DNA of 64,000 nucleotides from Pseudohalioglobus sediminis (GTDB taxonomy: Bacteria > Pseudomonadota > Gammaproteobacteria > Pseudomonadales > Halieaceae): NCBI RefSeq assembly GCF_008370495.1, contig NZ_VTUX01000003.1:186001-250000 (forward strand), written 5' to 3'. Under the pieces are notes generated by a model that had not been told where the DNA came from, ran no database searches, and was given only the letters and a program-made list of their open reading frames with translations. Numbering within the stretch: the first letter of the stretch is position 1; every line of letters begins with the position of its first letter. This document shows, piece by piece, positions 1 to 64,000 of this stretch. The position numbers and the translations under genes are program-made.

Positions 1-542
1 TGGTGGGCGGCGCCCAGGAAGGCATACTGCAGGAGGATCGGGTTCATGCCGGGGAAGTAGCCACGCTTCTGCAGTAGCTCGAGCCCGTGCTGGAAATCGC
101 CGTGTGAAAAACGGCGCACATTCTGGGCTGCCCAGCTGATGCGTGGGTTGGGGGCGGCCGCCTCGCGCATGATCATCTTGAAATAGTCCGGGTGTTTGGC
201 CGCATGCCGGACGTAGGCGCGAATCCATTCCTCGGTAAGGTCGCGGTCGGGATCTTTTTCTACTTCGAAAGGTGGCGGCGGCAAATCCTCGGACATGGAA
301 TCGTGGGCGTGCAGCAGAGCCGCCTGCCACAAACCCTCCTTGTCCGAAAAATAAAACTTGATAAGGCCCTGGCTGACACCGGCGCGGTCAGCAATGCTGC
401 GCCAGGTTGCGCCGTCGAAACCCTTCTCGGCAAACTCGCTGAGTGCAGCGCGGATGACACGCTGTTCCCTGTCATTCTGTTTACTCGCGGATGCGGCGGG
501 CGGGTTACCCGCCTCGCGGCTCGCCCGGGTTCTCTTCGTCAT
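1..542 (-). CDS. TetR/AcrR family transcriptional regulator (partial, runs off left edge)
   Basis: Reading the minus strand from an ATG at 542 gives about 180 residues with no stop before the window edge. The N-terminal third is a TetR DNA-binding domain: a basic, disordered leader (MTKRTRASREAG), then an HTH whose recognition part reads GATWRSIADRAGVSQGLIKFYF, followed by DKEGLWQAAL. The rest is a helical ligand-binding domain of unknown specificity. It ends a block of minus-strand genes (TonB receptor, cupin, symporter) and could control them; a TetR-like palindrome lies upstream of the cupin at 4063-4078. The C-terminus is outside the window. Confidence 0.85.
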   Translation of the reverse strand, partial: MTKRTRASREAGNPPAASASKQNDREQRVIRAALSEFAEKGFDGATWRSIADRAGVSQGLIKFYFSDKEGLWQAALLHAHDSMSEDLPPPPFEVEKDPDRDLTEEWIRAYVRHAAKHPDYFKMIMREAAAPNPRISWAAQNVRRFSHGDFQHGLELLQKRGYFPGMNPILLQYAFLGAAH

Positions 543-663
543 AATCGCTAACCAACTTGTTCAGGCGCCAGAAACAGCGCCGATGCGGCGGCGCTCGGCC
601 GGCAGTATACGCGGAAAACAGCTGTAGGGAGAAATGCATGCGCAGTGCCGGGCACCATGCGTC

Positions 664-690
664 AAAAAAGACCGGGCCCTAAGGCCCGGC
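664..690 (-). terminator. Rho-independent terminator of the TonB receptor gene
   Basis: Perfect 7-bp stem (672-678 with 683-689, CCGGGCC/GGCCCGG) and a 4-nt loop. On the minus strand it is followed by a run of six T (665-670 as A on the plus strand). It lies 12 bp beyond the stop codon of the TonB-dependent receptor. Confidence 0.85.
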
Positions 691-701
691 CAATAGAGGT
701 G

Positions 702-3428
702 TCAGAAGTTGTATCCCAGGGTGACACCGTACAGTCGTGGTTCCACCAGGAACACGTTGGTGAACAGGCCCGCAGACGCATCCGATGCATACATGCCCAC
801 GGTATCGTCCTCGTCGCCGATGTTTTTCACATACGCCCGGGCGTACCATGTGTCATCCTGCGAATCGATACTCAACTGTGCATTCCAGATTTGAAAGGAA
901 TCGATCTTGTCGATCGGGCGGTTGTAGATGCGACCGTACATCTCGTCCTGCCAGTAGTAGTCGACACGCAGGGTGACATCCACTGAGTTCAGCGGCCAGG
1001 TGTATTGCCCGCCCGCGCTGATGGTGTACTCCGGCGAATTGGACAAGGCGTTACCGGAAAGGTCTACAGCCACGCCACCATCGAGCGTGTAAGGCTCAGG
1101 CAGTGGTGAGCCGTCGCTCAACACCGGCGCGCTGCAGCTGTTGAAGCCGGGCATGTCCGGCGCCGGCGCACCGTTGTGCAGCACCACGCAGTTGGAGGCA
1201 GAAAAACTGTCTTTCAACAGGGTCACGTCACTCCGACCCTGGGTAGGGTCACGCGGATCCGAGGAGGCGAAGTCCTTGATTTCCGTTTTCAGGTAAGCAA
1301 GATTTGCGTTGAACAACCAGTTGGCCGTGGGTGCGAAAATGAACTCAGCCTCCAAACCGTATATCTCCGCATCCGTGTTCTCGGTAAATGCGGTGCGATC
1401 TACAAGCTTGGATACCTGGTAGCCTTCGTAATCGTAATAGAAACCCGTTACGTTGGCCTGCAGCGTGTCATCGAACAGCTGGTTCTTGGTGCCGACCTCG
1501 AAAGCGTCCACGTACTCGGGCTCAAAGGTCTTGGAGATGTTCGGGAATTCCTGCTCGTCAAAGGGTGCGTTGAAACCACCGCCCTTGTAACCGCGAGAAT
1601 AAGACGCGTAGAACATGGTCTGGTCAGACCAGTTGAATTCCGGCATCCACTCCAGCACCACTCGACCGGTAGTCTCCTGCCAGCTTTGCGTGTCCTCACG
1701 ACTGACCGCCTGGTCGCCGTAGGGCAGGTCTGCGCCAAAGGGCTGCAATACCGGTATGCCGTTGGCGTCGCTGGCCAGGAACAGGGCGGCATCTCGAATC
1801 GTTTTCTCGTCATCGGTATAGCGCAGGCCAACGGTAAGCTTCAGGGTATCGTTCAGGTCGTAATAGGCCTCGCCGAACACCGCCTGCGAATCGAGTTCAT
1901 ACTTCTCAGTGGTGTTGTGGAAAGCCGGGCTGACCCAGCCAAGCCCGTCCGCACCGATGGCGCCGCCCAGCGCAATCGGTACCGCGGGAAATACCAGGGC
2001 AAAGTAATCCAGGCCGGTGCCCAGCACAATGTAGTCGTCTTCCAGCTCATAGTTCAGGTAGAACGCGCCCACCATGAAGTTGAAACGGCCATCGTACTCG
2101 GAAGCGAAGTTGGCCTCGAGGCTGTATTCATCCGCGGAGTTCGCCGACTCGTCGTACACTTCCATGGTGTTGGTGAAGCGAGCGATATTGCCGCCTACCG
2201 AACCAGTGTTATTGCCCGATGTGGAGGAAATCGGCAGTGTGTTGTCCGCGAAGTAGGTCGCGTGAGTTACCGGCGCGATGAACTCCAGTAGCGGCGAGGG
2301 GAAAAACTCGGTGTCACTGGCGGCCATGTTGAAGTCCTGGTTCGAAACCAGGTCTGTGGTGTGGTAGCTACCCATCAGCGTCAGCGAGTGCTCATCGAAA
2401 TCGTGCTCGAGGCGGATCATCGCCAGCGTTTCGTCCATCTTATAGCTGGGGTCGGTCTGCGCGTTGACCTTGCGCATGTCGCGTGGATTAAACCTGGCCT
2501 CGTTGCTGAAACCGGGCACGGGACCCAGGGGGCCCAGGGCAGCGGCCAGGGTCGAGGTCACCTGCGCGGTCTGGTTCACGGTTTCGAAAGCGAGTTTGTC
2601 AGGCAGACAACCCAGCAGGCCCGACGGGTCGTTATGACACAGCTGCTTCTGGCTGCGCGTGCGACTGCTGTCCTCATCCATGTATGACACCATGAAGTTG
2701 ATGGTGGTGTCTTCGGTCATGAACCATTGCGCTGAAGCTCTCAGTGAGTACTGGTCGCGATCGTCGATATCGTTACCGGTGTAGATGTTCTCGGTGTAGC
2801 CATCGCGCTGCAGGCCGATCCCGGCGAGGCGAACCGCGAAGTTGTCACCGAAAGGAATGTTCACCATGCCTTTCAGGCGAATGTGGTCGTAGTTGCCGAA
2901 CTGCCCTTCCAGATTGGCCTCAAACTCGTCCGGATTGGCGCGGTTGGTGATCATATTGACTGCGCCTCCGGTTGAGTTGCGGCCGTACAGTGTGCCCTGT
3001 GGGCCGCGCAGAATCACCAGCTGCTCCAGGTCGTAATACTCGGTCTGGAATATTCTCGGCTGCTGCAACGGCACCTCGTTGACGTGAATACCCACGCCGA
3101 GATCGCCGCCGGCGGTGATCAGGTCGCTGCCGATGCCACGGATCTTGAAGTTGCTGCCGGTAAAGTTGTCCTTGGTGAAGGTGACGTTCGGGGCGGTATA
3201 GCGTACATCGGCCACGTTGGTGATCTGTTTCGCTTCCAGCTGTGTAGAGTCGAAGGCCGTCACCGCAATCGGTACATCCTGCAGGTTTTCGGCGCGCTTC
3301 TGCGCAACCACGATCACCTCCTCCAGTTGCGCCTGTGCGGCCATGCTGAAAGTCAGCCCGGACGCCACCGCTACTGCGGTGGCAAGAACAGACATTTTTT
3401 GAGTGTTTGCTTTTTTATACGTGCTCAC
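702..3428 (-). CDS. TonB-dependent outer-membrane receptor
   Basis: 908 residues starting at GTG (3426-3428), with GAGGGA upstream as ribosome site. A signal peptide ends near AAQAQ (residues 31-35). It is followed by a TonB-box-like segment (LEEVIVVAQKRAENLQDVPIAV), the plug domain with the conserved ILRGPQGTLYGRNSTGGAVN (about 140-160) and a long beta-barrel ending in aromatic YNF. Length and order match the siderophore/carbohydrate-type receptors abundant in marine gammaproteobacteria. It would import a large substrate across the outer membrane using TonB-ExbBD. The substrate is unknown; nearby cupin, GPH symporter and SDR genes suggest an organic carbon source rather than iron, which is inference. 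Confidence 0.93.
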   Translation of the reverse strand: MSTYKKANTQKMSVLATAVAVASGLTFSMAAQAQLEEVIVVAQKRAENLQDVPIAVTAFDSTQLEAKQITNVADVRYTAPNVTFTKDNFTGSNFKIRGIGSDLITAGGDLGVGIHVNEVPLQQPRIFQTEYYDLEQLVILRGPQGTLYGRNSTGGAVNMITNRANPDEFEANLEGQFGNYDHIRLKGMVNIPFGDNFAVRLAGIGLQRDGYTENIYTGNDIDDRDQYSLRASAQWFMTEDTTINFMVSYMDEDSSRTRSQKQLCHNDPSGLLGCLPDKLAFETVNQTAQVTSTLAAALGPLGPVPGFSNEARFNPRDMRKVNAQTDPSYKMDETLAMIRLEHDFDEHSLTLMGSYHTTDLVSNQDFNMAASDTEFFPSPLLEFIAPVTHATYFADNTLPISSTSGNNTGSVGGNIARFTNTMEVYDESANSADEYSLEANFASEYDGRFNFMVGAFYLNYELEDDYIVLGTGLDYFALVFPAVPIALGGAIGADGLGWVSPAFHNTTEKYELDSQAVFGEAYYDLNDTLKLTVGLRYTDDEKTIRDAALFLASDANGIPVLQPFGADLPYGDQAVSREDTQSWQETTGRVVLEWMPEFNWSDQTMFYASYSRGYKGGGFNAPFDEQEFPNISKTFEPEYVDAFEVGTKNQLFDDTLQANVTGFYYDYEGYQVSKLVDRTAFTENTDAEIYGLEAEFIFAPTANWLFNANLAYLKTEIKDFASSDPRDPTQGRSDVTLLKDSFSASNCVVLHNGAPAPDMPGFNSCSAPVLSDGSPLPEPYTLDGGVAVDLSGNALSNSPEYTISAGGQYTWPLNSVDVTLRVDYYWQDEMYGRIYNRPIDKIDSFQIWNAQLSIDSQDDTWYARAYVKNIGDEDDTVGMYASDASAGLFTNVFLVEPRLYGVTLGYNF

Positions 3429-3506
3429 GGATATTCCCTCTTATACTCTTGGGGTTCACAAAAGATTGGTTTAAAGCGGCGTTTCGGTCAGGCGCCCGAA
3501 CTTGTG

Positions 3507-4025
3507 CTACTCGCCGAAAACCAGGGTTTTGGGAGCCGGTTTGCCCATGGCGCCGAGCAGCATGCGATAGCCCTCAAGCATGGTTCTGGCGTCCACGACC
3601 ATGTCCAGTTCCCCGTCATCCTGCAGTTGCACGTTGACACCGTGCACGGCGAACCACACAACTGTGGGGCCTTCCTGATCCTGTGGAATCTCGATGGTAT
3701 GTGTGCACCCGGCCGGCTCAAAAAGGTAGGAACCCGGCTCATTCACTGCCTCAGGCGATTCCTTGTAACTCCAGCGTCCTTCCAGGGTAACCGCGTAAAC
3801 CTGGCCGGAATGGTAGTGCGCAGGCACCTTGGCACCGGGGTGAAAGCGATTGAACACAATCCAGATGCCCTGGTTCAGATCCACATGCACCACCTTTACC
3901 TCGACGCCTTCCGCGATGGTGACATAGTCCAGCTCATCCGCACCCACGTGCAACGTATCGGTGTCCCAGCTGGGTATCTTTGGTAGTGTCACTGCTGCTA
4001 CAGCGGATTGTTCTTGTTGCGACAT
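3507..4025 (-). CDS. Cupin-domain protein, 2,4'-dihydroxyacetophenone dioxygenase-like
   Basis: 172 residues from the ATG at 4025, chosen because GGAGG lies 7-8 nt upstream; a longer frame to 4121 lacks such a site and has an unlikely basic N-terminus. A single cupin barrel shows the metal-binding pattern PAHYHSGQVYAVTLEGRW (G-x5-H-x-H-x-Q region) and a second motif around GSYLFEPAGCTHTIE. The family resemblance to 2,4'-dihydroxyacetophenone dioxygenase-like and ChrR-type cupins is from memory of the motif. It probably binds Fe or Zn; the substrate is unknown. It is the first gene of a minus-strand unit with a palindromic operator candidate just upstream. Confidence 0.72.
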   Translation of the reverse strand: MSQQEQSAVAAVTLPKIPSWDTDTLHVGADELDYVTIAEGVEVKVVHVDLNQGIWIVFNRFHPGAKVPAHYHSGQVYAVTLEGRWSYKESPEAVNEPGSYLFEPAGCTHTIEIPQDQEGPTVVWFAVHGVNVQLQDDGELDMVVDARTMLEGYRMLLGAMGKPAPKTLVFGE

Positions 4026-4062
4026 ATCAAACCTCCGTCTCCACCATGGGAGTTTATTTTTA

Positions 4063-4078
4063 TTGAGCGTTTGCTCAA
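4063..4078. promoter_or_regulatory. TetR-type palindromic operator candidate
   Basis: TTGAGCGTTTGCTCAA has perfect 6-bp arms (4063-4068 and 4073-4078) around a 4-bp centre. It lies 38 bp upstream of the cupin ATG, in the 110-bp gap between the cupin and symporter genes. Size and symmetry suit a TetR dimer; the partial TetR at the left edge is a candidate binder. Confidence 0.5.
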
Positions 4079-4135
4079 ATATAGGCCACAACAAATACGA
4101 ATGCAATAGCCGATAGGGCACGCGATCAGGATTTG

Positions 4136-5626
4136 TCAGGACTGTTGATAACGCTCGGCCAGCGCCGTACGAATTTCGGCATGTCGCTGCCGGCTGATGT
4201 TGTAGCGAGTGGCCATATAAAACGGCACGATATAAAACAACGGCACAATAATGCCGCCAACGACACCGAGCCTGAACACCGTCTCTGTAGCGACTGTATC
4301 GGGCGATGCGCTCTGTGGGAAACCGATCACGTAGTCCAGCAACAGGCCGGTGATCAGTACGCCGAAGCCGGATACTGCCTTACCCGAGAAAGAAATCGCG
4401 GCAGAAAAAACACCCTCCTGGCGCAGGCCGGTGTCGAGCTCCTGAGCATCCAGGGTATCGGCTACCATGGAGACGAACATGATGATAGTGACAGTGAGTG
4501 CGACGAGGCGAAAGACCTCGTTGACGATCAGTAATTGCAGCAACAGGGGCTCACCGTTGGCGGGCAGGATGTCCAGCAGGCGCAGGCTTATCACCGCGAC
4601 GCCGTCCACCAGGGAAAAAACCATCGCCGTCAGCAGGATGTGCTTTTTATCGAAATGACGCTGGATGACAGGAATCATCGCCGAGCCGATCAGCGCACCG
4701 ATAATGGCCAGTGTAAACCAGCGCAGGTCCTCGGAGGTAAAGCCCCAGAAGAAGGTGTGAAAGTAAATTTCAAAGGCGGCGACTATCCCGCTGAGCACCG
4801 AGGACACCAGCAGGCCGCCAAATAACACCATGAAATCGCGGTTCTTCACCGCGGCAAGCAAATCGCGAAAAGTTGAACCGAGCCCGAAGTCGGACTTGTG
4901 CAGCGGCTGCCGCAGGTACTTGATCTCGCCCATGGTGAGGATGGTGGTGAGCAGCACCGAGAGCAGTACCACCGCGGCCAGCACCAGGGCAAACACCGGG
5001 TAGGCTTGCGGATTCAGTTGGCCCACAGGGTAGGATTCGGAACTGGGAAAAATATAGGTCCAGGTCACCCAGGCGAAGACCACGGTCCCCACCGCGCCCA
5101 TCACGTAACGGAAGGTGATGATGGAGCTACGCTCGGCGTAGTCGTCGGAGAGTTCTGCGAACAGGGCGCTCCAGGGCACCAGGAAGAGTGTCATGGCGCC
5201 ACGTGTAGTGACGGCAAAACACAGCAGCCAGCCAAACAGGCCCCACTCCCCCAGGGCCGCGGGCGGACTAAACAGGCACAACAGCGATACCGCCAGCGGC
5301 AGTGCGGAGAGGTACATCAGCGGATGCCGTCGCCCCCAGCGGGAACGCAGGCCATCGGAAAACGATCCCACCAGCGGGTCGGTGATGGCATCGAATACCA
5401 GAGCAATCATCAGCGCCAGCGAGGCCAGCGATGCGGGCATGCCCAAGACCTGGTTATAAAGCAACAACAGGAAGGTGTTGAACGCCCAGTTCTTGAAGGT
5501 ATCGGGCAGCGCGCCGATGGCCTGGTATAACTTTACCGAGACGGGAACCGGGCCCTCGCGCTCGGCGGCCCGCTGGTAGGCCTGCGCGGTATCAGCAGGC
5601 AGCGTTGCCGCCGTCGTCTCAGGCAA
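4136..5626 (-). CDS. MFS transporter, GPH (glycoside-pentoside-hexuronide) symporter type
   Basis: About 496 residues if translation starts at the TTG at 5626-5624, overlapping the stop of the upstream Coq4-like gene. An ATG at 5701 would overlap that gene by 83 bp and add a sequence unlike the family, so it is less likely. About twelve hydrophobic segments are visible. The N-terminal loop DAITDPLVGSFSDGLRSRWGRRHPL is the GPH/MelB signature (D..DP..G..SD..R.R.GRR.P). Such permeases co-transport sugars, glycosides or related solutes with H+ or Na+. The neighbours do not fix the substrate. Confidence 0.85.
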   Translation of the reverse strand: MPETTAATLPADTAQAYQRAAEREGPVPVSVKLYQAIGALPDTFKNWAFNTFLLLLYNQVLGMPASLASLALMIALVFDAITDPLVGSFSDGLRSRWGRRHPLMYLSALPLAVSLLCLFSPPAALGEWGLFGWLLCFAVTTRGAMTLFLVPWSALFAELSDDYAERSSIITFRYVMGAVGTVVFAWVTWTYIFPSSESYPVGQLNPQAYPVFALVLAAVVLLSVLLTTILTMGEIKYLRQPLHKSDFGLGSTFRDLLAAVKNRDFMVLFGGLLVSSVLSGIVAAFEIYFHTFFWGFTSEDLRWFTLAIIGALIGSAMIPVIQRHFDKKHILLTAMVFSLVDGVAVISLRLLDILPANGEPLLLQLLIVNEVFRLVALTVTIIMFVSMVADTLDAQELDTGLRQEGVFSAAISFSGKAVSGFGVLITGLLLDYVIGFPQSASPDTVATETVFRLGVVGGIIVPLFYIVPFYMATRYNISRQRHAEIRTALAERYQQS

Positions 5627-6611
5627 CCGCCCTGCCCTCGGCGAATCGGCGCAGAGCCTCGGCGTCGGCGCCCGCGTCCACGCGCTCGAGCAGGTCTGCA
5701 AGCACCTGCTCGTCCAGGTTCACCAGGGTACGCACTGAGATTCCGGCCCGCACCAGTTGATCCATGTTGCGCATGCGCATGCCCGCGGCATCTTCGGCCT
5801 TGCGGTACCCGCTGGCGATCTTCTGCCCGAGGCGGCTCAGCCGCCACTGCGCAGTGTCAACGGCTTGTGTCAGGGGTGGCACACCCAGTTCTTCGCGCAC
5901 CGCGGTGAGCGGCTGCGGCAACATTTCTTCGAAGTAGATATTGTGCATGGCGCGCGTGGTCGACGTCGCCAGCCCCCGCTCAAAGGCTTCCATCACGTGG
6001 GCCCGGTAGCGCTGCCAGCCTATGGACGGTGACATCATCAACCACGACACGCCGGCCCATGCCCTGGCCGCGCGCCTGGCCCCGCTTGCCTGCATTGCCT
6101 CCAGGCCCAGCGTGTAGCTGATGGTAAGCGCCTCGCCGGCGAGATCCGTGCCGTAGCCGCATAGCTGGTGCACCAGGTCGTGGGTGGCGTTGAAACGCAC
6201 CAGCAGGTACTTCATGTCCTGGCTCCAGTCGAGCGTATCGAATTCGCTGCCACGATAGAGCAGGCCGCTGAGCATGTAGCCGGGCACGGCACCATCGACG
6301 CTGGCGTGGGCGTGGTAATGCCGCCCCAGTGAAGCCTCTGGCAAAGCGGCGAGCGCCGGATCACCCAGGGCGGCGCCCAGGTCCGGCCGATCACTGAGAA
6401 TGCGCTGGCCAACCGGATGCTGGCGCATGTCCGCGACCCGAGCAGCGAACTCCGGGGCGCCGGTAGCCATTTTCATCTTCGGTACCTGGCTCGCGCCCTC
6501 GAAACTCACCGGGTTACGCAACCACCTGAGCAAATGGCGTAAACCTTTGAGACGGCTGACTCTGTACGTTCTCGCAGTCTCTGCCGACTGCCCGGCGACC
6601 TGATCGCTCAT
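5619..6611 (-). CDS. Coq4-family protein
   Basis: 330 residues with an ATG preceded by GGAGGAAG. Residues around 145-165 read HDLVHQLCGYGTDLAGE, which is the HDxxH-x11-E motif of Coq4, the zinc-binding scaffold protein of ubiquinone biosynthesis. The N-terminal 60 residues are basic and the C-terminal third is helical and may bind a quinone or lipid. The gene is not beside other ubi genes; it sits between a symporter and an acetoacetate-decarboxylase cluster, so it may be a specialised paralogue acting on an isoprenoid-like compound. That last point is inference. Confidence 0.7.
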   Translation of the reverse strand: MSDQVAGQSAETARTYRVSRLKGLRHLLRWLRNPVSFEGASQVPKMKMATGAPEFAARVADMRQHPVGQRILSDRPDLGAALGDPALAALPEASLGRHYHAHASVDGAVPGYMLSGLLYRGSEFDTLDWSQDMKYLLVRFNATHDLVHQLCGYGTDLAGEALTISYTLGLEAMQASGARRAARAWAGVSWLMMSPSIGWQRYRAHVMEAFERGLATSTTRAMHNIYFEEMLPQPLTAVREELGVPPLTQAVDTAQWRLSRLGQKIASGYRKAEDAAGMRMRNMDQLVRAGISVRTLVNLDEQVLADLLERVDAGADAEALRRFAEGRAVA

Positions 6612-6660
6612 GTACTTCCTCCATACCCGGCCGGCTTGAAAGTGCGCTCCCAGACCACGG

Positions 6661-7401
6661 CTACCACGTTTCCAGAACCTGCAGCGGTTCCATGCCGATT
6701 TCCTTCACATCGCCATGGTAGAGACTCGCCGCGTGCCGCCCCTCGGGTATCAGGCGCGACCATTCAACGGGATAATCGATCTCGGCCTGGTGCTGCACGA
6801 AGTGGTTGCTCTGCACATCAATATACCCGTGATGCAAGCTGACATCTTTAATGGACGACATAGCGGTCTTGCAGTAGATAAGCTTGTTGTCTTTCACAGA
6901 GTAGGAGCCATCGTCGTCAACCTCCAGGACCGGTGCAGCAGGGTCTGCGCGAAACGCGGCGCGCATATAGGGTTTACCGGCCGGCAATAACATGTCCATG
7001 CTTGCGTTCTGGTCGTCAAACCGGTAGTCGAGTTGATACAGGTACTTGTTGTAACCGTAGTCCTTCAGGCCGTATATCCAGCCAAAAAAATTATTGATCA
7101 GGATATGGTTGAGATACCAGCGCTCCTGGCCGCCATAGGCCGCTCGCATCATCACCTGGAACTCGCGGTAACCGTGATCCGCCACTTCAATAAAATTCAG
7201 GACCAGCCGGGGTTGCTGTGGCATTTCCAGTCTCGCGGTTTCCATCTGCACCAGTGCCTCGTACAACGGATACGAATCAGTGGGCAGGGCAATTTCCGCC
7301 CGGCAAACGCGCAGTGAACCGGTGGGTTTGGGGCCGTTGCGGGCGATAAACGCACAGGACTTGCCCGTTAGCACCGCCGTACGTTGCAATGTGCTGAGCA
7401 T
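6661..7401 (-). CDS. Conserved hypothetical protein beside ADC-family gene
   Basis: 246 residues from the ATG at 7401 (GGAGAGGTG upstream). A longer frame to 7620 would run into the acetoacetate-decarboxylase-family gene, so the short start is preferred. No family is recognised with confidence. The protein is soluble, rich in aromatic residues (NNFFGWIYGLKDYGYNKYLYQLDYRF region near 105-130) and has no signal peptide or membrane segment. It lies 46 bp downstream of the ADC-family gene in the same direction and probably acts in the same pathway, possibly as another beta-barrel protein of the same superfamily (inference). Confidence 0.6.
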   Translation of the reverse strand: MLSTLQRTAVLTGKSCAFIARNGPKPTGSLRVCRAEIALPTDSYPLYEALVQMETARLEMPQQPRLVLNFIEVADHGYREFQVMMRAAYGGQERWYLNHILINNFFGWIYGLKDYGYNKYLYQLDYRFDDQNASMDMLLPAGKPYMRAAFRADPAAPVLEVDDDGSYSVKDNKLIYCKTAMSSIKDVSLHHGYIDVQSNHFVQHQAEIDYPVEWSRLIPEGRHAASLYHGDVKEIGMEPLQVLETW

Positions 7402-7447
7402 GCTCACAACACCTCTCTCCTGGGCGTAAAAATGACACCCATGGCGT

Positions 7448-8305
7448 TCAAGGGTGCACCCCTTCTTTGGCGTAGGCCAGCGGCGGGGTGGGCCATTCGG
7501 CCACCTCTTCGCCCACCTCCAGTCGCGTGCGGGCATGATCACAGCGCTGTAACAGGAAAGGTTGCAGTTGCGCCAGTCCCAGTGTGCGCAGGTTGCTGGC
7601 CAGGCGATGCCCGGAGTCACTCACCTGCAGGTCGACCCGCCCGCGAAAGGAGGTCGTTACCTTCGCCTTGACCCGCGTCACGGTGCGCAGGATCTTGCCC
7701 TGGAAATTGGTATAGGTCAGGTAATCACTGCCTGGCAGGGTTATGCCCCGGCCCATCTCCCCGCGCGCACGCATCAGCGCTTCGCCGCTGTCAGGATCAT
7801 CCACACCGAACTCGAAGTCCCGCTCGCCAAGCCGGAACGGTATCCTGGTTTCAAACTTGGGGTAGCCCCACAGTTCGCGACCGGCAGCCCGTGCCTCGGG
7901 TATGGTCACCGGCATCTCCAGTACGTAACCGGCCATCACGTTCCAGTCGTCGGCATTCTGTTTGAGCAGGTTGGGCAGGTAAAAACGCGCATCGGGCAGC
8001 ATCTTCGGCCGCACCATGATATTGATCACGACCTCGTCGTAGGCACCCACGGTCACGTCGCGGTACTGGAAAAAGATCAGCGTCACCAGCGCCTTGCCGT
8101 TGAAGAAGCGGCAAGGCACCAGGCCGGTATCCTCGAGCACTGCCGCTGCCCGCTCCAGCGGCACCCAGTAGCTGACCTGCCGCAATGCCGTATTGAAGAA
8201 CAGCATAGGCAGGTCCACCCGACCCTCAGTGGTGTGGTGGATGGTTCTGGGGACATCGAAATAGGGGTCCTGGTGCGGGTCATCCGGCATCTGCTGCCTG
8301 CTCAT
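7448..8305 (-). CDS. Acetoacetate decarboxylase-family protein
   Basis: 285 residues; ATG with AGGAGAGAG upstream. The ADC fold shows in VPCRFFNGKALVTLIFFQYRDVTVGAYDEVVI and in GRELWGYPKFETRIPF (residues about 140-155). There the Lys of GYPK aligns with the Schiff-base lysine of acetoacetate decarboxylase. Family members also include non-decarboxylating aldolase/dehydratase-like enzymes, so the reaction is uncertain. It heads a minus-strand group with the hypothetical gene at 6661 and follows two SDR genes, as in catabolic clusters for ketones, terpenoids or steroids. Confidence 0.8.
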   Translation of the reverse strand: MSRQQMPDDPHQDPYFDVPRTIHHTTEGRVDLPMLFFNTALRQVSYWVPLERAAAVLEDTGLVPCRFFNGKALVTLIFFQYRDVTVGAYDEVVINIMVRPKMLPDARFYLPNLLKQNADDWNVMAGYVLEMPVTIPEARAAGRELWGYPKFETRIPFRLGERDFEFGVDDPDSGEALMRARGEMGRGITLPGSDYLTYTNFQGKILRTVTRVKAKVTTSFRGRVDLQVSDSGHRLASNLRTLGLAQLQPFLLQRCDHARTRLEVGEEVAEWPTPPLAYAKEGVHP

Positions 8306-8343
8306 AGTCTCTCTCCTGCGGTGCTTTATTGATTGCGCTCGCG

Positions 8344-9180
8344 CTATTCACTGGCGCTCTCCTGTGCCGCCCTGGCACTGGCGCGACGCACCCAGCGCCC
8401 CATCAGCGTCAACAGCAACCCGGGCGCCACGCGCTCAAACAGGTACAGCAGTTTCGCGTCCACACCGATAAACAGTCGCCGCCGGCGCCGCCTGATAGCG
8501 CGCACGATCTGCTTGCCGGCACTGTCTGCCGAGGTGCCTCCGCGGGTTTCATCTGCCGCCGCGGCAGCGTCGCCCACGCCCAGAATGGCCACTGAATTCT
8601 GCTCCAGCCCGGTGCGAATCCCACCCGGAAAGACCGTCAGCACCTGTAACTCCTCCTCCGGGAACTCCTGGGACAGCGCCTCGGAGAAGGCACGCAGCGC
8701 GTACTTGCTGGCGCCGTAGCTGCTGTAGCCGGGGGCCGTGCTAAACGCGCCAATGCTGGCTACATTGACCAGTTGCGCCCTTTTTGACCTCCGTAACAAT
8801 GGCAGCAGGTATCGCGTTGTTTTGACCGCGCCACCGAAATTGACTGCCATGACACGGTCAAACAAGTCAGCGGGCATGGCTTCAAAATAATCGAAAACAG
8901 CGGTCCCCGCGTTATTGACCAGTATATCCACGCGCTGGAAACGCGCCTCCAGTTCACCGCGCACCCGCTGCAGGTCCACGTCGGAGGTCACGTCACAGAT
9001 GAAGCTCAGCGCGTCACCGGACAGCGGCGCGAAGGCCTCTACACAGGCATCCAGAGCCTCCTGACGGACGTCCAGCAAGGCCACCGTGCCCCCCTGCTCC
9101 GCCAGTTCGAGGGCCGTGTGCAGGCCAATGCCTGAGGCGGCACCCGTGACCACACATATACTGCCCGCCAGCGACTCCAT
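8344..9180 (-). CDS. SDR family NAD(P)-dependent oxidoreductase
   Basis: 278 residues of a classical short-chain dehydrogenase: TGAASGIG nucleotide-binding loop at 12-19, DVTS, NNAGTA at about 90, catalytic Ser in NVASIGAFS, and YGASK catalytic Tyr/Lys at about 155-159. The Arg-rich tail (AIRRRRRRLF) and the hydrophobic stretch LLYLFERVAPGLLLTLMG suggest membrane association. It follows the next SDR by 5 bp, so the two are probably co-transcribed and might act on successive steps. Substrate unknown. Confidence 0.88.
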   Translation of the reverse strand: MESLAGSICVVTGAASGIGLHTALELAEQGGTVALLDVRQEALDACVEAFAPLSGDALSFICDVTSDVDLQRVRGELEARFQRVDILVNNAGTAVFDYFEAMPADLFDRVMAVNFGGAVKTTRYLLPLLRRSKRAQLVNVASIGAFSTAPGYSSYGASKYALRAFSEALSQEFPEEELQVLTVFPGGIRTGLEQNSVAILGVGDAAAAADETRGGTSADSAGKQIVRAIRRRRRRLFIGVDAKLLYLFERVAPGLLLTLMGRWVRRASARAAQESASE

Positions 9181-9185
9181 CTTCC

Positions 9186-10010
9186 CTACTGCAGACCGTA
9201 TTCGTTGCGCATGAGCTTGTCGCGCACCCCGGCTGGCAAACGCGCAAGAGCACGCAGCATGCCGTTCTTACCACCGCCGTGGACAACACGCGGCGCCTTT
9301 TCCGCCAGCAGTTGGGGTGTGATATGTGCAGCAAAATCCGCCGCCGACATGGCCGAGCCATCCTGGCCCTCGAAGCGCTTGCGGATGCTCTGGTAGAACC
9401 GGTGGTAACGGGACTGCTCGCTGGCAAAGGCCTCCACGCCCTCGCCGGAGCGGGCCTCTATCTCTGTACTCACCGCCGCGGGCTGCACGGTGACCACATC
9501 GATACCAAAAGGATGCACTTCCATACGCAACACGTCTGACAGCATGTGCAGGCCCGCTTTGGTCGCGCAATACGTCGCCGTAAACGGCACCGGCAGTTCC
9601 CCCACCACGCTGCCCACATTCACGATGCGGCCCCCGCCGGCATCAGCCATGTGCGGGAAAATCGCCTGTATCATCGCTATGCAGCCGGTCAAATTGGTAT
9701 CGATCACGCCCTGCAGACGGGCAAGATCGGTTTCCACCAACGGTGCCGTGACACTCAGGCCGGCATTATTGACCAGCATGTCTACGCGACCCGCCCGGTC
9801 GTATACTTTTGCCAGCGCCGCCTGAATACTTGCCCCATCAAGGACATCCAGTTGCAGGGGGTGAAGATTGTCACGCGCGATATCGGCCAGGGTCTCCGGG
9901 CGCCGGGCGCTGGCGAACACTTCGCAGCCCGCGTCGGCCATGGCCAGCGCCAGCGCGCGGCCGATACCTGTAGAACAGCCGGTGATCAGGACGGTACGGG
10001 GGCGTGGCAT
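9186..10010 (-). CDS. SDR family oxidoreductase
   Basis: 274 residues; glycine-rich TGCSTGIG at 10-17, LDVLD, NNAGLS at about 83-88, catalytic Ser in NVGSVVGE and YCATK at about 145-149. C-terminal PAAVSTEI is typical of the retinol/17-beta-hydroxysteroid-dehydrogenase-like branch. It is the promoter-proximal gene of a minus-strand run reaching to 6661. It is divergent from the TetR gene at 10221, with an 18-bp palindrome between the two, so direct control by that TetR is likely. Confidence 0.88.
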   Translation of the reverse strand: MPRPRTVLITGCSTGIGRALALAMADAGCEVFASARRPETLADIARDNLHPLQLDVLDGASIQAALAKVYDRAGRVDMLVNNAGLSVTAPLVETDLARLQGVIDTNLTGCIAMIQAIFPHMADAGGGRIVNVGSVVGELPVPFTATYCATKAGLHMLSDVLRMEVHPFGIDVVTVQPAAVSTEIEARSGEGVEAFASEQSRYHRFYQSIRKRFEGQDGSAMSAADFAAHITPQLLAEKAPRVVHGGGKNGMLRALARLPAGVRDKLMRNEYGLQ

Positions 10011-10128
10011 AATTCTTTCCTCTCTTTCCCGGCTGCTGTGACGTTATTGTGGCAGCCCGGGGCGATTCGGGTTGGTCAGCCGATTAAAACAGGGCACAAT
10101 TCCCACTAGCCCAGCGAACACTTATTGT

Positions 10129-10146
10129 TGAAAATATATCTTTTCA
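10129..10146. promoter_or_regulatory. 18-bp palindromic operator candidate, site 1
   Basis: TGAAAATATATCTTTTCA has perfect 6-bp TGAAAA/TTTTCA arms. It lies in the divergent region between the SDR gene ending leftward (start 10010) and the TetR gene (start 10221). The same palindrome recurs at 11737-11754 and 15963-15980. Confidence 0.6.
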
Positions 10147-10220
10147 GTTGTCGCATGGCAAGCCAATTATCGGAAGCCCACGAGCGTTTAGCCGCGGACT
10201 TCACACTGCAAGGTGTATAC

Positions 10221-10886
10221 ATGAACAAATCCAACCGCTCTACCGCCACCCTGCCGCGAGGCGATTTCTCACGGGGGCCCGGCAAAAGCCTGACCAAGGA
10301 ACAGCGTGACGAGGAGCGCCTGGAGCGGCTGACCCTTGCCGCCTTCGACCTGTTCACCGAGCGCGGTTTCAGTCATACGCCGATTGAACTGCTTTGCAGC
10401 ACGGCAAACGTCTCCACACGCGACTTTTACAAGCTGGGCAAGAATCGGGAAGCGCTGATGGCGCAGGTGTACCAGCGTGTTGCGCGATTCGCGGAGACCT
10501 GCGTGCTGCAGGCACTGGCCAGTGCCCCGGTGGATGACTGGGACGCCCGCCTAGACGCCGCCATTGATGCCTGGGTGCACGCCTATACGCACGATGAACG
10601 CTACGCCCGCCTGTCCTACCTGGACTCAGTCGGCGTGTCCGATGAACTCGAGCAGATCCGGAGCGAAGCCCACGAACGCTTTGCTGCGTTGATTCGCAAC
10701 GAGTTTCACCAGCGCTTCCCGGAAAACGACAAGGTACTGGCAGGCAAGCTGCCGGTGGCGATCATCGGCGCCTGCAACGAACTGGTGAGAGACTGGCTGG
10801 GTACCAGGCCACGACCCAGTCCCGAGGCGCTGACCCGGGAGATCAAACTCCTCTATGGGGTGATCATTCAGGGTTTGGAAGCCTGA
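10221..10886 (+). CDS. TetR/AcrR family transcriptional regulator
   Basis: About 221 residues from the ATG at 10221 (AAGGTG upstream); an ATG at 10125 in frame would place the operator inside the gene. The HTH domain lies at residues 30-80: LAAFDLFTERGFSHTPIELLCSTANVSTRDFYKLGKNREALMAQVY. The C-terminal domain is helical and probably senses a ligand. The gene is flanked by SDRs on both sides and sits 75 bp from palindrome site 1, consistent with autoregulation and control of the SDR units. Control of the more distant sites is inference. Confidence 0.87.
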   Translation: MNKSNRSTATLPRGDFSRGPGKSLTKEQRDEERLERLTLAAFDLFTERGFSHTPIELLCSTANVSTRDFYKLGKNREALMAQVYQRVARFAETCVLQALASAPVDDWDARLDAAIDAWVHAYTHDERYARLSYLDSVGVSDELEQIRSEAHERFAALIRNEFHQRFPENDKVLAGKLPVAIIGACNELVRDWLGTRPRPSPEALTREIKLLYGVIIQGLEA

Positions 10887-10899
10887 ACCACAGGCGCCA

Positions 10900-11688
10900 C
10901 TAGTGCTGCGGGGACTTGAAGTTGCGAATGCCCTTTTCGCGCGATTTCTCCACGCTGGAAAGGAACACCTCCGGCAGCACCGTACACAGCTTGCCTTTCC
11001 ACTGGTCTCCTCCGGGGAGATAGGTTTCCAGCGGCTTTTTCACCAGCACATGATCGACAATTACATCAGCAACTTCGCTCGCATCCAGGGCGCGCTTGCC
11101 CTCGAACGTCAGCGCCGCGCGGTCATCGCCACGCTGCTGCTCGAGCATGTCGGTTTTGACGGCGCCCGGGCACACCAGGCTTACATTGAGTCCATGGGAC
11201 CGCAGGTCCCCGGCGGCAGCAATCGTAAAGCCGCGGACGGCGTGTTTGCTGGCGGAGTAAACGCCGTTGCCGGGTACAGCAAACAGGCAGGATGTCGAAC
11301 CGATGTTGACGATATGTCCACTGCCACGCCCACGCATCAGCCGCGCGGCGGCATCGGTGCCGTAAATGACGCCCCGCACATTGACGTTGAGTTGCAGGGC
11401 CACGTCTGCCGGGTCCAGTTCTCCGGTCACGCCCGCACGCAGCACACCGGCCACGTTAATCAGCGCATCGACCGGCTGCCTCGCCCAGACCTCGGCGAGC
11501 ACCGAATCCCAGGACCCGGCGTCGGCCACGTCCAACGCTACGCAGTCGACGCCTTCCCTCTCTGCGTAAACCCCCGCGAGAGCAGAAGCGTCGATATCGC
11601 AGGCGGTCACCCGATGCTGCTTTGCGCGACACGCGGCCACCACGGCAGCACCAATTCCGCGGGCTGCACCCGTTACCAAGACATGCAT
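10900..11688 (-). CDS. SDR family NAD(P)-dependent oxidoreductase
   Basis: 262 residues; TGAARGIG at 6-13, NVAGVL (variant of NNAG, with V in place of the second Asn), catalytic Ser in NIGSTSC and YSASK at about 143-147. CPGAVKTDM follows. It is convergent with the TetR gene (13-bp gap) and divergent from galT, with palindrome site 2 in the intervening promoter region. Substrate unknown. Confidence 0.86.
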   Translation of the reverse strand: MHVLVTGAARGIGAAVVAACRAKQHRVTACDIDASALAGVYAEREGVDCVALDVADAGSWDSVLAEVWARQPVDALINVAGVLRAGVTGELDPADVALQLNVNVRGVIYGTDAAARLMRGRGSGHIVNIGSTSCLFAVPGNGVYSASKHAVRGFTIAAAGDLRSHGLNVSLVCPGAVKTDMLEQQRGDDRAALTFEGKRALDASEVADVIVDHVLVKKPLETYLPGGDQWKGKLCTVLPEVFLSSVEKSREKGIRNFKSPQH

Positions 11689-11736
11689 GCTTTGACCCCT
11701 TATCGCTGCGGCTTCATCGGCGCAACCAATCCTTTT

Positions 11737-11754
11737 TGAAACGATATCTTTTCA
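11737..11754. promoter_or_regulatory. 18-bp palindromic operator candidate, site 2
   Basis: TGAAACGATATCTTTTCA matches sites 1 and 3, with one mismatch in the left arm (TGAAAC). It lies between the divergent SDR gene (start 11688) and galT (start 11836), about 80 bp from the galT start. Confidence 0.55.
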
Positions 11755-11835
11755 GCTGGCGTTGCAGCTGTCAATATAGAGTTGTTGAGGGCACCCAGTG
11801 GTGCCACTACGCCACAGCCACGGCAGGACCCGAGC

Positions 11836-12867
11836 ATGAAACCTACGGACTTACCGCATCGACGCCGCAACCCTCTCACCGGGGACTTCGTGCAGTTATC
11901 GCCCCACCGTATGCAGCGCCCGTGGCAGGGCCAGGAGGAGGCGAACGAACAGACGATGCGGTCGCGCTTCAGCAAGGACTGCCATCTCTGCCCCGGCAAC
12001 CAGCGCAGTTCCGGCCTCGACAACCCGGTCTACACCGGCACCTATGTCTTTGAGAACGACTTCCCTGCGCTGCTCGAAAAGGCAGCTCCCGGGGTTGCGG
12101 ATCACCCACTGTTACAGCAGGAAAGCGCCCGCGGCTGCTGTCGCGTCATCTGCTTCTCGCCGCGCCATGACCTGACCCTGGCGGAGATGGCTGAGACAGA
12201 TATCGTCGGCGTGATCGACACCTGGGCAGAGCAACACACAGAGCTGTCTGCCAGTTACCGCTGGGTGCAATTGTTTGAAAACAAGGGCGCCATGATGGGC
12301 TGCTCCAGCCCACACCCCCACGGGCAGGTCTGGGCGACGAGCGCACTGCCCAACGAGGCAGTAAAAGAACAACACAGCCAGCAGGGCTACTGGAGCGAAC
12401 ACGGAAGGGCCATGCTGCTGGACTACGCCGAACTGGAAGTGCAACGTGAGGAGCGGGTCGTCGTCGCCAACGATGAATGGCTGGTAGTAGTGCCCTTCTG
12501 GGCAGCCTGGCCGTTTGAAACCCTGCTGCTGCCGCGTTTTGCGGTTGCTCGCATCGATGCGCTGACGGCGACCCAACGACAGAGCCTGGCAGCCATACTG
12601 AAACGGCTGCTGGTGCGTTACGATAACCTGTTCGCCACCAGCTTCCCCTATTCCATGGGGTGGCACAACGCACCGGGGCCTGACACAGGGGACGCGCGGC
12701 ACTGGCAACTACACGCGCACTTTTACCCACCGCTGCTGCGCTCGGCTACCGTGCGCAAATTCATGGTGGGCTACGAATTACTGGCGGAAGCCCAGCGCGA
12801 TCTGACGCCGGAGCAGGCGGCGGAAAAGTTACGCCAGCAAGCGGAGCGGCACTACCGCGCTACCTGA
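11836..12867 (+). CDS. galT: Galactose-1-phosphate uridylyltransferase
   Basis: 343 residues from the ATG at 11836, which begins the family-typical PHRRRNPLTGDFVQLSPHRMQRPWQG. It transfers UMP from UDP-glucose to galactose-1-phosphate in the Leloir pathway. The catalytic motif CSSPHPHGQVWA carries the nucleophilic second His of HPH. Zinc ligands are suggested by CHLCPGN (C-x2-C) and HWQLHAHFYPPLLRS near the C-terminus holds the second conserved His motif. It is convergent with the galM gene (4-bp gap). The rest of the pathway present here is galK and galM; no galE is in the window. Confidence 0.95.
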   Translation: MKPTDLPHRRRNPLTGDFVQLSPHRMQRPWQGQEEANEQTMRSRFSKDCHLCPGNQRSSGLDNPVYTGTYVFENDFPALLEKAAPGVADHPLLQQESARGCCRVICFSPRHDLTLAEMAETDIVGVIDTWAEQHTELSASYRWVQLFENKGAMMGCSSPHPHGQVWATSALPNEAVKEQHSQQGYWSEHGRAMLLDYAELEVQREERVVVANDEWLVVVPFWAAWPFETLLLPRFAVARIDALTATQRQSLAAILKRLLVRYDNLFATSFPYSMGWHNAPGPDTGDARHWQLHAHFYPPLLRSATVRKFMVGYELLAEAQRDLTPEQAAEKLRQQAERHYRAT

Positions 12868-12871
12868 GCGA

Positions 12872-13897
12872 CTAGCGCAGCGAAAATGCATAGCGAGTAT
12901 GTTGGTGATAATGCTCTCCGGGATGTAACCATACCGATGGGAAATGATCGTGGTGTACCGCGTCGGGAAACATCTGGGTCTCCAGGCATATGCCGCCGAA
13001 TCGCGCGTAGGACGCACCGGCCTTACCGGGCACACCATTGAGGAAATTGCCGGTGTAGCACTGTATGCCGGGCTCGGTTGTGTATACCTGCAGGTACCTG
13101 CCGGACTCGGGGTCGTAGAGCTCCGCCGCGGGTTCCGGCTGGCTGCGGCGGGCTGCGGCGACAACGAAATTATGATCATAGCCGTCGGGCAGGACTTGCA
13201 GGTCGCGCCCCAGTGCCCTGGCACGGCGAAAATCAAACGGCGTATCCGCGACCGGCAGGACACGCCCGGTCGGAATCAGTTCCGGGTCCACCTCGAGATA
13301 ATGCTCAGCATGCAACGCCAGCGTATGCTGCAGTACCGAGTCATGGCAGGCCAGGTTCCAGTAGCTGTGGTTGCTCAGGTTGCAGGGCGTCAGGGCAGAA
13401 GTCCGCGCACTGTAATCGATCTGCAGGCTGTTATCCTCAAGCAGCGTGTAGCGGACTGACACCGCCAGTTCACCCGGGTAGCCCCCGTCGCCATCCGGTG
13501 AGAGCAGGTGAAAATCCAGCGCGTTGCGCTCTCCGGCAATGGACTCGACCCGCCAGACGCGCTTGTCGAAGCCCTGATGCCCGCCGTGCAAGTGGTGTTT
13601 GCCGTCGTTGTGATCCAACTGCCATGTGCGCCCTTCCCGTGCATAGCGCGCATTGGCAATGCGGTTGGCGACCCTGCCCACTGTCGCGCCAAAGTACGGA
13701 GAGTGCTGGATATAGTCATGCAAGGTATCGCAGCCCAGTACCACGTCACCAAAGTGACCCTCTCGGTCCGGCACCCAGCATTGCATCAGGGTGGCGCCGT
13801 AATCCAGCAATCGCACCGCCATACCGGCCGTATTGCGCAGGGTATAGACATACACCGCCTCTCCCGCGGGCGTCAGCCCAAACAGATCCTGCTGCAT
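12872..13897 (-). CDS. galM: Aldose 1-epimerase (galactose mutarotase)
   Basis: 341 residues that interconvert alpha and beta anomers of galactose or glucose. The motif HHLHGGHQGFDKRVW (about 95-110), the catalytic His region LSNHSYWNLA (about 170-180) and the catalytic Glu region GGICLETQMFPDAVHH (about 305) are all present. The start overlaps the galK stop by 1 bp (TGATG), so the two genes are translationally coupled. It is the last gene of the phyH-galK-galM unit. Confidence 0.94.
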   Translation of the reverse strand: MQQDLFGLTPAGEAVYVYTLRNTAGMAVRLLDYGATLMQCWVPDREGHFGDVVLGCDTLHDYIQHSPYFGATVGRVANRIANARYAREGRTWQLDHNDGKHHLHGGHQGFDKRVWRVESIAGERNALDFHLLSPDGDGGYPGELAVSVRYTLLEDNSLQIDYSARTSALTPCNLSNHSYWNLACHDSVLQHTLALHAEHYLEVDPELIPTGRVLPVADTPFDFRRARALGRDLQVLPDGYDHNFVVAAARRSQPEPAAELYDPESGRYLQVYTTEPGIQCYTGNFLNGVPGKAGASYARFGGICLETQMFPDAVHHDHFPSVWLHPGEHYHQHTRYAFSLR

Positions 13898-15078
13898 CAG
13901 CTCAGCGTTTCCTGTGCCAGCAACCCCGCCCCCGGCGCCGGTTGCACCGGGTAGATATCCGCTTCTATACCGCTGGCGTGGCGATAGCCTGAGCCTGTCG
14001 CCGCGATGAACTCATTGACGTCGGCGCTCGCCACCAGGGCCAGCATGCAGCCGCCAAAGCCAGCGCCGGCCTGGCGTACCCCGACCACCCCGGGTGCCGC
14101 CATAGCCGCCGCGTACATCTGCTCCATCTCGGGAATAGTGATTTCGTAGAGGCCCCTGGCTCCCGCGAAGGATGCCGCGCACAGCTCGCCAATGACTTGC
14201 AGGTCCCCATCGCGCAGGGCATCAGCCATGCGCAAAACCCGCGCGTTCTCTTCCACCACGAAGCGACAGCGCCGCGCCACCAGCGGATCCAGGAGCGTGG
14301 CAAGCGTATCGAACTGGTCCGGCGTCAGGTCGCGCAGGCAGGTGATCTCGGGCCGGGCCCGGCGCAGCACCGCCATGCCCTGCTCGCAGCTGCTGCGCCG
14401 CTCGCCATACTCGGAACCCGACAACTCCCGATGCCTGTTGGTATTACAGATCACCGGCACCAGACCAGCGGGTATCGGGGCGTATTGATGGCGCAGGTCA
14501 CGACAGTCCAGCAGTAGCATGGAGCCCTGCTCACCGAGGATCACACTGTACTGATCGAGAATGCCACAGTTGACACCAACGGTTTCGTTCTCGGCGCGCT
14601 GGCACAGCAGCGCCATGCGCACCGGCTCCATGACAGTACCGGCGAGTGTTGTCAGCAACACGGCGCTCGCCGCCTCCAGGGACGCTGACGAACTCAGGCC
14701 ACTGGCAATCGGCACCGTTCCGTGTACCAGCAGGTCACAACCCCGCAGCGTCATACCTTCATCCTGCAGCGCCCTGATCACCGCCTGTACATACACCGGC
14801 CAGCCCGCGAGCGGGGAGGCCGGCACTGCTGAGAGATCGAGTTCGGCAGCTTCGGGCAGGTTCAGGGATGCCATGCGCACCCGGCTGTCATTGCGCGGCG
14901 CCGCAGCGATCCAGGTATCGCGATCAATAGGCACGGTGAGCACGAAACCACCGTTATAGTCGGTATGACTACCCATGGCATCCACGCGGCCAGGCGCGCG
15001 CACCCAGTGCGTGGCACTTCGAGAAAACCGTTGCTGAAACGCATCGGCCATGCGCTGGCGGCGCTGCACGCTGTTCAC
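13897..15078 (-). CDS. galK: Galactokinase (GHMP kinase) with variant sugar-binding motif
   Basis: 393 residues from a GTG start that overlaps the phyH stop (GTGA). The GHMP signature PIASGLSSSASLEAAS (about 125-140) and the third motif RQAGAGFGGCMLAL (about 345-358) are intact. The N-terminal galactokinase signature reads RAPGRVDAMGSHTDYNGG rather than the usual RVNLIGEHTDYN: Asn to Asp and the sugar-contacting Glu to Ser. Context with galT and galM supports galactose phosphorylation, but the altered motif leaves room for a related sugar. Confidence 0.87.
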   Translation of the reverse strand: MNSVQRRQRMADAFQQRFSRSATHWVRAPGRVDAMGSHTDYNGGFVLTVPIDRDTWIAAAPRNDSRVRMASLNLPEAAELDLSAVPASPLAGWPVYVQAVIRALQDEGMTLRGCDLLVHGTVPIASGLSSSASLEAASAVLLTTLAGTVMEPVRMALLCQRAENETVGVNCGILDQYSVILGEQGSMLLLDCRDLRHQYAPIPAGLVPVICNTNRHRELSGSEYGERRSSCEQGMAVLRRARPEITCLRDLTPDQFDTLATLLDPLVARRCRFVVEENARVLRMADALRDGDLQVIGELCAASFAGARGLYEITIPEMEQMYAAAMAAPGVVGVRQAGAGFGGCMLALVASADVNEFIAATGSGYRHASGIEADIYPVQPAPGAGLLAQETLS

Positions 15079-15929
15079 TTGCGGGCTACAGGCGCCTTGG
15101 CGCGGCTATAGGTCAGTGGGTTGAGTTCGCTGGCCACCGCGTCGCCAGGGCGCAAGCCGGGCATCCAGCGCGTGATATCGCGTGCCTGGTTGGGATTGAC
15201 CGGCTCGGTGACGCGGCACCCGTCAGCCACCCAGATCACGGTCATCACCTCACGCATCAGGCCACTGCTGTTACCGGGCGCGGCATGCAGTGTCCAACCG
15301 GCATGAAACGTAGCATCGCCGGCGCGCATAGCGGGCTCGGACACAATCGGGTAGCCCTGCTCACGCACATGGTTGTCCAGCACCTCCTCGGACTGGTCAG
15401 AGATGGGCAGGTGGCCGAGATAACCCTTGCGGTGCGAGCCGGAAGCGAACTGCAACATGCCCATATCCCGGTGCAGGTCGACCAGGGGCAGCCACATGGT
15501 GATGGCATTGACGGTGTCTATCGGCCAGTAGTACTGGTCCTGGTGCCAGGGTGTGGGGCCACCCCCCGGTTCCTTGAACAGCGCCTGGTCATGGTAGATA
15601 CGCACACCCTCAACACCCATCAGATCAGCCGCGACCCGTCCCAGCTGCGGCGACAACACCTGTTCCGCCACCTCTTCATAACGCGCCCACAAGTTCATGT
15701 GTTTGAGAAAGGCCTTGCCGTAGGTATCACGCTCTTCCAGGGGCGACACCGATGCCGCGTCAAGATCTCGCTGCACCGCCGCCGTGACCGCATCGCGCAT
15801 AGCCGCCACTTCAGTCGGGGAAAGCAGCTCCCGGACAGTGACGTGCCCGTCGCGCCGATAGTCTGCCGCAGCATCACCATTGCACACACCACCGTCAACT
15901 GTTTGCTGTTGGGTGTTCATCACTCGCAT
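15075..15929 (-). CDS. Phytanoyl-CoA dioxygenase family (Fe(II)/2-oxoglutarate) protein
   Basis: 284 residues; the ATG has GGAG 5 nt upstream. The iron ligands are visible: H-x-D in TPWHQDQYYW (about 130) and the distal His in HAGWTLHAAPGN (about 215), with MWLPLVDLHRDMGMLQFASGSHR between. PhyH-family enzymes hydroxylate small molecules with O2 and 2-oxoglutarate. Being the first gene of a unit with galK and galM is unusual and suggests that it modifies a sugar-linked or aglycone substrate released by the divergent GH1 glycosidase. That role is inference. Confidence 0.86.
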   Translation of the reverse strand: MRVMNTQQQTVDGGVCNGDAAADYRRDGHVTVRELLSPTEVAAMRDAVTAAVQRDLDAASVSPLEERDTYGKAFLKHMNLWARYEEVAEQVLSPQLGRVAADLMGVEGVRIYHDQALFKEPGGGPTPWHQDQYYWPIDTVNAITMWLPLVDLHRDMGMLQFASGSHRKGYLGHLPISDQSEEVLDNHVREQGYPIVSEPAMRAGDATFHAGWTLHAAPGNSSGLMREVMTVIWVADGCRVTEPVNPNQARDITRWMPGLRPGDAVASELNPLTYSRAKAPVARK

Positions 15930-15962
15930 TTTTCTCCGTATCGGCAGCGCCTGCCGGTGACA

Positions 15963-15980
15963 TGAAAATAATTCTTTTCA
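15963..15980. promoter_or_regulatory. 18-bp palindromic operator candidate, site 3
   Basis: TGAAAATAATTCTTTTCA has perfect TGAAAA/TTTTCA arms. It sits 34 bp upstream of the phyH-galK-galM unit and 68 bp upstream of the divergent GH1 glycosidase, so one bound dimer could control both. Confidence 0.6.
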
Positions 15981-16047
15981 TTTGAACATGCAAGCCGTAA
16001 CCTTTGCGAAAAAAAAAAAGCATCAACCGCTGTCATGGAGAAAGTGT

Positions 16048-17418
16048 ATGCCCGATAACAACAAACTGGCGTTTCCAGACGATTTCCTCTGGGGCAGTGC
16101 AACCGCCGCCTACCAGATAGAGGGCGGTGTCTGCGAGGGTGGCCGCGGTGCCAGCATCTGGGACAACTTCTGCAAGCACCCGGGGAACATTGATGATGGC
16201 ACCGATGGCGCCGTCGCCGCCGACCACTACCATCGCTGGCCGGAAGACGTCGGCCTGATGAACGAGATAGGCCTGCAGGCCTATCGCTTCAGCCTGGCAT
16301 GGCCGCGCATCTTTCCCCTGGGTGATGGCGAACCGAACGCCGCCGGGCTGGATTTTTATGACCAGTTGATCGACGCACTGCTGGCTCATGGCATTGAGCC
16401 CTGCCCTACCCTGTTCCACTGGGACCTGCCGCAGGCCCTGCAGGATCGTGGCGGCTGGGCCGACCGTCGCACCGTGGAGGCCTTTGCCCGCTACGCGGAG
16501 ACCGTGGCCGCGCGGTTCGGCGACCGGGTGACGCGCTGGTTTACGCACAACGAGCCCAACGTTCACGCCTTCAATGGCCACCTGCTGGGAAATCATGCCC
16601 CGGGGCTGCAGGATGTCAGCATCTATCTGTCCACCGCGCACCATCTGAACTTGTCCCACGGCCTTGCCGTCAATGCCATCAGGTCACAGGCCAGCGGTGC
16701 CCGGGTGGGCCTGGTCACTCACCAGGCCCTGTTTGAAGCGCTGACTGACACAGACGCTGACCAACAGGCCGCGGCCTTCTCCGATATGGCTTTCAACGGT
16801 CTGTTCCTCGATCCGATAATGACTGGTCAGTACCCGGAAGCGATCCGGCCGATGCTGGACGCCGCGAGTGTCAATGCGACCGATGAGGACATGGCTGTGA
16901 TCGCCACACCAACGGATTTCCTTGGCGTCAATCACTATACCCGCTACTGGACGCGACACGACCCGGAGAGCGAGACAGGCGCGAGCATCATACCTGAACA
17001 CCGAGTCACCGGAGCCGGCTACACCGACATGGGCTGGGAGATCTATCCCCAGGGCATGTACCGCGTGCTGATGCGCCTGTGGCAGGACTACGGTAAACCC
17101 CTGCTGATCACCGAAAACGGCGGTGCTTTCGCTGACAATTTGGTCGTGGAAGATGGAAGGTCCGCGGTCCACGATAGTGAACGCATCGACCTGCTAGATA
17201 GCTACCTGCGCGCGGTGCATCGCGCTGTGCAGGCAGGCTGCGATATCCGCGGCTATTTTGTATGGACAACTCTCGATAATTTCGAGTGGGCGGAAGGCCT
17301 GCAGAAACGTTTCGGACTGATCCACGTGGACTACGCGACCCAACAGCGCACGCTGAAGGACAGCGCGAGGTGGTATGCCGAGGTCATCGCCCGCAACGGC
17401 CTGTCGGCGTCATCTTGA
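16048..17418 (+). CDS. GH1 family beta-glucosidase/beta-galactosidase
   Basis: 456 residues from the ATG at 16048 (GGAGAAAG upstream). It begins FPDDFLWGSATAAYQIEGG, the GH1 N-terminal signature. The acid/base Glu is in FTHNEPN (about 160) and the nucleophile Glu in LLITENGGAF (about 350). Conserved HWDLPQAL and WTTLDNFEWAEG are also present. There is no signal peptide, so it hydrolyses imported beta-glycosides in the cytoplasm. The released galactose or glucose would feed galK/galT. The genomic pairing favours lactose-like or galactoside substrates, but GH1 specificity cannot be read from motifs. Confidence 0.94.
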   Translation: MPDNNKLAFPDDFLWGSATAAYQIEGGVCEGGRGASIWDNFCKHPGNIDDGTDGAVAADHYHRWPEDVGLMNEIGLQAYRFSLAWPRIFPLGDGEPNAAGLDFYDQLIDALLAHGIEPCPTLFHWDLPQALQDRGGWADRRTVEAFARYAETVAARFGDRVTRWFTHNEPNVHAFNGHLLGNHAPGLQDVSIYLSTAHHLNLSHGLAVNAIRSQASGARVGLVTHQALFEALTDTDADQQAAAFSDMAFNGLFLDPIMTGQYPEAIRPMLDAASVNATDEDMAVIATPTDFLGVNHYTRYWTRHDPESETGASIIPEHRVTGAGYTDMGWEIYPQGMYRVLMRLWQDYGKPLLITENGGAFADNLVVEDGRSAVHDSERIDLLDSYLRAVHRAVQAGCDIRGYFVWTTLDNFEWAEGLQKRFGLIHVDYATQQRTLKDSARWYAEVIARNGLSASS

Positions 17419-17508
17419 GGACGCCGGAGGCAGCGCCAATCTGCCTGAACAGGCGTATCATCCTCTGTTAACCTGTATATGGGCATTACAGAACCGCGGA
17501 GTTCGACA

Positions 17509-18726
17509 ATGTATGACGTGATCGTTTACGGCGCCACCGGCTTCACCGGCGCACTGGTGGCCGAATATCTCAACAACGCCTACGGCAGCGACGGTGACCT
17601 GCGCTGGGCTATCGCCGGGCGCTCCGCCGCCAGGCTCAAGGAGGTGCGCACGCGCATCGGCGCGTCGGAGAAGGTCGGCATCGTTATCGCCGATGCCAGT
17701 GCGCCCGAATCCCTGCGCACCATGGCTGCGCGCACCCGTGCGGTGATCACCACGGTGGGGCCCTACCAGTTTTACGGCGAACCGCTATTGCTCGCCTGTA
17801 TCGAGAACAACACCGACTATGTGGACCTGTGCGGCGAGGTCGGCTGGATGTCGGAAATGATCGAGCGCTACGGCGAGCAGGCCGCTGCCAGCGACGCGCG
17901 CATCGTATTCTCCTGCGGTTTCGACTCAGTGCCCTTCGACCTCGGCGTGTTCACGCTGCAGCAACTGGCGCAGGCGCACAGCGGCCAGCCGCTGACGGCG
18001 GTAGGCGGGCGCGTGCGCGATGCCAAGGGCGAACTCTCCGGCGGCACCATCGCCAGCGGCATCGCCACTTTCGAAACCGCGGCGCGCGACGAGGTCTATC
18101 GCCAGCGCGTGGAAAACCCGTTTTCACTGGTGCCGGGGTTTACCGGTGCACCCCAACCGGACGACAGCGCGGCCAAATACGACGCGAACATCGCTTCATG
18201 GGTGGCGCCATTCGAAATGGCCACCATCAACACCAAGAACGTGCACCGCAGCAACGCCCTGCTCGGCCATGCCTACGGTCAGGATTTCCGCTACGACGAG
18301 ATGGCCATGACCGGCGATGGCAAAGCCGGCCAGCGCAAGGCCAAGGCTATCGCCGCCCGCGTGCGGCTGACGGAAAAAGTACTGGCCATCAAGCCATTGC
18401 GCACCTTGCTGCAGAAAACGGTGCTGGCCAAGCCGGGAGAAGGCCCGTCCCGGGCAAAGCGCGATGCCGGCTACTACGACCTGCTGTTCGTGGGTACCAC
18501 ACAGGCGGGGGATACACTTGCCATCTGTGTGCACGGGGACGAGGACCCCGGCTACGGGTCTACCTCGAAAATGCTCAGCGAAAGTGCGCTGTGCCTGCTG
18601 TGGGACCTGCCCTCACGCAAGGCGCTACCCGGCGGCATCTGGACACCGGCCGCGGCAATGGGCGACAAACTGGTCCGTCGACTGACAGAACACGCCGGCA
18701 TCACCTTTACGGAGGAGGCCGTTTGA
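17509..18726 (+). CDS. Saccharopine dehydrogenase-like / trans-acting enoyl reductase family protein
   Basis: 405 residues from the ATG of MYDVIVYGATGFTG, which is the NAD(P)-binding Rossmann loop (GATGFTG). Conserved AGRS, TTVGPY and NTDYVDLCGE follow, as does CGFDSVPFDLG, typical of the family that includes mycobacterial trans-acting enoyl reductases and fungal/animal saccharopine-dehydrogenase-like oxidoreductases. The C-terminal ALPGGIWTPAAAMGD is also typical. Likely a lipid or ketide double-bond reductase acting in the cytoplasm. It is followed by a small dimeric alpha/beta-barrel protein with a 3-bp gap. Confidence 0.85.
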   Translation: MYDVIVYGATGFTGALVAEYLNNAYGSDGDLRWAIAGRSAARLKEVRTRIGASEKVGIVIADASAPESLRTMAARTRAVITTVGPYQFYGEPLLLACIENNTDYVDLCGEVGWMSEMIERYGEQAAASDARIVFSCGFDSVPFDLGVFTLQQLAQAHSGQPLTAVGGRVRDAKGELSGGTIASGIATFETAARDEVYRQRVENPFSLVPGFTGAPQPDDSAAKYDANIASWVAPFEMATINTKNVHRSNALLGHAYGQDFRYDEMAMTGDGKAGQRKAKAIAARVRLTEKVLAIKPLRTLLQKTVLAKPGEGPSRAKRDAGYYDLLFVGTTQAGDTLAICVHGDEDPGYGSTSKMLSESALCLLWDLPSRKALPGGIWTPAAAMGDKLVRRLTEHAGITFTEEAV

Positions 18727-18729
18727 GCC

Positions 18730-19047
18730 ATGCACTACATCTTCGAGATACGCCTGAAGCCGGGCTATACAGCAGAGCAGTACGCCGAGGGCTGGCTTGA
18801 GGCCAGCCGCATTATCCAGCAGGCACCGGGTGCGCGTGGCACGCGCCTGCATCGCAAGATCGGCGAGCCCGACGTGCTTCTGGCTATCGCCAGCTGGGAA
18901 TCGAAGGCCAGGCGTGACGAAATGGAGAACACTCACGACCCGCGGGTGCAGGCGATAATAGACAGCCAGATGCCCCATGTGGAATTTCGCCTGATCGGCG
19001 AATTTGAGGCCCCCGAGTGGGAAGTCATTCCCCCGGGTTTTACATGA
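18730..19047 (+). CDS. Small dimeric alpha/beta-barrel-like protein
   Basis: 105 residues. The pattern (beta-strand HYIFEIRLKPGY, helix with AEGWLEASRIIQQ, strand LLAIASWESKARRDE and a tail with PHVEFRLIGEF) resembles the ABM/EthD-type ferredoxin-like fold of small monooxygenases and stress proteins. It starts 3 bp after the reductase gene and its stop overlaps the next start (ATGA), so the three form an operon. Function unknown. Confidence 0.65.
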   Translation: MHYIFEIRLKPGYTAEQYAEGWLEASRIIQQAPGARGTRLHRKIGEPDVLLAIASWESKARRDEMENTHDPRVQAIIDSQMPHVEFRLIGEFEAPEWEVIPPGFT

Positions 19048-19568
19048 ATTCGCTGCACCGCGTGTACACCTATACGCTGGCATCGACAAAGCCGGATCGA
19101 CAAGTGCCCGGGATTTACACCTCTCGCATCCAGCTGCGCATGTTGTGCGCTATAGGTACAGCGGTGTGCCTGTTGCTGCCATTTGAATCCAGCGCGCAGC
19201 CCACAGACGCCGTGCGCCTGTCTTCGGCGCAGATACAACAGGCATTTGCCAACGTCTGTGACCGGGCCCGCGTGCAGGACACCGCGGGCACAACCGCAGT
19301 CAACCCGTGGTTTGCAGATGGCCGGATGAGCAGCCAGTGGAACAACGGCAAGTATGCCGGCGAGATACGCGGCAGGTGGCATACACAAGATGACCTGCGC
19401 TGTGTGACGATCACTGCCGGTATGCCAGAACTGGAAAACACCACCCGCTGCGGACCCATCTACCGGCTTGGCGCCGAGTACTTTTCAGTCAGCGCTGATG
19501 GCAGCGTACATGGGATTCATCAACTCTCGTCGATGCAGCAGGCTGCACTGACGCCTTGCGGTAAGTAG
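19044..19568 (+). CDS. Hypothetical secreted protein
   Basis: 174 residues if started at the ATG that overlaps the previous stop (ATGA). An internal ATG at 19140 would begin directly at a hydrophobic signal segment (MLCAIGTAVCLLLPFESSAQ), so either start may be used. The mature part has about 120 residues with paired cysteines (CDRAR, LRCVTI, TRCGPIY, TPCGK) and aromatic strands, suggesting a disulfide-bonded periplasmic domain. No family recognised. Confidence 0.55.
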   Translation: MNSLHRVYTYTLASTKPDRQVPGIYTSRIQLRMLCAIGTAVCLLLPFESSAQPTDAVRLSSAQIQQAFANVCDRARVQDTAGTTAVNPWFADGRMSSQWNNGKYAGEIRGRWHTQDDLRCVTITAGMPELENTTRCGPIYRLGAEYFSVSADGSVHGIHQLSSMQQAALTPCGK

Positions 19569-19638
19569 TGACACAGAAGAGTCGATTTGTCATCAGACCC
19601 GCTGTCAGCACGATGCCCTGTCGGCCCCGTTGCGGCGT

Positions 19639-20754
19639 TCAGGGACTCCCGAAACGCAGTGACAACTGCACGAACCGCCGCACCCTGGTCAGCAGTGGCG
19701 GCCGCTCCTGTGAACCGTAGTCCTCATAGAACCAGGATTTCAGCGAATTCCTGTCGCTATCTACCTTGCACCGGTTGCGGTAATAGGCAGCAACGTCATC
19801 CGCACTGATAACACGCTGGTTACGCCACCTGGGAATGAAATCCTCGCTCAGGGTTTGCACGTCGATCAATACCTTGCTGAGGCCCGAACCCGTGGCCGGG
19901 CTGACGCTCTGGAACGCATCGCCCACCACGACTACCGCCGGCAGCACTTGTTCTTCGAGTCGATAATAGGTCGTGGGCATCACCTGCACCCGCGAATCGA
20001 GGACCACGTCACCGAGGTATCCGGGAAGATCCGGGAACAGTTTGTTAAGTGTCGCCAGCGTATCCTGGCGCAGTGAAGTGGCCAGCGGATCAGAGCGCCG
20101 CATACGGGTAAACAGGTTCACACGCATTCTGCTGCCAATGGGAAATACGGTCAGGTACTGCACGCCATTGGGCATATCCGGCAAAAAATAGTTCAGGCCA
20201 TTGAAATCGAAATCCAAACCATCTTGCCTGCGGATATCGAAACCAAAGCTCAATGACACGAGGTCATCATGCTGTTGTCGGGGTATACCAATCGCACCAA
20301 TGAGCTTGTTGTAATCGCCACAGGCCAGTACGACCAGCCTCGCGACAACTTCCTCTCCGTTACTCAACACTATCCTGGCGACATCGCCCGGGACAATCTC
20401 GCTGGCAGTCTCGTGAATACAGGTTACTTCCGAGGGCAGATTGTCGCGCAATGAATTGATGGTATCGGAATAGGATATCCCATACTGCTCAACCGTATCG
20501 ACCTCAGAGACGTTGCCACCGCTGATTCTGAGGGTCTTGCCGATCGGCTCACATTTTGGCGAGCGAAACTGCAATGTGCCCAGGTCGCGCATAACGCTTG
20601 CCTGGTCTGGCTCAATCTTTTCAGCGCGAAAAATATCCGGACAGGTTGTGCGCTTGTCGACCACGGCCACATCCAGCCCTTGCGCGGCGGTGGCATGAGC
20701 CAGGTTGAGGCCGGCAAAACCGGCGCCCACGATGGCAATATCAAACTGCTGCAT
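19639..20754 (-). CDS. FAD-dependent oxidoreductase (PHBH/geranylgeranyl-reductase-like)
   Basis: 371 residues. It has an N-terminal dinucleotide-binding GAGFAGLNLAHATAAQG loop and the FAD ribityl-binding GDAFQSVSPATGSGLSKVLID motif near residue 285, in the order of the aromatic-hydroxylase/geranylgeranyl-reductase group. The middle domain is beta-rich. There is no signal peptide. Probable role: hydroxylation or reduction of an aromatic or isoprenoid compound. It is convergent with the secreted-protein gene upstream in the window and stands alone. Confidence 0.82.
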   Translation of the reverse strand: MQQFDIAIVGAGFAGLNLAHATAAQGLDVAVVDKRTTCPDIFRAEKIEPDQASVMRDLGTLQFRSPKCEPIGKTLRISGGNVSEVDTVEQYGISYSDTINSLRDNLPSEVTCIHETASEIVPGDVARIVLSNGEEVVARLVVLACGDYNKLIGAIGIPRQQHDDLVSLSFGFDIRRQDGLDFDFNGLNYFLPDMPNGVQYLTVFPIGSRMRVNLFTRMRRSDPLATSLRQDTLATLNKLFPDLPGYLGDVVLDSRVQVMPTTYYRLEEQVLPAVVVVGDAFQSVSPATGSGLSKVLIDVQTLSEDFIPRWRNQRVISADDVAAYYRNRCKVDSDRNSLKSWFYEDYGSQERPPLLTRVRRFVQLSLRFGSP

Positions 20755-21070
20755 GCTTTACCCCAAGGCCAGCGAAGTACAACTGTTGCCTGCCACATCT
20801 ACGGCACAAACACGCCGTTCATCGGCGCGTCCGTCCCTGGATACGAATAAACAATCGTTTCATTATAGCCAATCCTGGATAAGTAGATGATCGTGAATAA
20901 AACCGGTAAATTTGCCACTGAATCATCAGTCCGTTTCTCACAGTCCACTACCGTAGAGGGGCCAGCCTATTCGACGTTGGTCGCGTTCAACTGCGTCCGC
21001 GTTATGACTAAGATTGTGCTAGCGTGAAACCATTTGCGTTCAGACAATACTTTTACAAGGAGCGGTCATA
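20755..21070. other. Intergenic region, divergent promoters, no gene seen
   Basis: 316 bp between the FAD oxidoreductase (leftward) and the OmpA-family gene (rightward). It is AT-richer than the flanks. A ribosome site AAGGAG lies 9 bp before the OmpA start. No convincing ORF or RNA was seen. Confidence 0.4.
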
Positions 21071-21679
21071 ATGAAAAACTTCGAGCTCAAAGCCGCCATA
21101 GCGCTCATTGCTTCATCGGCACTGGTAAGCGGCATGGCGATTGCCCAGGATGGGAACACCGTCAAGGCATATGTGACAGACAATGCCGGCAAGTACGTGC
21201 GTGATCATGAGGGCAAGTGCGTGCGCACGGCCGCCTGGAGCAAGGAAACAGCCAACCGTGAATGTAACCCGGAATTGTTCCCCGAACCCGTCGCCACAGC
21301 AGCAGAGCCGGTATATGAGGCGGTGACACTGTCTGCAGAGGCCCTGTTCGCATTCGATAGCGCCACGCTCTCTGCGGCAGGTAAAGCGGCCCTGCAGGCA
21401 CTGGGTGACGACATCCGCGCCAAAGGTGCGTCGGTAGTCGACATCGACATCATCGGCCACACGGACAGCACCGGGCCAGAGGCCTACAACCAGAAACTGT
21501 CTGAACGCCGGGCGATGTCAGTGCGCGACTACATTGTCAATGAGCGCGGCGTTGACGCCAGCATCATCGACGTGATCGGCAAGGGTGAAATTGACCCTGT
21601 TGCAGACAACAGCACCGCAGAGGGCCGTGCACAGAATCGTCGTGTAGACGTCAATGTGGGTGTGAAGGCACCGCAATAG
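21071..21679 (+). CDS. OmpA-family peptidoglycan-associated outer-membrane protein
   Basis: 202 residues with a signal peptide ending AIAQ (about residue 26) and AAGGAG upstream. A short middle segment (residues 30-80) has two Cys (GKCVRTA, RECNPE), a pattern seen in marine OmpA-like proteins. The C-terminal OmpA domain (about 90-200) shows LFAFDSATLSAAGKAAL, GHTDSTGPEAYNQKLSERRA and AQNRRVDV, the peptidoglycan-binding residues. It has no eight-strand barrel, so it is a periplasmic anchor rather than a porin. A terminator follows directly. Confidence 0.9.
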   Translation: MKNFELKAAIALIASSALVSGMAIAQDGNTVKAYVTDNAGKYVRDHEGKCVRTAAWSKETANRECNPELFPEPVATAAEPVYEAVTLSAEALFAFDSATLSAAGKAALQALGDDIRAKGASVVDIDIIGHTDSTGPEAYNQKLSERRAMSVRDYIVNERGVDASIIDVIGKGEIDPVADNSTAEGRAQNRRVDVNVGVKAPQ

Positions 21680-21708
21680 CCGTCACCGACACCCCGGCAG
21701 TGCTCAAG

Positions 21709-21734
21709 AGCCACCCTCGCCGGTGGCTTTTTTT
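21709..21734 (+). terminator. Rho-independent terminator after the OmpA-family gene
   Basis: AGCCACC/GGTGGCT 7-bp stem (21709-21715 and 21722-21728), 6-nt loop, followed by seven T. It starts 30 bp after the stop codon. Confidence 0.9.
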
Positions 21735-21876
21735 GTTGCAGGGTTCAAGAAGCCCGGGACGGCTGGCGATGGAAGGGGTCCGCAGCGTCTGCCACACAGT
21801 GGACATCCCCATCAGCGGCTAAAGAAATCGGCCGGGAGCATAGATCTAGCGCCGACAAGCTCGCGTAGATTCCTTA

Positions 21877-21900
21877 CGAAAGAGTTGTTCTACTCTTTCG
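21877..21900 (+). promoter_or_regulatory. Hairpin in the leader of the fasciclin gene
   Basis: CGAAAGAGT and ACTCTTTCG form a perfect 9-bp stem with a 6-nt loop, ending 24 bp before the fasciclin ATG. It has no T-tract, so it is not a simple terminator. It may be an mRNA-stability or translation-control element, or a dyad operator. Confidence 0.5.
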
Positions 21901-21924
21901 CTTGAATCTTGCGAGGACACCAGC

Positions 21925-22434
21925 ATGACACTTTCGAAAAAACTGTTTTCCATCATTTTACTGTGCAGTGCAGTATTCGGCACCACCCTGGCGATGGCGG
22001 CTCACCATGGCGATAAGGCCAAACCCACTATCGTAGAAATCGCCGCAGGCAACGCGGATTTTTCCACTCTGGTTGCGGCACTTAAAGCAGCGGATCTCGT
22101 TGACGCACTCTCCGGCGAAGGTCCGTTCACCGTATTTGCACCCACCAATGAAGCTTTCGCCAAGCTGCCCGAGGGCACCGTGGAGTCCCTGCTGCTGCCC
22201 GAGAACAAGGACAAGCTGACAGCGATACTGACTTACCACGTGGTTGCCGGAAAAGTCATGGCAGCAGATGTGGTGAAGCTTAGTGAAGCCACCACGCTTG
22301 AAGGCAGCACTGTCGCCATTAGCGCTTCAGACAAGGGCGTAAAGGTGAACAACGCCAATGTGACTGCGACCGATATCAAGGCTTCCAACGGTGTGATTCA
22401 CGTCATCGACACCGTTATCCTGCCAGGATCCTGA
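21925..22434 (+). CDS. Secreted fasciclin (FAS1) domain protein
   Basis: 169 residues: signal peptide to about residue 25 (LAMAA), then one FAS1 domain with the hallmark [15 protein letters not shown] (about 70-85), LTYHVVAGK and [17 protein letters not shown] lies near the start. Such small secreted FAS1 proteins are thought to act in adhesion or envelope stress. It is followed by a strong hairpin and then a sigma factor gene in the same direction. Confidence 0.93.
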
Positions 22435-22461
22435 GTCACTCAACACGACCCGAAACTGCCA

Positions 22462-22487
22462 GCCTGGCGCAGCATTCAGCGCCAGGC
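22462..22487. other. Strong hairpin after the fasciclin gene
   Basis: GCCTGGCGC/GCGCCAGGC, 9-bp perfect stem with an 8-nt loop, 27 bp past the fasciclin stop. No T-run follows, so termination would be inefficient; it may protect the 3' end of the mRNA. Confidence 0.5.
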
Positions 22488-22581
22488 CGGTTACGATGCC
22501 GCACCCGGCTGGCAGTCAGCAGCATGTTTTTGAACGGCCAGTAGAGCCGCGAGTACTGACACAGTATTGCGGAGCAACATC

Positions 22582-23901
22582 ATGAATGCACAGACACCCG
22601 TCAAGGACGACCCGGAACTCGAACGACTTTATGCCCAGGCAAGGCAGTATGATCTGCTAAGCCGCGAGCAAGAAGAGCAGATTGACGAAGGCAAGTGGGC
22701 GGCCATCAATCGCATCCTTGAAGCCTTGATCGACGACCCGTTTTCGCGCCACTACCTCGCGCGATGGAGTCGGCAGTGCCTTGAACCGCTGCCTGAAATC
22801 GAACAGTTCAGCGATCGCAACCATCGCGTTCTACTGCGGCGCGAGCTTTCCGACTACGTCCCCGGGGGACCGCTGGCGGCACAAATGCAGGAATTTGCGC
22901 TGCAGTTCCGCGCACCCTACTGCGGACACACTCTGCTGGAGAAGTTAACGCAGCTGTCTCTGCCAGGCAGTCTTGTCGTCGGCATTGCCGAAGTAGTGAT
23001 GGATGGTGAGCGCCCCGGCAAGGGCAGCTCAGTCGCCGCCGCTCTGCGCGCATGGGAACGCTTCTGGGCACCCGAGTACGCGGATGTCTCCGCACCGGGC
23101 AATAGCGCAAAAGCGGTAATAGCTGCCGAAATCGAACGCTACACAGCAGCGCGCGACCTGCTGGTGACACACAACCTCCGCCTGGTATTCACTATCGCCG
23201 GGCGCAATCGCAACAAGGGGGTGGCCTTCCTCGACCTGATCCAGGAAGGTAACCTGGGCCTGCTCAGGGCTGCCGAAAAGTTCCGCTTCGAGCGCGGTAA
23301 TCGCTTCAGCACTTACGCATTTAACTGGATAACCCAGGGCGTGAAGCGCACCATAGCCAACGCGGCCGGCACCATTCGTTACCCCACCAATGTGCAGATA
23401 CAGCTGGGCAAGGTTCATGGCGAGCGAAGCAGGATGCAGGCGAACCTGGGCCGGGCACCGGTTGACACGGAGCTGGCGGAAGCACTCGGGTTATCGGTTT
23501 CCAGGACTCGAGAGCTGTTGCAATTGCACAGCCTGGGCATATCGCTGGACACACCCCGGTTCGAGGAAGAACCTGGCACCAGTTTACTGGACGCCACACC
23601 GGGCGGACCGTTTGGCACGCCGGACGAAGCCAGCGAGCAGACATCACTCCATAACCGGCTGCTCGATGAGCTGGACAAGCTGAAACCGGAGGAAAAACGC
23701 GTGGTTATCCAGCGCTGGGGCTTGCAACAGGGTGTGGCACTCACCAGGGCCGAGATTGCTGAGCAACTCTCCGTGAGTAAGGAATGGGTGCGTCAACTGG
23801 AGAGGTCAGCACTGCAGAAACTCGCGCAGAGCGACGTCGTCAAGGCGGTATACCGTGACCACGCAGCACCTGTACCCCGGCAAACACAGGTGGAAAATTA
23901 A
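22582..23901 (+). CDS. Sigma-70 family RNA polymerase sigma factor (RpoD-like, divergent)
   Basis: About 439 residues from the ATG at 22582. The N-terminal 190 residues are unlike classical RpoD regions 1.1-1.2. Region 2 is clear: RDLLVTHNLRLVFTIAGRNRNKGVAFLDLIQEGNLGLLRAAEKF. Then the -10 recognition part FSTYAFNWITQGVKRTIAN deviates from the usual FSTYATWWIRQAI. Region 3 and region 4 (KPEEKRVVIQRWGL...LTRAEIAEQLSVSKEWVRQLERSALQKL) complete it. It is probably an alternative group 2/3-like sigma factor. No anti-sigma gene is adjacent. Confidence 0.88.
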   Translation: MNAQTPVKDDPELERLYAQARQYDLLSREQEEQIDEGKWAAINRILEALIDDPFSRHYLARWSRQCLEPLPEIEQFSDRNHRVLLRRELSDYVPGGPLAAQMQEFALQFRAPYCGHTLLEKLTQLSLPGSLVVGIAEVVMDGERPGKGSSVAAALRAWERFWAPEYADVSAPGNSAKAVIAAEIERYTAARDLLVTHNLRLVFTIAGRNRNKGVAFLDLIQEGNLGLLRAAEKFRFERGNRFSTYAFNWITQGVKRTIANAAGTIRYPTNVQIQLGKVHGERSRMQANLGRAPVDTELAEALGLSVSRTRELLQLHSLGISLDTPRFEEEPGTSLLDATPGGPFGTPDEASEQTSLHNRLLDELDKLKPEEKRVVIQRWGLQQGVALTRAEIAEQLSVSKEWVRQLERSALQKLAQSDVVKAVYRDHAAPVPRQTQVEN

Positions 23902-23973
23902 CCTGTCGGGCTGCCGCGCGGCGCCGCAGCCTAACGAGGCTGGCCTTGCTGCAGCGGTAGTAGCCAGTGTGCC

Positions 23974-26016
23974 TCAGGCGCAGGCAACGATGTCCACGCT
24001 GCAGTCGTAATAGCAGGCGCCATCCGCGAGATCGGACTTGTGCCCGGGGACCAGGGCGTTAATGGTCTGGCCGGTAGGGCTGCCCTTGATCCAGCCGCCC
24101 TTGGGCACGTACACCGTGCCCGGCCGCACCCTGTCAGAGACTGCCAGCGGCAATTCGACCTCGCCCCCGTCATTGAACAGCCTGACCCGTTGCTGGTGAT
24201 GCAAGCCCAGGCGCTCTGCGTCAGCGCTCGCCATCTCGCAAACCATATCCGTGTCATGGCCGGTGATGCCGCCAAAGGTGGAATTGATCCTGCGCTCGGA
24301 GGCCGGCGACACCAGCAGGAAACCGCGCTGTGCAGGCAGGGCGCGGTAACCGGGCACCCCGTTTCCCGTTGCTGATTGCAAACGCTCACTGAACAGCTCG
24401 ATTTTGCCGCTGGGCGTATCCGGCATCATACCGCGCATCAGCAAAGGCGGATTACCCGCCGCCATATCCACGGCCTCATCGAGAGCCAGCTCACTGGCCC
24501 GGCGACCGGCCAACTGCGCCATATCGGAAGGAAATGCCTGGTCCATCAGCTCTGCATCGGAGTCCCCGAAGCAGGACTCTGCAAAACCGAAGCGCCGGGC
24601 CAGGCGCCTGAACAGTTCCGTATTGGGCAGGGCTTCCCCCACCGGCGCAATGACGGCAGCTGAGCGCTGCAAAAACTGGTGACCGTAGGCTTTGTAGAGG
24701 TCGTCGTACTCCAGGTGCGTCGTAGCCGGCAGTACCAGGTCGGCAACGGCCATGGAGTCAGTCATGCTGATTTCCGAGCCCACCACGAACAGCTCTTCAG
24801 ACGAGAGTGCCGCACGCATCTCTCGTTGCCTTGGGTGGACAGCGACGGGATTGTGGTTGTAAATAAACACCGCCTTGACCGGTGTCGCGTCGCCCGGATC
24901 GAGAATATGCCTGGCCAGGTCGAGGGCGTTGAACTCTCGCACCGGCTCACGACAAAGGTCGGGCCGCGACAGGGCATCGCGCTGCACCGGGAAGAAGCCC
25001 GAGACATCAAACACCCCCGCTCCTTTCGGGCCCAGGTTACCCGTGAGCGCGGGCAGGGCCAACACCGCACGTACGCCCGAACCCCCGTTGCGATTGCGCT
25101 CAGGCGCGACCCCGATAGAAACTGCGGCCGGTGAATGGGTTTGCCAGAGCTGGGCGAACTGCTCGATGAGTGTTGCATCGACGCCACACAGGTCTGCAGC
25201 CCGCTGTAACGGGTAACGGGACGCTTCCTTGAGAAACGCTTCCGCACCATGCACGTACCGCTCTATAAAACCTTTGTCGAGCCCACCGGTCACCTGCAGG
25301 CGCGCGGCCACTGCATACGCCAGCACCACGTCAGTGCCGGGCACTATTGGCAGGTGCAGATCCGCCTCGTCGGCAATTCGCGTCCGCTTTGGGTCCACCA
25401 CCACCAGCCTGGCGCCGTTTTTCCTGGCCTCGCGGATTAAGGTGGTGGCATGCAAGTTACACCCGGTGATGTTGTTACCCCAGACAACAATCAGCCTCGA
25501 ATGCGGCAACTCGGTATAGGGAATGCCCCCCGCGCTGCCGTAGACACTCTCCCACGCGGCGCTGGAGGTGCCCGCGCACAGGGTGGTGGCGTCCACCTTG
25601 CTGGCCCCCAGTCGATGGAAAAACCGCGCATCCATTGAGCCTTTGGCAAGCAGGCCCATGGGGCCGCCATAGGTCAGCGGCGCGATCGCCTCGGCGCCGT
25701 AACGCGCGATAATGTCAGTGAAGCGGGCATGGATAATGTCGAGGGCCTCGTCCCAGCTCACCGGCCTGAAGTGCCCCGCTCCCTTGGGCCCATCCAGCAC
25801 CATCGGCCGCGTCAGCCGCTGCGGCCCATGAACCTGCCCGGGTAAAGCCTGTGCCACCTTGGCGCATATCTTGCCGCGGGTGAATGGATTAGCGCGGCTG
25901 CCGCGCACCCGTGAGATTTCACCTTCGTGCACATCCACACTGAGACTGCAGGTATCGGCGCAATCCAGCGGACAGACACTGCTGACGCCGTCGCGGTTAT
26001 CCAGGGCTTTATTCAT
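23974..26016 (-). CDS. Molybdopterin-dependent oxidoreductase (formate dehydrogenase/DMSO reductase superfamily)
   Basis: 680 residues. The N-terminal 4Fe-4S motif CPLDCADTC...GKICAK is C-x3-C-x3-C-x~26-C. The molybdopterin domains follow (SWDEALDIIHARF, WGNNITGCNLHA, VVVDPKRTRIADEAD, SMAVADLVLPATTHLEYDD) and the C-terminal dinucleotide-binding domain contains INSTFGG and VYVPKGGW. There is no Tat signal, so it is cytoplasmic. The ligand region CAGTSSAAWESVYG may supply the metal-coordinating residue. Electron partner and substrate are unknown; no FeS or membrane subunit is adjacent. Confidence 0.88.
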   Translation of the reverse strand: MNKALDNRDGVSSVCPLDCADTCSLSVDVHEGEISRVRGSRANPFTRGKICAKVAQALPGQVHGPQRLTRPMVLDGPKGAGHFRPVSWDEALDIIHARFTDIIARYGAEAIAPLTYGGPMGLLAKGSMDARFFHRLGASKVDATTLCAGTSSAAWESVYGSAGGIPYTELPHSRLIVVWGNNITGCNLHATTLIREARKNGARLVVVDPKRTRIADEADLHLPIVPGTDVVLAYAVAARLQVTGGLDKGFIERYVHGAEAFLKEASRYPLQRAADLCGVDATLIEQFAQLWQTHSPAAVSIGVAPERNRNGGSGVRAVLALPALTGNLGPKGAGVFDVSGFFPVQRDALSRPDLCREPVREFNALDLARHILDPGDATPVKAVFIYNHNPVAVHPRQREMRAALSSEELFVVGSEISMTDSMAVADLVLPATTHLEYDDLYKAYGHQFLQRSAAVIAPVGEALPNTELFRRLARRFGFAESCFGDSDAELMDQAFPSDMAQLAGRRASELALDEAVDMAAGNPPLLMRGMMPDTPSGKIELFSERLQSATGNGVPGYRALPAQRGFLLVSPASERRINSTFGGITGHDTDMVCEMASADAERLGLHHQQRVRLFNDGGEVELPLAVSDRVRPGTVYVPKGGWIKGSPTGQTINALVPGHKSDLADGACYYDCSVDIVACA

Positions 26017-26248
26017 GATCGTTCACTCTCTCACGCCGGCGCATTACACTACCGCCAGACATCGCCCGGCAATGCGCACTGACCGTGCACAAATACACGG
26101 TTTTGCAGATGATAACGCAATCCGCAAGCGTGCACTCGCGACGTGCCAATGTGCACAGGTGGGCATTTCTATATACTGGCGCGGGGCCGTACCGAACGTT
26201 TGGTTGCCGTGCGTCCCTACAGGCACCCGCACAAGGATTCAGCTCACC

Positions 26249-26860
26249 ATGATAACCATCCATCATTCTCCCCTGTCGCGATCCACGCGCGTGGTCTGGT
26301 TTTGTGAAGAAACAGGCATCGACTACCGGCTGGAGACAGTGGAGATGTTCAGCGCCGCAATGAAGCGCCCGGAATACCTGGCCATCAACCCGCTGGGCAA
26401 GGTGCCCACAATAGAGGATGACGGTTTCGTGCTCTGGGAAACCGGCGCCATCCTGCAGTACCTGGACGCGAAGTATGGCCACGGTCAACTCATCCCGGCA
26501 GCTCACACCCGGGAGGGAGCGCTGGCCCGGCAATGGATGGAGTATGGTGAAAACCCACTGACCGTCATCATGGGCGAGATCGTGGCCCACGGCGGCGCCC
26601 TGCCCGAAACCCGGCGCATTCCGGCGCTGGTCGATCGCGGTAGCGACATTGCCGGGGAACTGGTGGACGTGGTCGAAGCCGCGCTGGAGGAGACGTCGTG
26701 GATACTCGGTGACGACTTCAGTGCAGCCGACATCATGCTCGTTTTCGGTATGATGATTGCGGACCACCTGGGATATGTAACAGACAACACGCCGCGTCTG
26801 CGCGCCTACCTGGACCGGGCGATGGCGCGGCCAGCATTCCAGAAGGCCGTGGCGCTGTAA
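26249..26860 (+). CDS. Glutathione S-transferase family protein
   Basis: 203 residues from the ATG at 26249. A longer in-frame extension to 25859 would run through the start region of the divergent oxidoreductase and is rejected. The N-terminal thioredoxin-like domain shows SPLSRSTRVVWFCEE (catalytic Ser/Cys region), NPLGKVPTIEDDGFVLWETGAILQYLDAKYG (cis-Pro VPT and glutathione-binding E-T/S). The C-terminal helical domain ends FSAADIMLVFGMMIADHLGY. A cytoplasmic detoxification enzyme. A -10-like TATACT lies at 26172-26177. Confidence 0.92.
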   Translation: MITIHHSPLSRSTRVVWFCEETGIDYRLETVEMFSAAMKRPEYLAINPLGKVPTIEDDGFVLWETGAILQYLDAKYGHGQLIPAAHTREGALARQWMEYGENPLTVIMGEIVAHGGALPETRRIPALVDRGSDIAGELVDVVEAALEETSWILGDDFSAADIMLVFGMMIADHLGYVTDNTPRLRAYLDRAMARPAFQKAVAL

Positions 26861-26945
26861 TACAAAGTGCCAACCACACCGGCCCAATACTTTCAGCCAG
26901 GCGGCAACGCGCTATTCAATCCACTTACAGCTCCGGGGTAGAACA

Positions 26946-27632
26946 TTGGAAAAACTCATCTACATTCTAAAATCTGACGCGGCCTTGCCGGTGGAACAGT
27001 TCCGGGAGCGCCTGTTCGGCAACGTCATCGATAGCATCCGTTCCCGGGGCGCAGGCCAGATCACCATTAACGTGGCCGACCTGAATGACCAGATAGAGGC
27101 CAGTGCACCCGGCCGGCTCATGGGGCCATGGCAGGAAATATCGGCGGTGGTCTCCTTCTGGCTTGACTCGCTGGACGACCGCGGCCCCATAGAAACGTTA
27201 CTGGAGCAAGAAAGTGACGGCCTTTACGGCTACCTGGTCACGGAGTCGGTGCCGCAGGGATTCAAGGTGGAATGGGAAGGTGGAGCACGACGCCCCGGAG
27301 TGACCCAGTTCGGCATGAACGGGAAACCGGACAATGTCTCGCTGGAGGATTTCTACCATACCTGGCAGGTGCTGCACTCCGAACAGTCCTTCGAACTTCA
27401 CCCGCTGCGCTGGTCCTATGTACGCAATGCCGTGGCGCGCCCGCTGACTGCTGGTGCTCCGCACTATCTGGCAATTGTCTGCGAGCATTTTCACGCGCTC
27501 GAAGACTATGTCGAAGATGAGCGTTACTTCGGCTCTGAACAGGCCGTGCAGACGATGATCGGGCATCTACCGGGTTTTTGTGACCTGGGCAGCATGGTGT
27601 CACTGGCGATGAGTGAGTACTACTTCGAGTAG
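26946..27632 (+). CDS. EthD-domain-containing protein
   Basis: 228 residues, apparently starting at TTG (26946) since no ATG is near. Two ferredoxin-like half domains are suggested: residues 1-105 begin EKLIYILKSDAALPVEQFRERLF and 110-228 contain FYHTWQVLHSEQSFELHPLRWSYVRNAV, the EthD-type pattern. Such proteins assist degradation of ethers, aromatics or polyketides. It follows the GST by 85 bp and may share its transcript. Confidence 0.72.
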   Translation: MEKLIYILKSDAALPVEQFRERLFGNVIDSIRSRGAGQITINVADLNDQIEASAPGRLMGPWQEISAVVSFWLDSLDDRGPIETLLEQESDGLYGYLVTESVPQGFKVEWEGGARRPGVTQFGMNGKPDNVSLEDFYHTWQVLHSEQSFELHPLRWSYVRNAVARPLTAGAPHYLAIVCEHFHALEDYVEDERYFGSEQAVQTMIGHLPGFCDLGSMVSLAMSEYYFE

Positions 27633-27721
27633 GCATTCACTGGCCAGCCGGATGGCAAACCACATTGCCGGGGCCGCAGACACAGGGTAGGCCCGGCGCA
27701 ACACTCGCTTTAGACTACGCG

Positions 27722-27994
27722 TCAATCGAAGAATCTGGCCACCTTCGACTTTATCTCCTCGGCTTTCTCGTCCCCCGCTTCCGACAACTCCTTCAGATAG
27801 GCCTGCCCCTCGGCCATCTTGTCCTTTATGCCATTAATCTCGGCCAGAAACTGCTGCTCAAGTTCTGCGCCGGCAACGTCCGCCTCCGCCTGTGCTTGCT
27901 TGGCCTTGGCCTTGGCCTGCGCCGCTTCCAGCTGCTCATCATAGGCAGCCAGTTGCCTTTCTATTTTCTCTTTCAGCAGATCAATCAGACTCAT
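27722..27994 (-). CDS. Small coiled-coil hypothetical protein
   Basis: 90 residues from the ATG at 27994 (AGAGAGG upstream); an in-frame ATG at 28027 adds an unlikely leader. Almost the whole sequence is charged heptads rich in Ala, Lys and Glu (EAAQAKAKAKQAQAEADVAGAELEQQ), so it is an alpha-helical coiled coil with no membrane segment. Function unknown. Confidence 0.65.
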   Translation of the reverse strand: MSLIDLLKEKIERQLAAYDEQLEAAQAKAKAKQAQAEADVAGAELEQQFLAEINGIKDKMAEGQAYLKELSEAGDEKAEEIKSKVARFFD

Positions 27995-28124
27995 CACAAA
28001 TACCTCTCTTCCGTGAATAGAACCCAATGCTAACGCTATGGCAACACAACTGCATTGCGCTGGCTCAAGCCTGACATCACTGGCACAGGTGATCGCAAGT
28101 GGGTTGCCTTACCCGCAGCGCCAT

Positions 28125-29165
28125 CTAATCTGCCAGCCGCAGCCTCCAGGGCTCGCAATGAGCCACTGGGCCGGGACCTGGATTCGCCGACCAACGCCCA
28201 ACCTCCTCTACGGTATGCATTATTGACACGCTATCCGGCTGCAGCGCTAGTGCCTTTGCCGCGGCCAGGCGAGCCTCCGGCAGACATTGAAGTGACATCA
28301 GCGCATAGGCCAGATTGTTCCATCCCGTTGCCGCCTGATCGCCGTTGCTGATAGCAAGCCGATAAAAACTCTCGGCAGCCGGGCCATACCTATGCAGGGA
28401 GTACGCCGTATTACCGCTACCAAGCAACGCTAACTCGTTATCAGGCCAGCGTTGCAAAGCTGCCTGATAGGCAGTGAATGCAACAAGCAGTTGCCCCGTC
28501 TGCTCCGATTCAAGCGCTGCACTATTCCAGCCAAGGGGGTCCGCCAGCTTCGGAATTCTATCCGGCGTGCTGGCAAGCAAGGCCCAGTAGCCACTGCGAC
28601 GCCAGGTGTGTTCAAACCTGGACATGTTCAGGCGGAGATTCGGCTGAGTACCCGAATTGAGAATAATTTCTCCGCTGCCGAGGTCATATCCGGTCACTAC
28701 TGCGTAGTGCCACTGAGGTGCCAGGTCGATACCAAGGTTCTGCAAAACCAGAACCGGATAATTTTCATCCAGTGCGGCGATCAGCCTGCTCATAGCCTCA
28801 CCGTTCACCGCGGTAAGCGGTAAGGCGATCAAACCGTAACGCCGCAAGCCGGCTTTCATTTCCACCTGCAGGCTGCCCTGCCTGTCGGGCAAATAGACCA
28901 GCGGCTGAAGTTCCTCCGGGTTGGTCTCTACCCCGTGAAACTTCAAGAGGCCCGCCAGCGCCGCGGGCCCACATTGATATTGTTCCTGCGGAAAAAATGG
29001 CACTTGCAGGAGCTGTTTTTGTGGCACATTCGCTTGCTTTTGTGACAGCAGATCCCGGGTTTGGGGTGCGCTGCAAGCCGAGATAAAGAGGAAAAAGGGA
29101 ACTAAAAAAATGGCCGCAATGCTGCGGCCACCTGAACCTGGGCGAGCTTTAGTGCTGAATATCAC
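28125..29165 (-). CDS. PA2778-family C39-like cysteine peptidase lipoprotein with TPR tail
   Basis: 346 residues. It has a lipoprotein signal with lipobox ISAC near residue 31. A papain-like C39 domain follows: catalytic Cys in QYQCGPAALAGLL (about 65) and His in QWHYAVVTGY (about 150). Helical tetratricopeptide-like repeats lie at 225-325 (GNTAYSLHRYGPAAESFYRLAISNGDQAATGWNNLAYAL). The start overlaps the upstream PA2779-family stop by 4 bp. The pair is conserved in Pseudomonas and relatives and is thought to act in the periplasm; the substrate is not established. A terminator-like hairpin lies inside the first 20 codons. Confidence 0.87.
   Translation of the reverse strand: MIFSTKARPGSGGRSIAAIFLVPFFLFISACSAPQTRDLLSQKQANVPQKQLLQVPFFPQEQYQCGPAALAGLLKFHGVETNPEELQPLVYLPDRQGSLQVEMKAGLRRYGLIALPLTAVNGEAMSRLIAALDENYPVLVLQNLGIDLAPQWHYAVVTGYDLGSGEIILNSGTQPNLRLNMSRFEHTWRRSGYWALLASTPDRIPKLADPLGWNSAALESEQTGQLLVAFTAYQAALQRWPDNELALLGSGNTAYSLHRYGPAAESFYRLAISNGDQAATGWNNLAYALMSLQCLPEARLAAAKALALQPDSVSIMHTVEEVGRWSANPGPGPVAHCEPWRLRLAD
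29104..29129 (-). terminator. Terminator-like hairpin inside the start of the PA2778-family gene
   Basis: On the minus strand GGCCGCA and TGCGGCC (29123-29129 with 29112-29118) form a 7-bp stem with a 4-nt loop, followed one base later by seven T. It lies 36-61 bp into the coding sequence, after the PA2779-family gene. It could lower read-through into the peptidase gene. Confidence 0.5.
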
Positions 29166-29557
29166 TTCGCCGGATTGATAAAGGTGAAGATGTTGGTGAC
29201 CCCAAAGATGTCCAGAAACACCAGTATCAGCAGTACAAGAACGGCCAACCCGACAATCGATCCAGAGCCCGCAGGTAGCGTACCAAGCTGGGAATTCAGC
29301 TGGCGAACCTCGGCCGGGGTCATCGCCTGTACCCGAGTCATTGCAGCCTCCTGATCAACCCCGAAAGCGGCGAGTTGTGCCTGAACATCCTCTCGCTGGA
29401 ACATGTCGACCAGCGCCTGTTGACTCAGCTGCAGCGATTGCGTTTGCAGGGCTTGTTCTGTACCAATCATCTCCGCCCTGGCGACGCTGACTTGCACGCT
29501 GAGTAGCAGCATGGTTACGCTGAGCAAAACTGATGTGAGTTTCTTAATCGATGACAT
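29162..29557 (-). CDS. PA2779-family small membrane protein
   Basis: 131 residues from the ATG at 29557; the frame extends to 29629 but the MSSIKKLTSVLLS start gives a clean signal segment. A periplasmic helical middle (FQREDVQAQLAAFGVDQEAAMTRVQAMTPAEVRQLN) is followed by a Gly-rich linker and a C-terminal membrane helix (VGLAVLVLLILVFLDIFGVTNIF). It is coupled (4-bp overlap) to the PA2778-family peptidase and is probably its partner. Confidence 0.85.
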   Translation of the reverse strand: MSSIKKLTSVLLSVTMLLLSVQVSVARAEMIGTEQALQTQSLQLSQQALVDMFQREDVQAQLAAFGVDQEAAMTRVQAMTPAEVRQLNSQLGTLPAGSGSIVGLAVLVLLILVFLDIFGVTNIFTFINPAK

Positions 29558-29827
29558 ATATGACCCCCGAGAAAACAGAAAAAAGATAATTGTGCATGAA
29601 GAACAGTAGCAGAAGGGCATCAGTACCATGATGCTCTTGCATATGTTGATTGCTGATTATACCAGCGCTACTACGTTAATTTGACAGACATCTGCGGGGA
29701 AACTGCACAAAAAGTGAATTGGCCCATTCGTGGACACTGGCAATAACTACCGCTGGATCGAGCCCCGGGATCAACACATCGGGGCGCCAGGTATACCCGC
29801 TCACCGAGTTCCTGTCCCCGGCAGGAC

Positions 29828-30007
29828 GGCGCGCCTGGCACGATGACCCACAACACCCTTGCAGGCTGTTGTGACCCTGCGGGCTTCGGCGCTTCGCGCC
29901 TCGGTGCAAATTGCTAGCGCAATTTGTCGAACGGAGCACGTCTCTCGACCAAACCCACCCAACAAACAAAAAGGCCCCACCCGAGGGTGAGGCCTTTTTG
30001 TCTGTAT
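29828..30007. repeat. 180-bp tandem unit 1 (tRNA-Arg 3' stub, spacer, terminator)
   Basis: The unit opens with 17 bp identical to the 3' end of tRNA-Arg (29828-29844), continues through a spacer with inverted repeats (CACAACA/TGTTGTG; CAAATTGC/GCAATTTG) and ends with a terminator (29968-29999) and tat. Unit 2 is the same sequence, split by the insertion sequence: 30008-30041 plus 31347-31485. The 156 bp at 29869-30024 match 31347-31502 with one mismatch seen. Confidence 0.85.
29968..29999. terminator. Bidirectional terminator, copy 1
   Basis: AAAAAGGCC...GGCCTTTTT stem with an inner CACCC/GGGTG pairing and GAG loop. It is symmetric, so it works on either strand. Second copy at 31446-31477. 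Confidence 0.8.
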
Positions 30008-30041
30008 GGCGCGCCTGGCACGATGACCCACAACACCCTTG
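30008..30041. repeat. Left fragment of 180-bp tandem unit 2
   Basis: Identical to 29828-29861, including the 17-bp tRNA-Arg 3' stub. The unit is interrupted at 30041/30042 by the insertion sequence and resumes at 31347. Confidence 0.8.
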
Positions 30042-31346
30042 GGCTCTTCATCATTAACGGGGGACACCGGCATTCATTAAACTGATTTTGCGAAGATCGT
30101 TTAATGGAGAGAACACCGATGTCCCACGCAAGTATGATTATAGGCATACCTGGCCTGGAAGTAATGCGGGTCAAGAGCAAACGGCGTATTGATGTCTGGG
30201 CCAGGCCGTTCCGGCGACAGGCCAGCTGCCAGCATTGTGGTGGCGCAAAGTTGCGGATCAAGGCCACCCACAAGCGCACCGTGAAGCATACCCGGCGGGG
30301 TAATCAGGTGATGATCCTGCATCTGAAGGTGCCCAAGTATCACTGCCAGAGTTGTGGGCGCTATTTCCGCCACGCCTTTGCCGGTCTCAGGCCGCGCTAC
30401 CGATCCTCAGACACCTACCAGATGGAGGTGTACGAGGCTCACGATGGCGGCGTGACCCAGCGCAAGCTCTCACGCACCCACCAGATCAGCGGCGCCACTG
30501 TGGAGCGGTGGTATCGGGATCATCTGGGCATCAAGCACTCCGAGATGGATAGGCGGCGCTGTCCGCGGGTGCTGGGTATCGACGAGCATTTCTTTACCCG
30601 CAGGAAGGGCTATGCCACCACCTTTGTGGGCCTCAAGAACCATAAGGTGTTTGACGTAAAGCTGGGGCGCTCAGAATCGAGTTTACGCCCGTATTTAAAG
30701 GGTTTACGGGGCCGAGACAATGTCCAGGTGATGGTCATGGACCTGTCAGAAACCTACCGCGGTATCGCCCGGCAATACTTCCCCAACGCCACGATTGTGG
30801 CTGACCGGTTCCACGTCGTTCGGCTGATCAACCAACACTTCTTGAAGGTGTGGCAGCAGCACGATCCTGAGGGCCGCAAGAACAGGGGATTGATCAGCCT
30901 GATGCGCCGTCATCAATGGAATCTCAAAGATGAGCAGCATGCCAATCTGATGCACTACCTGGCCGACTACCCGGTGTTACAGCAGCTCTATGTGGCCAAG
31001 CAGAGGCTGGTACGCCTGATGCTGTTGAAGACGCTCACAGCCAAGAGAGCGAGGGCCAAACTACCCCAGTTGTTCGAATTGCTTGATCAGCTGCGAGACA
31101 GCCCTTTGCGGGCCTTGGCAAAGACGCTGACAAGATGGCTGGAACCCATCGTTGCGATGTGGCGATTCAGCAAAAGTAACGGCATCACGGAGGGCTTCCA
31201 CAACAAGATGGAAATGATCTCCAGGAGGGCCTATGGTTTCAGGAACTTTGAGAACTATCGCTTGAGAGTGCTGACCCACTGCGGGTGGGACGGTATTATC
31301 AATCGGGTACGGATGAATGCCCATCCCCCGTTAATTGGGTAGAGCC
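30042..31346 (+). mobile_element. ISL3-family insertion sequence, 1305 bp
   Basis: Imperfect terminal inverted repeats: left 30042-30077 and right 31313-31346 share GGCTCT, ATTAACGGGGGA and GCATTCAT in order. One transposase gene fills the element. The flanking 8-mers (cacccttg and ttgtgacc) are not a direct repeat; compared with unit 1, seven bases (caggctg) are missing at the insertion point. Confidence 0.87.
30104..31342 (+). CDS. tnp: ISL3-family transposase
   Basis: 412 residues (a second ATG at 30119 is possible). An N-terminal zinc-finger region has C-x2-C pairs (CQHCGG, CQSCGR) and an HTH region (LSRTHQISGATVERWY). The DDE catalytic core shows Asp in VLGIDEHFFTRRKGYATTF, Asp in TIVADRFHVVRL and Glu in GITEGFHNKMEMISRRAYGFRNFENYRLR, the ISL3 signature. 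The frame looks intact, so the element may be active. The stop lies within the right inverted repeat. Confidence 0.95.
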   Translation: MERTPMSHASMIIGIPGLEVMRVKSKRRIDVWARPFRRQASCQHCGGAKLRIKATHKRTVKHTRRGNQVMILHLKVPKYHCQSCGRYFRHAFAGLRPRYRSSDTYQMEVYEAHDGGVTQRKLSRTHQISGATVERWYRDHLGIKHSEMDRRRCPRVLGIDEHFFTRRKGYATTFVGLKNHKVFDVKLGRSESSLRPYLKGLRGRDNVQVMVMDLSETYRGIARQYFPNATIVADRFHVVRLINQHFLKVWQQHDPEGRKNRGLISLMRRHQWNLKDEQHANLMHYLADYPVLQQLYVAKQRLVRLMLLKTLTAKRARAKLPQLFELLDQLRDSPLRALAKTLTRWLEPIVAMWRFSKSNGITEGFHNKMEMISRRAYGFRNFENYRLRVLTHCGWDGIINRVRMNAHPPLIG

Positions 31347-31485
31347 TTGTGACCCTGCGGGCTTCGGCGCTTCGCGCCTCGGTGCAAATTGCTGGCGCAA
31401 TTTGTCGAACGGAGCACGTCTCTCGACCAAACCCACCCAACAAACAAAAAGGCCCCACCCGAGGGTGAGGCCTTTTTGTCTGTAT
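31347..31485. repeat. Right fragment of 180-bp tandem unit 2
   Basis: Matches 29869-30007 with one mismatch seen (ctggc for ctagc). It ends in the terminator and abuts the long tRNA-Arg 3' copy, so it is probably the original downstream region of the tRNA gene. Confidence 0.8.
31446..31477 (-). terminator. Terminator, copy 2; probable original terminator of tRNA-Arg
   Basis: Same stem as copy 1. On the minus strand it lies 8 bp beyond the end of the tRNA 3' copy at 31485, the place where the tRNA-Arg transcript would have ended before the island separated gene and terminator. Confidence 0.75.
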
Positions 31486-31530
31486 GGCGCGCCTGGCACG
31501 ATTCGAACGTGCGACCGCCTGGTTCGTAGC
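31485..31530. repeat. Left attachment site (attL): 46-bp copy of the tRNA-Arg 3' part
   Basis: Identical to 42877-42922: from the CCA end through the T arm, variable loop and 3' anticodon stem into the anticodon loop. Together with the integrases next to the intact tRNA it marks the ends of an 11.4-kb integrated element. Confidence 0.88.
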
Positions 31531-31759
31531 TCAACAAATGAAATTTAACGTATTGTTTTAAATAGCTTTTCTGGCGACGCCCGTTGCCGACCAAGCACGA
31601 CAACGCACCACTGAGCACGCTGATGTCGGAAATTTGTCGGAATTGTAAACGTTGTCGATCGAGCTATTTTCGCAGGCTCAATGCACCGTAAAAATACTGA
31701 CTTTACAAGGTCCATCCCCAGTATTAATATTTAATACATAGTTTTTCAGGTACGCGCAC
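31531..31759. other. Island left end, promoter region of the ParD gene
   Basis: 229 bp without a gene. The last 45 bp are AT-rich with repeated TATTAATATTTAATA-like sequence just before the antitoxin start, suiting a promoter and ParD operator. Confidence 0.45.
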
Positions 31760-32005
31760 ATGGCCAGAAACACCTCCGTCACCCTCGGTGATCATTTTGA
31801 AGCGTTCATCACCAGTAAGATAGAACAGGGTCGCTTTCAATCTGTCAGCGAAGCAGTCCGCGCCGGGCTGCGAAAGCTGGAGGAGGATGAAGCCAGGCTT
31901 GATATGTTGAGGACTCGACTAAGGGCGGGGGAGGACAGCCCCGTTGCTGAAAACTTTGATAGCCGGGAATTTCTGGAAAAACTCCATAAAAAGCCTCTTG
32001 GGTGA
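31760..32005 (+). CDS. parD: ParD-family type II antitoxin
   Basis: 81 residues. The N-terminal ribbon-helix-helix reads NTSVTLGDHFEAFITSKIEQGRFQSVSEAVRAGLRKLEEDEAR, typical of ParD/CopG antitoxins that bind their own operator as dimers. The C-terminal half (DSREFLEKLHKKPLG) would wrap the toxin. Its stop overlaps the GTG start of the toxin gene by 3 bp. Since the toxin is truncated, the antitoxin may serve only as a regulator or remnant. Confidence 0.88.
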   Translation: MARNTSVTLGDHFEAFITSKIEQGRFQSVSEAVRAGLRKLEEDEARLDMLRTRLRAGEDSPVAENFDSREFLEKLHKKPLG

Positions 32006-32205
32006 AGAAGCGCTATTTCATTCGCGAACTCGCTCTAAGAGATTTGGAGGAAATTTGGCTCTTTACCCTGTCGGGGTGGAGTCTAGAACAGGCTGATGCC
32101 TATACCAGTTCTATCCTTGCCCGCCTGAATTTGCTGGCCGACAACCCCAGCGTTGGCTACTATCCATTGAACAACTGGTTCGTAGCCACAATTGTGGCAA
32201 TTTAG
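32002..32205 (+). pseudogene. parE: ParE-family toxin, C-terminally truncated
   Basis: 67 residues from a GTG start overlapping the parD stop. The first 50 residues are a good ParE/RelE N-terminus (YFIRELALRDLEEIWLFTLSGWSLEQADAYTSSILARLNLLADNPSVG). The normal family length is about 95-100. The last third, with the basic core strands and the usual R-xx-xx-G-xx-xxFY motif, is missing and replaced by PLNNWFVATIVAI. The break coincides with a 14-bp match to the tRNA-Arg anticodon arm (32175-32188). Probably inactive. Confidence 0.75.
32175..32188. repeat. 14-bp copy of the tRNA-Arg anticodon arm at the parE break
   Basis: CTGGTTCGTAGCCA is identical to 42911-42924 inside the intact tRNA (anticodon stem and loop). 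It overlaps a 14-bp perfect palindrome (GCCACAATTGTGGC, 32185-32198). Probably an old or secondary attachment core. Confidence 0.65.
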
Positions 32206-32244
32206 ACCCTTGTAAATCGATCACCTGGATACGGCCCGCCCTCA

Positions 32245-32625
32245 TTACACCCCGTATCGACCCGTGTTCTCTAGTAGATACCCTACGGTTAAGCTTGAGG
32301 CCCCTCCTTTCCTTGGCACTTCTTTCAAGCCATTGTCGGTGGCGAGCTCGCTTTGAATACAGATAGGGAATCCTGCTGAGCTGCCGATGAGAATGTCACA
32401 TCAAGCCGCAACTACCCCCTACTCCCTCTTTGACTGCATCCTCCATAACAAATCTGCTCGTAAACTTTTTGGGAATTTCATAAAGACGCCGCTGTATCTT
32501 ATGCGACGAGGCACAAGGCATACACGAAGTGCTGCAGAATAGCTGTCTGTGAGCAGGGTAGCTGAAGTATTACCCTGCCCATGGGAGGAGGTGGTATTAC
32601 ATTGAAACTTTGCAATATCCGTCAT
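32245..32625 (-). pseudogene. Possible decayed ORF downstream of the P450 gene
   Basis: From an ATG at 32625, which overlaps the P450 stop (ATGA), a 68-codon frame runs to a stop at 32421. The same frame has another stop at 32403 and then stays open for 51 codons to 32245 (ends LLENTGRYGV). One frame broken by two closely spaced stops suggests a decayed gene or a non-coding element. No family recognised. Confidence 0.25.
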
Positions 32626-33857
32626 GACGCCACTTCAAGGGCCCCGACATCAACAGACATCGGTAGCTTTACCCAGCCGCTAAGTATCGGGACAGGAATT
32701 CGTTTACCATTCTCAAAATCCAGTTTCATATGAGGAAGTAGATCGATGAGCCATTCGAAAGCGACCTTCGCTTCAAGCCGTGCCAGCGCGGAGCCCATGC
32801 AAAAATGTATACCTTTCCCCAACGCTAGGTGATCTTTGTTGCGTCGATGCAGATCAAAAGTCTCTGGGGCTTCATAAGTATCAGCATCGAGATTCCCGGA
32901 GGAGAAAAGCAACCAAAGCGTATCACCCTTACTGATGTTTTTGCCTCTGAACTCAACATTTCTGGTTGCAATTCGAAAAAGGCCCATTACAGGGCCGTCA
33001 TAACGCAACATTTCTTCAACGAAATCAGAAATCAATGTCCTATCATTTCGCAAGTCCGCCAGCACATCGGGATGATTCAATAAGAACACTACCCCGTTGC
33101 TGATCAAGTTGGTCGTTGTTTCATTCCCTGCAAGCCACAGCAGTTTGCTTAAACCTAGTATTTCTTCTGTACGTAGATTCTCACCTTCCTCGGAAGCATC
33201 AAGCATGGCGCTGATAAGGGTATTTGCCTGTGGATTATGACGCGCCGCAGAGATGATTTCGCTCAAGCCTTCCGTCATCTCTTTACGTGAGCCGAGCTGC
33301 TGCTGAATGGAATACCCTTCTCCAGCACCAATGGCCAGGGAATCAGACCACATGCGCAAGCGATGACGTTCCTCCAACGGAATCCCCATCATCTGAGCAA
33401 TTACATACACCGGCAGCGGACTGGCAAAATCATCTACCAGATCCAGCGCTTCACCATTGCGAATTTTCTGGTGGAGTTCGTCCATTAGATTTGTGGCTAT
33501 TTCCACCACCGCTGGTTCCATTTCGGCGATGCGTTTTGGCGTGAAAGCCTTTGCAAACAGCGAACGAATTCTGGTGTGTTCTGGCGGATCATGCTGAATC
33601 AAGGGTAGGAAACCCATGCCGCCATTGTCATCGCGCTGTTCGCCGTCTTCTCCTGCTACGAGGCCCCCACCGGGTCCGGCTGCGGACGAGTATGTGTATG
33701 GGTCCTTGAGCATCTCGAGGATATCCTCATGCTTTGAAATAACCCAAAACCCATACTCCTGCGCATAGTAAACTGGATCGGTCTCTCGAAGATTCTTCCA
33801 AAAGGGTTGTGGCCGCGCAGCGTATTCTGCAGAGAGAAATGGAAATTCATTAGACAT
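32622..33857 (-). CDS. Cytochrome P450
   Basis: 411 residues, normal bacterial class I length, no membrane anchor. The I-helix oxygen-binding motif is LAGNETTTN (about 240), the K-helix ExxR is EEMLRYDGP (about 285) and the heme loop is LALGKGIHFCMGSALARLE (Cys ligand about 350). The heme loop has Leu where Phe is usual in FxxGxHxCxG. It would hydroxylate a small hydrophobic substrate using ferredoxin partners not encoded nearby. It is transcribed with the MarR gene, 69 bp downstream, and opposite to the efflux genes. Confidence 0.94.
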   Translation of the reverse strand: MSNEFPFLSAEYAARPQPFWKNLRETDPVYYAQEYGFWVISKHEDILEMLKDPYTYSSAAGPGGGLVAGEDGEQRDDNGGMGFLPLIQHDPPEHTRIRSLFAKAFTPKRIAEMEPAVVEIATNLMDELHQKIRNGEALDLVDDFASPLPVYVIAQMMGIPLEERHRLRMWSDSLAIGAGEGYSIQQQLGSRKEMTEGLSEIISAARHNPQANTLISAMLDASEEGENLRTEEILGLSKLLWLAGNETTTNLISNGVVFLLNHPDVLADLRNDRTLISDFVEEMLRYDGPVMGLFRIATRNVEFRGKNISKGDTLWLLFSSGNLDADTYEAPETFDLHRRNKDHLALGKGIHFCMGSALARLEAKVAFEWLIDLLPHMKLDFENGKRIPVPILSGWVKLPMSVDVGALEVAS

Positions 33858-33926
33858 GGTATATTTCTCCTATTCGGGACAACCACCCACCAAATCGGCT
33901 GGCATCTTGTCCAACTTCCAATACTC

Positions 33927-34388
33927 TCAGTTTTCCGACAGCAAATTCGCATGTACCAATTTGAGTAAACGGTAAAATTCCTTGGCCTCTTTAGCAGACA
34001 TGCCGCGCGTTGCCGCTCTGCCAATATCGCCTACCAGATCTTCAAGCGACTTCAGCATGGGGTCGATTTTATCCGTAAGGCGAACCATCTTCGCACGGCG
34101 ATCACTAGTATCCTGATGTCGCGCTATCCATCCCGCTGACTCTAGTCGGTCCACAACTTTGCCCAGTGGTGGTTTCGCCATCATCAGGGAATCGGCAATA
34201 CTAGTTTGCGTCTGCTCGCCGTTCATGTAGAGCAGGTAGAGCACCTGCCATTGTGTGCGAGTTAACCCCAAGTCCTTTACCTGCCTGTTAAAGAGCCGGG
34301 CGACCATCAAACTAATTTCGTGAATTAGCGTACTAACAGGCTGGTCTTGCCGCCTTGATTGTTGGCTTGCTATATCTTGCGTTGACAA
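33927..34388 (-). CDS. MarR-family transcriptional regulator
   Basis: 153 residues with a winged HTH: LTRTQWQVLYLLYMNGEQTQTSIADSLMMAKPPLGKVVDRLESAGWIARHQDTSDRRAKMVRLT (about 40-110), including the DxRxK-like wing (DTSDRRAKMV). It is divergent from the RND efflux genes and upstream of the P450 gene, so it probably represses both units and releases on binding a ligand that is pumped or oxidised. The 67-bp intergenic region carries AT-rich inverted repeats suited to a MarR dimer. Confidence 0.92.
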   Translation of the reverse strand: MSTQDIASQQSRRQDQPVSTLIHEISLMVARLFNRQVKDLGLTRTQWQVLYLLYMNGEQTQTSIADSLMMAKPPLGKVVDRLESAGWIARHQDTSDRRAKMVRLTDKIDPMLKSLEDLVGDIGRAATRGMSAKEAKEFYRLLKLVHANLLSEN

Positions 34389-34391
34389 TTT

Positions 34392-34413
34392 AGTTATCCT
34401 AGTTAATATAACT
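34392..34413. promoter_or_regulatory. MarR operator candidate
   Basis: AGTTAT (34392-34397) and ATAACT (34408-34413) are inverted arms around 10 bp, immediately upstream of the MarR start. Further TAGTTA-like half sites follow to 34432. The site lies in the divergent promoter region of MarR and the efflux operon. Confidence 0.5.
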
Positions 34414-34488
34414 ACAGTTAATATTTTAGTTGTAGGTATCGCGGTTTGTCAATTCATGATGCCTCTCGAACTAGTTGGTAGCGATAGT

Positions 34489-35610
34489 ATGCGTTACATC
34501 ATGCAGACCGTGGGACCCATTTTGGCCGCAGCGATACTCATGGGCTGCGATGGCGAACCCCAAAATGGCACAACCAGTACTGGGATTACTCCACAGCCCT
34601 CGTCACCCGTTGTAGTATCGATTACGAGTCCGGAAATAGCGGCATTATCTGAGCCTATTTTTGTTACCGGCACCATTCTCGCACGCCGCTCCACCAATAT
34701 TTCGCCGATGGTTGGTGGCCTCATCGAAGAAATCTATGTCAACGTTGGAAGCCGTGTTGAAGAAGGGCAGCCCTTGCTGCGTATGCGCCAGAAAGATTTC
34801 GAGATTAATGTCCTGCGTCTTTCTGAGGCTAAGCGCCTGGCAGAGGCAGAGTACAAAGACTCGGTACGCGATCTTGAAAACGCCATCGCACTCAGAGAGA
34901 AGCAAGCATTCTCTGTCGAGCAACTCGATGACAGGCGCACACAAGTTGAGGTATCGGCTGCGAAGCTCGGTATTGCAAGCGCTAATCTTGCCGAGGCGCA
35001 GAAGGAACTGGACGACTCAATAACCCGAGCACCCTACCGTGGCGTTATCACCCAGAGACATGTGGATGAAGGCGCATACGTCCCATCAATCATGCGCTCT
35101 GAGCACCCAGTCCTCCAAATCCAGGAGATTGATGTCATGGTGGCACTGGTGTTCGTGCCCGAAGTTTATTTAACTTCCATTCAGTTGGGTACGCTCGGAA
35201 GGGTTCACATACCGAGTATGAATCAAACCTATGAGTCGGAAGTGGCGCTGATCAACGATCGAATAGACCACAAAACTCGCACTATCGATGTAAGACTGGG
35301 AATACCAAATGTGGATTATGCGATCAAACCTGGGCTTTTCATTGAAGTCGAGCTGATGCCCATTTCAAGACAGGGGCTAATGTTATCACCCAACGCTACT
35401 ATGGGACTGGGAAGCAGCCGCTCTGTCCTGGTGGTTGAAGATGGCGTAGTTAGTCAACGCACAGTGCAAGTACGTGAGCTTAGTGATGGTCGGCTTGAGA
35501 TACTCCAGGGCGTAAGCTCAAATGCGATCCTTGTTGTAGGCCCCAGTATGCACAAGGTTTCTGATGGTTCACGGGTCACTATTTCAGAACATCCCTATGT
35601 GGATAGCTGA
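34489..35610 (+). CDS. RND efflux periplasmic adaptor (membrane fusion protein)
   Basis: 373 residues from the ATG at 34489; an ATG at 34456 would add an acidic leader. Lipoprotein signal with lipobox LMGC (about residue 19). Then come the lipoyl-like half (STNISPMVGGLIEEIYVNVGSRVEEGQPLLRM), a coiled-coil hairpin (LRLSEAKRLAEAEYKDSVRDLENAIALREKQ...), the returning lipoyl strand (SITRAPYRGVITQRHVDEGAYV) and beta-barrel/membrane-proximal domains. It links the RND pump to an outer-membrane channel; no TolC homologue is in the island. Its 3' end overlaps the permease start. Confidence 0.92.
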   Translation: MRYIMQTVGPILAAAILMGCDGEPQNGTTSTGITPQPSSPVVVSITSPEIAALSEPIFVTGTILARRSTNISPMVGGLIEEIYVNVGSRVEEGQPLLRMRQKDFEINVLRLSEAKRLAEAEYKDSVRDLENAIALREKQAFSVEQLDDRRTQVEVSAAKLGIASANLAEAQKELDDSITRAPYRGVITQRHVDEGAYVPSIMRSEHPVLQIQEIDVMVALVFVPEVYLTSIQLGTLGRVHIPSMNQTYESEVALINDRIDHKTRTIDVRLGIPNVDYAIKPGLFIEVELMPISRQGLMLSPNATMGLGSSRSVLVVEDGVVSQRTVQVRELSDGRLEILQGVSSNAILVVGPSMHKVSDGSRVTISEHPYVDS

Positions 35611-38600
35611 CCTCTGCATTCGCCGGCCAGTGCTGGCGATCATGATGACCGCTGCGCTCATGATGCTGGGCGTGGTCTCCATGGGTCGAATAAGCATCGA
35701 TCTGTTCCCGAGCGTTGAAGTGCCCATTGTAACGGTTGAAACAATACTCGAAGGAGCCTCTCCCAGCACGGTAGAGACAGAAGTTACCGAGAGGCTTGAA
35801 GAAGAGCTAATCGCTATATCTGGCGTCGATACAATGCGCTCGATTAGCGGTGACGGTTTTTCACAGATAATCCTTGAATTCGATATGGAGGAAAATCCCA
35901 ACCTGAAGGCCCAGGAGATACGGGACAAAATCAGTCAAACTCTGCCGCTTCTGCCTGACACAGTTAGTCAGCCTGTCGTCTCCATACTTGATCCGGATTC
36001 TGAACCCATTGTCTCGGTGATTGTATCCGGCCCCTGGCCAGTGGGTGAACTCACAGCCTTCGCCAAAGATGTCGTCAAAGAGCGTTTGCAGAGAGTACCT
36101 GGCGTTGGCAGCGTGATTCTTGTCGGGGGCCGCGAGCGGGAAGTACGCATCTGGTTGAAAGCCCCACAAATGCGGGGTTACGGCGTAATTGCGGCCGATG
36201 TAATCAGCGCTATCCAACGTGAGCATGCTGACATCCCTGGCGGCCGCCTGGATTACCACAGCGGGTCCACGGAACTGACCATCAAAACCATGGGCGAAGT
36301 AACCAGCTTAAAAGAGTTGGGTGAAATCATTATTTCTCGCGATGATAAGGCGATGGTGCGCTTGATAGATGTTGCCGAAGTTGAGGATGGTCTGGAGGAT
36401 GAACGCAGCTACGCGGAGCTAGATGGTAGAACAGGAGTAAGCCTCGAAATTCGCAAACAATCTGGAACCAATACCACCAGTATTGCCAAAGCAGTTAAGG
36501 CAGCGCTGACCAAACTTCAGACAGAAACACCAGCTGAAATCAACATTGTCACGGTAAGGGACAGTTCGCGATTTATCGGGTCCGCAGTGCGAGACGTGTC
36601 AAACGATATTTTGCTAGGCATCCTCCTGGTTGTCATTGTCACACTTTGCTTTTTACTCAGCGTACGCGCCACGCTAATTGTTGCAACCGCTATTCCAACG
36701 GCAATCATCGCTACTTTTTTCGCTTTCTACCTACTCGATTTTTCTATCAATATGGTATCGCTGATTGCCATATCACTGTGTGTCGGCCTGCTCGTAGACG
36801 ATGCCATAGTTGTGCTGGAATCTATACACCGCGAAGTTGAAGCTGGGCTCGACCTCAATGAAGCTGCTTCAACGGGCACGCGAAAAGTTGCCACTGCCGT
36901 CATCGCATCCACCCTTTGTGTGATGGCGGTGTTCTTGCCGATTTCCTTTACCACAGGTCTGGTTGGTGTGTTTTTCTATCAATACGGTGTCACCATTGCT
37001 GTGGCAGTAGCACTATCTCTGTTTGTTTCCGTTACCCTTACGCCTATGTTGAGCTCTCGTCTGCTCAAAAAAAGTTCCGGCCATAGAGGAATGTTTGCGC
37101 TACTGGATAAGGGCTATGTACTTCTGGAAACAACCTACGTTAAGGGCGTTCGCTTCGCACTTCGCGCTCGCTGGCTTGTTCTGCTGTTGGCCGCTGCCAC
37201 TGTCGGTATGGGTGTTTATAATGCGGGTCAGGTTCCCCTCTCATTTACGTCCGCAACTGATAGAAGCGAGTTTCTCGCCAAAGTCGAGCTTCCTCTGGGA
37301 ACCGGTCTTACCCAGGCCAAGCGTGTTGCCACTCAAGTGAGTAAAACTGTCAGTGACCTGGAACATATTGAATTGGTGTTCACTGTTATTGGCTCCGGCG
37401 CTCAGGCCAAGGCAAACGAACTATCATTCTATTTTGGTCTGTCGCCGAAACAACAAAGGAGCAGTCATCAGTATGAAGTGATGGATGACGTCCGCACAGC
37501 GCTCGCTTTGGCCATACCCGATGCCAAGCACATCTCTTTGACAGATGTGCCCTGGATATCCGGAGGAGGATTCTTTGGTGCCGACATGGAGATGGCTTTA
37601 AGCGGCGATGATTTAGAACAACTTCGAACATACGCGGATACTATCACGAGCCAGATGGAAGAATCTGGCCTCTTCAGGGATATCAAGTCCAGCTATGAGC
37701 CAGGCAAGCCTGAATTGCAGGTTACGATAAACCGGCGCAGGGCCGCTGATTTGGGCATTTCGGTTCGAGATATCGCCGCTACTGTTGGAGCCACGATGGG
37801 TGGTGTAGATGTTACAAGTTACGAAGAGTTCGGTAATCGCTATGACGTGCGCCTGAGATATGCAGAAACGTACCGCGACGAGATCGGAAAGTTTGACCTC
37901 ATTCAATTACGCGCGGCAGACAACAGCTTAATAGATTTCCGTAACGTCGCAGAGGTAAGCGTAACCAGTGGCCCGGCACAAATCGATCACTACAATCGGG
38001 CTCGAAAGATCGGTATTTCTGCAAACGCTCCCGCTGGGATCGCGACAGGCGAGCTGATGAAAAAAATGGATGAGATTATTAGTGATCTCGATATGGCTAC
38101 AGGATACGAGAGTTCATATCTAGGCACTTCAGAGCAAATCAATGATATTGTCGAGGCAATATTTTTTGCACTAACAATGTCGATGCTCAGTCTATACATG
38201 ATTCTGGCTAGTCAATTCAACAGCTATACTCAACCAGTAGTGATCATGCTTACCGCTCCGCTGTCTTTTGTGGGCGCATTCAGCTTGCTCGCATGGACTA
38301 ACTCCGAGCTTTCAGTCTTGACACAAATCGGTCTGGTCGCGCTGATGGGTCTGGTTATGAAAAACGGCATTCTTCTGGTGGACTATGCCAATCAGGCCAT
38401 AGAGCAAGGCCACAGCGCAGCGGAAGCTATGATCGAAGCGGCTCATTTACGCTTACGCCCAGTACTGATGACTGCGTTCTCTACCATATTCGGTATGATC
38501 CCTATAGCGCTGGCCACGTCTGATGGCGCTGAGTTACGCACTTCAATGGGTATACTCGTAATAGGCGGACTAATTTCCTCAACCGTGCTTACCTTATTTG

Positions 38601-38674
38601 TTGTTCCAGTGGTTTACACATTACTCGCCGACGCCGAAAGTCAGCTTGCCCGTCTATTAAAATCGGAAATCTGA
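35597..38674 (+). CDS. RND (AcrB/HAE1-like) efflux permease
   Basis: 1025 residues from the ATG at 35597, which begins the family-typical IADLCIRRPVLAIMMTAALMMLG; a start at 35564 is possible but less typical. Twelve membrane helices in two halves, with large periplasmic loops after TM1 and TM7. The proton-relay region in TM4 reads SLCVGLLVDDAIVVLESI (Asp-Asp). GLVMKNGILLVDYANQAI and RLRPVLMTAFSTIFGMIPIAL are HAE1 signatures. It is translationally coupled to the adaptor (14-bp overlap) and likely exports hydrophobic compounds. Confidence 0.95.
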   Translation: MWIADLCIRRPVLAIMMTAALMMLGVVSMGRISIDLFPSVEVPIVTVETILEGASPSTVETEVTERLEEELIAISGVDTMRSISGDGFSQIILEFDMEENPNLKAQEIRDKISQTLPLLPDTVSQPVVSILDPDSEPIVSVIVSGPWPVGELTAFAKDVVKERLQRVPGVGSVILVGGREREVRIWLKAPQMRGYGVIAADVISAIQREHADIPGGRLDYHSGSTELTIKTMGEVTSLKELGEIIISRDDKAMVRLIDVAEVEDGLEDERSYAELDGRTGVSLEIRKQSGTNTTSIAKAVKAALTKLQTETPAEINIVTVRDSSRFIGSAVRDVSNDILLGILLVVIVTLCFLLSVRATLIVATAIPTAIIATFFAFYLLDFSINMVSLIAISLCVGLLVDDAIVVLESIHREVEAGLDLNEAASTGTRKVATAVIASTLCVMAVFLPISFTTGLVGVFFYQYGVTIAVAVALSLFVSVTLTPMLSSRLLKKSSGHRGMFALLDKGYVLLETTYVKGVRFALRARWLVLLLAAATVGMGVYNAGQVPLSFTSATDRSEFLAKVELPLGTGLTQAKRVATQVSKTVSDLEHIELVFTVIGSGAQAKANELSFYFGLSPKQQRSSHQYEVMDDVRTALALAIPDAKHISLTDVPWISGGGFFGADMEMALSGDDLEQLRTYADTITSQMEESGLFRDIKSSYEPGKPELQVTINRRRAADLGISVRDIAATVGATMGGVDVTSYEEFGNRYDVRLRYAETYRDEIGKFDLIQLRAADNSLIDFRNVAEVSVTSGPAQIDHYNRARKIGISANAPAGIATGELMKKMDEIISDLDMATGYESSYLGTSEQINDIVEAIFFALTMSMLSLYMILASQFNSYTQPVVIMLTAPLSFVGAFSLLAWTNSELSVLTQIGLVALMGLVMKNGILLVDYANQAIEQGHSAAEAMIEAAHLRLRPVLMTAFSTIFGMIPIALATSDGAELRTSMGILVIGGLISSTVLTLFVVPVVYTLLADAESQLARLLKSEI

Positions 38675-38679
38675 ACAAG

Positions 38680-39147
38680 ATGGATGCACTCCAACTGGAA
38701 AAAGTTTACGAGTTGTTCAGCGCCGGGATCGGTGCTCACAGTGATATGTCACTGAAATTTGTTTCTACCGAGGAAAACCGAGTCGTATTGGAAATGCCTT
38801 TCCAGGAAAAGCATGCAACAGCGCACGAAAATGGTTCGTTGCACCCTGGCGCTCTGGCAGCCGCACTGGACAGTGCCTGCGGTTTCGTAGTCCTCCAAAG
38901 CCTCGCGGTGCCACAGGCCATTGCGACCATCAACCTGCGAATCGACCACATACATTCCGCCCCCGTAGGCACTGATGTTCGAATCCAGGCGGAGTGCTAC
39001 CAGCAGATTAACGGGTTTGCCTATGTCAGTGCATTCGCCAGCAGCCTGGACGGAAGAAAGATGTTGTGTAACGCGCAAGGTATTTTCAAAATTGGCAGCC
39101 CAGGTCCTGCCCTGGATCGAAGCTTGCTCTATCGACGAGGTGATTAA
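38680..39147 (+). CDS. PaaI-like hotdog-fold thioesterase
   Basis: 155 residues, 5 bp after the permease. The hotdog signature reads HENGSLHPGALAAALDSACGFVVLQSL, where the usual HGG is replaced by HPG, followed by INLRIDHIHSAP. PaaI-type enzymes hydrolyse acyl- or aryl-CoA thioesters. It is in the same transcript as the efflux genes and next to a second thioesterase. Confidence 0.85.
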   Translation: MDALQLEKVYELFSAGIGAHSDMSLKFVSTEENRVVLEMPFQEKHATAHENGSLHPGALAAALDSACGFVVLQSLAVPQAIATINLRIDHIHSAPVGTDVRIQAECYQQINGFAYVSAFASSLDGRKMLCNAQGIFKIGSPGPALDRSLLYRRGD

Positions 39148-39152
39148 TCAAG

Positions 39153-39554
39153 ATGGACAAACATCTACTCCAGTTTCTCGACGAGACGCCCTATGCGAAA
39201 AATTACGGGACCGAGCTTGTCAGATGCGAACCAGATGTCGAATGCCTGACTCCTTGGGCAGAGCATTTTACTGGTAACCCATTGTTGCAAGCGTGGCACG
39301 GAGGAGTAGTTGTAGGCGTTCTCGAGCTTACCGGTGCGTTGCAAACTTTAAAGGTATCAGCCGACGAAGTGTGCCCACTCCTATCAGCCAACATCAATTT
39401 TCTACGTCCCACCAAGGGTGATCTAGCCGTGCATACACGCGCTTACCTTGTTCGAAGTGGGAGGCAGATTCTGAATATCGATGTCATCGCCTGGCAAATC
39501 TCGCTGCAAGAGCCCACTGCTGCGGCAACACTGACTTTTGCAAGACGTAGTTAG
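39153..39554 (+). CDS. PaaI-like hotdog-fold thioesterase (second copy)
   Basis: 133 residues, 5 bp after the first thioesterase. The motif HGGVVVGVLELTGAL (about 48-62) carries the canonical HGG, followed by SANINFLRPTKGDL. It is diverged from its neighbour, so the two may form a heteromer or act on different acyl-CoAs. Last gene of the efflux/thioesterase unit. Confidence 0.87.
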   Translation: MDKHLLQFLDETPYAKNYGTELVRCEPDVECLTPWAEHFTGNPLLQAWHGGVVVGVLELTGALQTLKVSADEVCPLLSANINFLRPTKGDLAVHTRAYLVRSGRQILNIDVIAWQISLQEPTAAATLTFARRS

Positions 39555-40604
39555 TCACCATCCTTCTGTTCGATTTAACGCTAAATTCACGAAAAACCAC
39601 CCCGTACCGCCTGCGTTCCGGCGCGAGCTCATTAGCCGCTCGCCCGAGAGAATTCTCGGTAAGAGTCTGGAAGAACACTCTTCCCCCAAGGCAATGGTGG
39701 ATTTTTGCGGGTACAAATGTGCAGTTTTCGTCCGGCGTTGATAGGCTTTTCACAGCGGAGCATATCGTTTTCCGCATCAAAACCCCACGTCACTAAGGCG
39801 CGAAGCGAGTAGTGACGTGGGCAGCGCGCACATTGCGGCAATCTTGGCAACACCGAGGCTTAACGTCTTTTCAGGGGTGGTTACAGTGGAACCACCCCCT
39901 CAAAGGTGGATTGGGTCGTGTAGGCACAGTCAAATATGGCCAAAATTGCATTGCAGAGAGCTTTCAGGGCGTTTGATGGCAGCAAGTTTTCAGCTGCCGG
40001 GCAGAAACCACTCCCGATTCAGGTGAAGTTCTCTGTGACACGCGTATTCTGTGTTCCTATAATCGGCCCCAACACTGAATTTTGTCGCTGCCACTGCGCT
40101 TAAAGTGGCAAGGAAGACCCCACCTTGCGAAAGCGAACGGGGTAGGTGGATTCAGGTAGTTTTGGAATCTGCTGAACGCGTCACTCAGGACCCTTCTTGA
40201 CGCAACGGTCAGCGATGACCGGGTCCCTCTTCGAACTATCGCAGTGCCGCTTCGTCTGGGTACCGCACCTTCAAATCCCTCCCGCCTGGTACGGGGATCG
40301 GTTCCATAAGCGCTGTGGATGGCCGGGCATATATGCCGGCCTGAAAGACAGTTTCTTCAACCACGCAAACGCACTGGCGGTCAGTGCGCTCTGCTCAACT
40401 TAAAAAGGAGAAATCCACCACCAGCCTTTGGCTGGATGACCGTTGGTTTGCACGGGCCAGTTTTCTTGCGAAAACACACCGTGCTGTCTATGGCCAGACA
40501 CATTCAGGTCAACCGGGATTGGTGTCCCGTGATCGTACCGCTCGTCGGACCTGCGCAGCATTGTTGCCAGGTGATCAGAAACACTCACCGATGGAAACAA
40601 CACT
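39555..40604. other. 1-kb hairpin-rich non-coding stretch of the island
   Basis: No convincing gene. Perfect or near-perfect hairpins: 39644-39659 (6-bp stem), 39661-39682 (6 bp), 39784-39821 (12 bp), 39874-39898 (9 bp), 40089-40110 (7 bp), 40321-40341 (21-bp near-palindrome GGCCGGGCATATATGCCGGCC) and 40421-40435 (6 bp, 3-nt loop). It lies between cargo and integrases and may hold a small RNA, recombination or transfer signals, or remnants. Confidence 0.6.
39784..39821. repeat. 12-bp perfect inverted repeat
   Basis: CCCACGTCACTA (39784-39795) and TAGTGACGTGGG (39810-39821) with a 14-nt loop that can itself pair CGC/GCG around GAA. It is the most stable hairpin of the non-coding stretch. No T-tract, so not a simple terminator. 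Confidence 0.7.
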
Positions 40605-41471
40605 ATGCGAGACCTGAACTACCAACTGAAACTCTTGTGCAAACACAGCCATGAAGGCAGCTTCGAAACCCGCGTAGGCCGTGAGCGCCAGTTGAGCGCA
40701 ATCGCCAACCAGTTGCACGAGCTGGGCTTCCGGCAATTGAAGGCCTCCTCCCTCAAACAAAAGCATGTCCAGGCCCTGGTGGACGAGTGGCTGAAACAGA
40801 ACCTTTCACCCGGCACCATCAAGAACCGGATGAGCTGTTTACGCTGGTGGGCCGAGAAGGTTAACAAGCGGGCCGTGGTTGCCAGCTCCAACGACTTTTA
40901 TGGCATACCGGACCGGCAGTTCGTATCCGGCACCAGCAAGGCCAAGGACCTGAAAAGGGACCAACTCGCCCTGGTGAAAGATGAATATGTGAGGATGAGC
41001 CTGCGCCTGCAACAGGCCTTCGGGCTTCGACGGGAGGAAGCCCTGAAGATCCAGCCCCGCTGGGCAGACCGGGGTGATCACCTGCACCTCAAGGCCAGTT
41101 GGACCAAGGGCGGACGGGAACGCACCGTCCCCATCCGCACCCTGGAACAACGCGCCCTGCTGGAACAGGCCAAGCGGCTGGCCGGTTTCGGCTCGCTGAT
41201 CCCCCGGGGCCGGCAATACATCGAGCAGCTCAGGATCTACGAACGCCACACCGCCAACGCCGGCTTATCCAAAATGCACGGCCTGCGCCATGCCTATGCC
41301 CAGCAGCGGTACCGGGAACTCACAGGTTGGCCCTGCCCCCATGCGGGCGGGCCCGCCAAAGAGCAATTAACCGGGTCACAGCGTCAGGTCGACCAGCAGG
41401 CCCGCCTGACCATCAGTGCTGAAATAGGCCATGTCAGAGCCCAGATAACTGCTGTGTACATAGGCAGATAG
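40605..41471 (+). CDS. Tyrosine-type site-specific recombinase (phage integrase with N-terminal SAM-like domain)
   Basis: 288 residues. The N-terminal core-binding domain (residues 1-95) includes SAIANQLHELGFRQLKASSLKQKHVQALVDEW. The catalytic domain has Arg in FGLRREEALKI, H-x2-R in MHGLRHAYAQQRY and the C-terminal AEIGHVRAQITAVYIGR with His, Arg and the Tyr nucleophile. It belongs to the group with paired Phage_int_SAM/Integrase_1-type domains common on genomic islands. Its own attachment site is unknown; it may act with, or be a relic beside, the second integrase. Confidence 0.87.
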   Translation: MRDLNYQLKLLCKHSHEGSFETRVGRERQLSAIANQLHELGFRQLKASSLKQKHVQALVDEWLKQNLSPGTIKNRMSCLRWWAEKVNKRAVVASSNDFYGIPDRQFVSGTSKAKDLKRDQLALVKDEYVRMSLRLQQAFGLRREEALKIQPRWADRGDHLHLKASWTKGGRERTVPIRTLEQRALLEQAKRLAGFGSLIPRGRQYIEQLRIYERHTANAGLSKMHGLRHAYAQQRYRELTGWPCPHAGGPAKEQLTGSQRQVDQQARLTISAEIGHVRAQITAVYIGR

Positions 41472-41474
41472 GGC

Positions 41475-41834
41475 ATGCAGATCCAACCCCGCCTGATCCG
41501 ACTCCGCGATGCCCCGGCCTACCTCGGGATCAACAAGAATACTTTTAATCGCGTGGTGCGCCCTGCCCTGTCTGAGGTTTCCCTGGGACAACAAACCATT
41601 CTCTTCGACAGACTTGAAATCGACGCCTGGGCGGAGGACTATATCCAACGCAACGGGCGTCGTCCTTTAGGCTCAATTCTGGAGGACGATTTATGTCAAA
41701 GCGCAACAAAATGCCGGGGCTCCGCCTCAAAAACGGGATCTGGCATATCGAAAAACGCTCGCAGTACGCCCCCGGCGGCTGGCTCCGCGAAAGCACAGGA
41801 GTATCTGGCCGCACTGAGGCAGAGCAAAAACTGA
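41475..41834 (+). CDS. Excisionase/AlpA-like DNA-binding protein
   Basis: 119 residues, 3 bp after the first recombinase. Residues 5-65 (RLIRLRDAPAYLGINKNTFNRVVRPALSEVSLG...FDRLEIDAWAEDYIQRN) form an AlpA/Xis-like winged HTH of the kind found directly before integrases. It is likely a recombination directionality factor. Its last 47 codons overlap the start of the next integrase in another frame by 142 bp; this tail is Ser/Ala/Lys-rich and probably disordered. Confidence 0.75.
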   Translation: MQIQPRLIRLRDAPAYLGINKNTFNRVVRPALSEVSLGQQTILFDRLEIDAWAEDYIQRNGRRPLGSILEDDLCQSATKCRGSASKTGSGISKNARSTPPAAGSAKAQEYLAALRQSKN

Positions 41835-42856
41835 TCCGTCGACTGGCGGAGATTCAAGAGGAGGCAAAGCAACAAGCCGCAGCGGTTTATACCTTCGAGG
41901 CAGCGGCACTGCGATACCTCGAAGATATTGCACAGTCGTCATCGGCAGAAACGATAGCGATACATCTGGACCAGTTGTTCGTGTATATCGGCGCACTGCC
42001 CCTGGAGCAGGTCCACGACGGCACTTTAAAGCCATTCGTGGATGAGCGGCTCCGTCTGGGGAAGGCCCCGAAATCCATTAACAATGCGATTGGTACAGCC
42101 AGTGCAGTTCTCAATCGCGCGGCGCGGGTATGGCGAAATGAGCAAGGGCTGCCGTGGCTAAAACAGGCACCGCCCAAACTCAGTCGGCTATCGCTCAAGG
42201 GGTGCCAGAAAAGACCGTACCCCTTGTCGTGGGAAGAACAGGACAGGCTTTTTTCAAGGCTCCCCCGCCACCTGGCGGATGCCGCGATGTTTGCGGTCAA
42301 TACGGGATGCCGGGAACAAGAGGTCTGCCAGCTGCGCTGGGCATGGGAGGTAAAACTGGATGATCTATCCACTTTCGCCTTTGTCCTGCCCGAGTCGATC
42401 ACCAAGACCAGTACCGAGCGGGTGGTGGTGCTCAACACGGTCGCGAAGGCAGTAGTCGATTCACGGCGGGGGATCCACGAGGACTTCGTGTTTACCTATC
42501 GGGGCAACCCGGTCGGGAAGTTACGGACCAGCGCGTGGATCAGGGCCTGGACGAAGGCCGGGTTACCGACGGACAGCACCATACTCAAAGGCGTTCACAA
42601 TTTGCGCCATACGTTCGGCCGAAGGCTGCGAGGCGCGGCGGTTCCACTGGAAACACGCAAGGCGCTGCTGGGGCATGCCAGTGGTGATATCACCACCCAC
42701 TACTCGGCAGCCGAACTCGGCGAACTGCTGGATGCCGCGGAGAAGGTGACCGATCGTGGGCGCGCGCAATCGCCCACCCTGACAGTGATAAAGCGGCAGA
42801 AGGAGGAAAGTGTCGGAAAACTGCCGGAAATGCGCGGGAAGGTTAGTGGCTGCTAA
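41693..42856 (+). CDS. int: Tyrosine recombinase/integrase of the tRNA-Arg island
   Basis: 387 residues. An Arm-binding N-terminus (residues 1-55), a core-binding domain (60-150) and a catalytic domain follow: Arg in NTGCREQEVCQLRW, H-x2-R in VHNLRHTFGRRL, His in ALLGHASGDITTHY with the Tyr nucleophile. It ends 20 bp before the tRNA-Arg 3' end (attR), the usual arrangement for an integrase acting on the adjacent tRNA site. Confidence 0.93.
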   Translation: MSKRNKMPGLRLKNGIWHIEKRSQYAPGGWLRESTGVSGRTEAEQKLIRRLAEIQEEAKQQAAAVYTFEAAALRYLEDIAQSSSAETIAIHLDQLFVYIGALPLEQVHDGTLKPFVDERLRLGKAPKSINNAIGTASAVLNRAARVWRNEQGLPWLKQAPPKLSRLSLKGCQKRPYPLSWEEQDRLFSRLPRHLADAAMFAVNTGCREQEVCQLRWAWEVKLDDLSTFAFVLPESITKTSTERVVVLNTVAKAVVDSRRGIHEDFVFTYRGNPVGKLRTSAWIRAWTKAGLPTDSTILKGVHNLRHTFGRRLRGAAVPLETRKALLGHASGDITTHYSAAELGELLDAAEKVTDRGRAQSPTLTVIKRQKEESVGKLPEMRGKVSGC

Positions 42857-42876
42857 GCTGCAGACCCTTACGGAAT

Positions 42877-42953
42877 TGGCGCGCCTGGCACGATTCGAAC
42901 GTGCGACCGCCTGGTTCGTAGCCAGGTACTCTATCCAGCTGAGCTACAGGCGC
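42877..42953 (-). tRNA. tRNA-Arg (anticodon ACG)
   Basis: 77 nt including encoded CCA. Acceptor stem GCGCCTG/CAGGCGC, discriminator G, D arm with AGCTCAGCTGGATAGAGT, anticodon stem CCTGG/CCAGG with loop CTACGAA (ACG), T arm GCACG-TTCGAAT-CGTGC. Its 3' 46 nt (42877-42922) are duplicated at 31485-31530, so the functional 3' end now comes from the island side or is shared with it. Confidence 0.97.
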
Positions 42954-42966
42954 GTTGAGGGGGCGT

Positions 42967-42995
42967 ACTATAGGGACCAATCCATTTTTCGTCAA
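42967..42995 (-). promoter_or_regulatory. Promoter of tRNA-Arg
   Basis: On the minus strand, TTGACG (42990-42995) and TATAGT (42967-42972) are spaced by 17 bp, about 14 bp before the tRNA 5' end. A GC-rich discriminator follows, as expected for a stringently controlled stable-RNA promoter. Confidence 0.85.
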
Positions 42996-43077
42996 GGGTT
43001 GGCCAGGGAAAATATAGCCTGCCAATACTCGCGCTTGGCCCCATACAGGGAGGGGGTATCAGGCAACTGCACAGTGC

Positions 43078-44361
43078 CTAGATGATCAGGCCCAGGTCAT
43101 CCCTCGCTGCCCGGGCCAGTATTTCACGATAATCCGGGTGGGCGATGGCGATGAGGTCGCGGGCGCGCTCTGCCAGGGAGCGGCCACGCAGCTCGGCGAT
43201 GCCGAATTCCGTGACCACATAGTCCACCAGGGCGCGGGTGGTCACCACACCGGCACCGCGCTCCAGCGCCGGCACCAGGCGGCTCAGGCTGCCCTGCTTG
43301 GCGGTGCTGGGCAGCGCGATAATCGATTTGCCGTGCTCTGAGAAGGTCGCACCCAGCACGAAATCGACCTGCCCCCCTACGCCGGAATAGATTTTGTGGC
43401 CCATGGAGTCGGCGCAGACCTGGCCGGTGAGGTCGATCTGTATGGCGCTGTTGATGGATGTCACCTGCGGATTCTTGGCAATTACCACGGGGTTGTTGAC
43501 GAACTCGATATCAAGGAAAGTCACTTCCGGGTTGTCATCCACAAAGCGATACAGGCGCTCACTGCCCATCGCAAAGCCGGTGACAGTGCGGCCACGGGCG
43601 ACCTTCTTGTTTTCATTGGTTATCACGCCAGTTTCGATCAGGTCCAGCACACCATCAGAAAACATCTCGGTATGTACGCCGAGATTGCGACGGTCGCCCA
43701 TGAAAGACAGGGCGGCATCGGGGATGGCCCCGATTCCCATCTGCAGGCAGTCGCCGTCGCGAATGTGACTGGCCACGATTTCACCAATACGCTGTTCCAC
43801 CTCGGATATCTGCTTGTGCTCCAGCGTAATCAGCGGCGCTTCTTCGACATAGGCATAGTCGATATCGCGGATATTGATAAAACTGTCACCGTGGGTGCGC
43901 GGCATATTGGGATTCATGTGCGCAATGATGCGCCCGGCAACATCGCAGGCCGCTGCCGTGGCCTCAACAGAAACCCCCAGTGAACAGTTACCGTGCTGGT
44001 CGGGCGTCGACACCTGCACCAGGGCGGTGTCCACCCGCTGGTGGCCCTTGCGAAATTCCTTGGGAATCTCGGACAGGAACATGGGCACATAGTCCGCCCG
44101 GCCCTCATTGATCAGGTGCCGCGTGGCCTTGCCGGCAAAGAAACACCGGTTGCGCAGATGCCCTTCCAGTTCCGGGTCGGCAATGGCTTCAGCGTGCTCG
44201 AGATGCAGCTGCATCATGGTCACATCGCTGATGGTGCGTGCATGCTGTGCCAGCGCCTCCAGCAGAATGGTCGGCGTGGCCGCCATGGAGTGGCACCAGA
44301 CGTACTCCCCGGACTGGATCGCGCTAACCGCTTGCAGCGCGGTTTCAGTAAATTCAGCCAC
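43078..44361 (-). CDS. Acetyl-CoA hydrolase/transferase family CoA-transferase (4-hydroxybutyrate CoA-transferase-like)
   Basis: 427 residues from a GTG start with GAGGGAG upstream. The N-terminal domain begins the AL QAVSAIQSGEYVWCHSMAATPTILLEAL pattern. The C-terminal domain contains GIGAIPDAALSFMGDRRNLGVHTEMFSDGV, where the Glu of HTEM is the catalytic carboxylate, and YSGVGGQVDFVLGA. Transfers CoA between acetyl-CoA and a short acid such as 4-hydroxybutyrate or acetate/succinate. The distant succinate-semialdehyde dehydrogenase gene would suit a 4-hydroxybutyrate route, but linkage is loose. Confidence 0.9.
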   Translation of the reverse strand: MAEFTETALQAVSAIQSGEYVWCHSMAATPTILLEALAQHARTISDVTMMQLHLEHAEAIADPELEGHLRNRCFFAGKATRHLINEGRADYVPMFLSEIPKEFRKGHQRVDTALVQVSTPDQHGNCSLGVSVEATAAACDVAGRIIAHMNPNMPRTHGDSFINIRDIDYAYVEEAPLITLEHKQISEVEQRIGEIVASHIRDGDCLQMGIGAIPDAALSFMGDRRNLGVHTEMFSDGVLDLIETGVITNENKKVARGRTVTGFAMGSERLYRFVDDNPEVTFLDIEFVNNPVVIAKNPQVTSINSAIQIDLTGQVCADSMGHKIYSGVGGQVDFVLGATFSEHGKSIIALPSTAKQGSLSRLVPALERGAGVVTTRALVDYVVTEFGIAELRGRSLAERARDLIAIAHPDYREILARAARDDLGLII

Positions 44362-44465
44362 TTCGGCTCCCTCGCATCAGGCATACCAGAATGTATGCGG
44401 CGAGCATGACGGCCCCGTAACAGGGAATCACAAGGGGTTTATGCCGATCGATCAGCGCAGCCGCC

Positions 44466-44888
44466 CTACTCCTCGCGGACATAGCCGGGGCGGGAATTCA
44501 GGTAGAGCCTGATAGGCCAGTTGCCCTCGCCCAGGTGAATGACCAGGCCGTAATTGTCAGCATCGTAGTCGTCCAGCCACTGGAAGCGCACCGGTAGGGG
44601 TGCCGGCGGTTCGGGCTGTTGCGGCCCGCGCGCACGCACCACAACCTCTTCTATGGTGTCGGGATCGTCGATGGATTCTTTCGGCACCGCCAGTGTCACC
44701 GTGCGCGTACCGTCATCCTCGTTGACCTGGATATCGCGCAATTCCAGGCCCAGGGTCGCGCCCTTATGGCCCTTCACCAGTTCGATCCAGTCAGACTCCA
44801 GCGAGGTGCCCTCCTGCGCAAGGCCGGACACCGGCGCGAGTGCCGCGACGGCAACAAGTGTTCGGATTGTGTGTCTCATCATTTTCAT
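44466..44888 (-). CDS. Hypothetical exported protein
   Basis: 140 residues from the ATG at 44888 (GAGGTACC upstream). Signal peptide to about residue 24 (SGLAQ). The mature part is acidic, with a Pro-rich linker (GPQQPEPPAPLPVRF) and a C-terminal strand-rich segment. No family recognised. It stands between the CoA-transferase and a small helical protein, all leftward. Confidence 0.6.
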   Translation of the reverse strand: MKMMRHTIRTLVAVAALAPVSGLAQEGTSLESDWIELVKGHKGATLGLELRDIQVNEDDGTRTVTLAVPKESIDDPDTIEEVVVRARGPQQPEPPAPLPVRFQWLDDYDADNYGLVIHLGEGNWPIRLYLNSRPGYVREE

Positions 44889-44925
44889 CAAGGTACCTCA
44901 CGCCGATACTGCGGCGGCTTGGATT

Positions 44926-45300
44926 TCAGGATTCGTGCTCGATAATCACCCCGTTTTGGTCACGGGCGATTTCACGGCTGGCGTGGGATGACAACCACAG
45001 CGCGCGCAGCAAATTCACCGCCGCCATGCTCAGGTGCTGCTCGGCAGCCTGCAAGGCCAGTGACGCCGCCTGCGCCTTCTGTTCACCGCTGAGATGCCCG
45101 GCCTTGTACTGCATCTCCGCATCGACACCGGCAATAACCGCCTGAATTTCGCGCGCGGCTTCATCCGAGGCCTGTCGCAGCTCTTCGGTGAAGCGCTGAA
45201 ACTCCGCGGGGCTCATGCTTATTGCACGCGCGCTGCGCCAGGTAAGGCGAGCGGGCATGGTGGCCAGGTCAAATCCCAGCGCCAGCATCTTACTGATCAT
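44926..45300 (-). CDS. Hypothetical helical (phasin-like) protein
   Basis: 124 residues with GGAAGAG upstream of the ATG. It is mostly amphipathic helix (SPAEFQRFTEELRQASDEAAREIQAVIAGVDAEMQYKAGHLSGEQKAQAASLALQAAEQHL) with an N-terminal hydrophobic patch. The pattern recalls phasins or other granule/membrane surface proteins, without a firm match. Confidence 0.5.
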   Translation of the reverse strand: MISKMLALGFDLATMPARLTWRSARAISMSPAEFQRFTEELRQASDEAAREIQAVIAGVDAEMQYKAGHLSGEQKAQAASLALQAAEQHLSMAAVNLLRALWLSSHASREIARDQNGVIIEHES

Positions 45301-45378
45301 CAGCTCTATCTCTTCCGGTGTGTACTACGATTATAAGCCCAGGCGGGGCACGTTCCCAGCTGCGAAGACGCCGGCTGC

Positions 45379-45798
45379 CTAATTTGCCGGCGGCTCGAAA
45401 GGCGGCCGCCCACTGCGCCGCCTAAACCAGTTGAGCGCCCGCATAACGCCTTCCCGTGACACCACTGCCCGCTCCAGCCGGTATTTGCCCGGAAAGTTCA
45501 TCAGCAGCAGACCCGCCAGCAAGGTCACCAGCCCCTGTCCGGGCGTGACTAACATGAGCAGGCCGAGCACGACCAGCCCCGCACCCAGCAGATTCTTGAA
45601 CACCGTCAACAGCCAGCTGCCGGCACTACCGCCGCGTTCTCGCAGGGAATGACGCCGCGGTTCACTGAAGTAGTTAGCGGGCAGGCGTGACAGAATCAGC
45701 GGCACCAGTACGATGATGGCGAGCAAGGTGCCCACCGACAACAGTGTGCCCCAGAGCACCAACTCCGGCAGGTGTTGCTGTAACCACGGCGGCAACAT
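45379..45798 (-). CDS. PGPGW-family transmembrane protein
   Basis: 139 residues with three hydrophobic segments (about 12-38, 65-90, 85-105). The motif LVTPGQGLVTLLAGLLLMNFPGKYRLER is the PGPGW-type membrane hairpin (here TPGQG). Start overlaps the upstream ATP-grasp gene stop by 1 bp, so it belongs to the same operon as the ligase, transglutaminase-like and protease genes. Confidence 0.8.
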   Translation of the reverse strand: MLPPWLQQHLPELVLWGTLLSVGTLLAIIVLVPLILSRLPANYFSEPRRHSLRERGGSAGSWLLTVFKNLLGAGLVVLGLLMLVTPGQGLVTLLAGLLLMNFPGKYRLERAVVSREGVMRALNWFRRRSGRPPFEPPAN

Positions 45799-46745
45799 CA
45801 GCCGGCAAAATATTTTCTGGCAAGGGCAATGCGTGTGTCGTGATCGTCGGTTTGCTCGGCTATCTGCGCGGCAACCACCAGCCGGTGGCGCAAGCCCGCC
45901 TGGTTGGCCACCTGTATGGCCAGCCCGGGCCGGGCATTGAGCTCCAGCAACATCGGCCCGCGGTGTTTGTCCAGCACCACGTCCGCGCCCAGGTATTGCA
46001 AACCCGTCATCTCTACGCAGCGCGCCGCCAGGTCCAGAACCTGCCCCCAGTGTGGAATCACCAGGCTGGCGAACTCTGCCCCGGTGTCCGGGTGCCTCTC
46101 CACCAACTGGCCGTGCTGGACCGCGCGCACCGCGCGGCCGGAGCCGATATCCAGGCCCACACCAACGGCGCCCTGGTGCAGGTTAGCCTTACCGTCTGAA
46201 TCGTGCGTGGCGCAGCGCATCATGGCCATCACCGGCACGCCGCGAAACGCGATCACGCGCAGGTCGGGCACGCCTTCGTAGCTGTACTCCGCCAGTTCGG
46301 GGTCGAAGTCGATCAAGGCCTCAATCATGGCCACGTCGTTGCGTCCACCGAGACTGTGCAGGCCCGCGAGCACGTTGGACACGTGGCGCCTGACCTCGTC
46401 GGCTTCGATCTCCTGGCCGCTGGACTTGATATAGCGATCGCCGTGGCGGCCCACGACCACCAGTATGCCCTTGCCACCGCTGCCCTGTGCCGGCTTGATC
46501 ACAAAACCATCAAGGCCTTCAAGCATGGTGGTGACCTTGCGTACCTGGTGCTGGTACTGCACCACGCCGTGCAGGGCCGGTACCGCGATACCGAGATCAC
46601 CCGCCGCCTGTTTGGTCTTCAGTTTGTTGTCAACCAGTGGGTAATTGCGCCGGGGATTGTAACGCCCGATATAGCCTACGTTGCGTTCATTCATACCCAT
46701 GATGCCGCGCCGGCGCAGTGCGGCGGGTGAGGCCAGCGATATCAT
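45798..46745 (-). CDS. Alpha-L-glutamate ligase-like (RimK-type ATP-grasp) protein
   Basis: 315 residues. ATP-grasp features: NKLKTKQAAGDLGIAVP, FVIKPAQGSGGKGILVV (ATP-binding Lys and Gly loop, about 82-98), DLRVIAFRGVPVMAMMR and the metal-binding end LLELNARPGLAIQVAN. Such ligases form amide bonds between carboxylates and amines. ATGA overlap with the upstream inactive-transglutaminase gene shows tight coupling. The set is a known conserved neighbourhood, but its product is not established. Confidence 0.88.
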   Translation of the reverse strand: MISLASPAALRRRGIMGMNERNVGYIGRYNPRRNYPLVDNKLKTKQAAGDLGIAVPALHGVVQYQHQVRKVTTMLEGLDGFVIKPAQGSGGKGILVVVGRHGDRYIKSSGQEIEADEVRRHVSNVLAGLHSLGGRNDVAMIEALIDFDPELAEYSYEGVPDLRVIAFRGVPVMAMMRCATHDSDGKANLHQGAVGVGLDIGSGRAVRAVQHGQLVERHPDTGAEFASLVIPHWGQVLDLAARCVEMTGLQYLGADVVLDKHRGPMLLELNARPGLAIQVANQAGLRHRLVVAAQIAEQTDDHDTRIALARKYFAG

Positions 46746-48265
46746 CCGGCGTCACCCATGTTGCGGAATCGGTACAGTTCACTCAGCCGATAGCCGGTGT
46801 ACTTGCCCAGCAGCAGGATAATGCCCAGCAGGCTGAGTGTGAGCTCCGGGAAATTGAAGGTCAGGTGGGAGACCAGTTTGCTCGACATCGCCGCATAGGC
46901 CAATACCGCCACCAGCAGGCTGCCTCCACCCTGCACCAGCACCTCGTGGGGCCCCTCTTCTTCCCACAGGATCGACATGCGCTCGATGGTCCAGGCCAGG
47001 ATGATCGTGGGGAAGTAGGTCACCGTAAGCACCTGGTCCAGCCCCATGCGATAGCTGAGTATCGCCAGGGCCGCCATCAGGAAGATAACCACAATGACCA
47101 CCGCTGATATCCGCGACACCAGCAGCAGGTTCATATGACTGAGCCAGGAGCGGATCACCAGGCCGGCGCTGACCAACCCCAGGAAAATCGCCAGACCCAG
47201 CCACAGGGAGGTCTGCATGAAGGCCAGGGCGATCAGGATCGGCATAAATGTGCCAGAGGTGCTTATTCCCACCAACAGGCGCATGATCACAACCACCAGC
47301 GCGGCCACCGGTATCAGCAGCAGCCCCTTGAACACCCCCTGCTGTTCCACCGGCAGTGAGTAGATCGAAAAGTCCAGCAGGGCAATTTCCTCGGCCCGGT
47401 CACCCATCACCGCCACGGTGCGCGCCGGCAGGCTGTTACTGACCAGTGCGAACTCCAGGCGGGAGTCGCGCGCGCCGACCACACTGAGGATTTCCTTGCC
47501 CCGGCGCTGCCACACGAAGAAACCCTCTGGCAGCCCGGGCTGGGCAGTCTCCGGGTCGAATACCACCCAGTCCTTGCCGTTGTGGATTTCTATCAATGCC
47601 GACAGCGTCTGCCGGCGGCGCCCATCCTCGAGGCGAATACCGCGAATTTCATTGGCCGGAATACCCGCCCGACCCAGAACAGCCAGGATCACCCGGTGGC
47701 GTTCTTCCTCCCAGGTGCTGAGCAGAAACTGCGCGTCGGGGTCACTGGCGCCAGGTAGCAGTGACTGGATCAGCAGGGCGGTAAAGCGCTCAGGGCCGGA
47801 AGACTTTGCCGAGATAACCTCGACCAGGCGATCTGTGGCCGCCAGTTGATCGGTCTCCAGCATGGGTTCAACCGGCGGACGGGGCGCCCGCTCCGGCAGC
47901 CCCTGGTTGCTCAGGCGAGAGGCCTGCGCCTTGTAGTAGAGCGTGGTGGGCTGTTCCAGGGAAGAACGTGACCACACGGCCCAGCGTTTGTCGTCGTGCT
48001 GGCGAATGTCGAAACCAAACCCGGACGAGGCAAAGTGCTCGTCGACGATCTCCCATCCCGCCTGGGAACGCGGCAGTTTGAGCTCCACCTCCACCGGACC
48101 GTCTGCCGGTTTGAAACTTATCTTGCCCTCAATCGTCCAGACATCGCGGTATTCGCCCGGCGCCAGGGGAAAACCCAGCACGAACACCTTGTACAACATC
48201 AATCCCACGCCAATCAGGATCAGCAAGCCGGAAATAATCTCGATGCGCGTGCGGGAAGAAACCAT
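46742..48265 (-). CDS. Inactive transglutaminase fused to seven-helix membrane domain
   Basis: 507 residues from the ATG at 48265 (AGGAGAACC upstream). One N-terminal membrane helix, then a periplasmic region of about 290 residues. Its transglutaminase-like part (RFTALLIQSLLPGASDPDAQFLLSTWEEERHRVILAVLGRAGIPANEIRGI...WVVFDPETAQPGLPEGFFVW) lacks the catalytic Cys. Seven C-terminal helices (about 305-500) follow. The architecture matches proteins that accompany RimK-like ligases and retropepsin-like proteases. It probably binds a peptide in the periplasm and signals or transports. Confidence 0.85.
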   Translation of the reverse strand: MVSSRTRIEIISGLLILIGVGLMLYKVFVLGFPLAPGEYRDVWTIEGKISFKPADGPVEVELKLPRSQAGWEIVDEHFASSGFGFDIRQHDDKRWAVWSRSSLEQPTTLYYKAQASRLSNQGLPERAPRPPVEPMLETDQLAATDRLVEVISAKSSGPERFTALLIQSLLPGASDPDAQFLLSTWEEERHRVILAVLGRAGIPANEIRGIRLEDGRRRQTLSALIEIHNGKDWVVFDPETAQPGLPEGFFVWQRRGKEILSVVGARDSRLEFALVSNSLPARTVAVMGDRAEEIALLDFSIYSLPVEQQGVFKGLLLIPVAALVVVIMRLLVGISTSGTFMPILIALAFMQTSLWLGLAIFLGLVSAGLVIRSWLSHMNLLLVSRISAVVIVVIFLMAALAILSYRMGLDQVLTVTYFPTIILAWTIERMSILWEEEGPHEVLVQGGGSLLVAVLAYAAMSSKLVSHLTFNFPELTLSLLGIILLLGKYTGYRLSELYRFRNMGDAG

Positions 48266-48272
48266 GGTTCTC

Positions 48273-48920
48273 CTAGCGCCCCTGTGTGTAGCGGCGGCTG
48301 ACGTCGACAATCACCGAATCAACGAGGAAGTTGCGCCCAACCAGCAGTGGGTATTCGAAGTCTTCGCGATCGGACAGGTTCACGTCGATACGCGAGCGCG
48401 TACCCGCCAGCGTGACCCACATCCGCACCACGTAGCGTCGCTCGGGTTCTCCAACCAGCTGCTTGATCAACACCCGGCGCCGCAGGCGTAACTCCTGCTG
48501 GATTTTGACGCCCTCCTCGTTCAACAGGTTGAATCGCACGTACCGCTTACCGTCCTTCTCCACCAGTTGTATGTCCTCCGCGTGTATCGACGTGGTCTCG
48601 GCCCCGGTGTCAATACGCGCCTCGAGTAGCAGTGCGGCGGGCTCCACCATCACCCACTCGACCTCACCGACAATGGGCAGGTGCATGTCGCCGGCGGTCG
48701 TGGCCTGGGGCGGTTGCGGCGCCGGCACCTCGACGATTTTTTCGATCACCTGGGGCTCGGGACAGATTGCGGGCTCACATACCGGGCACGGTGGCGGCTC
48801 GGGGCAGGCCGGCGCGGTCGTCACCTGGGTGGATTGACTGTCTGGCGTGGGCTCGACGGACGCACAGCCGGAAACCCCCAGCAGGAGCAGGACAATGGCA
48901 AATAGGCGGGTAAAGGTCAT
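48273..48920 (-). CDS. Retropepsin-like aspartic protease (PF05618-type), lipoprotein
   Basis: 215 residues from the ATG at 48920. Lipobox SGCA near residue 18, a Cys/Pro-rich linker (PACPEPPPCPVCEPAICPEP) and then a single aspartyl-protease domain with DTGAETTSIHA as the active-site triad and PLLVGRNFLVDS as the flap/ILG-like motif. Older annotation calls it an ATP-dependent zinc protease, but the motif is aspartic. It lies 7 bp upstream of the transglutaminase-like gene. It probably cleaves a periplasmic target. Confidence 0.88.
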   Translation of the reverse strand: MTFTRLFAIVLLLLGVSGCASVEPTPDSQSTQVTTAPACPEPPPCPVCEPAICPEPQVIEKIVEVPAPQPPQATTAGDMHLPIVGEVEWVMVEPAALLLEARIDTGAETTSIHAEDIQLVEKDGKRYVRFNLLNEEGVKIQQELRLRRRVLIKQLVGEPERRYVVRMWVTLAGTRSRIDVNLSDREDFEYPLLVGRNFLVDSVIVDVSRRYTQGR

Positions 48921-49084
48921 GTCAGAAGAGTAAAGAATCGTCCTGTTTATGTACATACGCCAACTGGCGGGCAAATTTCACAGCATTATCCGGGTTTCTG
49001 TCGAAATCTCCGGTTTTTGGTAGACGTCACTTGTGCTGCCCCCCTAGTGTAGACGAATACGCGAAACGCAACGGACATATTGTG

Positions 49085-49405
49085 ATGTACAAGGGAACCG
49101 TCGCCAGGCTCGCACTGGCCACACTGCTACTTACCGCCGCCCACGGCAGCGCGGGCGTGGTGATGTGCACCGACCCGGTCACTGGCAAGAAAACCTTTAC
49201 CGACAAGGGCTGCCCCACGGCGGGCAGTGGCAAGAAAGTCAAGGTGGAACCGACCAACTTTGGCCAGGGCGTGCGCACTAATCGCTCCAGCGGCGTGTGG
49301 AAAAGTGACCGCGAAACCGCCGTTTCCGGCCGTGACAACATGGAAGACGCGCCGCCCCTGACCCAGTCTGAGTATAAATCTGGTTACCTGCCGTCCGGAT
49401 CCTGA
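49085..49405 (+). CDS. Small exported DUF4124-like protein
   Basis: 106 residues from the ATG at 49085. Signal peptide ends near AAHGSAG. The motif VVMCTDPVTGKKTFTDKGCP (a Cys-x-x-P-x-G-x...F-T-D-x-x-C pattern) resembles DUF4124 domains of periplasmic proteins. The tail is low-complexity and polar. Function unknown; it precedes tdh by about 100 bp. Confidence 0.72.
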   Translation: MYKGTVARLALATLLLTAAHGSAGVVMCTDPVTGKKTFTDKGCPTAGSGKKVKVEPTNFGQGVRTNRSSGVWKSDRETAVSGRDNMEDAPPLTQSEYKSGYLPSGS

Positions 49406-49507
49406 ACCGCCGGATACCCTGCCCCCGTATTATCCGCAACAATTAATTGCGTTTCTGGACGCCAAGTACGTCTAGAATACTACCTGATTAAAGCGGACAG
49501 CCCGTCA

Positions 49508-50536
49508 ATGAAAGCACTTGTAAAGAAATTCGCCGAACGCGGCATCTGGCTCGAAGACGTCGCAGAACCGGAACTGGGCATCAACGACGTCCTGATCAAG
49601 GTCAAACGCACGGCAATCTGCGGTACCGACATGCACATCTACAACTGGGATGCCTGGGCGCAGAAGACCATCCCGGTGCCCATGGTTGTGGGTCACGAGT
49701 TCGTCGGTGAAATTGCCGCGGTTGGCTCCAACGTGAATGACTTTCGACCGGGCCAGATCGTGTCTGGTGAGGGTCATGTGGTTTGCGGTCGTTGCCGCAA
49801 CTGTATGGCCGGACGCCGCCACCTGTGCAACCAGACCTCGGGGATCGGTGTAGACCGGCCCGGCGCGTTTGCCGAGTACGTGGTCCTGCCGATGTCAAAC
49901 GTATGGGAGCACACACCGGGTATCGACCTGGCCGTGGCGGCACTGTTTGACCCCTTCGGCAATGCCGTGCACACCGCGCTGCAGTTCGATCTCCTCGGCG
50001 AGGATGTCATTATCACCGGTGCCGGGCCCATTGGTGCCATGGCGGCGGCTGTGTGCAAGCATGCGGGCGCCAGGCACGTGGTCATCACCGACGTCATCGA
50101 TGCCAGGCTGGAGCGTGCCGCCGCGCTGGGTGCCACACGCACGGTCAACGTGACCCGCGAGACCCTCGACGACGTACAACGCGAACTGGGCATGGCCGAG
50201 GGCTTTGACGTCGGCCTGGAGATGTCGGGGAACGCGCAGGCGTTCAACAGCCTGATCGACAGCATGTGTCATGGCGGCAAGGTTTCCATTCTGGGCATAC
50301 CCGAGGAAAATACGGCCATCGACTGGAACAAGGTCATTTTCAATATGCTTACCCTGAAGGGGATTTACGGCAGGGAGATGTACGAAACCTGGTACAAGAT
50401 GTCCGTTATGGTGGACTCCGGGCTGGATATATCGCCCGTTATTACCCACCGCCTGCCCTACACCGAGTTCCAGCACGGTTTCGACGTCATGAGCAGCGGC
50501 GAGGCGAGCAAGGTCATTCTGGACTGGGAGGCATAG
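49508..50536 (+). CDS. tdh: L-threonine 3-dehydrogenase
   Basis: 342 residues of a zinc medium-chain dehydrogenase: [11 protein letters not shown] (catalytic Zn Cys, about 38), GHEFVGEI, the structural-zinc cluster [15 protein letters not shown], and the Rossmann motif [14 protein letters not shown] (about 172). Oxidises L-threonine to 2-amino-3-ketobutyrate with NAD+. The product goes to Kbl, encoded 9 bp downstream. Confidence 0.97.
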
Positions 50537-50545
50537 GCGCACACC

Positions 50546-51730
50546 ATGGACGACAGATTTCGCGAACACCTTGCAACCGAGCTGGACAGCATTGAAGAGG
50601 CCGGGCTGACCAAGCACGAGCGCCTGATCACCACCCCCCAGGGGGCACATGTTGGCGTCAGGGACGGCGAGGTGTTGAATCTTTGTGCCAATAACTACCT
50701 CGGCCTGGCCCAGCATCCCGAGGTTAACGCGGCTGCGGCACGCGGCCTCGAGGAGTGGGGTTACGGTATGGCCTCGGTGCGCTTTATCTGCGGCACCCAG
50801 ACACTGCATAAACAGCTGGAACAGACCTTGAGCGACTTCCTCGGTACCGAGGACACCATCCTGTATCCATCGTGTTTTGACGCCAATGGCGGCCTGTTTG
50901 AAACCCTGCTCGGTGCAGAGGACGCGGTGATTTCCGATGAACTCAACCACGCCTCGATCATCGATGGTGTGCGCCTGAGTAAAGCGCAGCGCTACCGTTA
51001 CCGCAATAACGACATGGCAGACCTGGAACAACAGCTTCAGGCTGCGGACCGCGCCGGCGCGCGCTTCAAGCTGATCACCACCGATGGCGTGTTTTCCATG
51101 GACGGATACATCGCACGCCTGGATGAGATCTGTGACCTGGCCGAGAAGTACCGGGCGCTGGTGCATTTCGATGATTGTCACGCCACCGGCTTCATCGGCA
51201 GCAACGGCCGCGGCACCCACGAACTGCGCGACTGCATGGACCGGGTCGACATCATCACCGGCACCCTGGGCAAGGCCCTGGGAGGCGCCTCTGGCGGCTA
51301 CACTGCGGCGAGCCGCGAAGTCGTGGCCTTACTGCGCCAGCGTTCACGACCCTACCTGTTTTCCAACACGGTGGCTCCCCCGGTTGTCGCCGGTGCCATC
51401 AAGGCTGTCGAGCTCGTGCGCGAAGCGCCCGAGCTGCGCCAGCGACTGCATGACAATACCAGCAAGTTTCGCCAGGGCCTGGAAGCGCTGGGCTTTGAAT
51501 TGCTGCCGGGTCAACACCCCATAGTGCCGGTGATGTTGCACGATGCCGCCCGGGCGGCGCAGTTTGCCGAGGCCATGCTGGCCCGCGGCGTTTACGTGGT
51601 GGCCTTTTCCTTCCCGGTGGTACCGCGAGGCAAAGCGCGCATCCGCACCCAGGTGTCTGCGGCGCTGAGCGACGACGACATCGGTCTGGCCCTCGAGGCA
51701 TTCGCCTCGGTAAAAGCAGAGCTGGGCTGA
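50546..51730 (+). CDS. kbl: Glycine C-acetyltransferase (2-amino-3-ketobutyrate CoA ligase)
   Basis: 394 residues, alpha-oxoamine synthase family of PLP enzymes. [33 protein letters not shown] and [13 protein letters not shown] (PLP lysine) are present. Converts 2-amino-3-ketobutyrate and CoA to glycine and acetyl-CoA, completing threonine breakdown with Tdh. Confidence 0.97.
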
Positions 51731-51740
51731 TACCGCGCCG

Positions 51741-52727
51741 GTGCAAGACAGCGGATTCAACCCACCTCCCCTGCTGCGTAACGCGCACGTACAGACACTG
51801 ATTTCGAGTACCCCCCTGCGCAGCTGGCCCCTGCGCTGGCGCACGCGAAAGCTGCGCGCCGAGGCGGAAAGTGTCATCCTGCCGTGTAGCGACGGCGTGC
51901 GCCTGCATGGGCTCTACAACGCCAGCGACGGCGGCAGCGACAAACTGGCGATCCTGCTGCACGGCTGGGAGGGCGACGCCGAATCCAGTTACCAGTTGTC
52001 CACTGCGAATACACTGTATCGGGCGGGCTTTGATGTCTTCCGCCTGCACCTGCGCGACCACGGGCCCAGCCACCACCTGAATCCGGAGCTCTATAACTCG
52101 ACCCGCTTGCAGGAGGTGATCGATGCTGTCGCGGCCATACAGCAGCGCTATCCGCGTGCCAGGACCTTTCTCGCGGGGCATTCACTGGGCGGCAACTTCG
52201 CCCTGCGCGTGGCTGCCAGGGCATCCGAGCACCATCTCGAACTCGACCGTGTGGTGGCGGTATGTCCGGTGCTGGACCCGTGGAGGACCATCAACGCGCT
52301 GGAGAACGGCAGCCAGATCTACCACCGCTATTTTGTGCACCGCTGGAAGCGTTCACTGCGCATCAAGCTGGATCACTTTCCGGAATTGGGCTACGCCGAC
52401 AGCCTGCTGGAAATGCAAACCCTCGCTGACATGAACGACTATTTCGTGCCGCGACATACCCCCTACCCGGACTCACGCAGCTACTACCAGGCTTACGCGC
52501 TTACCGGCGACACCCTCGCCAACCTGCAGGTGCCAGCACAGCTTATACTGAGCGAAGATGACCCGATGATTCCCGCCGACGATCTGACACGCATCGCCCG
52601 CACAGACGCACTCACCATTGAAACCACACGCTATGGCGGCCACTGCGGCTTCCTGGTGAACTGGCAACTCGATGGCTGGATAGACCGGCGCCTGCTGCAG
52701 CTGTTTGGCCAAAGCGAGCACTACTGA
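51741..52727 (+). CDS. Alpha/beta-fold hydrolase (YheT-like)
   Basis: 328 residues from a GTG, 10 bp after kbl. The N-terminus (NPPPLLRNAHVQTLIS) and LHGWEGDAESSYQLSTANTLYRAGFDVFRLHLRDHG match the YheT/embryogenesis-associated EMB8 group. The nucleophile elbow is AGHSLGGNFALR (Ser about 150), the acid Asp is in LSEDDPMIP and the His in YGGHCGFLV. A cytoplasmic esterase of unknown substrate. Confidence 0.87.
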   Translation: MQDSGFNPPPLLRNAHVQTLISSTPLRSWPLRWRTRKLRAEAESVILPCSDGVRLHGLYNASDGGSDKLAILLHGWEGDAESSYQLSTANTLYRAGFDVFRLHLRDHGPSHHLNPELYNSTRLQEVIDAVAAIQQRYPRARTFLAGHSLGGNFALRVAARASEHHLELDRVVAVCPVLDPWRTINALENGSQIYHRYFVHRWKRSLRIKLDHFPELGYADSLLEMQTLADMNDYFVPRHTPYPDSRSYYQAYALTGDTLANLQVPAQLILSEDDPMIPADDLTRIARTDALTIETTRYGGHCGFLVNWQLDGWIDRRLLQLFGQSEHY

Positions 52728-52909
52728 CAGGACGAGCGGGAAGCGCGCCGCCTGCCCCCCTGCCCCCCGCTCCGCCGGGTTTACAGCCTCCGCGCCAGAC
52801 ACCGCAACTCTGCCACTCACAGAATGCACGGCGATGTGACTGTCTCCCCCCATCTGGTGCTAAGCTGTAAGGCGTTTAACCGACCCGACGAGACCAAAGG
52901 AAACACAAG

Positions 52910-54367
52910 ATGACACTCTCTCTGGCAGACCACTCCCTTCTCAAGACCCAGGCCTATATCGACGGGCAATGGGTAGACGCGGACAACGGCGCCACCCTGC
53001 CGGTCAGCAACCCGGCCAACGGCGAAGTCATCGCGAATATCGCGAAAGTCGGGGCCGCCGAGACCCGCCGTGCTGTCGAAGCGGCCCACCGCGCCATGCA
53101 GGCATGGAAACAACGCCCCGCCAAGGAACGGGCGCAGATATTGCGCAAGTGGTATGACCTGATGATGGACAGCCAGGAGGACCTGGCGCAGATCATGACC
53201 GCGGAACAGGGCAAGGTGCTGGCCGAGTCACGCGGCGAGGTTGCCTACGGCGCCGCGTTTATCGAGTGGTTCGGCGAAGAGGCCAAGCGTGTCGACGGCG
53301 ATGTCATACCGGGACCATCCGCCGACAAACGCATCGTTTGCATCAAGCAACCGGTCGGCGTTGTGGCGGCCATCACCCCGTGGAACTTTCCCAATGCCAT
53401 GATCGCGCGCAAGGCGGCCCCGGCACTGGCGGCAGGCTGCAGCATTGTGATCAAACCCGCATCGGAAACGCCGCTCTCCGCGCTGGCCATGGCGGAGTTG
53501 GCTGCACGTGCCGGAGTGCCCGCAGGGGTGATCAACGTGGTCGCCGGCGGCTCAGGTGACATCGGCGGCGAACTCACTGCAAACCCCTTGGTGCGCAAAC
53601 TGACATTCACCGGGTCTACGCCGGTGGGCAAGAAACTGACCGCCGCCTGCGCCGACACCATGAAAAAGACGTCAATGGAACTGGGTGGCAATGCCCCCTT
53701 TATCGTGTTCGACGATGCCGACATCGATGCCGCCATACAGGGGGCCATGATTTCCAAGTACCGCAATGCCGGCCAGACCTGTGTCTGTTCCAACCGCCTG
53801 TTCGTGCAGGACGGCGTATACGATGAATTTGTCGACCGGCTGGTCAAGGCAACAGCTAAACTCACCGTTGGCAACGGCGCCGATGACGGCGTCGTCATCG
53901 GCCCGCTGGTGAACCAGCGCGCCGTGGAGGACGTCGATCAACTGGTACAGGCGACCATCAAGGCAGGTGCCGGCCTGGCGGTTGGTGGCGGCCCCCACGA
54001 ACTGGGCGGATGTTTCTACCAGCCCACCGTGCTCACCGATGTCACGCCGGAGATGGCGGTATTTCGCAACGAGATTTTCGGCCCGGTATCGCCGGTAGTG
54101 CGATTCTCTACCGAGGAGGAAGTCATCGCCATGGCCAATGACACCGAGTTCGGCCTCGCCTCGTATTTCTATACCCGCGATATCGGCCGGGTCTGGCGCG
54201 TCGCCGAGGCCCTCGAGTACGGGATCGTCGGTATCAACGAGGGCATTATCTCCAACGAGATGGCGCCGTTTGGCGGCGTCAAGGAATCGGGCTCGGGGCG
54301 CGAGGGCTCAAAGTACGGCATTGACGATTACGTGGAGATAAAATACATGCTGATGGGCGGGCTGTGA
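52910..54367 (+). CDS. gabD: NAD(P)-dependent succinate-semialdehyde dehydrogenase
   Basis: 485 residues, normal length for GabD. Aldehyde dehydrogenase motifs: TPWNFPNAMIARKAAPALAAGC, FTGSTPVGKKL, catalytic Glu in MELGGNAPFIVFDDAD (about 255) and Cys in NAGQTCVCSNR (about 289). PFGGVKESGSGREGSKYGIDDYVEIKY at the end is typical of GabD. Oxidises succinate semialdehyde to succinate. No gabT or gabP is adjacent. Confidence 0.94.
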   Translation: MTLSLADHSLLKTQAYIDGQWVDADNGATLPVSNPANGEVIANIAKVGAAETRRAVEAAHRAMQAWKQRPAKERAQILRKWYDLMMDSQEDLAQIMTAEQGKVLAESRGEVAYGAAFIEWFGEEAKRVDGDVIPGPSADKRIVCIKQPVGVVAAITPWNFPNAMIARKAAPALAAGCSIVIKPASETPLSALAMAELAARAGVPAGVINVVAGGSGDIGGELTANPLVRKLTFTGSTPVGKKLTAACADTMKKTSMELGGNAPFIVFDDADIDAAIQGAMISKYRNAGQTCVCSNRLFVQDGVYDEFVDRLVKATAKLTVGNGADDGVVIGPLVNQRAVEDVDQLVQATIKAGAGLAVGGGPHELGGCFYQPTVLTDVTPEMAVFRNEIFGPVSPVVRFSTEEEVIAMANDTEFGLASYFYTRDIGRVWRVAEALEYGIVGINEGIISNEMAPFGGVKESGSGREGSKYGIDDYVEIKYMLMGGL

Positions 54368-54471
54368 CACACTCGCTTTCAGCACACTGCAGGCAGGCCC
54401 GCCCCGGCAGCCTGCATGCAGCCGCAAAGAGCTAACGCCAGCGCGAGCAGGCAACCCCAGGAGGCCAGACC

Positions 54472-54983
54472 ATGCCACTCAACCGTCGACAGTTACTGCG
54501 CACCAGCCTCGTCCTTGGCCTCGGCACCGCGACGCTGGGGTGCTCGGGCGAGGACTATGTAGTCACCATCGACAGCAGCCTCCCGGTGGGGCCTTTCGAT
54601 GCGGACGCTACCGGTGAAGAGGTCACTGCCGGGCTGGATCTAAGCGGGCGCGTTGCCCTGGTGACCGGCTGCAACTCCGGGCTGGGATTGGAAACCATGC
54701 GCGTCCTGGGCACTGCGCGGCGCCCATGTACTCGGCACCGGCGCTGGCGCGCACCGCTTTCGAACTGTTCGGTGGTGTCATCGCCAAGACCCCGCAGCAG
54801 GGCGCGGCAACACAGCTCTACGTGGCCACGCACCCGGCCCTCGCAGGGGTCTCGGGCGCGTATTTCCAGGATTGCAATCCGGTAACGATCAGCGGCCCAC
54901 ACCACATGACCGATAGCGCCATGGCCACAAGGCTGTGGCAACAGGCAGAAATGATGACCCGCGATTACCTGCTACCGGGCTGA
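54472..54983 (+). pseudogene. Broken SDR (retinol-dehydrogenase-like) gene with internal deletion
   Basis: The N-terminus is good: twin-arginine/lipoprotein-type leader (LNRRQLLRTS...TLGCSG) and the Rossmann loop TGCNSGLGLETMRVL. An apparent extra G near 54706-54710 shifts frame (LRGAHVLGTG continues in frame +1). About 195 codons, including NNAG and YxxxK, are then missing. The C-terminus (ARTAFELFGGVIAKTPQQGAATQLYVATHPALAGVSGAYFQDCNP...) is readable in a third frame, to 54983. Non-functional unless assembly errors explain it. Confidence 0.82.
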
Positions 54984-55019
54984 GCGACGCTAACCACCAC
55001 TGCCAGCCGGCAGCAGCCA

Positions 55020-56441
55020 TCAGGACCCGTCCACGTCGCGGCACCAGGCCTGCAACATGGCGGTCAGCTCGGCACGGCGTTCACTGGTACGTTTGTCCCG
55101 GCGTATATCCTCAAAGATCCGCGCCAGCTGCCGTCGCTCCCGATCCTCCAGCCAGTCCAGGGCCGGTGAATCCAGTTTCAGCGTTTCCCGCACGGCGTGC
55201 GTGCGCTGGCTGATCGCGCGGTGGTGCTGCATGGCCCGACCCAGCAATACGAAGGGGAAGTTGGCGTTGCGCGAGGGCCCGAAAGCCAGGCGTGTTCCGC
55301 CGGTGGGTACGCCGCTCACCGTCCACCTGGCGATGTCATCGGAGCGCCGCAATACGCCCCGCGTAGAGGCCACCGCACCGCCTATACCGCCGGCGAGAGT
55401 GGCCAGGCCGCCGAGCAGGCCACCGGTCATGCCATCCACCACCACACCGGCGCCACCCCCGGCGACACCGCCGGCGGCGCCCGCGGCAATCAGTAACTGC
55501 TTGCGATTCAAGCCCCACAGGTACCAGTTCTCCTGGTGGAACAGGTCCTCCTCTTCAAACTCGATGCCCTGCTCCGACTTGTGCAGGTCGCGATAGTAGA
55601 ACAATTCCTCGACACGCTCCCGGCTGCTGCGCTCGCGCTTTATCATCTGGCGCTGGTAGCGATGGAACAACAGTTTGCGTACAGGCTCCTCCGGGGCGCC
55701 CTCCGGCACCGCCTGCTCCACGCTGTAAGTCAGGCCCTCATAGATCAGGGTACTGATGATCTCGCCCGCCTCCTGGTGCTGCCGCAAGCGATCTGCCTCC
55801 AGCACTGACACCGCCCTCTGCAGCGGCTGCCGCCATTCCGGGTCCAGGTGTCCGAACAGCGTCAACAAGTCGAGTTGCTTGCGGTACTCGGCACGGTGCG
55901 CATCGAAGGTACGCACGGTCTGGAAATACTGCCCGAGCCCGGCGGTCCACTGCTGCACATAATCACTGTTTTCAATCGGGTTGATCAGGGCCAGGCTTGG
56001 CCGCCCGGTCCAGCGCAGGATCTCCATCTCGGCTTCATAGTCGCCGCCAAAAGGCACCGAGCCGTCAACGACATAGATGATGCCAGCACCGGCCACAATC
56101 GGGGCCAGCGCGTGACACTCATCCGCGAACTGCTCCTGATCCGCGTGCTCATCGAGAAAGCGCTGCACTGCGGCGGGCCTGCCTGCCGCATCCGCACAGT
56201 TTGCGTGCAGCCATGCCAGCATCTGCCGTGCGCGCTGGATACCCGGTGTGTCGATCAGTTCATACAGGGTCTCGCCATCAACCTGCATGGGAAAACAGCG
56301 TGTGCTGGTGGTTGAACCTGCGCGCGCGGCGATGTGTACCGAGTCATCCCTGGCCAGCGTGGCGACAATGGACGACTTACCCTTGTTGGGTCTGCCCACC
56401 ACGGCGAAGTGCGGCAGGTCTTGCCCCGAATGACGGCTCAC
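55020..56441 (-). CDS. GTPase with DUF3482-type C-terminal domain
   Basis: 473 residues. Era/EngA-like G domain: P-loop VGRPNKGKSSIVATL (about 14-28), switch region AGSTTSTRCF, G3 LIDTPG, and NPIENSDYV in place of NKxD. The C-terminal half has a Gly-rich hydrophobic segment (LLIAAGAAGGVAGGGAGVVVDGMTGGLLGGLATLAGGIGGAVA) that could insert in a membrane. The start overlaps the DUF2868 gene stop by 4 bp. The pair is conserved in gammaproteobacteria, function not established. Confidence 0.85.
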   Translation of the reverse strand: MSRHSGQDLPHFAVVGRPNKGKSSIVATLARDDSVHIAARAGSTTSTRCFPMQVDGETLYELIDTPGIQRARQMLAWLHANCADAAGRPAAVQRFLDEHADQEQFADECHALAPIVAGAGIIYVVDGSVPFGGDYEAEMEILRWTGRPSLALINPIENSDYVQQWTAGLGQYFQTVRTFDAHRAEYRKQLDLLTLFGHLDPEWRQPLQRAVSVLEADRLRQHQEAGEIISTLIYEGLTYSVEQAVPEGAPEEPVRKLLFHRYQRQMIKRERSSRERVEELFYYRDLHKSEQGIEFEEEDLFHQENWYLWGLNRKQLLIAAGAAGGVAGGGAGVVVDGMTGGLLGGLATLAGGIGGAVASTRGVLRRSDDIARWTVSGVPTGGTRLAFGPSRNANFPFVLLGRAMQHHRAISQRTHAVRETLKLDSPALDWLEDRERRQLARIFEDIRRDKRTSERRAELTAMLQAWCRDVDGS

Positions 56442-57799
56442 CGGTGATGCTCCAGCGGCTGCGCATCACTCATTGCAAACGGCAGTTCTACGGCAAAAGC
56501 TTTCCAGTCGCGCTGGCCCTGCTCACTCACCTCACGCCCCTTCAGGGGCACCAGTAACAGTCGACAGCGCGACACGCCACGTACATCAGCGAGCACGTCG
56601 GCAAGGTCCGCCATCGGCGGCTCCCAGGACTTGACGGCAACCAGCAGCAGGTCCGGCTGCCTGCGGTTTATCGCTTCCACGCAGTCCACGTCCTCCGCCG
56701 GGGAGCCGCAACCGGCTCGCAGGTGATTCTGTGGCCTGGCCAACTGTTCAGGCAGCACCCCGCCGCCGGCGAGGGCATCCGCCCAATCCAGCAACAGGGC
56801 ACTGTCGTCGTAGACGTCGGCGTAGGGCTGCACGTCAACGTGCTCTGACTCTGCTGCCTGGGTTTTCACCACCGGCGAGCGCATGCGCGCCAGGGCTGCC
56901 GCGGCGCCGGGATAATTAACAAAGCTGCGTAACAACTCACGCCGATAGAGGTAGCGCGAAAGCAACCACAGCAACAGCCGTGGCAACAGCGCGTAGGTCG
57001 CCAGGCACATCAGCAGGAACGGCCACCAGCCGCGTCGACTGGCTGCGCTGATGGCACTGAAATCCAGCTGTGCCGCGTGGTAGCGTGTATCCGTCACCAC
57101 CTCCGCTGGCACCACGGCCTGCGGCAGCCAGGACGACCACGGCCAGGCAAGCAGCGCATTAAAATGATCAATGGCCTGGTCACTAAAACCAAAGGTTGAA
57201 CCCCAGACGAAACTGAAATCAGTGAACGCCAGCAATACCAGGAATGCGAACATCACGCCCGCTGCGAACAGCGCGCCAAGCTCCTGGCCATAGCGCAGCG
57301 CCAGCAGGCGCATGGCCGCGCCGGCCTCCCGCAATTCGCCAGGTCCCGGCACCGCGCGCCGCACCACCAGCCCGGCGGGGTTCAGCGGCGATATGGCTGG
57401 CGGACTGCCGCGCACGGAGCGCAGCATTACCACCGCGGCCACAATACCCAGCAGCAGCGGCAGCAGGACAAAGAAAAGCTGGAACAGGAGCACGTTGACC
57501 AGTGCTCTTTCACTTGCCAGCAGGAAGCCGGCCAAAGCCATGGCGCCCGCCAGCAGCGCCAGCGCGCGCAATAACAGTACGATGTGCGACTGGGTGAGCC
57601 AGAAACTCTGCGGCTCCCTGGGCGCCACCTGGTCCAGCCAGGCGAGCAGGCAACTTGCGTCATCATCGCCGCCGTGGCGCTGGCCAATACGATGGTCGCG
57701 CTCGCGCAGTGCCGAAGCGGGAACGTCGCGATCCGCCTCCATCTGCTCGGCAAGGCGGTACAGGTCAATGAGCTTGACTGGAGGCGCGCTGGCTGGCAT
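56438..57799 (-). CDS. DUF2868 membrane protein, partner of the DUF3482 GTPase
   Basis: 453 residues with four or five membrane segments (about 75-100, 100-125, 175-195, 260-285). The cytoplasmic C-terminal domain (about 320-450) reads LLLVAVKSWEPPMADLADVLADVRGVSRCRLLLVPLKG, resembling a nucleotide- or partner-binding fold. Start context is ordinary. Four-bp overlap with the GTPase gene indicates a complex. Confidence 0.82.
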   Translation of the reverse strand: MPASAPPVKLIDLYRLAEQMEADRDVPASALRERDHRIGQRHGGDDDASCLLAWLDQVAPREPQSFWLTQSHIVLLLRALALLAGAMALAGFLLASERALVNVLLFQLFFVLLPLLLGIVAAVVMLRSVRGSPPAISPLNPAGLVVRRAVPGPGELREAGAAMRLLALRYGQELGALFAAGVMFAFLVLLAFTDFSFVWGSTFGFSDQAIDHFNALLAWPWSSWLPQAVVPAEVVTDTRYHAAQLDFSAISAASRRGWWPFLLMCLATYALLPRLLLWLLSRYLYRRELLRSFVNYPGAAAALARMRSPVVKTQAAESEHVDVQPYADVYDDSALLLDWADALAGGGVLPEQLARPQNHLRAGCGSPAEDVDCVEAINRRQPDLLLVAVKSWEPPMADLADVLADVRGVSRCRLLLVPLKGREVSEQGQRDWKAFAVELPFAMSDAQPLEHHR

Positions 57800-57880
57800 T
57801 CCGGTTCCCTTGCGACTGGAGCTGTAATAGTGTCCTGTCCCGACCTAAACTGCAACGCACCGGACCGCGGATATCACGCC

Positions 57881-58324
57881 ATGCCAGCCTACTTGTTACT
57901 GCCCGTATTCGCCTTGCTGACGCTGCTGTCGGCCTGTTCCCCCTCTGCCGGACCCGAAACCGAGATCAGGCAGGTGATCGAACAGATGCAAACCGCGCTG
58001 GACGACCGGGACAACGCCGGCGTGCGCCGGCATATCGCGGAGAACTTCATTGGCGGCCCGCGGGGTGGCGCGCAACTCGAGAGGGAGGATGTGCGCAAAC
58101 TCCTGGCGGGCTACTTCCTGCGCTACCGGGACATCCGGCTGCTGATCACACAGCTGGAGATCGAAGCTGACCCCGGCCAGCCCGAACTCGCCAGCATGCG
58201 CGGTACAGCAGCTCTCAGCGGCGCTGCGCAGCGCCTGCCGGAAACTGCCAGGCTGTACCGTTTTGAGGGGCGCTGGCGACGCATCGATGGCGACTGGCAA
58301 CTGGTGCGTTGCCACTGGCAATAG
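57881..58324 (+). CDS. Lipoprotein with SnoaL/NTF2-like domain
   Basis: 147 residues from the ATG at 57881. Lipobox LSAC near residue 17, then a single domain beginning ETEIRQVIEQMQTALDDRDNAGVRRHIAENFIGG and ending RFEGRWRRIDGDWQLVRCHWQ, the cone-shaped NTF2-like fold used by many small periplasmic proteins. Function unknown. Divergent from the DUF2868 gene. Confidence 0.78.
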   Translation: MPAYLLLPVFALLTLLSACSPSAGPETEIRQVIEQMQTALDDRDNAGVRRHIAENFIGGPRGGAQLEREDVRKLLAGYFLRYRDIRLLITQLEIEADPGQPELASMRGTAALSGAAQRLPETARLYRFEGRWRRIDGDWQLVRCHWQ

Positions 58325-58451
58325 CAACCCCTGCTGGCTGCAGCGGTACGTGCAAACCCTGCCATAGCAGGGCCAGGGGAGGATTTTCCAGTGTGCTGAC
58401 GCACTTTCCAAGCTAGACTTGCGCTCACAACAACCGTCTTCAGGTACTTCC

Positions 58452-59990
58452 ATGTCGTCAGCCACTGGCAATGAATCCAGTTTTGTCCGCCGTGCATTGG
58501 CCACCGTAGAGCGGGTTGGCAACAAGCTTCCCGACCCGACACTGCTGTTCATCGCCCTGCTGGTGGTGGTCTGGGTGCTATCCTGGCTGTTGTCCTATGT
58601 CGACTGGGGCGTCAGTGACCCTCGCACCGGTGCACCCCTGGTGGTGGTCAACCAGCTGTCAGGCGAGGCCATGGTGCAGTTCTTCTCCTCCATGGTGCAG
58701 ACCTTTGCCCACTTCCACCCCATCGGTGTGGTGCTGGTTGCCATGCTTGGCATCGGCGTGGCGGATCACACCGGGTTTATCGGTTCTGCCCTGCGCGCGA
58801 TGATGAGTGTCACCGCAAAATGGCTGCTTACACCCATGCTGATTCTTGTGGGCATTGTCAGTCATACCGCCGCAGACGCCGGCTATGTGCTGGTGATCCC
58901 GCTGGGCGGCATTATTTTCTATGCCGCTGGCAGGCACCCGCTGGCGGGGATCGCGGCGGCGTTTGCCGGGGTCTCCGGCGGCTTTTCCGCCAACTTCATC
59001 CCCTCCGCCATTGATCCGATGCTACAGGGCATCTCCCAGTCCGGCGCACAGATACTCGATCCGGATATCACCCTGAATCCGCTGAATAATTTCTTCTTTA
59101 CCGCTTCTTCTTCACTGCTGATCATTGCCCTCGGCTGGCTGGTCACTGACAAAATCGTGGAGCCGCGCCTGCAGGGCACCGCAGTGGATGAGAATCTTGA
59201 AGACCTCCCGTCCATGGCGCCGCTGGCAGAAAACGAGCGCCGCGGCCTGCGTGCGGCGCTGTGGTCCATGGTGATCGCCATTGCCCTGCTGGTTGCCAGC
59301 GCCTGGCCCGAGACGTCGCCCTGGCGCGGCAGTACAGGTGCGCTGACCGAGCTGGGCGCCCCGCTTATGGGCTCGATCGTGCCACTGATATTCGTGCTGT
59401 TCCTGCTGCCCGGCGTGGTCTACGGTTACCGCGCCGGTACGGTAACCAGTGCCCGGGATATTATTGCCGGCATGACCAAGGCGATGGAGAGCATGGCCTA
59501 CTACCTGGTAATCATGTTCTTCATCGCCCAGTTCATCTTCGCCTTTGCGCAATCAAATCTCGGGGTACTGCTCGCGGTAGAGGGCGCCGCGGCATTGAAG
59601 GCCGCGGGCCTGCCCAGCGCCATGACCATCGTCGGCATCATCCTGTTGACCGGCCTGCTCAACCTGTTTATCGGCTCGGCGTCGGCCAAGTGGGCACTGC
59701 TGGCGCCCATATTCGTGCCTATGCTGATGGAACTCGGTATTTCCCCGGACCTGGCCCAGGCGGCCTATCGTGTGGGTGACTCCACAACCAACATCATCAC
59801 CCCGCTGATGCCCTATTTCCCCCTGGTCGTGGTCTACTGCCAGCGTTACATCAGGAGCGCCGGCATCGGCACGCTGACAGCGATGATGCTGCCCTACTCG
59901 CTGATATTCCTGGTGGTATGGAGTTTCTACCTGCTGGCCTACTGGGGCCTGGGCGTACCCCTGGGGTTGCAGTCCTCGTACACTTACTGA
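58452..59990 (+). CDS. AbgT-family transporter
   Basis: 512 residues from the ATG at 58452. At least eleven hydrophobic segments and the AbgT features: RVGNKLPDPTLLFIALLVVVW near the N-terminus, SHTAADAGYVLVIPLGG (about 140), GGFSANFIPSAIDPML and GSASAKWALLAPIFVPMLMELGISPDLAQAAYRVGDSTTNIITPLMPYFPLV. The family moves p-aminobenzoyl-glutamate or exports sulfonamide-like compounds. Stands alone here. Confidence 0.94.
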   Translation: MSSATGNESSFVRRALATVERVGNKLPDPTLLFIALLVVVWVLSWLLSYVDWGVSDPRTGAPLVVVNQLSGEAMVQFFSSMVQTFAHFHPIGVVLVAMLGIGVADHTGFIGSALRAMMSVTAKWLLTPMLILVGIVSHTAADAGYVLVIPLGGIIFYAAGRHPLAGIAAAFAGVSGGFSANFIPSAIDPMLQGISQSGAQILDPDITLNPLNNFFFTASSSLLIIALGWLVTDKIVEPRLQGTAVDENLEDLPSMAPLAENERRGLRAALWSMVIAIALLVASAWPETSPWRGSTGALTELGAPLMGSIVPLIFVLFLLPGVVYGYRAGTVTSARDIIAGMTKAMESMAYYLVIMFFIAQFIFAFAQSNLGVLLAVEGAAALKAAGLPSAMTIVGIILLTGLLNLFIGSASAKWALLAPIFVPMLMELGISPDLAQAAYRVGDSTTNIITPLMPYFPLVVVYCQRYIRSAGIGTLTAMMLPYSLIFLVVWSFYLLAYWGLGVPLGLQSSYTY

Positions 59991-60082
59991 AGACGCGCAG
60001 TCCAGCTCTGCACGGCGCGGCGAGCGGGTAGTCCTATCTGCGGATTACACCGTATCAATGCGTAATGACATGGAGAACCGTG

Positions 60083-60241
60083 ATGAAAGCGACCACTGAC
60101 ACATCGAGCGAACCAGCCAAGCCCCAGGACTCATCGCGGCTGCCCTGCCGCGGATGCCTGCCCGACTGCCGCTGGCGCACGACCTGCGACGGGCGGCCGT
60201 GGCGCACACTGGAGACGGCCAGCGGGGGCAAAAGCGCATGA
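60083..60241 (+). CDS. 52-residue Cys-rich ORF coupled to the DUF3833 gene
   Basis: ATG at 60083 with GGAGAACC 5-12 nt upstream; the stop overlaps the next gene start (ATGA, 60238-60241). The sequence has CRGCLPDCRWRTTC, a C-x2-C-x3-C-x5-C pattern that could bind a metal or form disulfides. There is no signal peptide. Tight coupling and a good ribosome site support expression. No family recognised. Confidence 0.5.
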   Translation: MKATTDTSSEPAKPQDSSRLPCRGCLPDCRWRTTCDGRPWRTLETASGGKSA

Positions 60242-60816
60242 ACGCAGAACATGGGCGGGCCACTACCCGCCGTCGATTGCTGCCACGCTTCGCAGTGCTG
60301 GCGGCGCTGCTGGGCCTGATCAGCGGGTGTAGCCAGGTCAGTGTCAGTGATTACCGGGATTTCAGCCCCACTTTCGAGGTGGAGCAATTCTTCGATGGCA
60401 AGCTCGCCGCACACGGCGTGGTGAAGAACCGCGGCGGCAAAGTGATCAGGACCTTCAATGCCACCATTGACGCCAGTTGGGAAGACGGCGTGGGCGTGCT
60501 GGATGAAGATTTCGTTTTCAATGATGGTGAGAAACAGAAACGGGTTTGGACACTGCGCCGCCAGCCCGACGGTTCCTACATCGGCACTGCCGGGGATGTC
60601 ACCGGCGAGGGCATTTTGCGCCAGTCCGGCAACGCCGTGTTCCTGGATTATGTATTACAGGTGCCCTACCGCGGCGACACCATCGACGTTCGCGTCGACG
60701 ACCGCATGTACCTGCTGACGCCAGATATCCTGATCAACGAATCGACATTGAACAAGTTTGGCGTCCGCGTCGGCGAGCTGCTGCTGGTCATTCGGCGCCT
60801 GCCCACACCGGACTAG
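60238..60816 (+). CDS. DUF3833-family lipoprotein
   Basis: 192 residues from the ATG at 60238. Signal with lipobox ISGC near residue 31. The mature part, [56 protein letters not shown]...[29 protein letters not shown], matches the DUF3833 pattern. Outer-membrane lipoprotein of unknown role, coupled to the small Cys-rich ORF and convergent with yebC (4-bp overlap of stops). Confidence 0.82.
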
Positions 60817-61526
60817 GCGACGTTGTGGTAGACCTTCTGCACGTCTTCAACATCGTTTAGCATGTCCAGGAACTTTTCAAACATGGGCTCATCACTCTCG
60901 GCGATGGGCGCGGTGTCTTTGGGCACGAACTGAATTTCCTCGACGTCGAACTCGATGTCACCGAAGGCCTCCTGTAAGGCCTGCCTCGCCCTGGCGAACT
61001 CGGTGTGTGGCGTAAACACGCTGACTTTACCGTCCTCGCACTCGATGTCCTCGACCTCGACATCTGCCATCATCAGCGCATCGAGCACAGCTTCCTCATC
61101 CTCCCCCGCGAACACAAAGATGGCGCAGTGATCAAAGGCGTGACTGACGCTACCGGGCGTGCCGATTTTACATTTGGTCTTGGTAAAACACTGGCGCACA
61201 TCGCCGATAGTGCGATTGGGGTTGTCCGTGAGACAGTCAACGATCACCATGCAACCGCCCGGGCCAAAGCCCTCGTAACGGGCCGCGGCAAAATCCTCAC
61301 CGGCGTTACCCGCGGCCTTGTCGATGGCCTTGTCGATAACGTGGGCCGGGACCTGGTCTTTCTTGGCACGGTCAATGGCGCTGCGCAGGGCCAGGTTACC
61401 CGCCGGGTCAGTACCACCCTGTTTGGCGGTAACGTAGATCACGCGGGCGTGCTTGCTGTAGACGCGGGCTTTCTGGTCCGACGTCTTGGCCATGGATTCC
61501 TTGCGGTTCTGGTAGGCTCTGCCCAT
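60813..61526 (-). CDS. yebC: YebC/PmpR-family DNA-binding/translation-associated protein
   Basis: 237 residues, standard length. N-terminal region [38 protein letters not shown], then [51 protein letters not shown] and a tail with [18 protein letters not shown], all YebC hallmarks. Described as a transcriptional regulator; recent work links the family to relief of ribosome stalling. Confidence 0.95.
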
Positions 61527-61682
61527 GGGTTACTCCTGAAAAAAACCGCGATTATAAGCGAGATTGACCCGTGCTTTCATCCACGCTGCACAAGCCATGA
61601 GCGCGCCAAATATTGATCCATCTCCCTGCCGCCTTTGCGGGCATGGCCTATGATGAAAAAAAGGGAAGACGGAGGCATTGGT

Positions 61683-63233
61683 ATGAAAGCATCGACGGCT
61701 GTCGCTATTGCATCGGAAGCACCGGACACGGTAGCTGCCGGGCGCCAGTTGGCGGAGGCTGGCGGTAACGCGGTGGATATAGCCGTCGGTGCTGCCCTGG
61801 CAGCTACCGTTTCGGAGGCATTGATGTGCTCACTTGGCGGCTCTGCCTTCATCCAGGTCAAGTTGCCGCAGCAACAACCCGAATTGATAGACGGCGCCGA
61901 CGCCATGCCCCATATACCCGAGGCAGCGCTGCACAGCGGGCAGAAGGCCTGGCAGGAAGCCTGTATCCCCTATGGTGACGGCATCAGTATCAATGTGGGC
62001 CATGCCTCTGTTGCGGTTCCGGGCATGTTGCGCGCACTGGAGCTGGCGTGGCAGCGCCACGGCAGCCTGCCCTGGGCAGAGGTGTTGGCGCCGGCGGTGG
62101 CCCTTGCACGCAGCGGCACCACTGCCAGCCAGACGCTGGACATGTGGCTGGGCATGGCCGGTCGCGCGGTATTTCACCAGCAACGTGAGAGTCGGGAGAC
62201 GTTTTTCCCCGATGGCAGCACCCCGCTGCGCCAGGGCGATTTCTATAAACCGCCACACCTTGACCAGTCCCTCGAGCTGATTGCGCGGGAAGGGGCCGAC
62301 GCCCTGTATTGCGGTGACCTGGGAGCGGCTTTCAGCAAGGAAATTCTCGGCAACAACGGCTACGTCACGCGCCAGGACCTGGCCGCGTACCGGGCCGAGG
62401 TGCGCCAGCCGCTGCTGCTGCAGTCACACGGGTACCACCTCGCTCTCAACCCACCGCCCTCCATCGGCGGCGCTATGGCCGGTTCCATGGTCAATCTCTA
62501 CGATGACCTGTGGCGGCAGGATATGAGCGAGGCAGAGCGCATCTTGCTGGTCGCGCGCATCCAGCGCACCATGTTCGACCTGCGTCACCGCGAAGGCTCA
62601 GCACAGTGGAATGACGAGCGCGCGGCACACATTCTCGAGGCCGACTGGCTGCGCCGGTTTTTCCACAAGACGTTTTCACCAAACACCATGCATATGAGCG
62701 TCGCCACGGGGGACGGTGCAGTGGTCGCCATCACCATGAGCAACGGCTACGGTTCCGGAATTTCCATTCCCGGCACTGGAATACCCACCAACAACAGCCT
62801 GGGCGAGCCGGAGCTCAACCCGGCGGGTTACTTCCGCATACCCGCTGGCGGCAGGCTGGTGTCAAACATGTCACCCACCGTGGTCTGGCAGGACAATGGC
62901 ATGGCGCTGGCCATGGGCTCGCCAGGGGCCAGCCGTATCACCACGACCATCCTGCAGGGCTGGATTCGACTCGGCTTTGAAGGCATGAGCTTCGAAGATA
63001 TGGTGCGGGCGCCGCGGCTGCACGTGGAGCGGATCAACGACGAATTCGTGGTGCAGCATGAGCCAGGGCTCGATGTCAGCCTGGCCGCACGGCACTTTCG
63101 CCTGCGCGCATTCGACCAGCCCGACATGTATTTCGGCGCCCTGAACGTCGCCGGAAGCGATGCCGATGGGCGCCTTCACGCACTCGCTGACACCCGTCGC
63201 CACGGCGCCCAATTCGTCTCCGAGCAGGCGTGA
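61683..63233 (+). CDS. Gamma-glutamyltransferase family protein
   Basis: 516 residues from the ATG at 61683 (MKASTAVAIASEAPDTVAAGRQLAEAGGNAVDIAVGAALAATVSEAL...GGSAFIQV), an Ntn-hydrolase. The autocleavage/nucleophile Thr is probably in PNTMHMSVATGDG (about 330), followed by NGYGSGISIPGTGI and SNMSPTVVW...GSPGASRITTTILQ. There is no signal peptide, so it may be cytoplasmic, unlike classical periplasmic Ggt. Substrate likely a gamma-glutamyl amide or related amide. Confidence 0.88.
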   Translation: MKASTAVAIASEAPDTVAAGRQLAEAGGNAVDIAVGAALAATVSEALMCSLGGSAFIQVKLPQQQPELIDGADAMPHIPEAALHSGQKAWQEACIPYGDGISINVGHASVAVPGMLRALELAWQRHGSLPWAEVLAPAVALARSGTTASQTLDMWLGMAGRAVFHQQRESRETFFPDGSTPLRQGDFYKPPHLDQSLELIAREGADALYCGDLGAAFSKEILGNNGYVTRQDLAAYRAEVRQPLLLQSHGYHLALNPPPSIGGAMAGSMVNLYDDLWRQDMSEAERILLVARIQRTMFDLRHREGSAQWNDERAAHILEADWLRRFFHKTFSPNTMHMSVATGDGAVVAITMSNGYGSGISIPGTGIPTNNSLGEPELNPAGYFRIPAGGRLVSNMSPTVVWQDNGMALAMGSPGASRITTTILQGWIRLGFEGMSFEDMVRAPRLHVERINDEFVVQHEPGLDVSLAARHFRLRAFDQPDMYFGALNVAGSDADGRLHALADTRRHGAQFVSEQA

Positions 63234-63291
63234 TGCACAGGCGCCGCGAGTAAACTAGACTGCGCACTACACTTTCACGGAGCGCGCCGCC

Positions 63292-64000
63292 ATGCCCAGC
63301 ACCAGGACACACTACCTGCTTACCGTCATCGCCCTGTTATTCAGCCTGCAGGCATCCGGCCAGGGCGTGACCATTGGCGGTACGCCTGCCGATGGCGAGG
63401 CGGTAGGGCTGACCGCGATGTTTGCCGGTGATCGCTTTGAAAACTTCCGCCACATGGAGCGCTTTGTTCCGACCTCAGTAATGACGCCCTCTCCCATTCC
63501 CTGGGATCTGGGCGAGAACTACAACACCCTCGAGTACAGTGGCCCTTTCCTGGGGCAACCCACCAGCCTTGCCCGGTTCATGACCCTGTCTGCCACCTCG
63601 GCCCTGCTGGTGATAAAAGATGGTCGTATTATTCATGAGCAGTACGCCCATGGTGATTCCCGCGACAGCCTGCATGTCTCGTTTTCAGTCGCCAAGTCGT
63701 TTACTTCGGCGCTGCTGGGCATTGCCCTCGGGGAAGGCAGACTGGACAGCCTCGATGATCCGATCCGCAAGTATCTGCCCGAACTCACCAGCAAAACCTT
63801 CGACGGCGTGACCGTCGCGCACGTTCTGCAGATGTCATCCGGCGTACGCTTCAACGAGACCTACACCGACCCGGAGGCGGACATCAACAAGATGACCACC
63901 ATGGTCCCGCCGATGACCTACCTGGAGTACATCAATACGCTCGAGCGTGAACACCCCCCGGGCACTTTCAACCATTACGCCAGCATCAACACCCAGTTAT
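63292..64000 (+). CDS. Serine hydrolase, beta-lactamase/class C family (partial, runs off right edge)
   Basis: 236 residues visible from the ATG at 63292. Signal peptide to about residue 23 (LQASGQ). The S-x-x-K catalytic motif is FSVAKSF (about 138) and the Y-x-S/N motif is HYASINTQ (about 228), just before the edge. LLVIKDGRIIHEQYAHG and VTVAHVLQMSSGVRFNE are typical of esterase-like class C beta-lactamase relatives. Exported; substrate unknown. Confidence 0.88.
   Translation, partial: MPSTRTHYLLTVIALLFSLQASGQGVTIGGTPADGEAVGLTAMFAGDRFENFRHMERFVPTSVMTPSPIPWDLGENYNTLEYSGPFLGQPTSLARFMTLSATSALLVIKDGRIIHEQYAHGDSRDSLHVSFSVAKSFTSALLGIALGEGRLDSLDDPIRKYLPELTSKTFDGVTVAHVLQMSSGVRFNETYTDPEADINKMTTMVPPMTYLEYINTLEREHPPGTFNHYASINTQL

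Follow-up and report, generated by a model that had tools for sequence, protein, structure and literature searches.

A tandem array behind a tRNA-Arg gene

The window, that is, the whole stretch of 64,000 nt from Pseudohalioglobus sediminis that was analysed, contains repeated copies of the end of a tRNA gene. The 17-mer GGCGCGCCTGGCACGAT, which is the 3′ end of tRNA-Arg(ACG), occurs in exact copies at 29828, 30008, 31486 and 42878, with no copy elsewhere in the window when two mismatches are allowed (0.03 expected). Two of these copies open the units of a tandem array: unit 1 (29828–30007, 180 bp) and unit 2 (30008–30041 plus 31347–31485), which is split by an insertion sequence (IS). The units have 173 bp in common, with one A/G as the sole difference.

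The array reads along the - strand, 3′ of the tRNA, in the order tRNA 3′ end, terminator, hairpin core and stub. In unit 1, a two-way terminator hairpin, an inverted repeat to which no strand is assigned (29962–30005), is followed on the - strand by a degenerate inverted copy of the 3′ third of the tRNA (29935–29961); by the hairpin core (29841–29934), which comprises GTTCGAC and hairpins H1 to H4, shows covariation and scores 95.2 bits with the covariance model R1 (see below); and by the terminal tRNA-Arg stub (29828–29844), of 17 bp and without the final A of CCA. When unit 1 is folded as RNA, the predicted structure pairs the stub with the inverted copy (z = -2.84). The tRNA-proximal 139 bp of unit 2 (31347–31485, - strand), which contain the one difference from unit 1, score 68.7 bits with R1 on 31311–31412 and include the corresponding two-way terminator (ACAAACAAAAAGG...CCTTTTTGTCTG, 31440–31483, an inverted repeat without strand); the distal part (30008–30041, - strand) carries the stub (30008–30024). 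The promoter/terminator scan gave no score to the terminator hairpin of unit 2, because its T run pairs with the A run.

The sequence-only reading of this DNA had the units start with the last 17 bp of tRNA-Arg and end in a terminator, as is borne out by the exact copies and the inverted repeats. It also counted the stub four times; the four exact copies do exist, but those at 31486 and 42878 belong to 45-bp repeats. The concern that the units are an assembly duplication is countered by the presence of the single-nucleotide difference and of the IS in one unit only, and by equivalent arrays in relatives that sit within long or single-contig assemblies.

An island and an insertion sequence at the array

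The 45-bp repeats delimit an island of 11.4 kb (31486–42922) within tRNA-Arg(ACG), with a tyrosine integrase adjoining the tRNA. The att repeat, which extends from the tRNA-Arg 3′ end through the anticodon loop, is present as a tRNA 3′ fragment at 31486–31530 (- strand), identical to 42878–42922, and the intact tRNA-Arg(ACG), the host of the array, was restored where the island has its proximal end (42877–42953, - strand; ARAGORN; Rfam tRNA 64.7 bits). The tRNA end at 31486–31530 is the one that the array originally followed, and the order along the - strand before the island is intact tRNA-Arg, unit 2 and unit 1. The island carries genes for a ParD-type antitoxin, a cytochrome P450, an HlyD/AcrB-type efflux pair, a thioesterase and two integrases, and its end sequence recurs in two relatives (loci L008 and L009).

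With direct repeats of the tRNA 3′ end flanking DNA, as the att repeats of integrative islands do, and with a real island in the same tRNA, the units could be taken for footprints of repeated island integration and excision at tRNA-Arg, as was first proposed. We find this scarcely credible. The att core of the resident integrase spans 45 bp and the stubs 17 bp and, unlike island att repeats, the repeat of the units (17–19 bp in the family) starts at the T-loop, with no integrase in the unit. Moreover, a unit is not random leftover DNA: it holds a four-hairpin core that is conserved and covaries over many tRNAs and genera, arrays exist without islands, and elements with their own stubs stand behind many other tRNAs, most of them islandless.

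The IS that interrupts unit 2 within hairpin H4 (30042–31346, + strand, 1,305 bp) belongs to the ISL3 family, its transposase ORF (30104–31342) matching Pfam DDE_Tnp_ISL3 (1.2e-58). No target-site duplication is visible at 30042–31346, and 7 bp of the unit (CAGGCTG, present in unit 1) are missing at the site.

A family of elements linked to many tRNA genes

The 163-bp unit interior was used as a query against 118 relatives, of which 35 contained matches, nearly all directly 3′ of tRNA genes of various isotypes and on the same strand. The relatives were Halieaceae (Seongchinamella, Parahaliea, Halioglobus) and Microbulbifer, and the arrays had a tandem spacing of ca. 176–188 bp. The linkage is not to tRNA-Arg alone, since the host tRNAs of the family include Arg, Val, Ser, Lys, Asp, Tyr, Glu, Gln, Thr and Pro. 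A plasmid search with the unit gave short tRNA/terminator matches only, and attempts to locate an orthologous tRNA-Arg site free of the element, starting from the adjacent 346-aa gene, gave only diverged matches (at most 40 % identity) and no usable site. In the literature, we did not find this family described beyond brief mentions.

The covariance model R1 (93 positions, 30 pairs), built from 14 copies, detected seven copies at six loci in the genome of the window, copies in 37 of 61 family members, and matches in 24 of 276 gammaproteobacteria (E ≤ 1e-3), with a patchy distribution within the genus. Two of the class-wide matches (L073 and L085) lack a neighbouring tRNA and were discounted as chance matches, probably in coding sequence. 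Altogether, 108 copies lie at most 320 bp behind a same-strand tRNA. In a tally of the 178 copies of at least 70 nt, an intact tRNA was found within 700 bp upstream of 116; the others had a tRNA 3′-end fragment upstream (20), a stub only (7), a contig edge (4) or neither tRNA nor stub (31), the last including some opposite-strand echoes of palindromic copies and some fusions of tRNA and core. Two elements in the genome of the window have no intact tRNA nearby, one behind a tRNA-Ser 3′ fragment (L062, G000:C17:298939) and one ending in a tRNA-Lys stub plus terminator (L058, G000:C20:198924); they look as though islands had parted them from their host tRNAs. Comparison reveals that the family is widespread and follows tRNAs of at least ten kinds, and such elements account for truncated tRNA ends that are open to misreading as integration scars.

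The hairpin core is maintained by compensatory changes

Judging from the aligned copies, the four predicted hairpins of the core are kept by compensatory change. Changes on both sides were found at 30 of 30 core pairs among 65 distinct copies, with 365 double-change cells as compared to 91 after shuffling and at most 70 when partners were slid; in the 14-copy seed the values were 39 and 9 (shuffled). These counts are supportive and not exact probabilities, because the 65 copies share ancestry and were aligned by fitting to the model. G-U pairs make up ca. 1.8 % of the core stems, compared with 6.3 % in tRNA stems. In H3 and H4, G-U exceeds A-C (52 to 15), and in the outer stem the figures are 35 and 15, a comparison that depends too strongly on base composition to carry weight.

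These data bear on the simplest account, in which the array is a functionless tandem duplication of tRNA-downstream DNA that amounts to a series of spare terminators. Each unit in the window does have a terminator, and in E. coli the copy number of comparable elements varies freely, down to zero (see below). Nevertheless, the compensatory changes at all core pairs, together with a stub and an inverted copy that match the host tRNA, indicate selection or an active process, making this account quite improbable.

Anatomy and fit to the host tRNA

Along the tRNA strand, the elements consist of tRNA 3′ end, terminator, inverted tRNA copy, GTTCGAC, H1 to H4 and direct stub. At the level of sequence, a layout is established in which the element follows the tRNA on the same strand and comprises an inverted 3′ third, GTTCGA, four hairpins and a direct tRNA 3′ end. 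The GTTCGA between inverted copy and hairpins is T-loop-like. The stub starts at the T-loop and, over the 108 copies, its longest match to the 3′ end of its own tRNA averages 11.3 nt, against 5.0 nt for other isotypes; its own tRNA is strictly the best match in 75 of the 108, and the last tRNA base is reached in 31. The inverted copy covers the T-arm and the 3′ strand of the acceptor of the host tRNA, scoring 12.4 with its own tRNA as compared to 6.9 with shuffled sequences, 8.2 with other isotypes and 7.9 in the direct orientation, and its own tRNA is strictly best in 45 of 85 cases. Ser and Tyr elements show it clearly; the one in the window is degenerate. Each copy is in this way fitted to its host by direct and inverted copies of the tRNA 3′ end.

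The terminator is a long A-run/T-run hairpin able to work both ways, which in the bacterial family of the window usually lies between tRNA and element: it precedes 76 of 86 first copies and none of the five Tyr/Gln copies tested. The initial view of the locus as an array of terminators is accordingly correct in that each unit has one in the family of the window, but the terminator is incidental to the element, being absent from those five copies.

Relationship with the RtT elements of E. coli

RtT has hitherto been seen chiefly as a peculiarity of the tyrT locus in E. coli, with a putative role in the stringent response. Rfam (RF00391) records four RtT copies in tyrT/tyrV of E. coli K-12, where the order is inverted GGGGAAGGAT, GAGAA, GGTTCGAC, hairpins and a 19-nt tRNA end. 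According to the RefSeq note, a small RNA is processed from a transcript that E. coli RtT shares with the tRNA, and the rttR RNA is annotated to terminate exactly at the stub CCA. A paper on Actinobacillus (PMC4986893) also reports RtT as a processed RNA in the neighbourhood of tRNA operons, notes it near Asn and Lys tRNA genes and repeats the link to the stringent response.

The elements described here resemble E. coli rtT, which consists of repeats of ca. 178 bp arranged in tandem downstream of a tRNA. Each repeat closes with the tRNA 3′ end; the repeats also have an inverted tRNA-end copy, GAGAA...GGTTCGAC and four hairpins, and their number varies among strains. In the window, likewise, the units stand directly behind a same-strand tRNA gene, end in a copy of the 3′ end of the host tRNA, and have an outer stem of stub and upstream inverted copy, degenerate but paired in the predicted fold, with the hairpins between. 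Unlike E. coli rtT, the family of the window is found with many isotypes, tRNA-Arg among them; a two-way terminator precedes the element, and no protamine-like ORF is claimed here. The cores of the window are also too diverged for the RtT model: they fall short of the Rfam cut-off of at least 45 bits, RF00391 giving no match in 29780–31560 even at E ≤ 10, and R1 scores E. coli rtT weakly (13.8 bits). Rfam searches of the window and of the loci, run at E ≤ 10 as well as at the gathering threshold, returned weak matches to terminator-leader families only (Thr_leader, 28.5 bits), judged to be chance matches due to the A/T-paired terminator.

Since RF00391 misses the window copies and R1 is weak on rtT, the link runs through intermediates. 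The genome of the window itself contains a RF00391 match of 66.4 bits (L186), above the Rfam cut-off, behind tRNA-Tyr, with a 19-nt stub. Across the class, the tRNAs that RF00391 matches follow are Tyr, Ser and Gln; enlarging the sample added Lys tRNA, as well as one family that belongs to the phylum but not to the class. One set of elements is scored independently by R1 and RF00391 (L065, 46.2 and 55.4 bits; also L067/L189, L071/L191, L074, L078 and L084). The units of the window are therefore of RtT type by way of intermediates, and not a member of the curated RtT family. The feature is genuine and broader than first thought. It is best seen as a form of the tRNA-tailored, RtT-type tandem repeats in which a terminator stands in front, a variant that escapes detection by Rfam. 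In L065 (2213–2360), a group II intron domain lies ca. 600 bp behind the RtT element at tRNA-Tyr.

Arrays probably change size by recombination between tRNA ends

In 40 sampled E. coli genomes, the region matching tyrT had between zero and five annotated RtT copies, five being the number in strain ATCC 43886. Strain Z1323PEC0010 retains both tRNA-Tyr genes and has no RtT, and each of its tRNA-Tyr 3′ ends directly joins the sequence that in K-12 follows the array-end stub. Such an exact loss, with the tRNA left whole, would be expected if tRNA end and stub had recombined. This strongly supports recombination across the direct tRNA-3′-end repeats as the means by which arrays gain and lose copies while the tRNA stays intact, and the window array, with its 180-bp spacing and 99 % identity, fits this process. 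The suggestion of slippage between stubs, made from the window alone, is backed by the copy numbers in E. coli and by this one exact loss.

A putative RNA mimic or, less probably, a mobile hairpin module

We consider it probable that the units are RtT-type elements which act at the RNA level as mimics of the tRNA 3′ end and whose copy number is driven by recombination; the RtT-type identity taken by itself is more secure than this statement as a whole. The element would act as an elongated, CCA-ended RNA, its inverted copy pairing with its own stub, and its 3′ end would be trimmed like that of a tRNA at the stub CCA, by analogy with E. coli rtT RNA. The fixed orientation behind tRNAs, the processed RNA of E. 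coli, the pairing of stub and inverted copy, and the excess of G-U over A-C in H3 and H4 are in favour of this reading; the scarcity of G-U in the core stems speaks against it, being unusual for a purely RNA-level constraint. The terminator before 76 of the 86 copies also argues against routine expression from the tRNA promoter, and the window version would be made only upon read-through of the terminator by RNA polymerase. The breadth of the family makes the function of the element testable in many tRNAs and species.

That same scarcity of G-U is favourable to a DNA-level explanation: the core would be a mobile hairpin module that, moving in the form of single-stranded DNA, enters a tRNA copy at its T-loop, behind TTCGA; the stub would be the remainder of the interrupted copy, and arrays would arise by later recombination. 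Cores fused to tRNA 5′ parts at TTCGA^ were indeed found in three genomes: in L148 (270–1060), a chimeric 218-bp unit made up of promoter, the 5′ part of tRNA-Ser and a core is present three times in tandem, with an intact tRNA-Ser downstream; L040 has a core fused to tRNA-Arg; and in L044 (2200–2700) a tRNA-Ser(GGA) copy holds two hairpin modules, one inserted behind the GGTCGA of its D-loop and the other behind the TTCGA of its T-loop. These fusions could equally stem from recombination on the common GTTCGA. Cores are more similar within a genome at different tRNAs than among other genera at the same tRNA (0.77 vs. 0.64), as expected from a mobile module, although gene conversion could also yield this pattern; the patchy distribution within the genus points the same way. 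Yet a vertical signal remains, 25 of 90 nearest neighbours from another genus being at the same tRNA (11 expected), G-U still exceeds A-C in H3 and H4, and mobility leaves the inverted tRNA copy and the fixed orientation unexplained. Clustered hairpins, stable triloops and a fixed short sequence (TTCGA) before the insert recall IS200/IS605-type palindrome-associated or REP-like elements; what sets the present elements apart is their tie to tRNA genes, with a stub that fits the isotype and an inverted copy of the tRNA. On balance, this explanation seems to us rather doubtful. A broader version, which we hold to be unlikely, would have a gammaproteobacterial mobile hairpin module enter the T-loop of tRNA 3′-end copies and become tailored thereby, RtT being one branch, domesticated or expressed, and the many terminator-fronted copies another, at the DNA level, that moves from one tRNA gene to another inside a genome. 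As a separate observation, L031 (1541–1740) and L088 (1400–1700) each contain cores arranged head to tail in one element, with a period of ca. 75 bp and no stubs between them.
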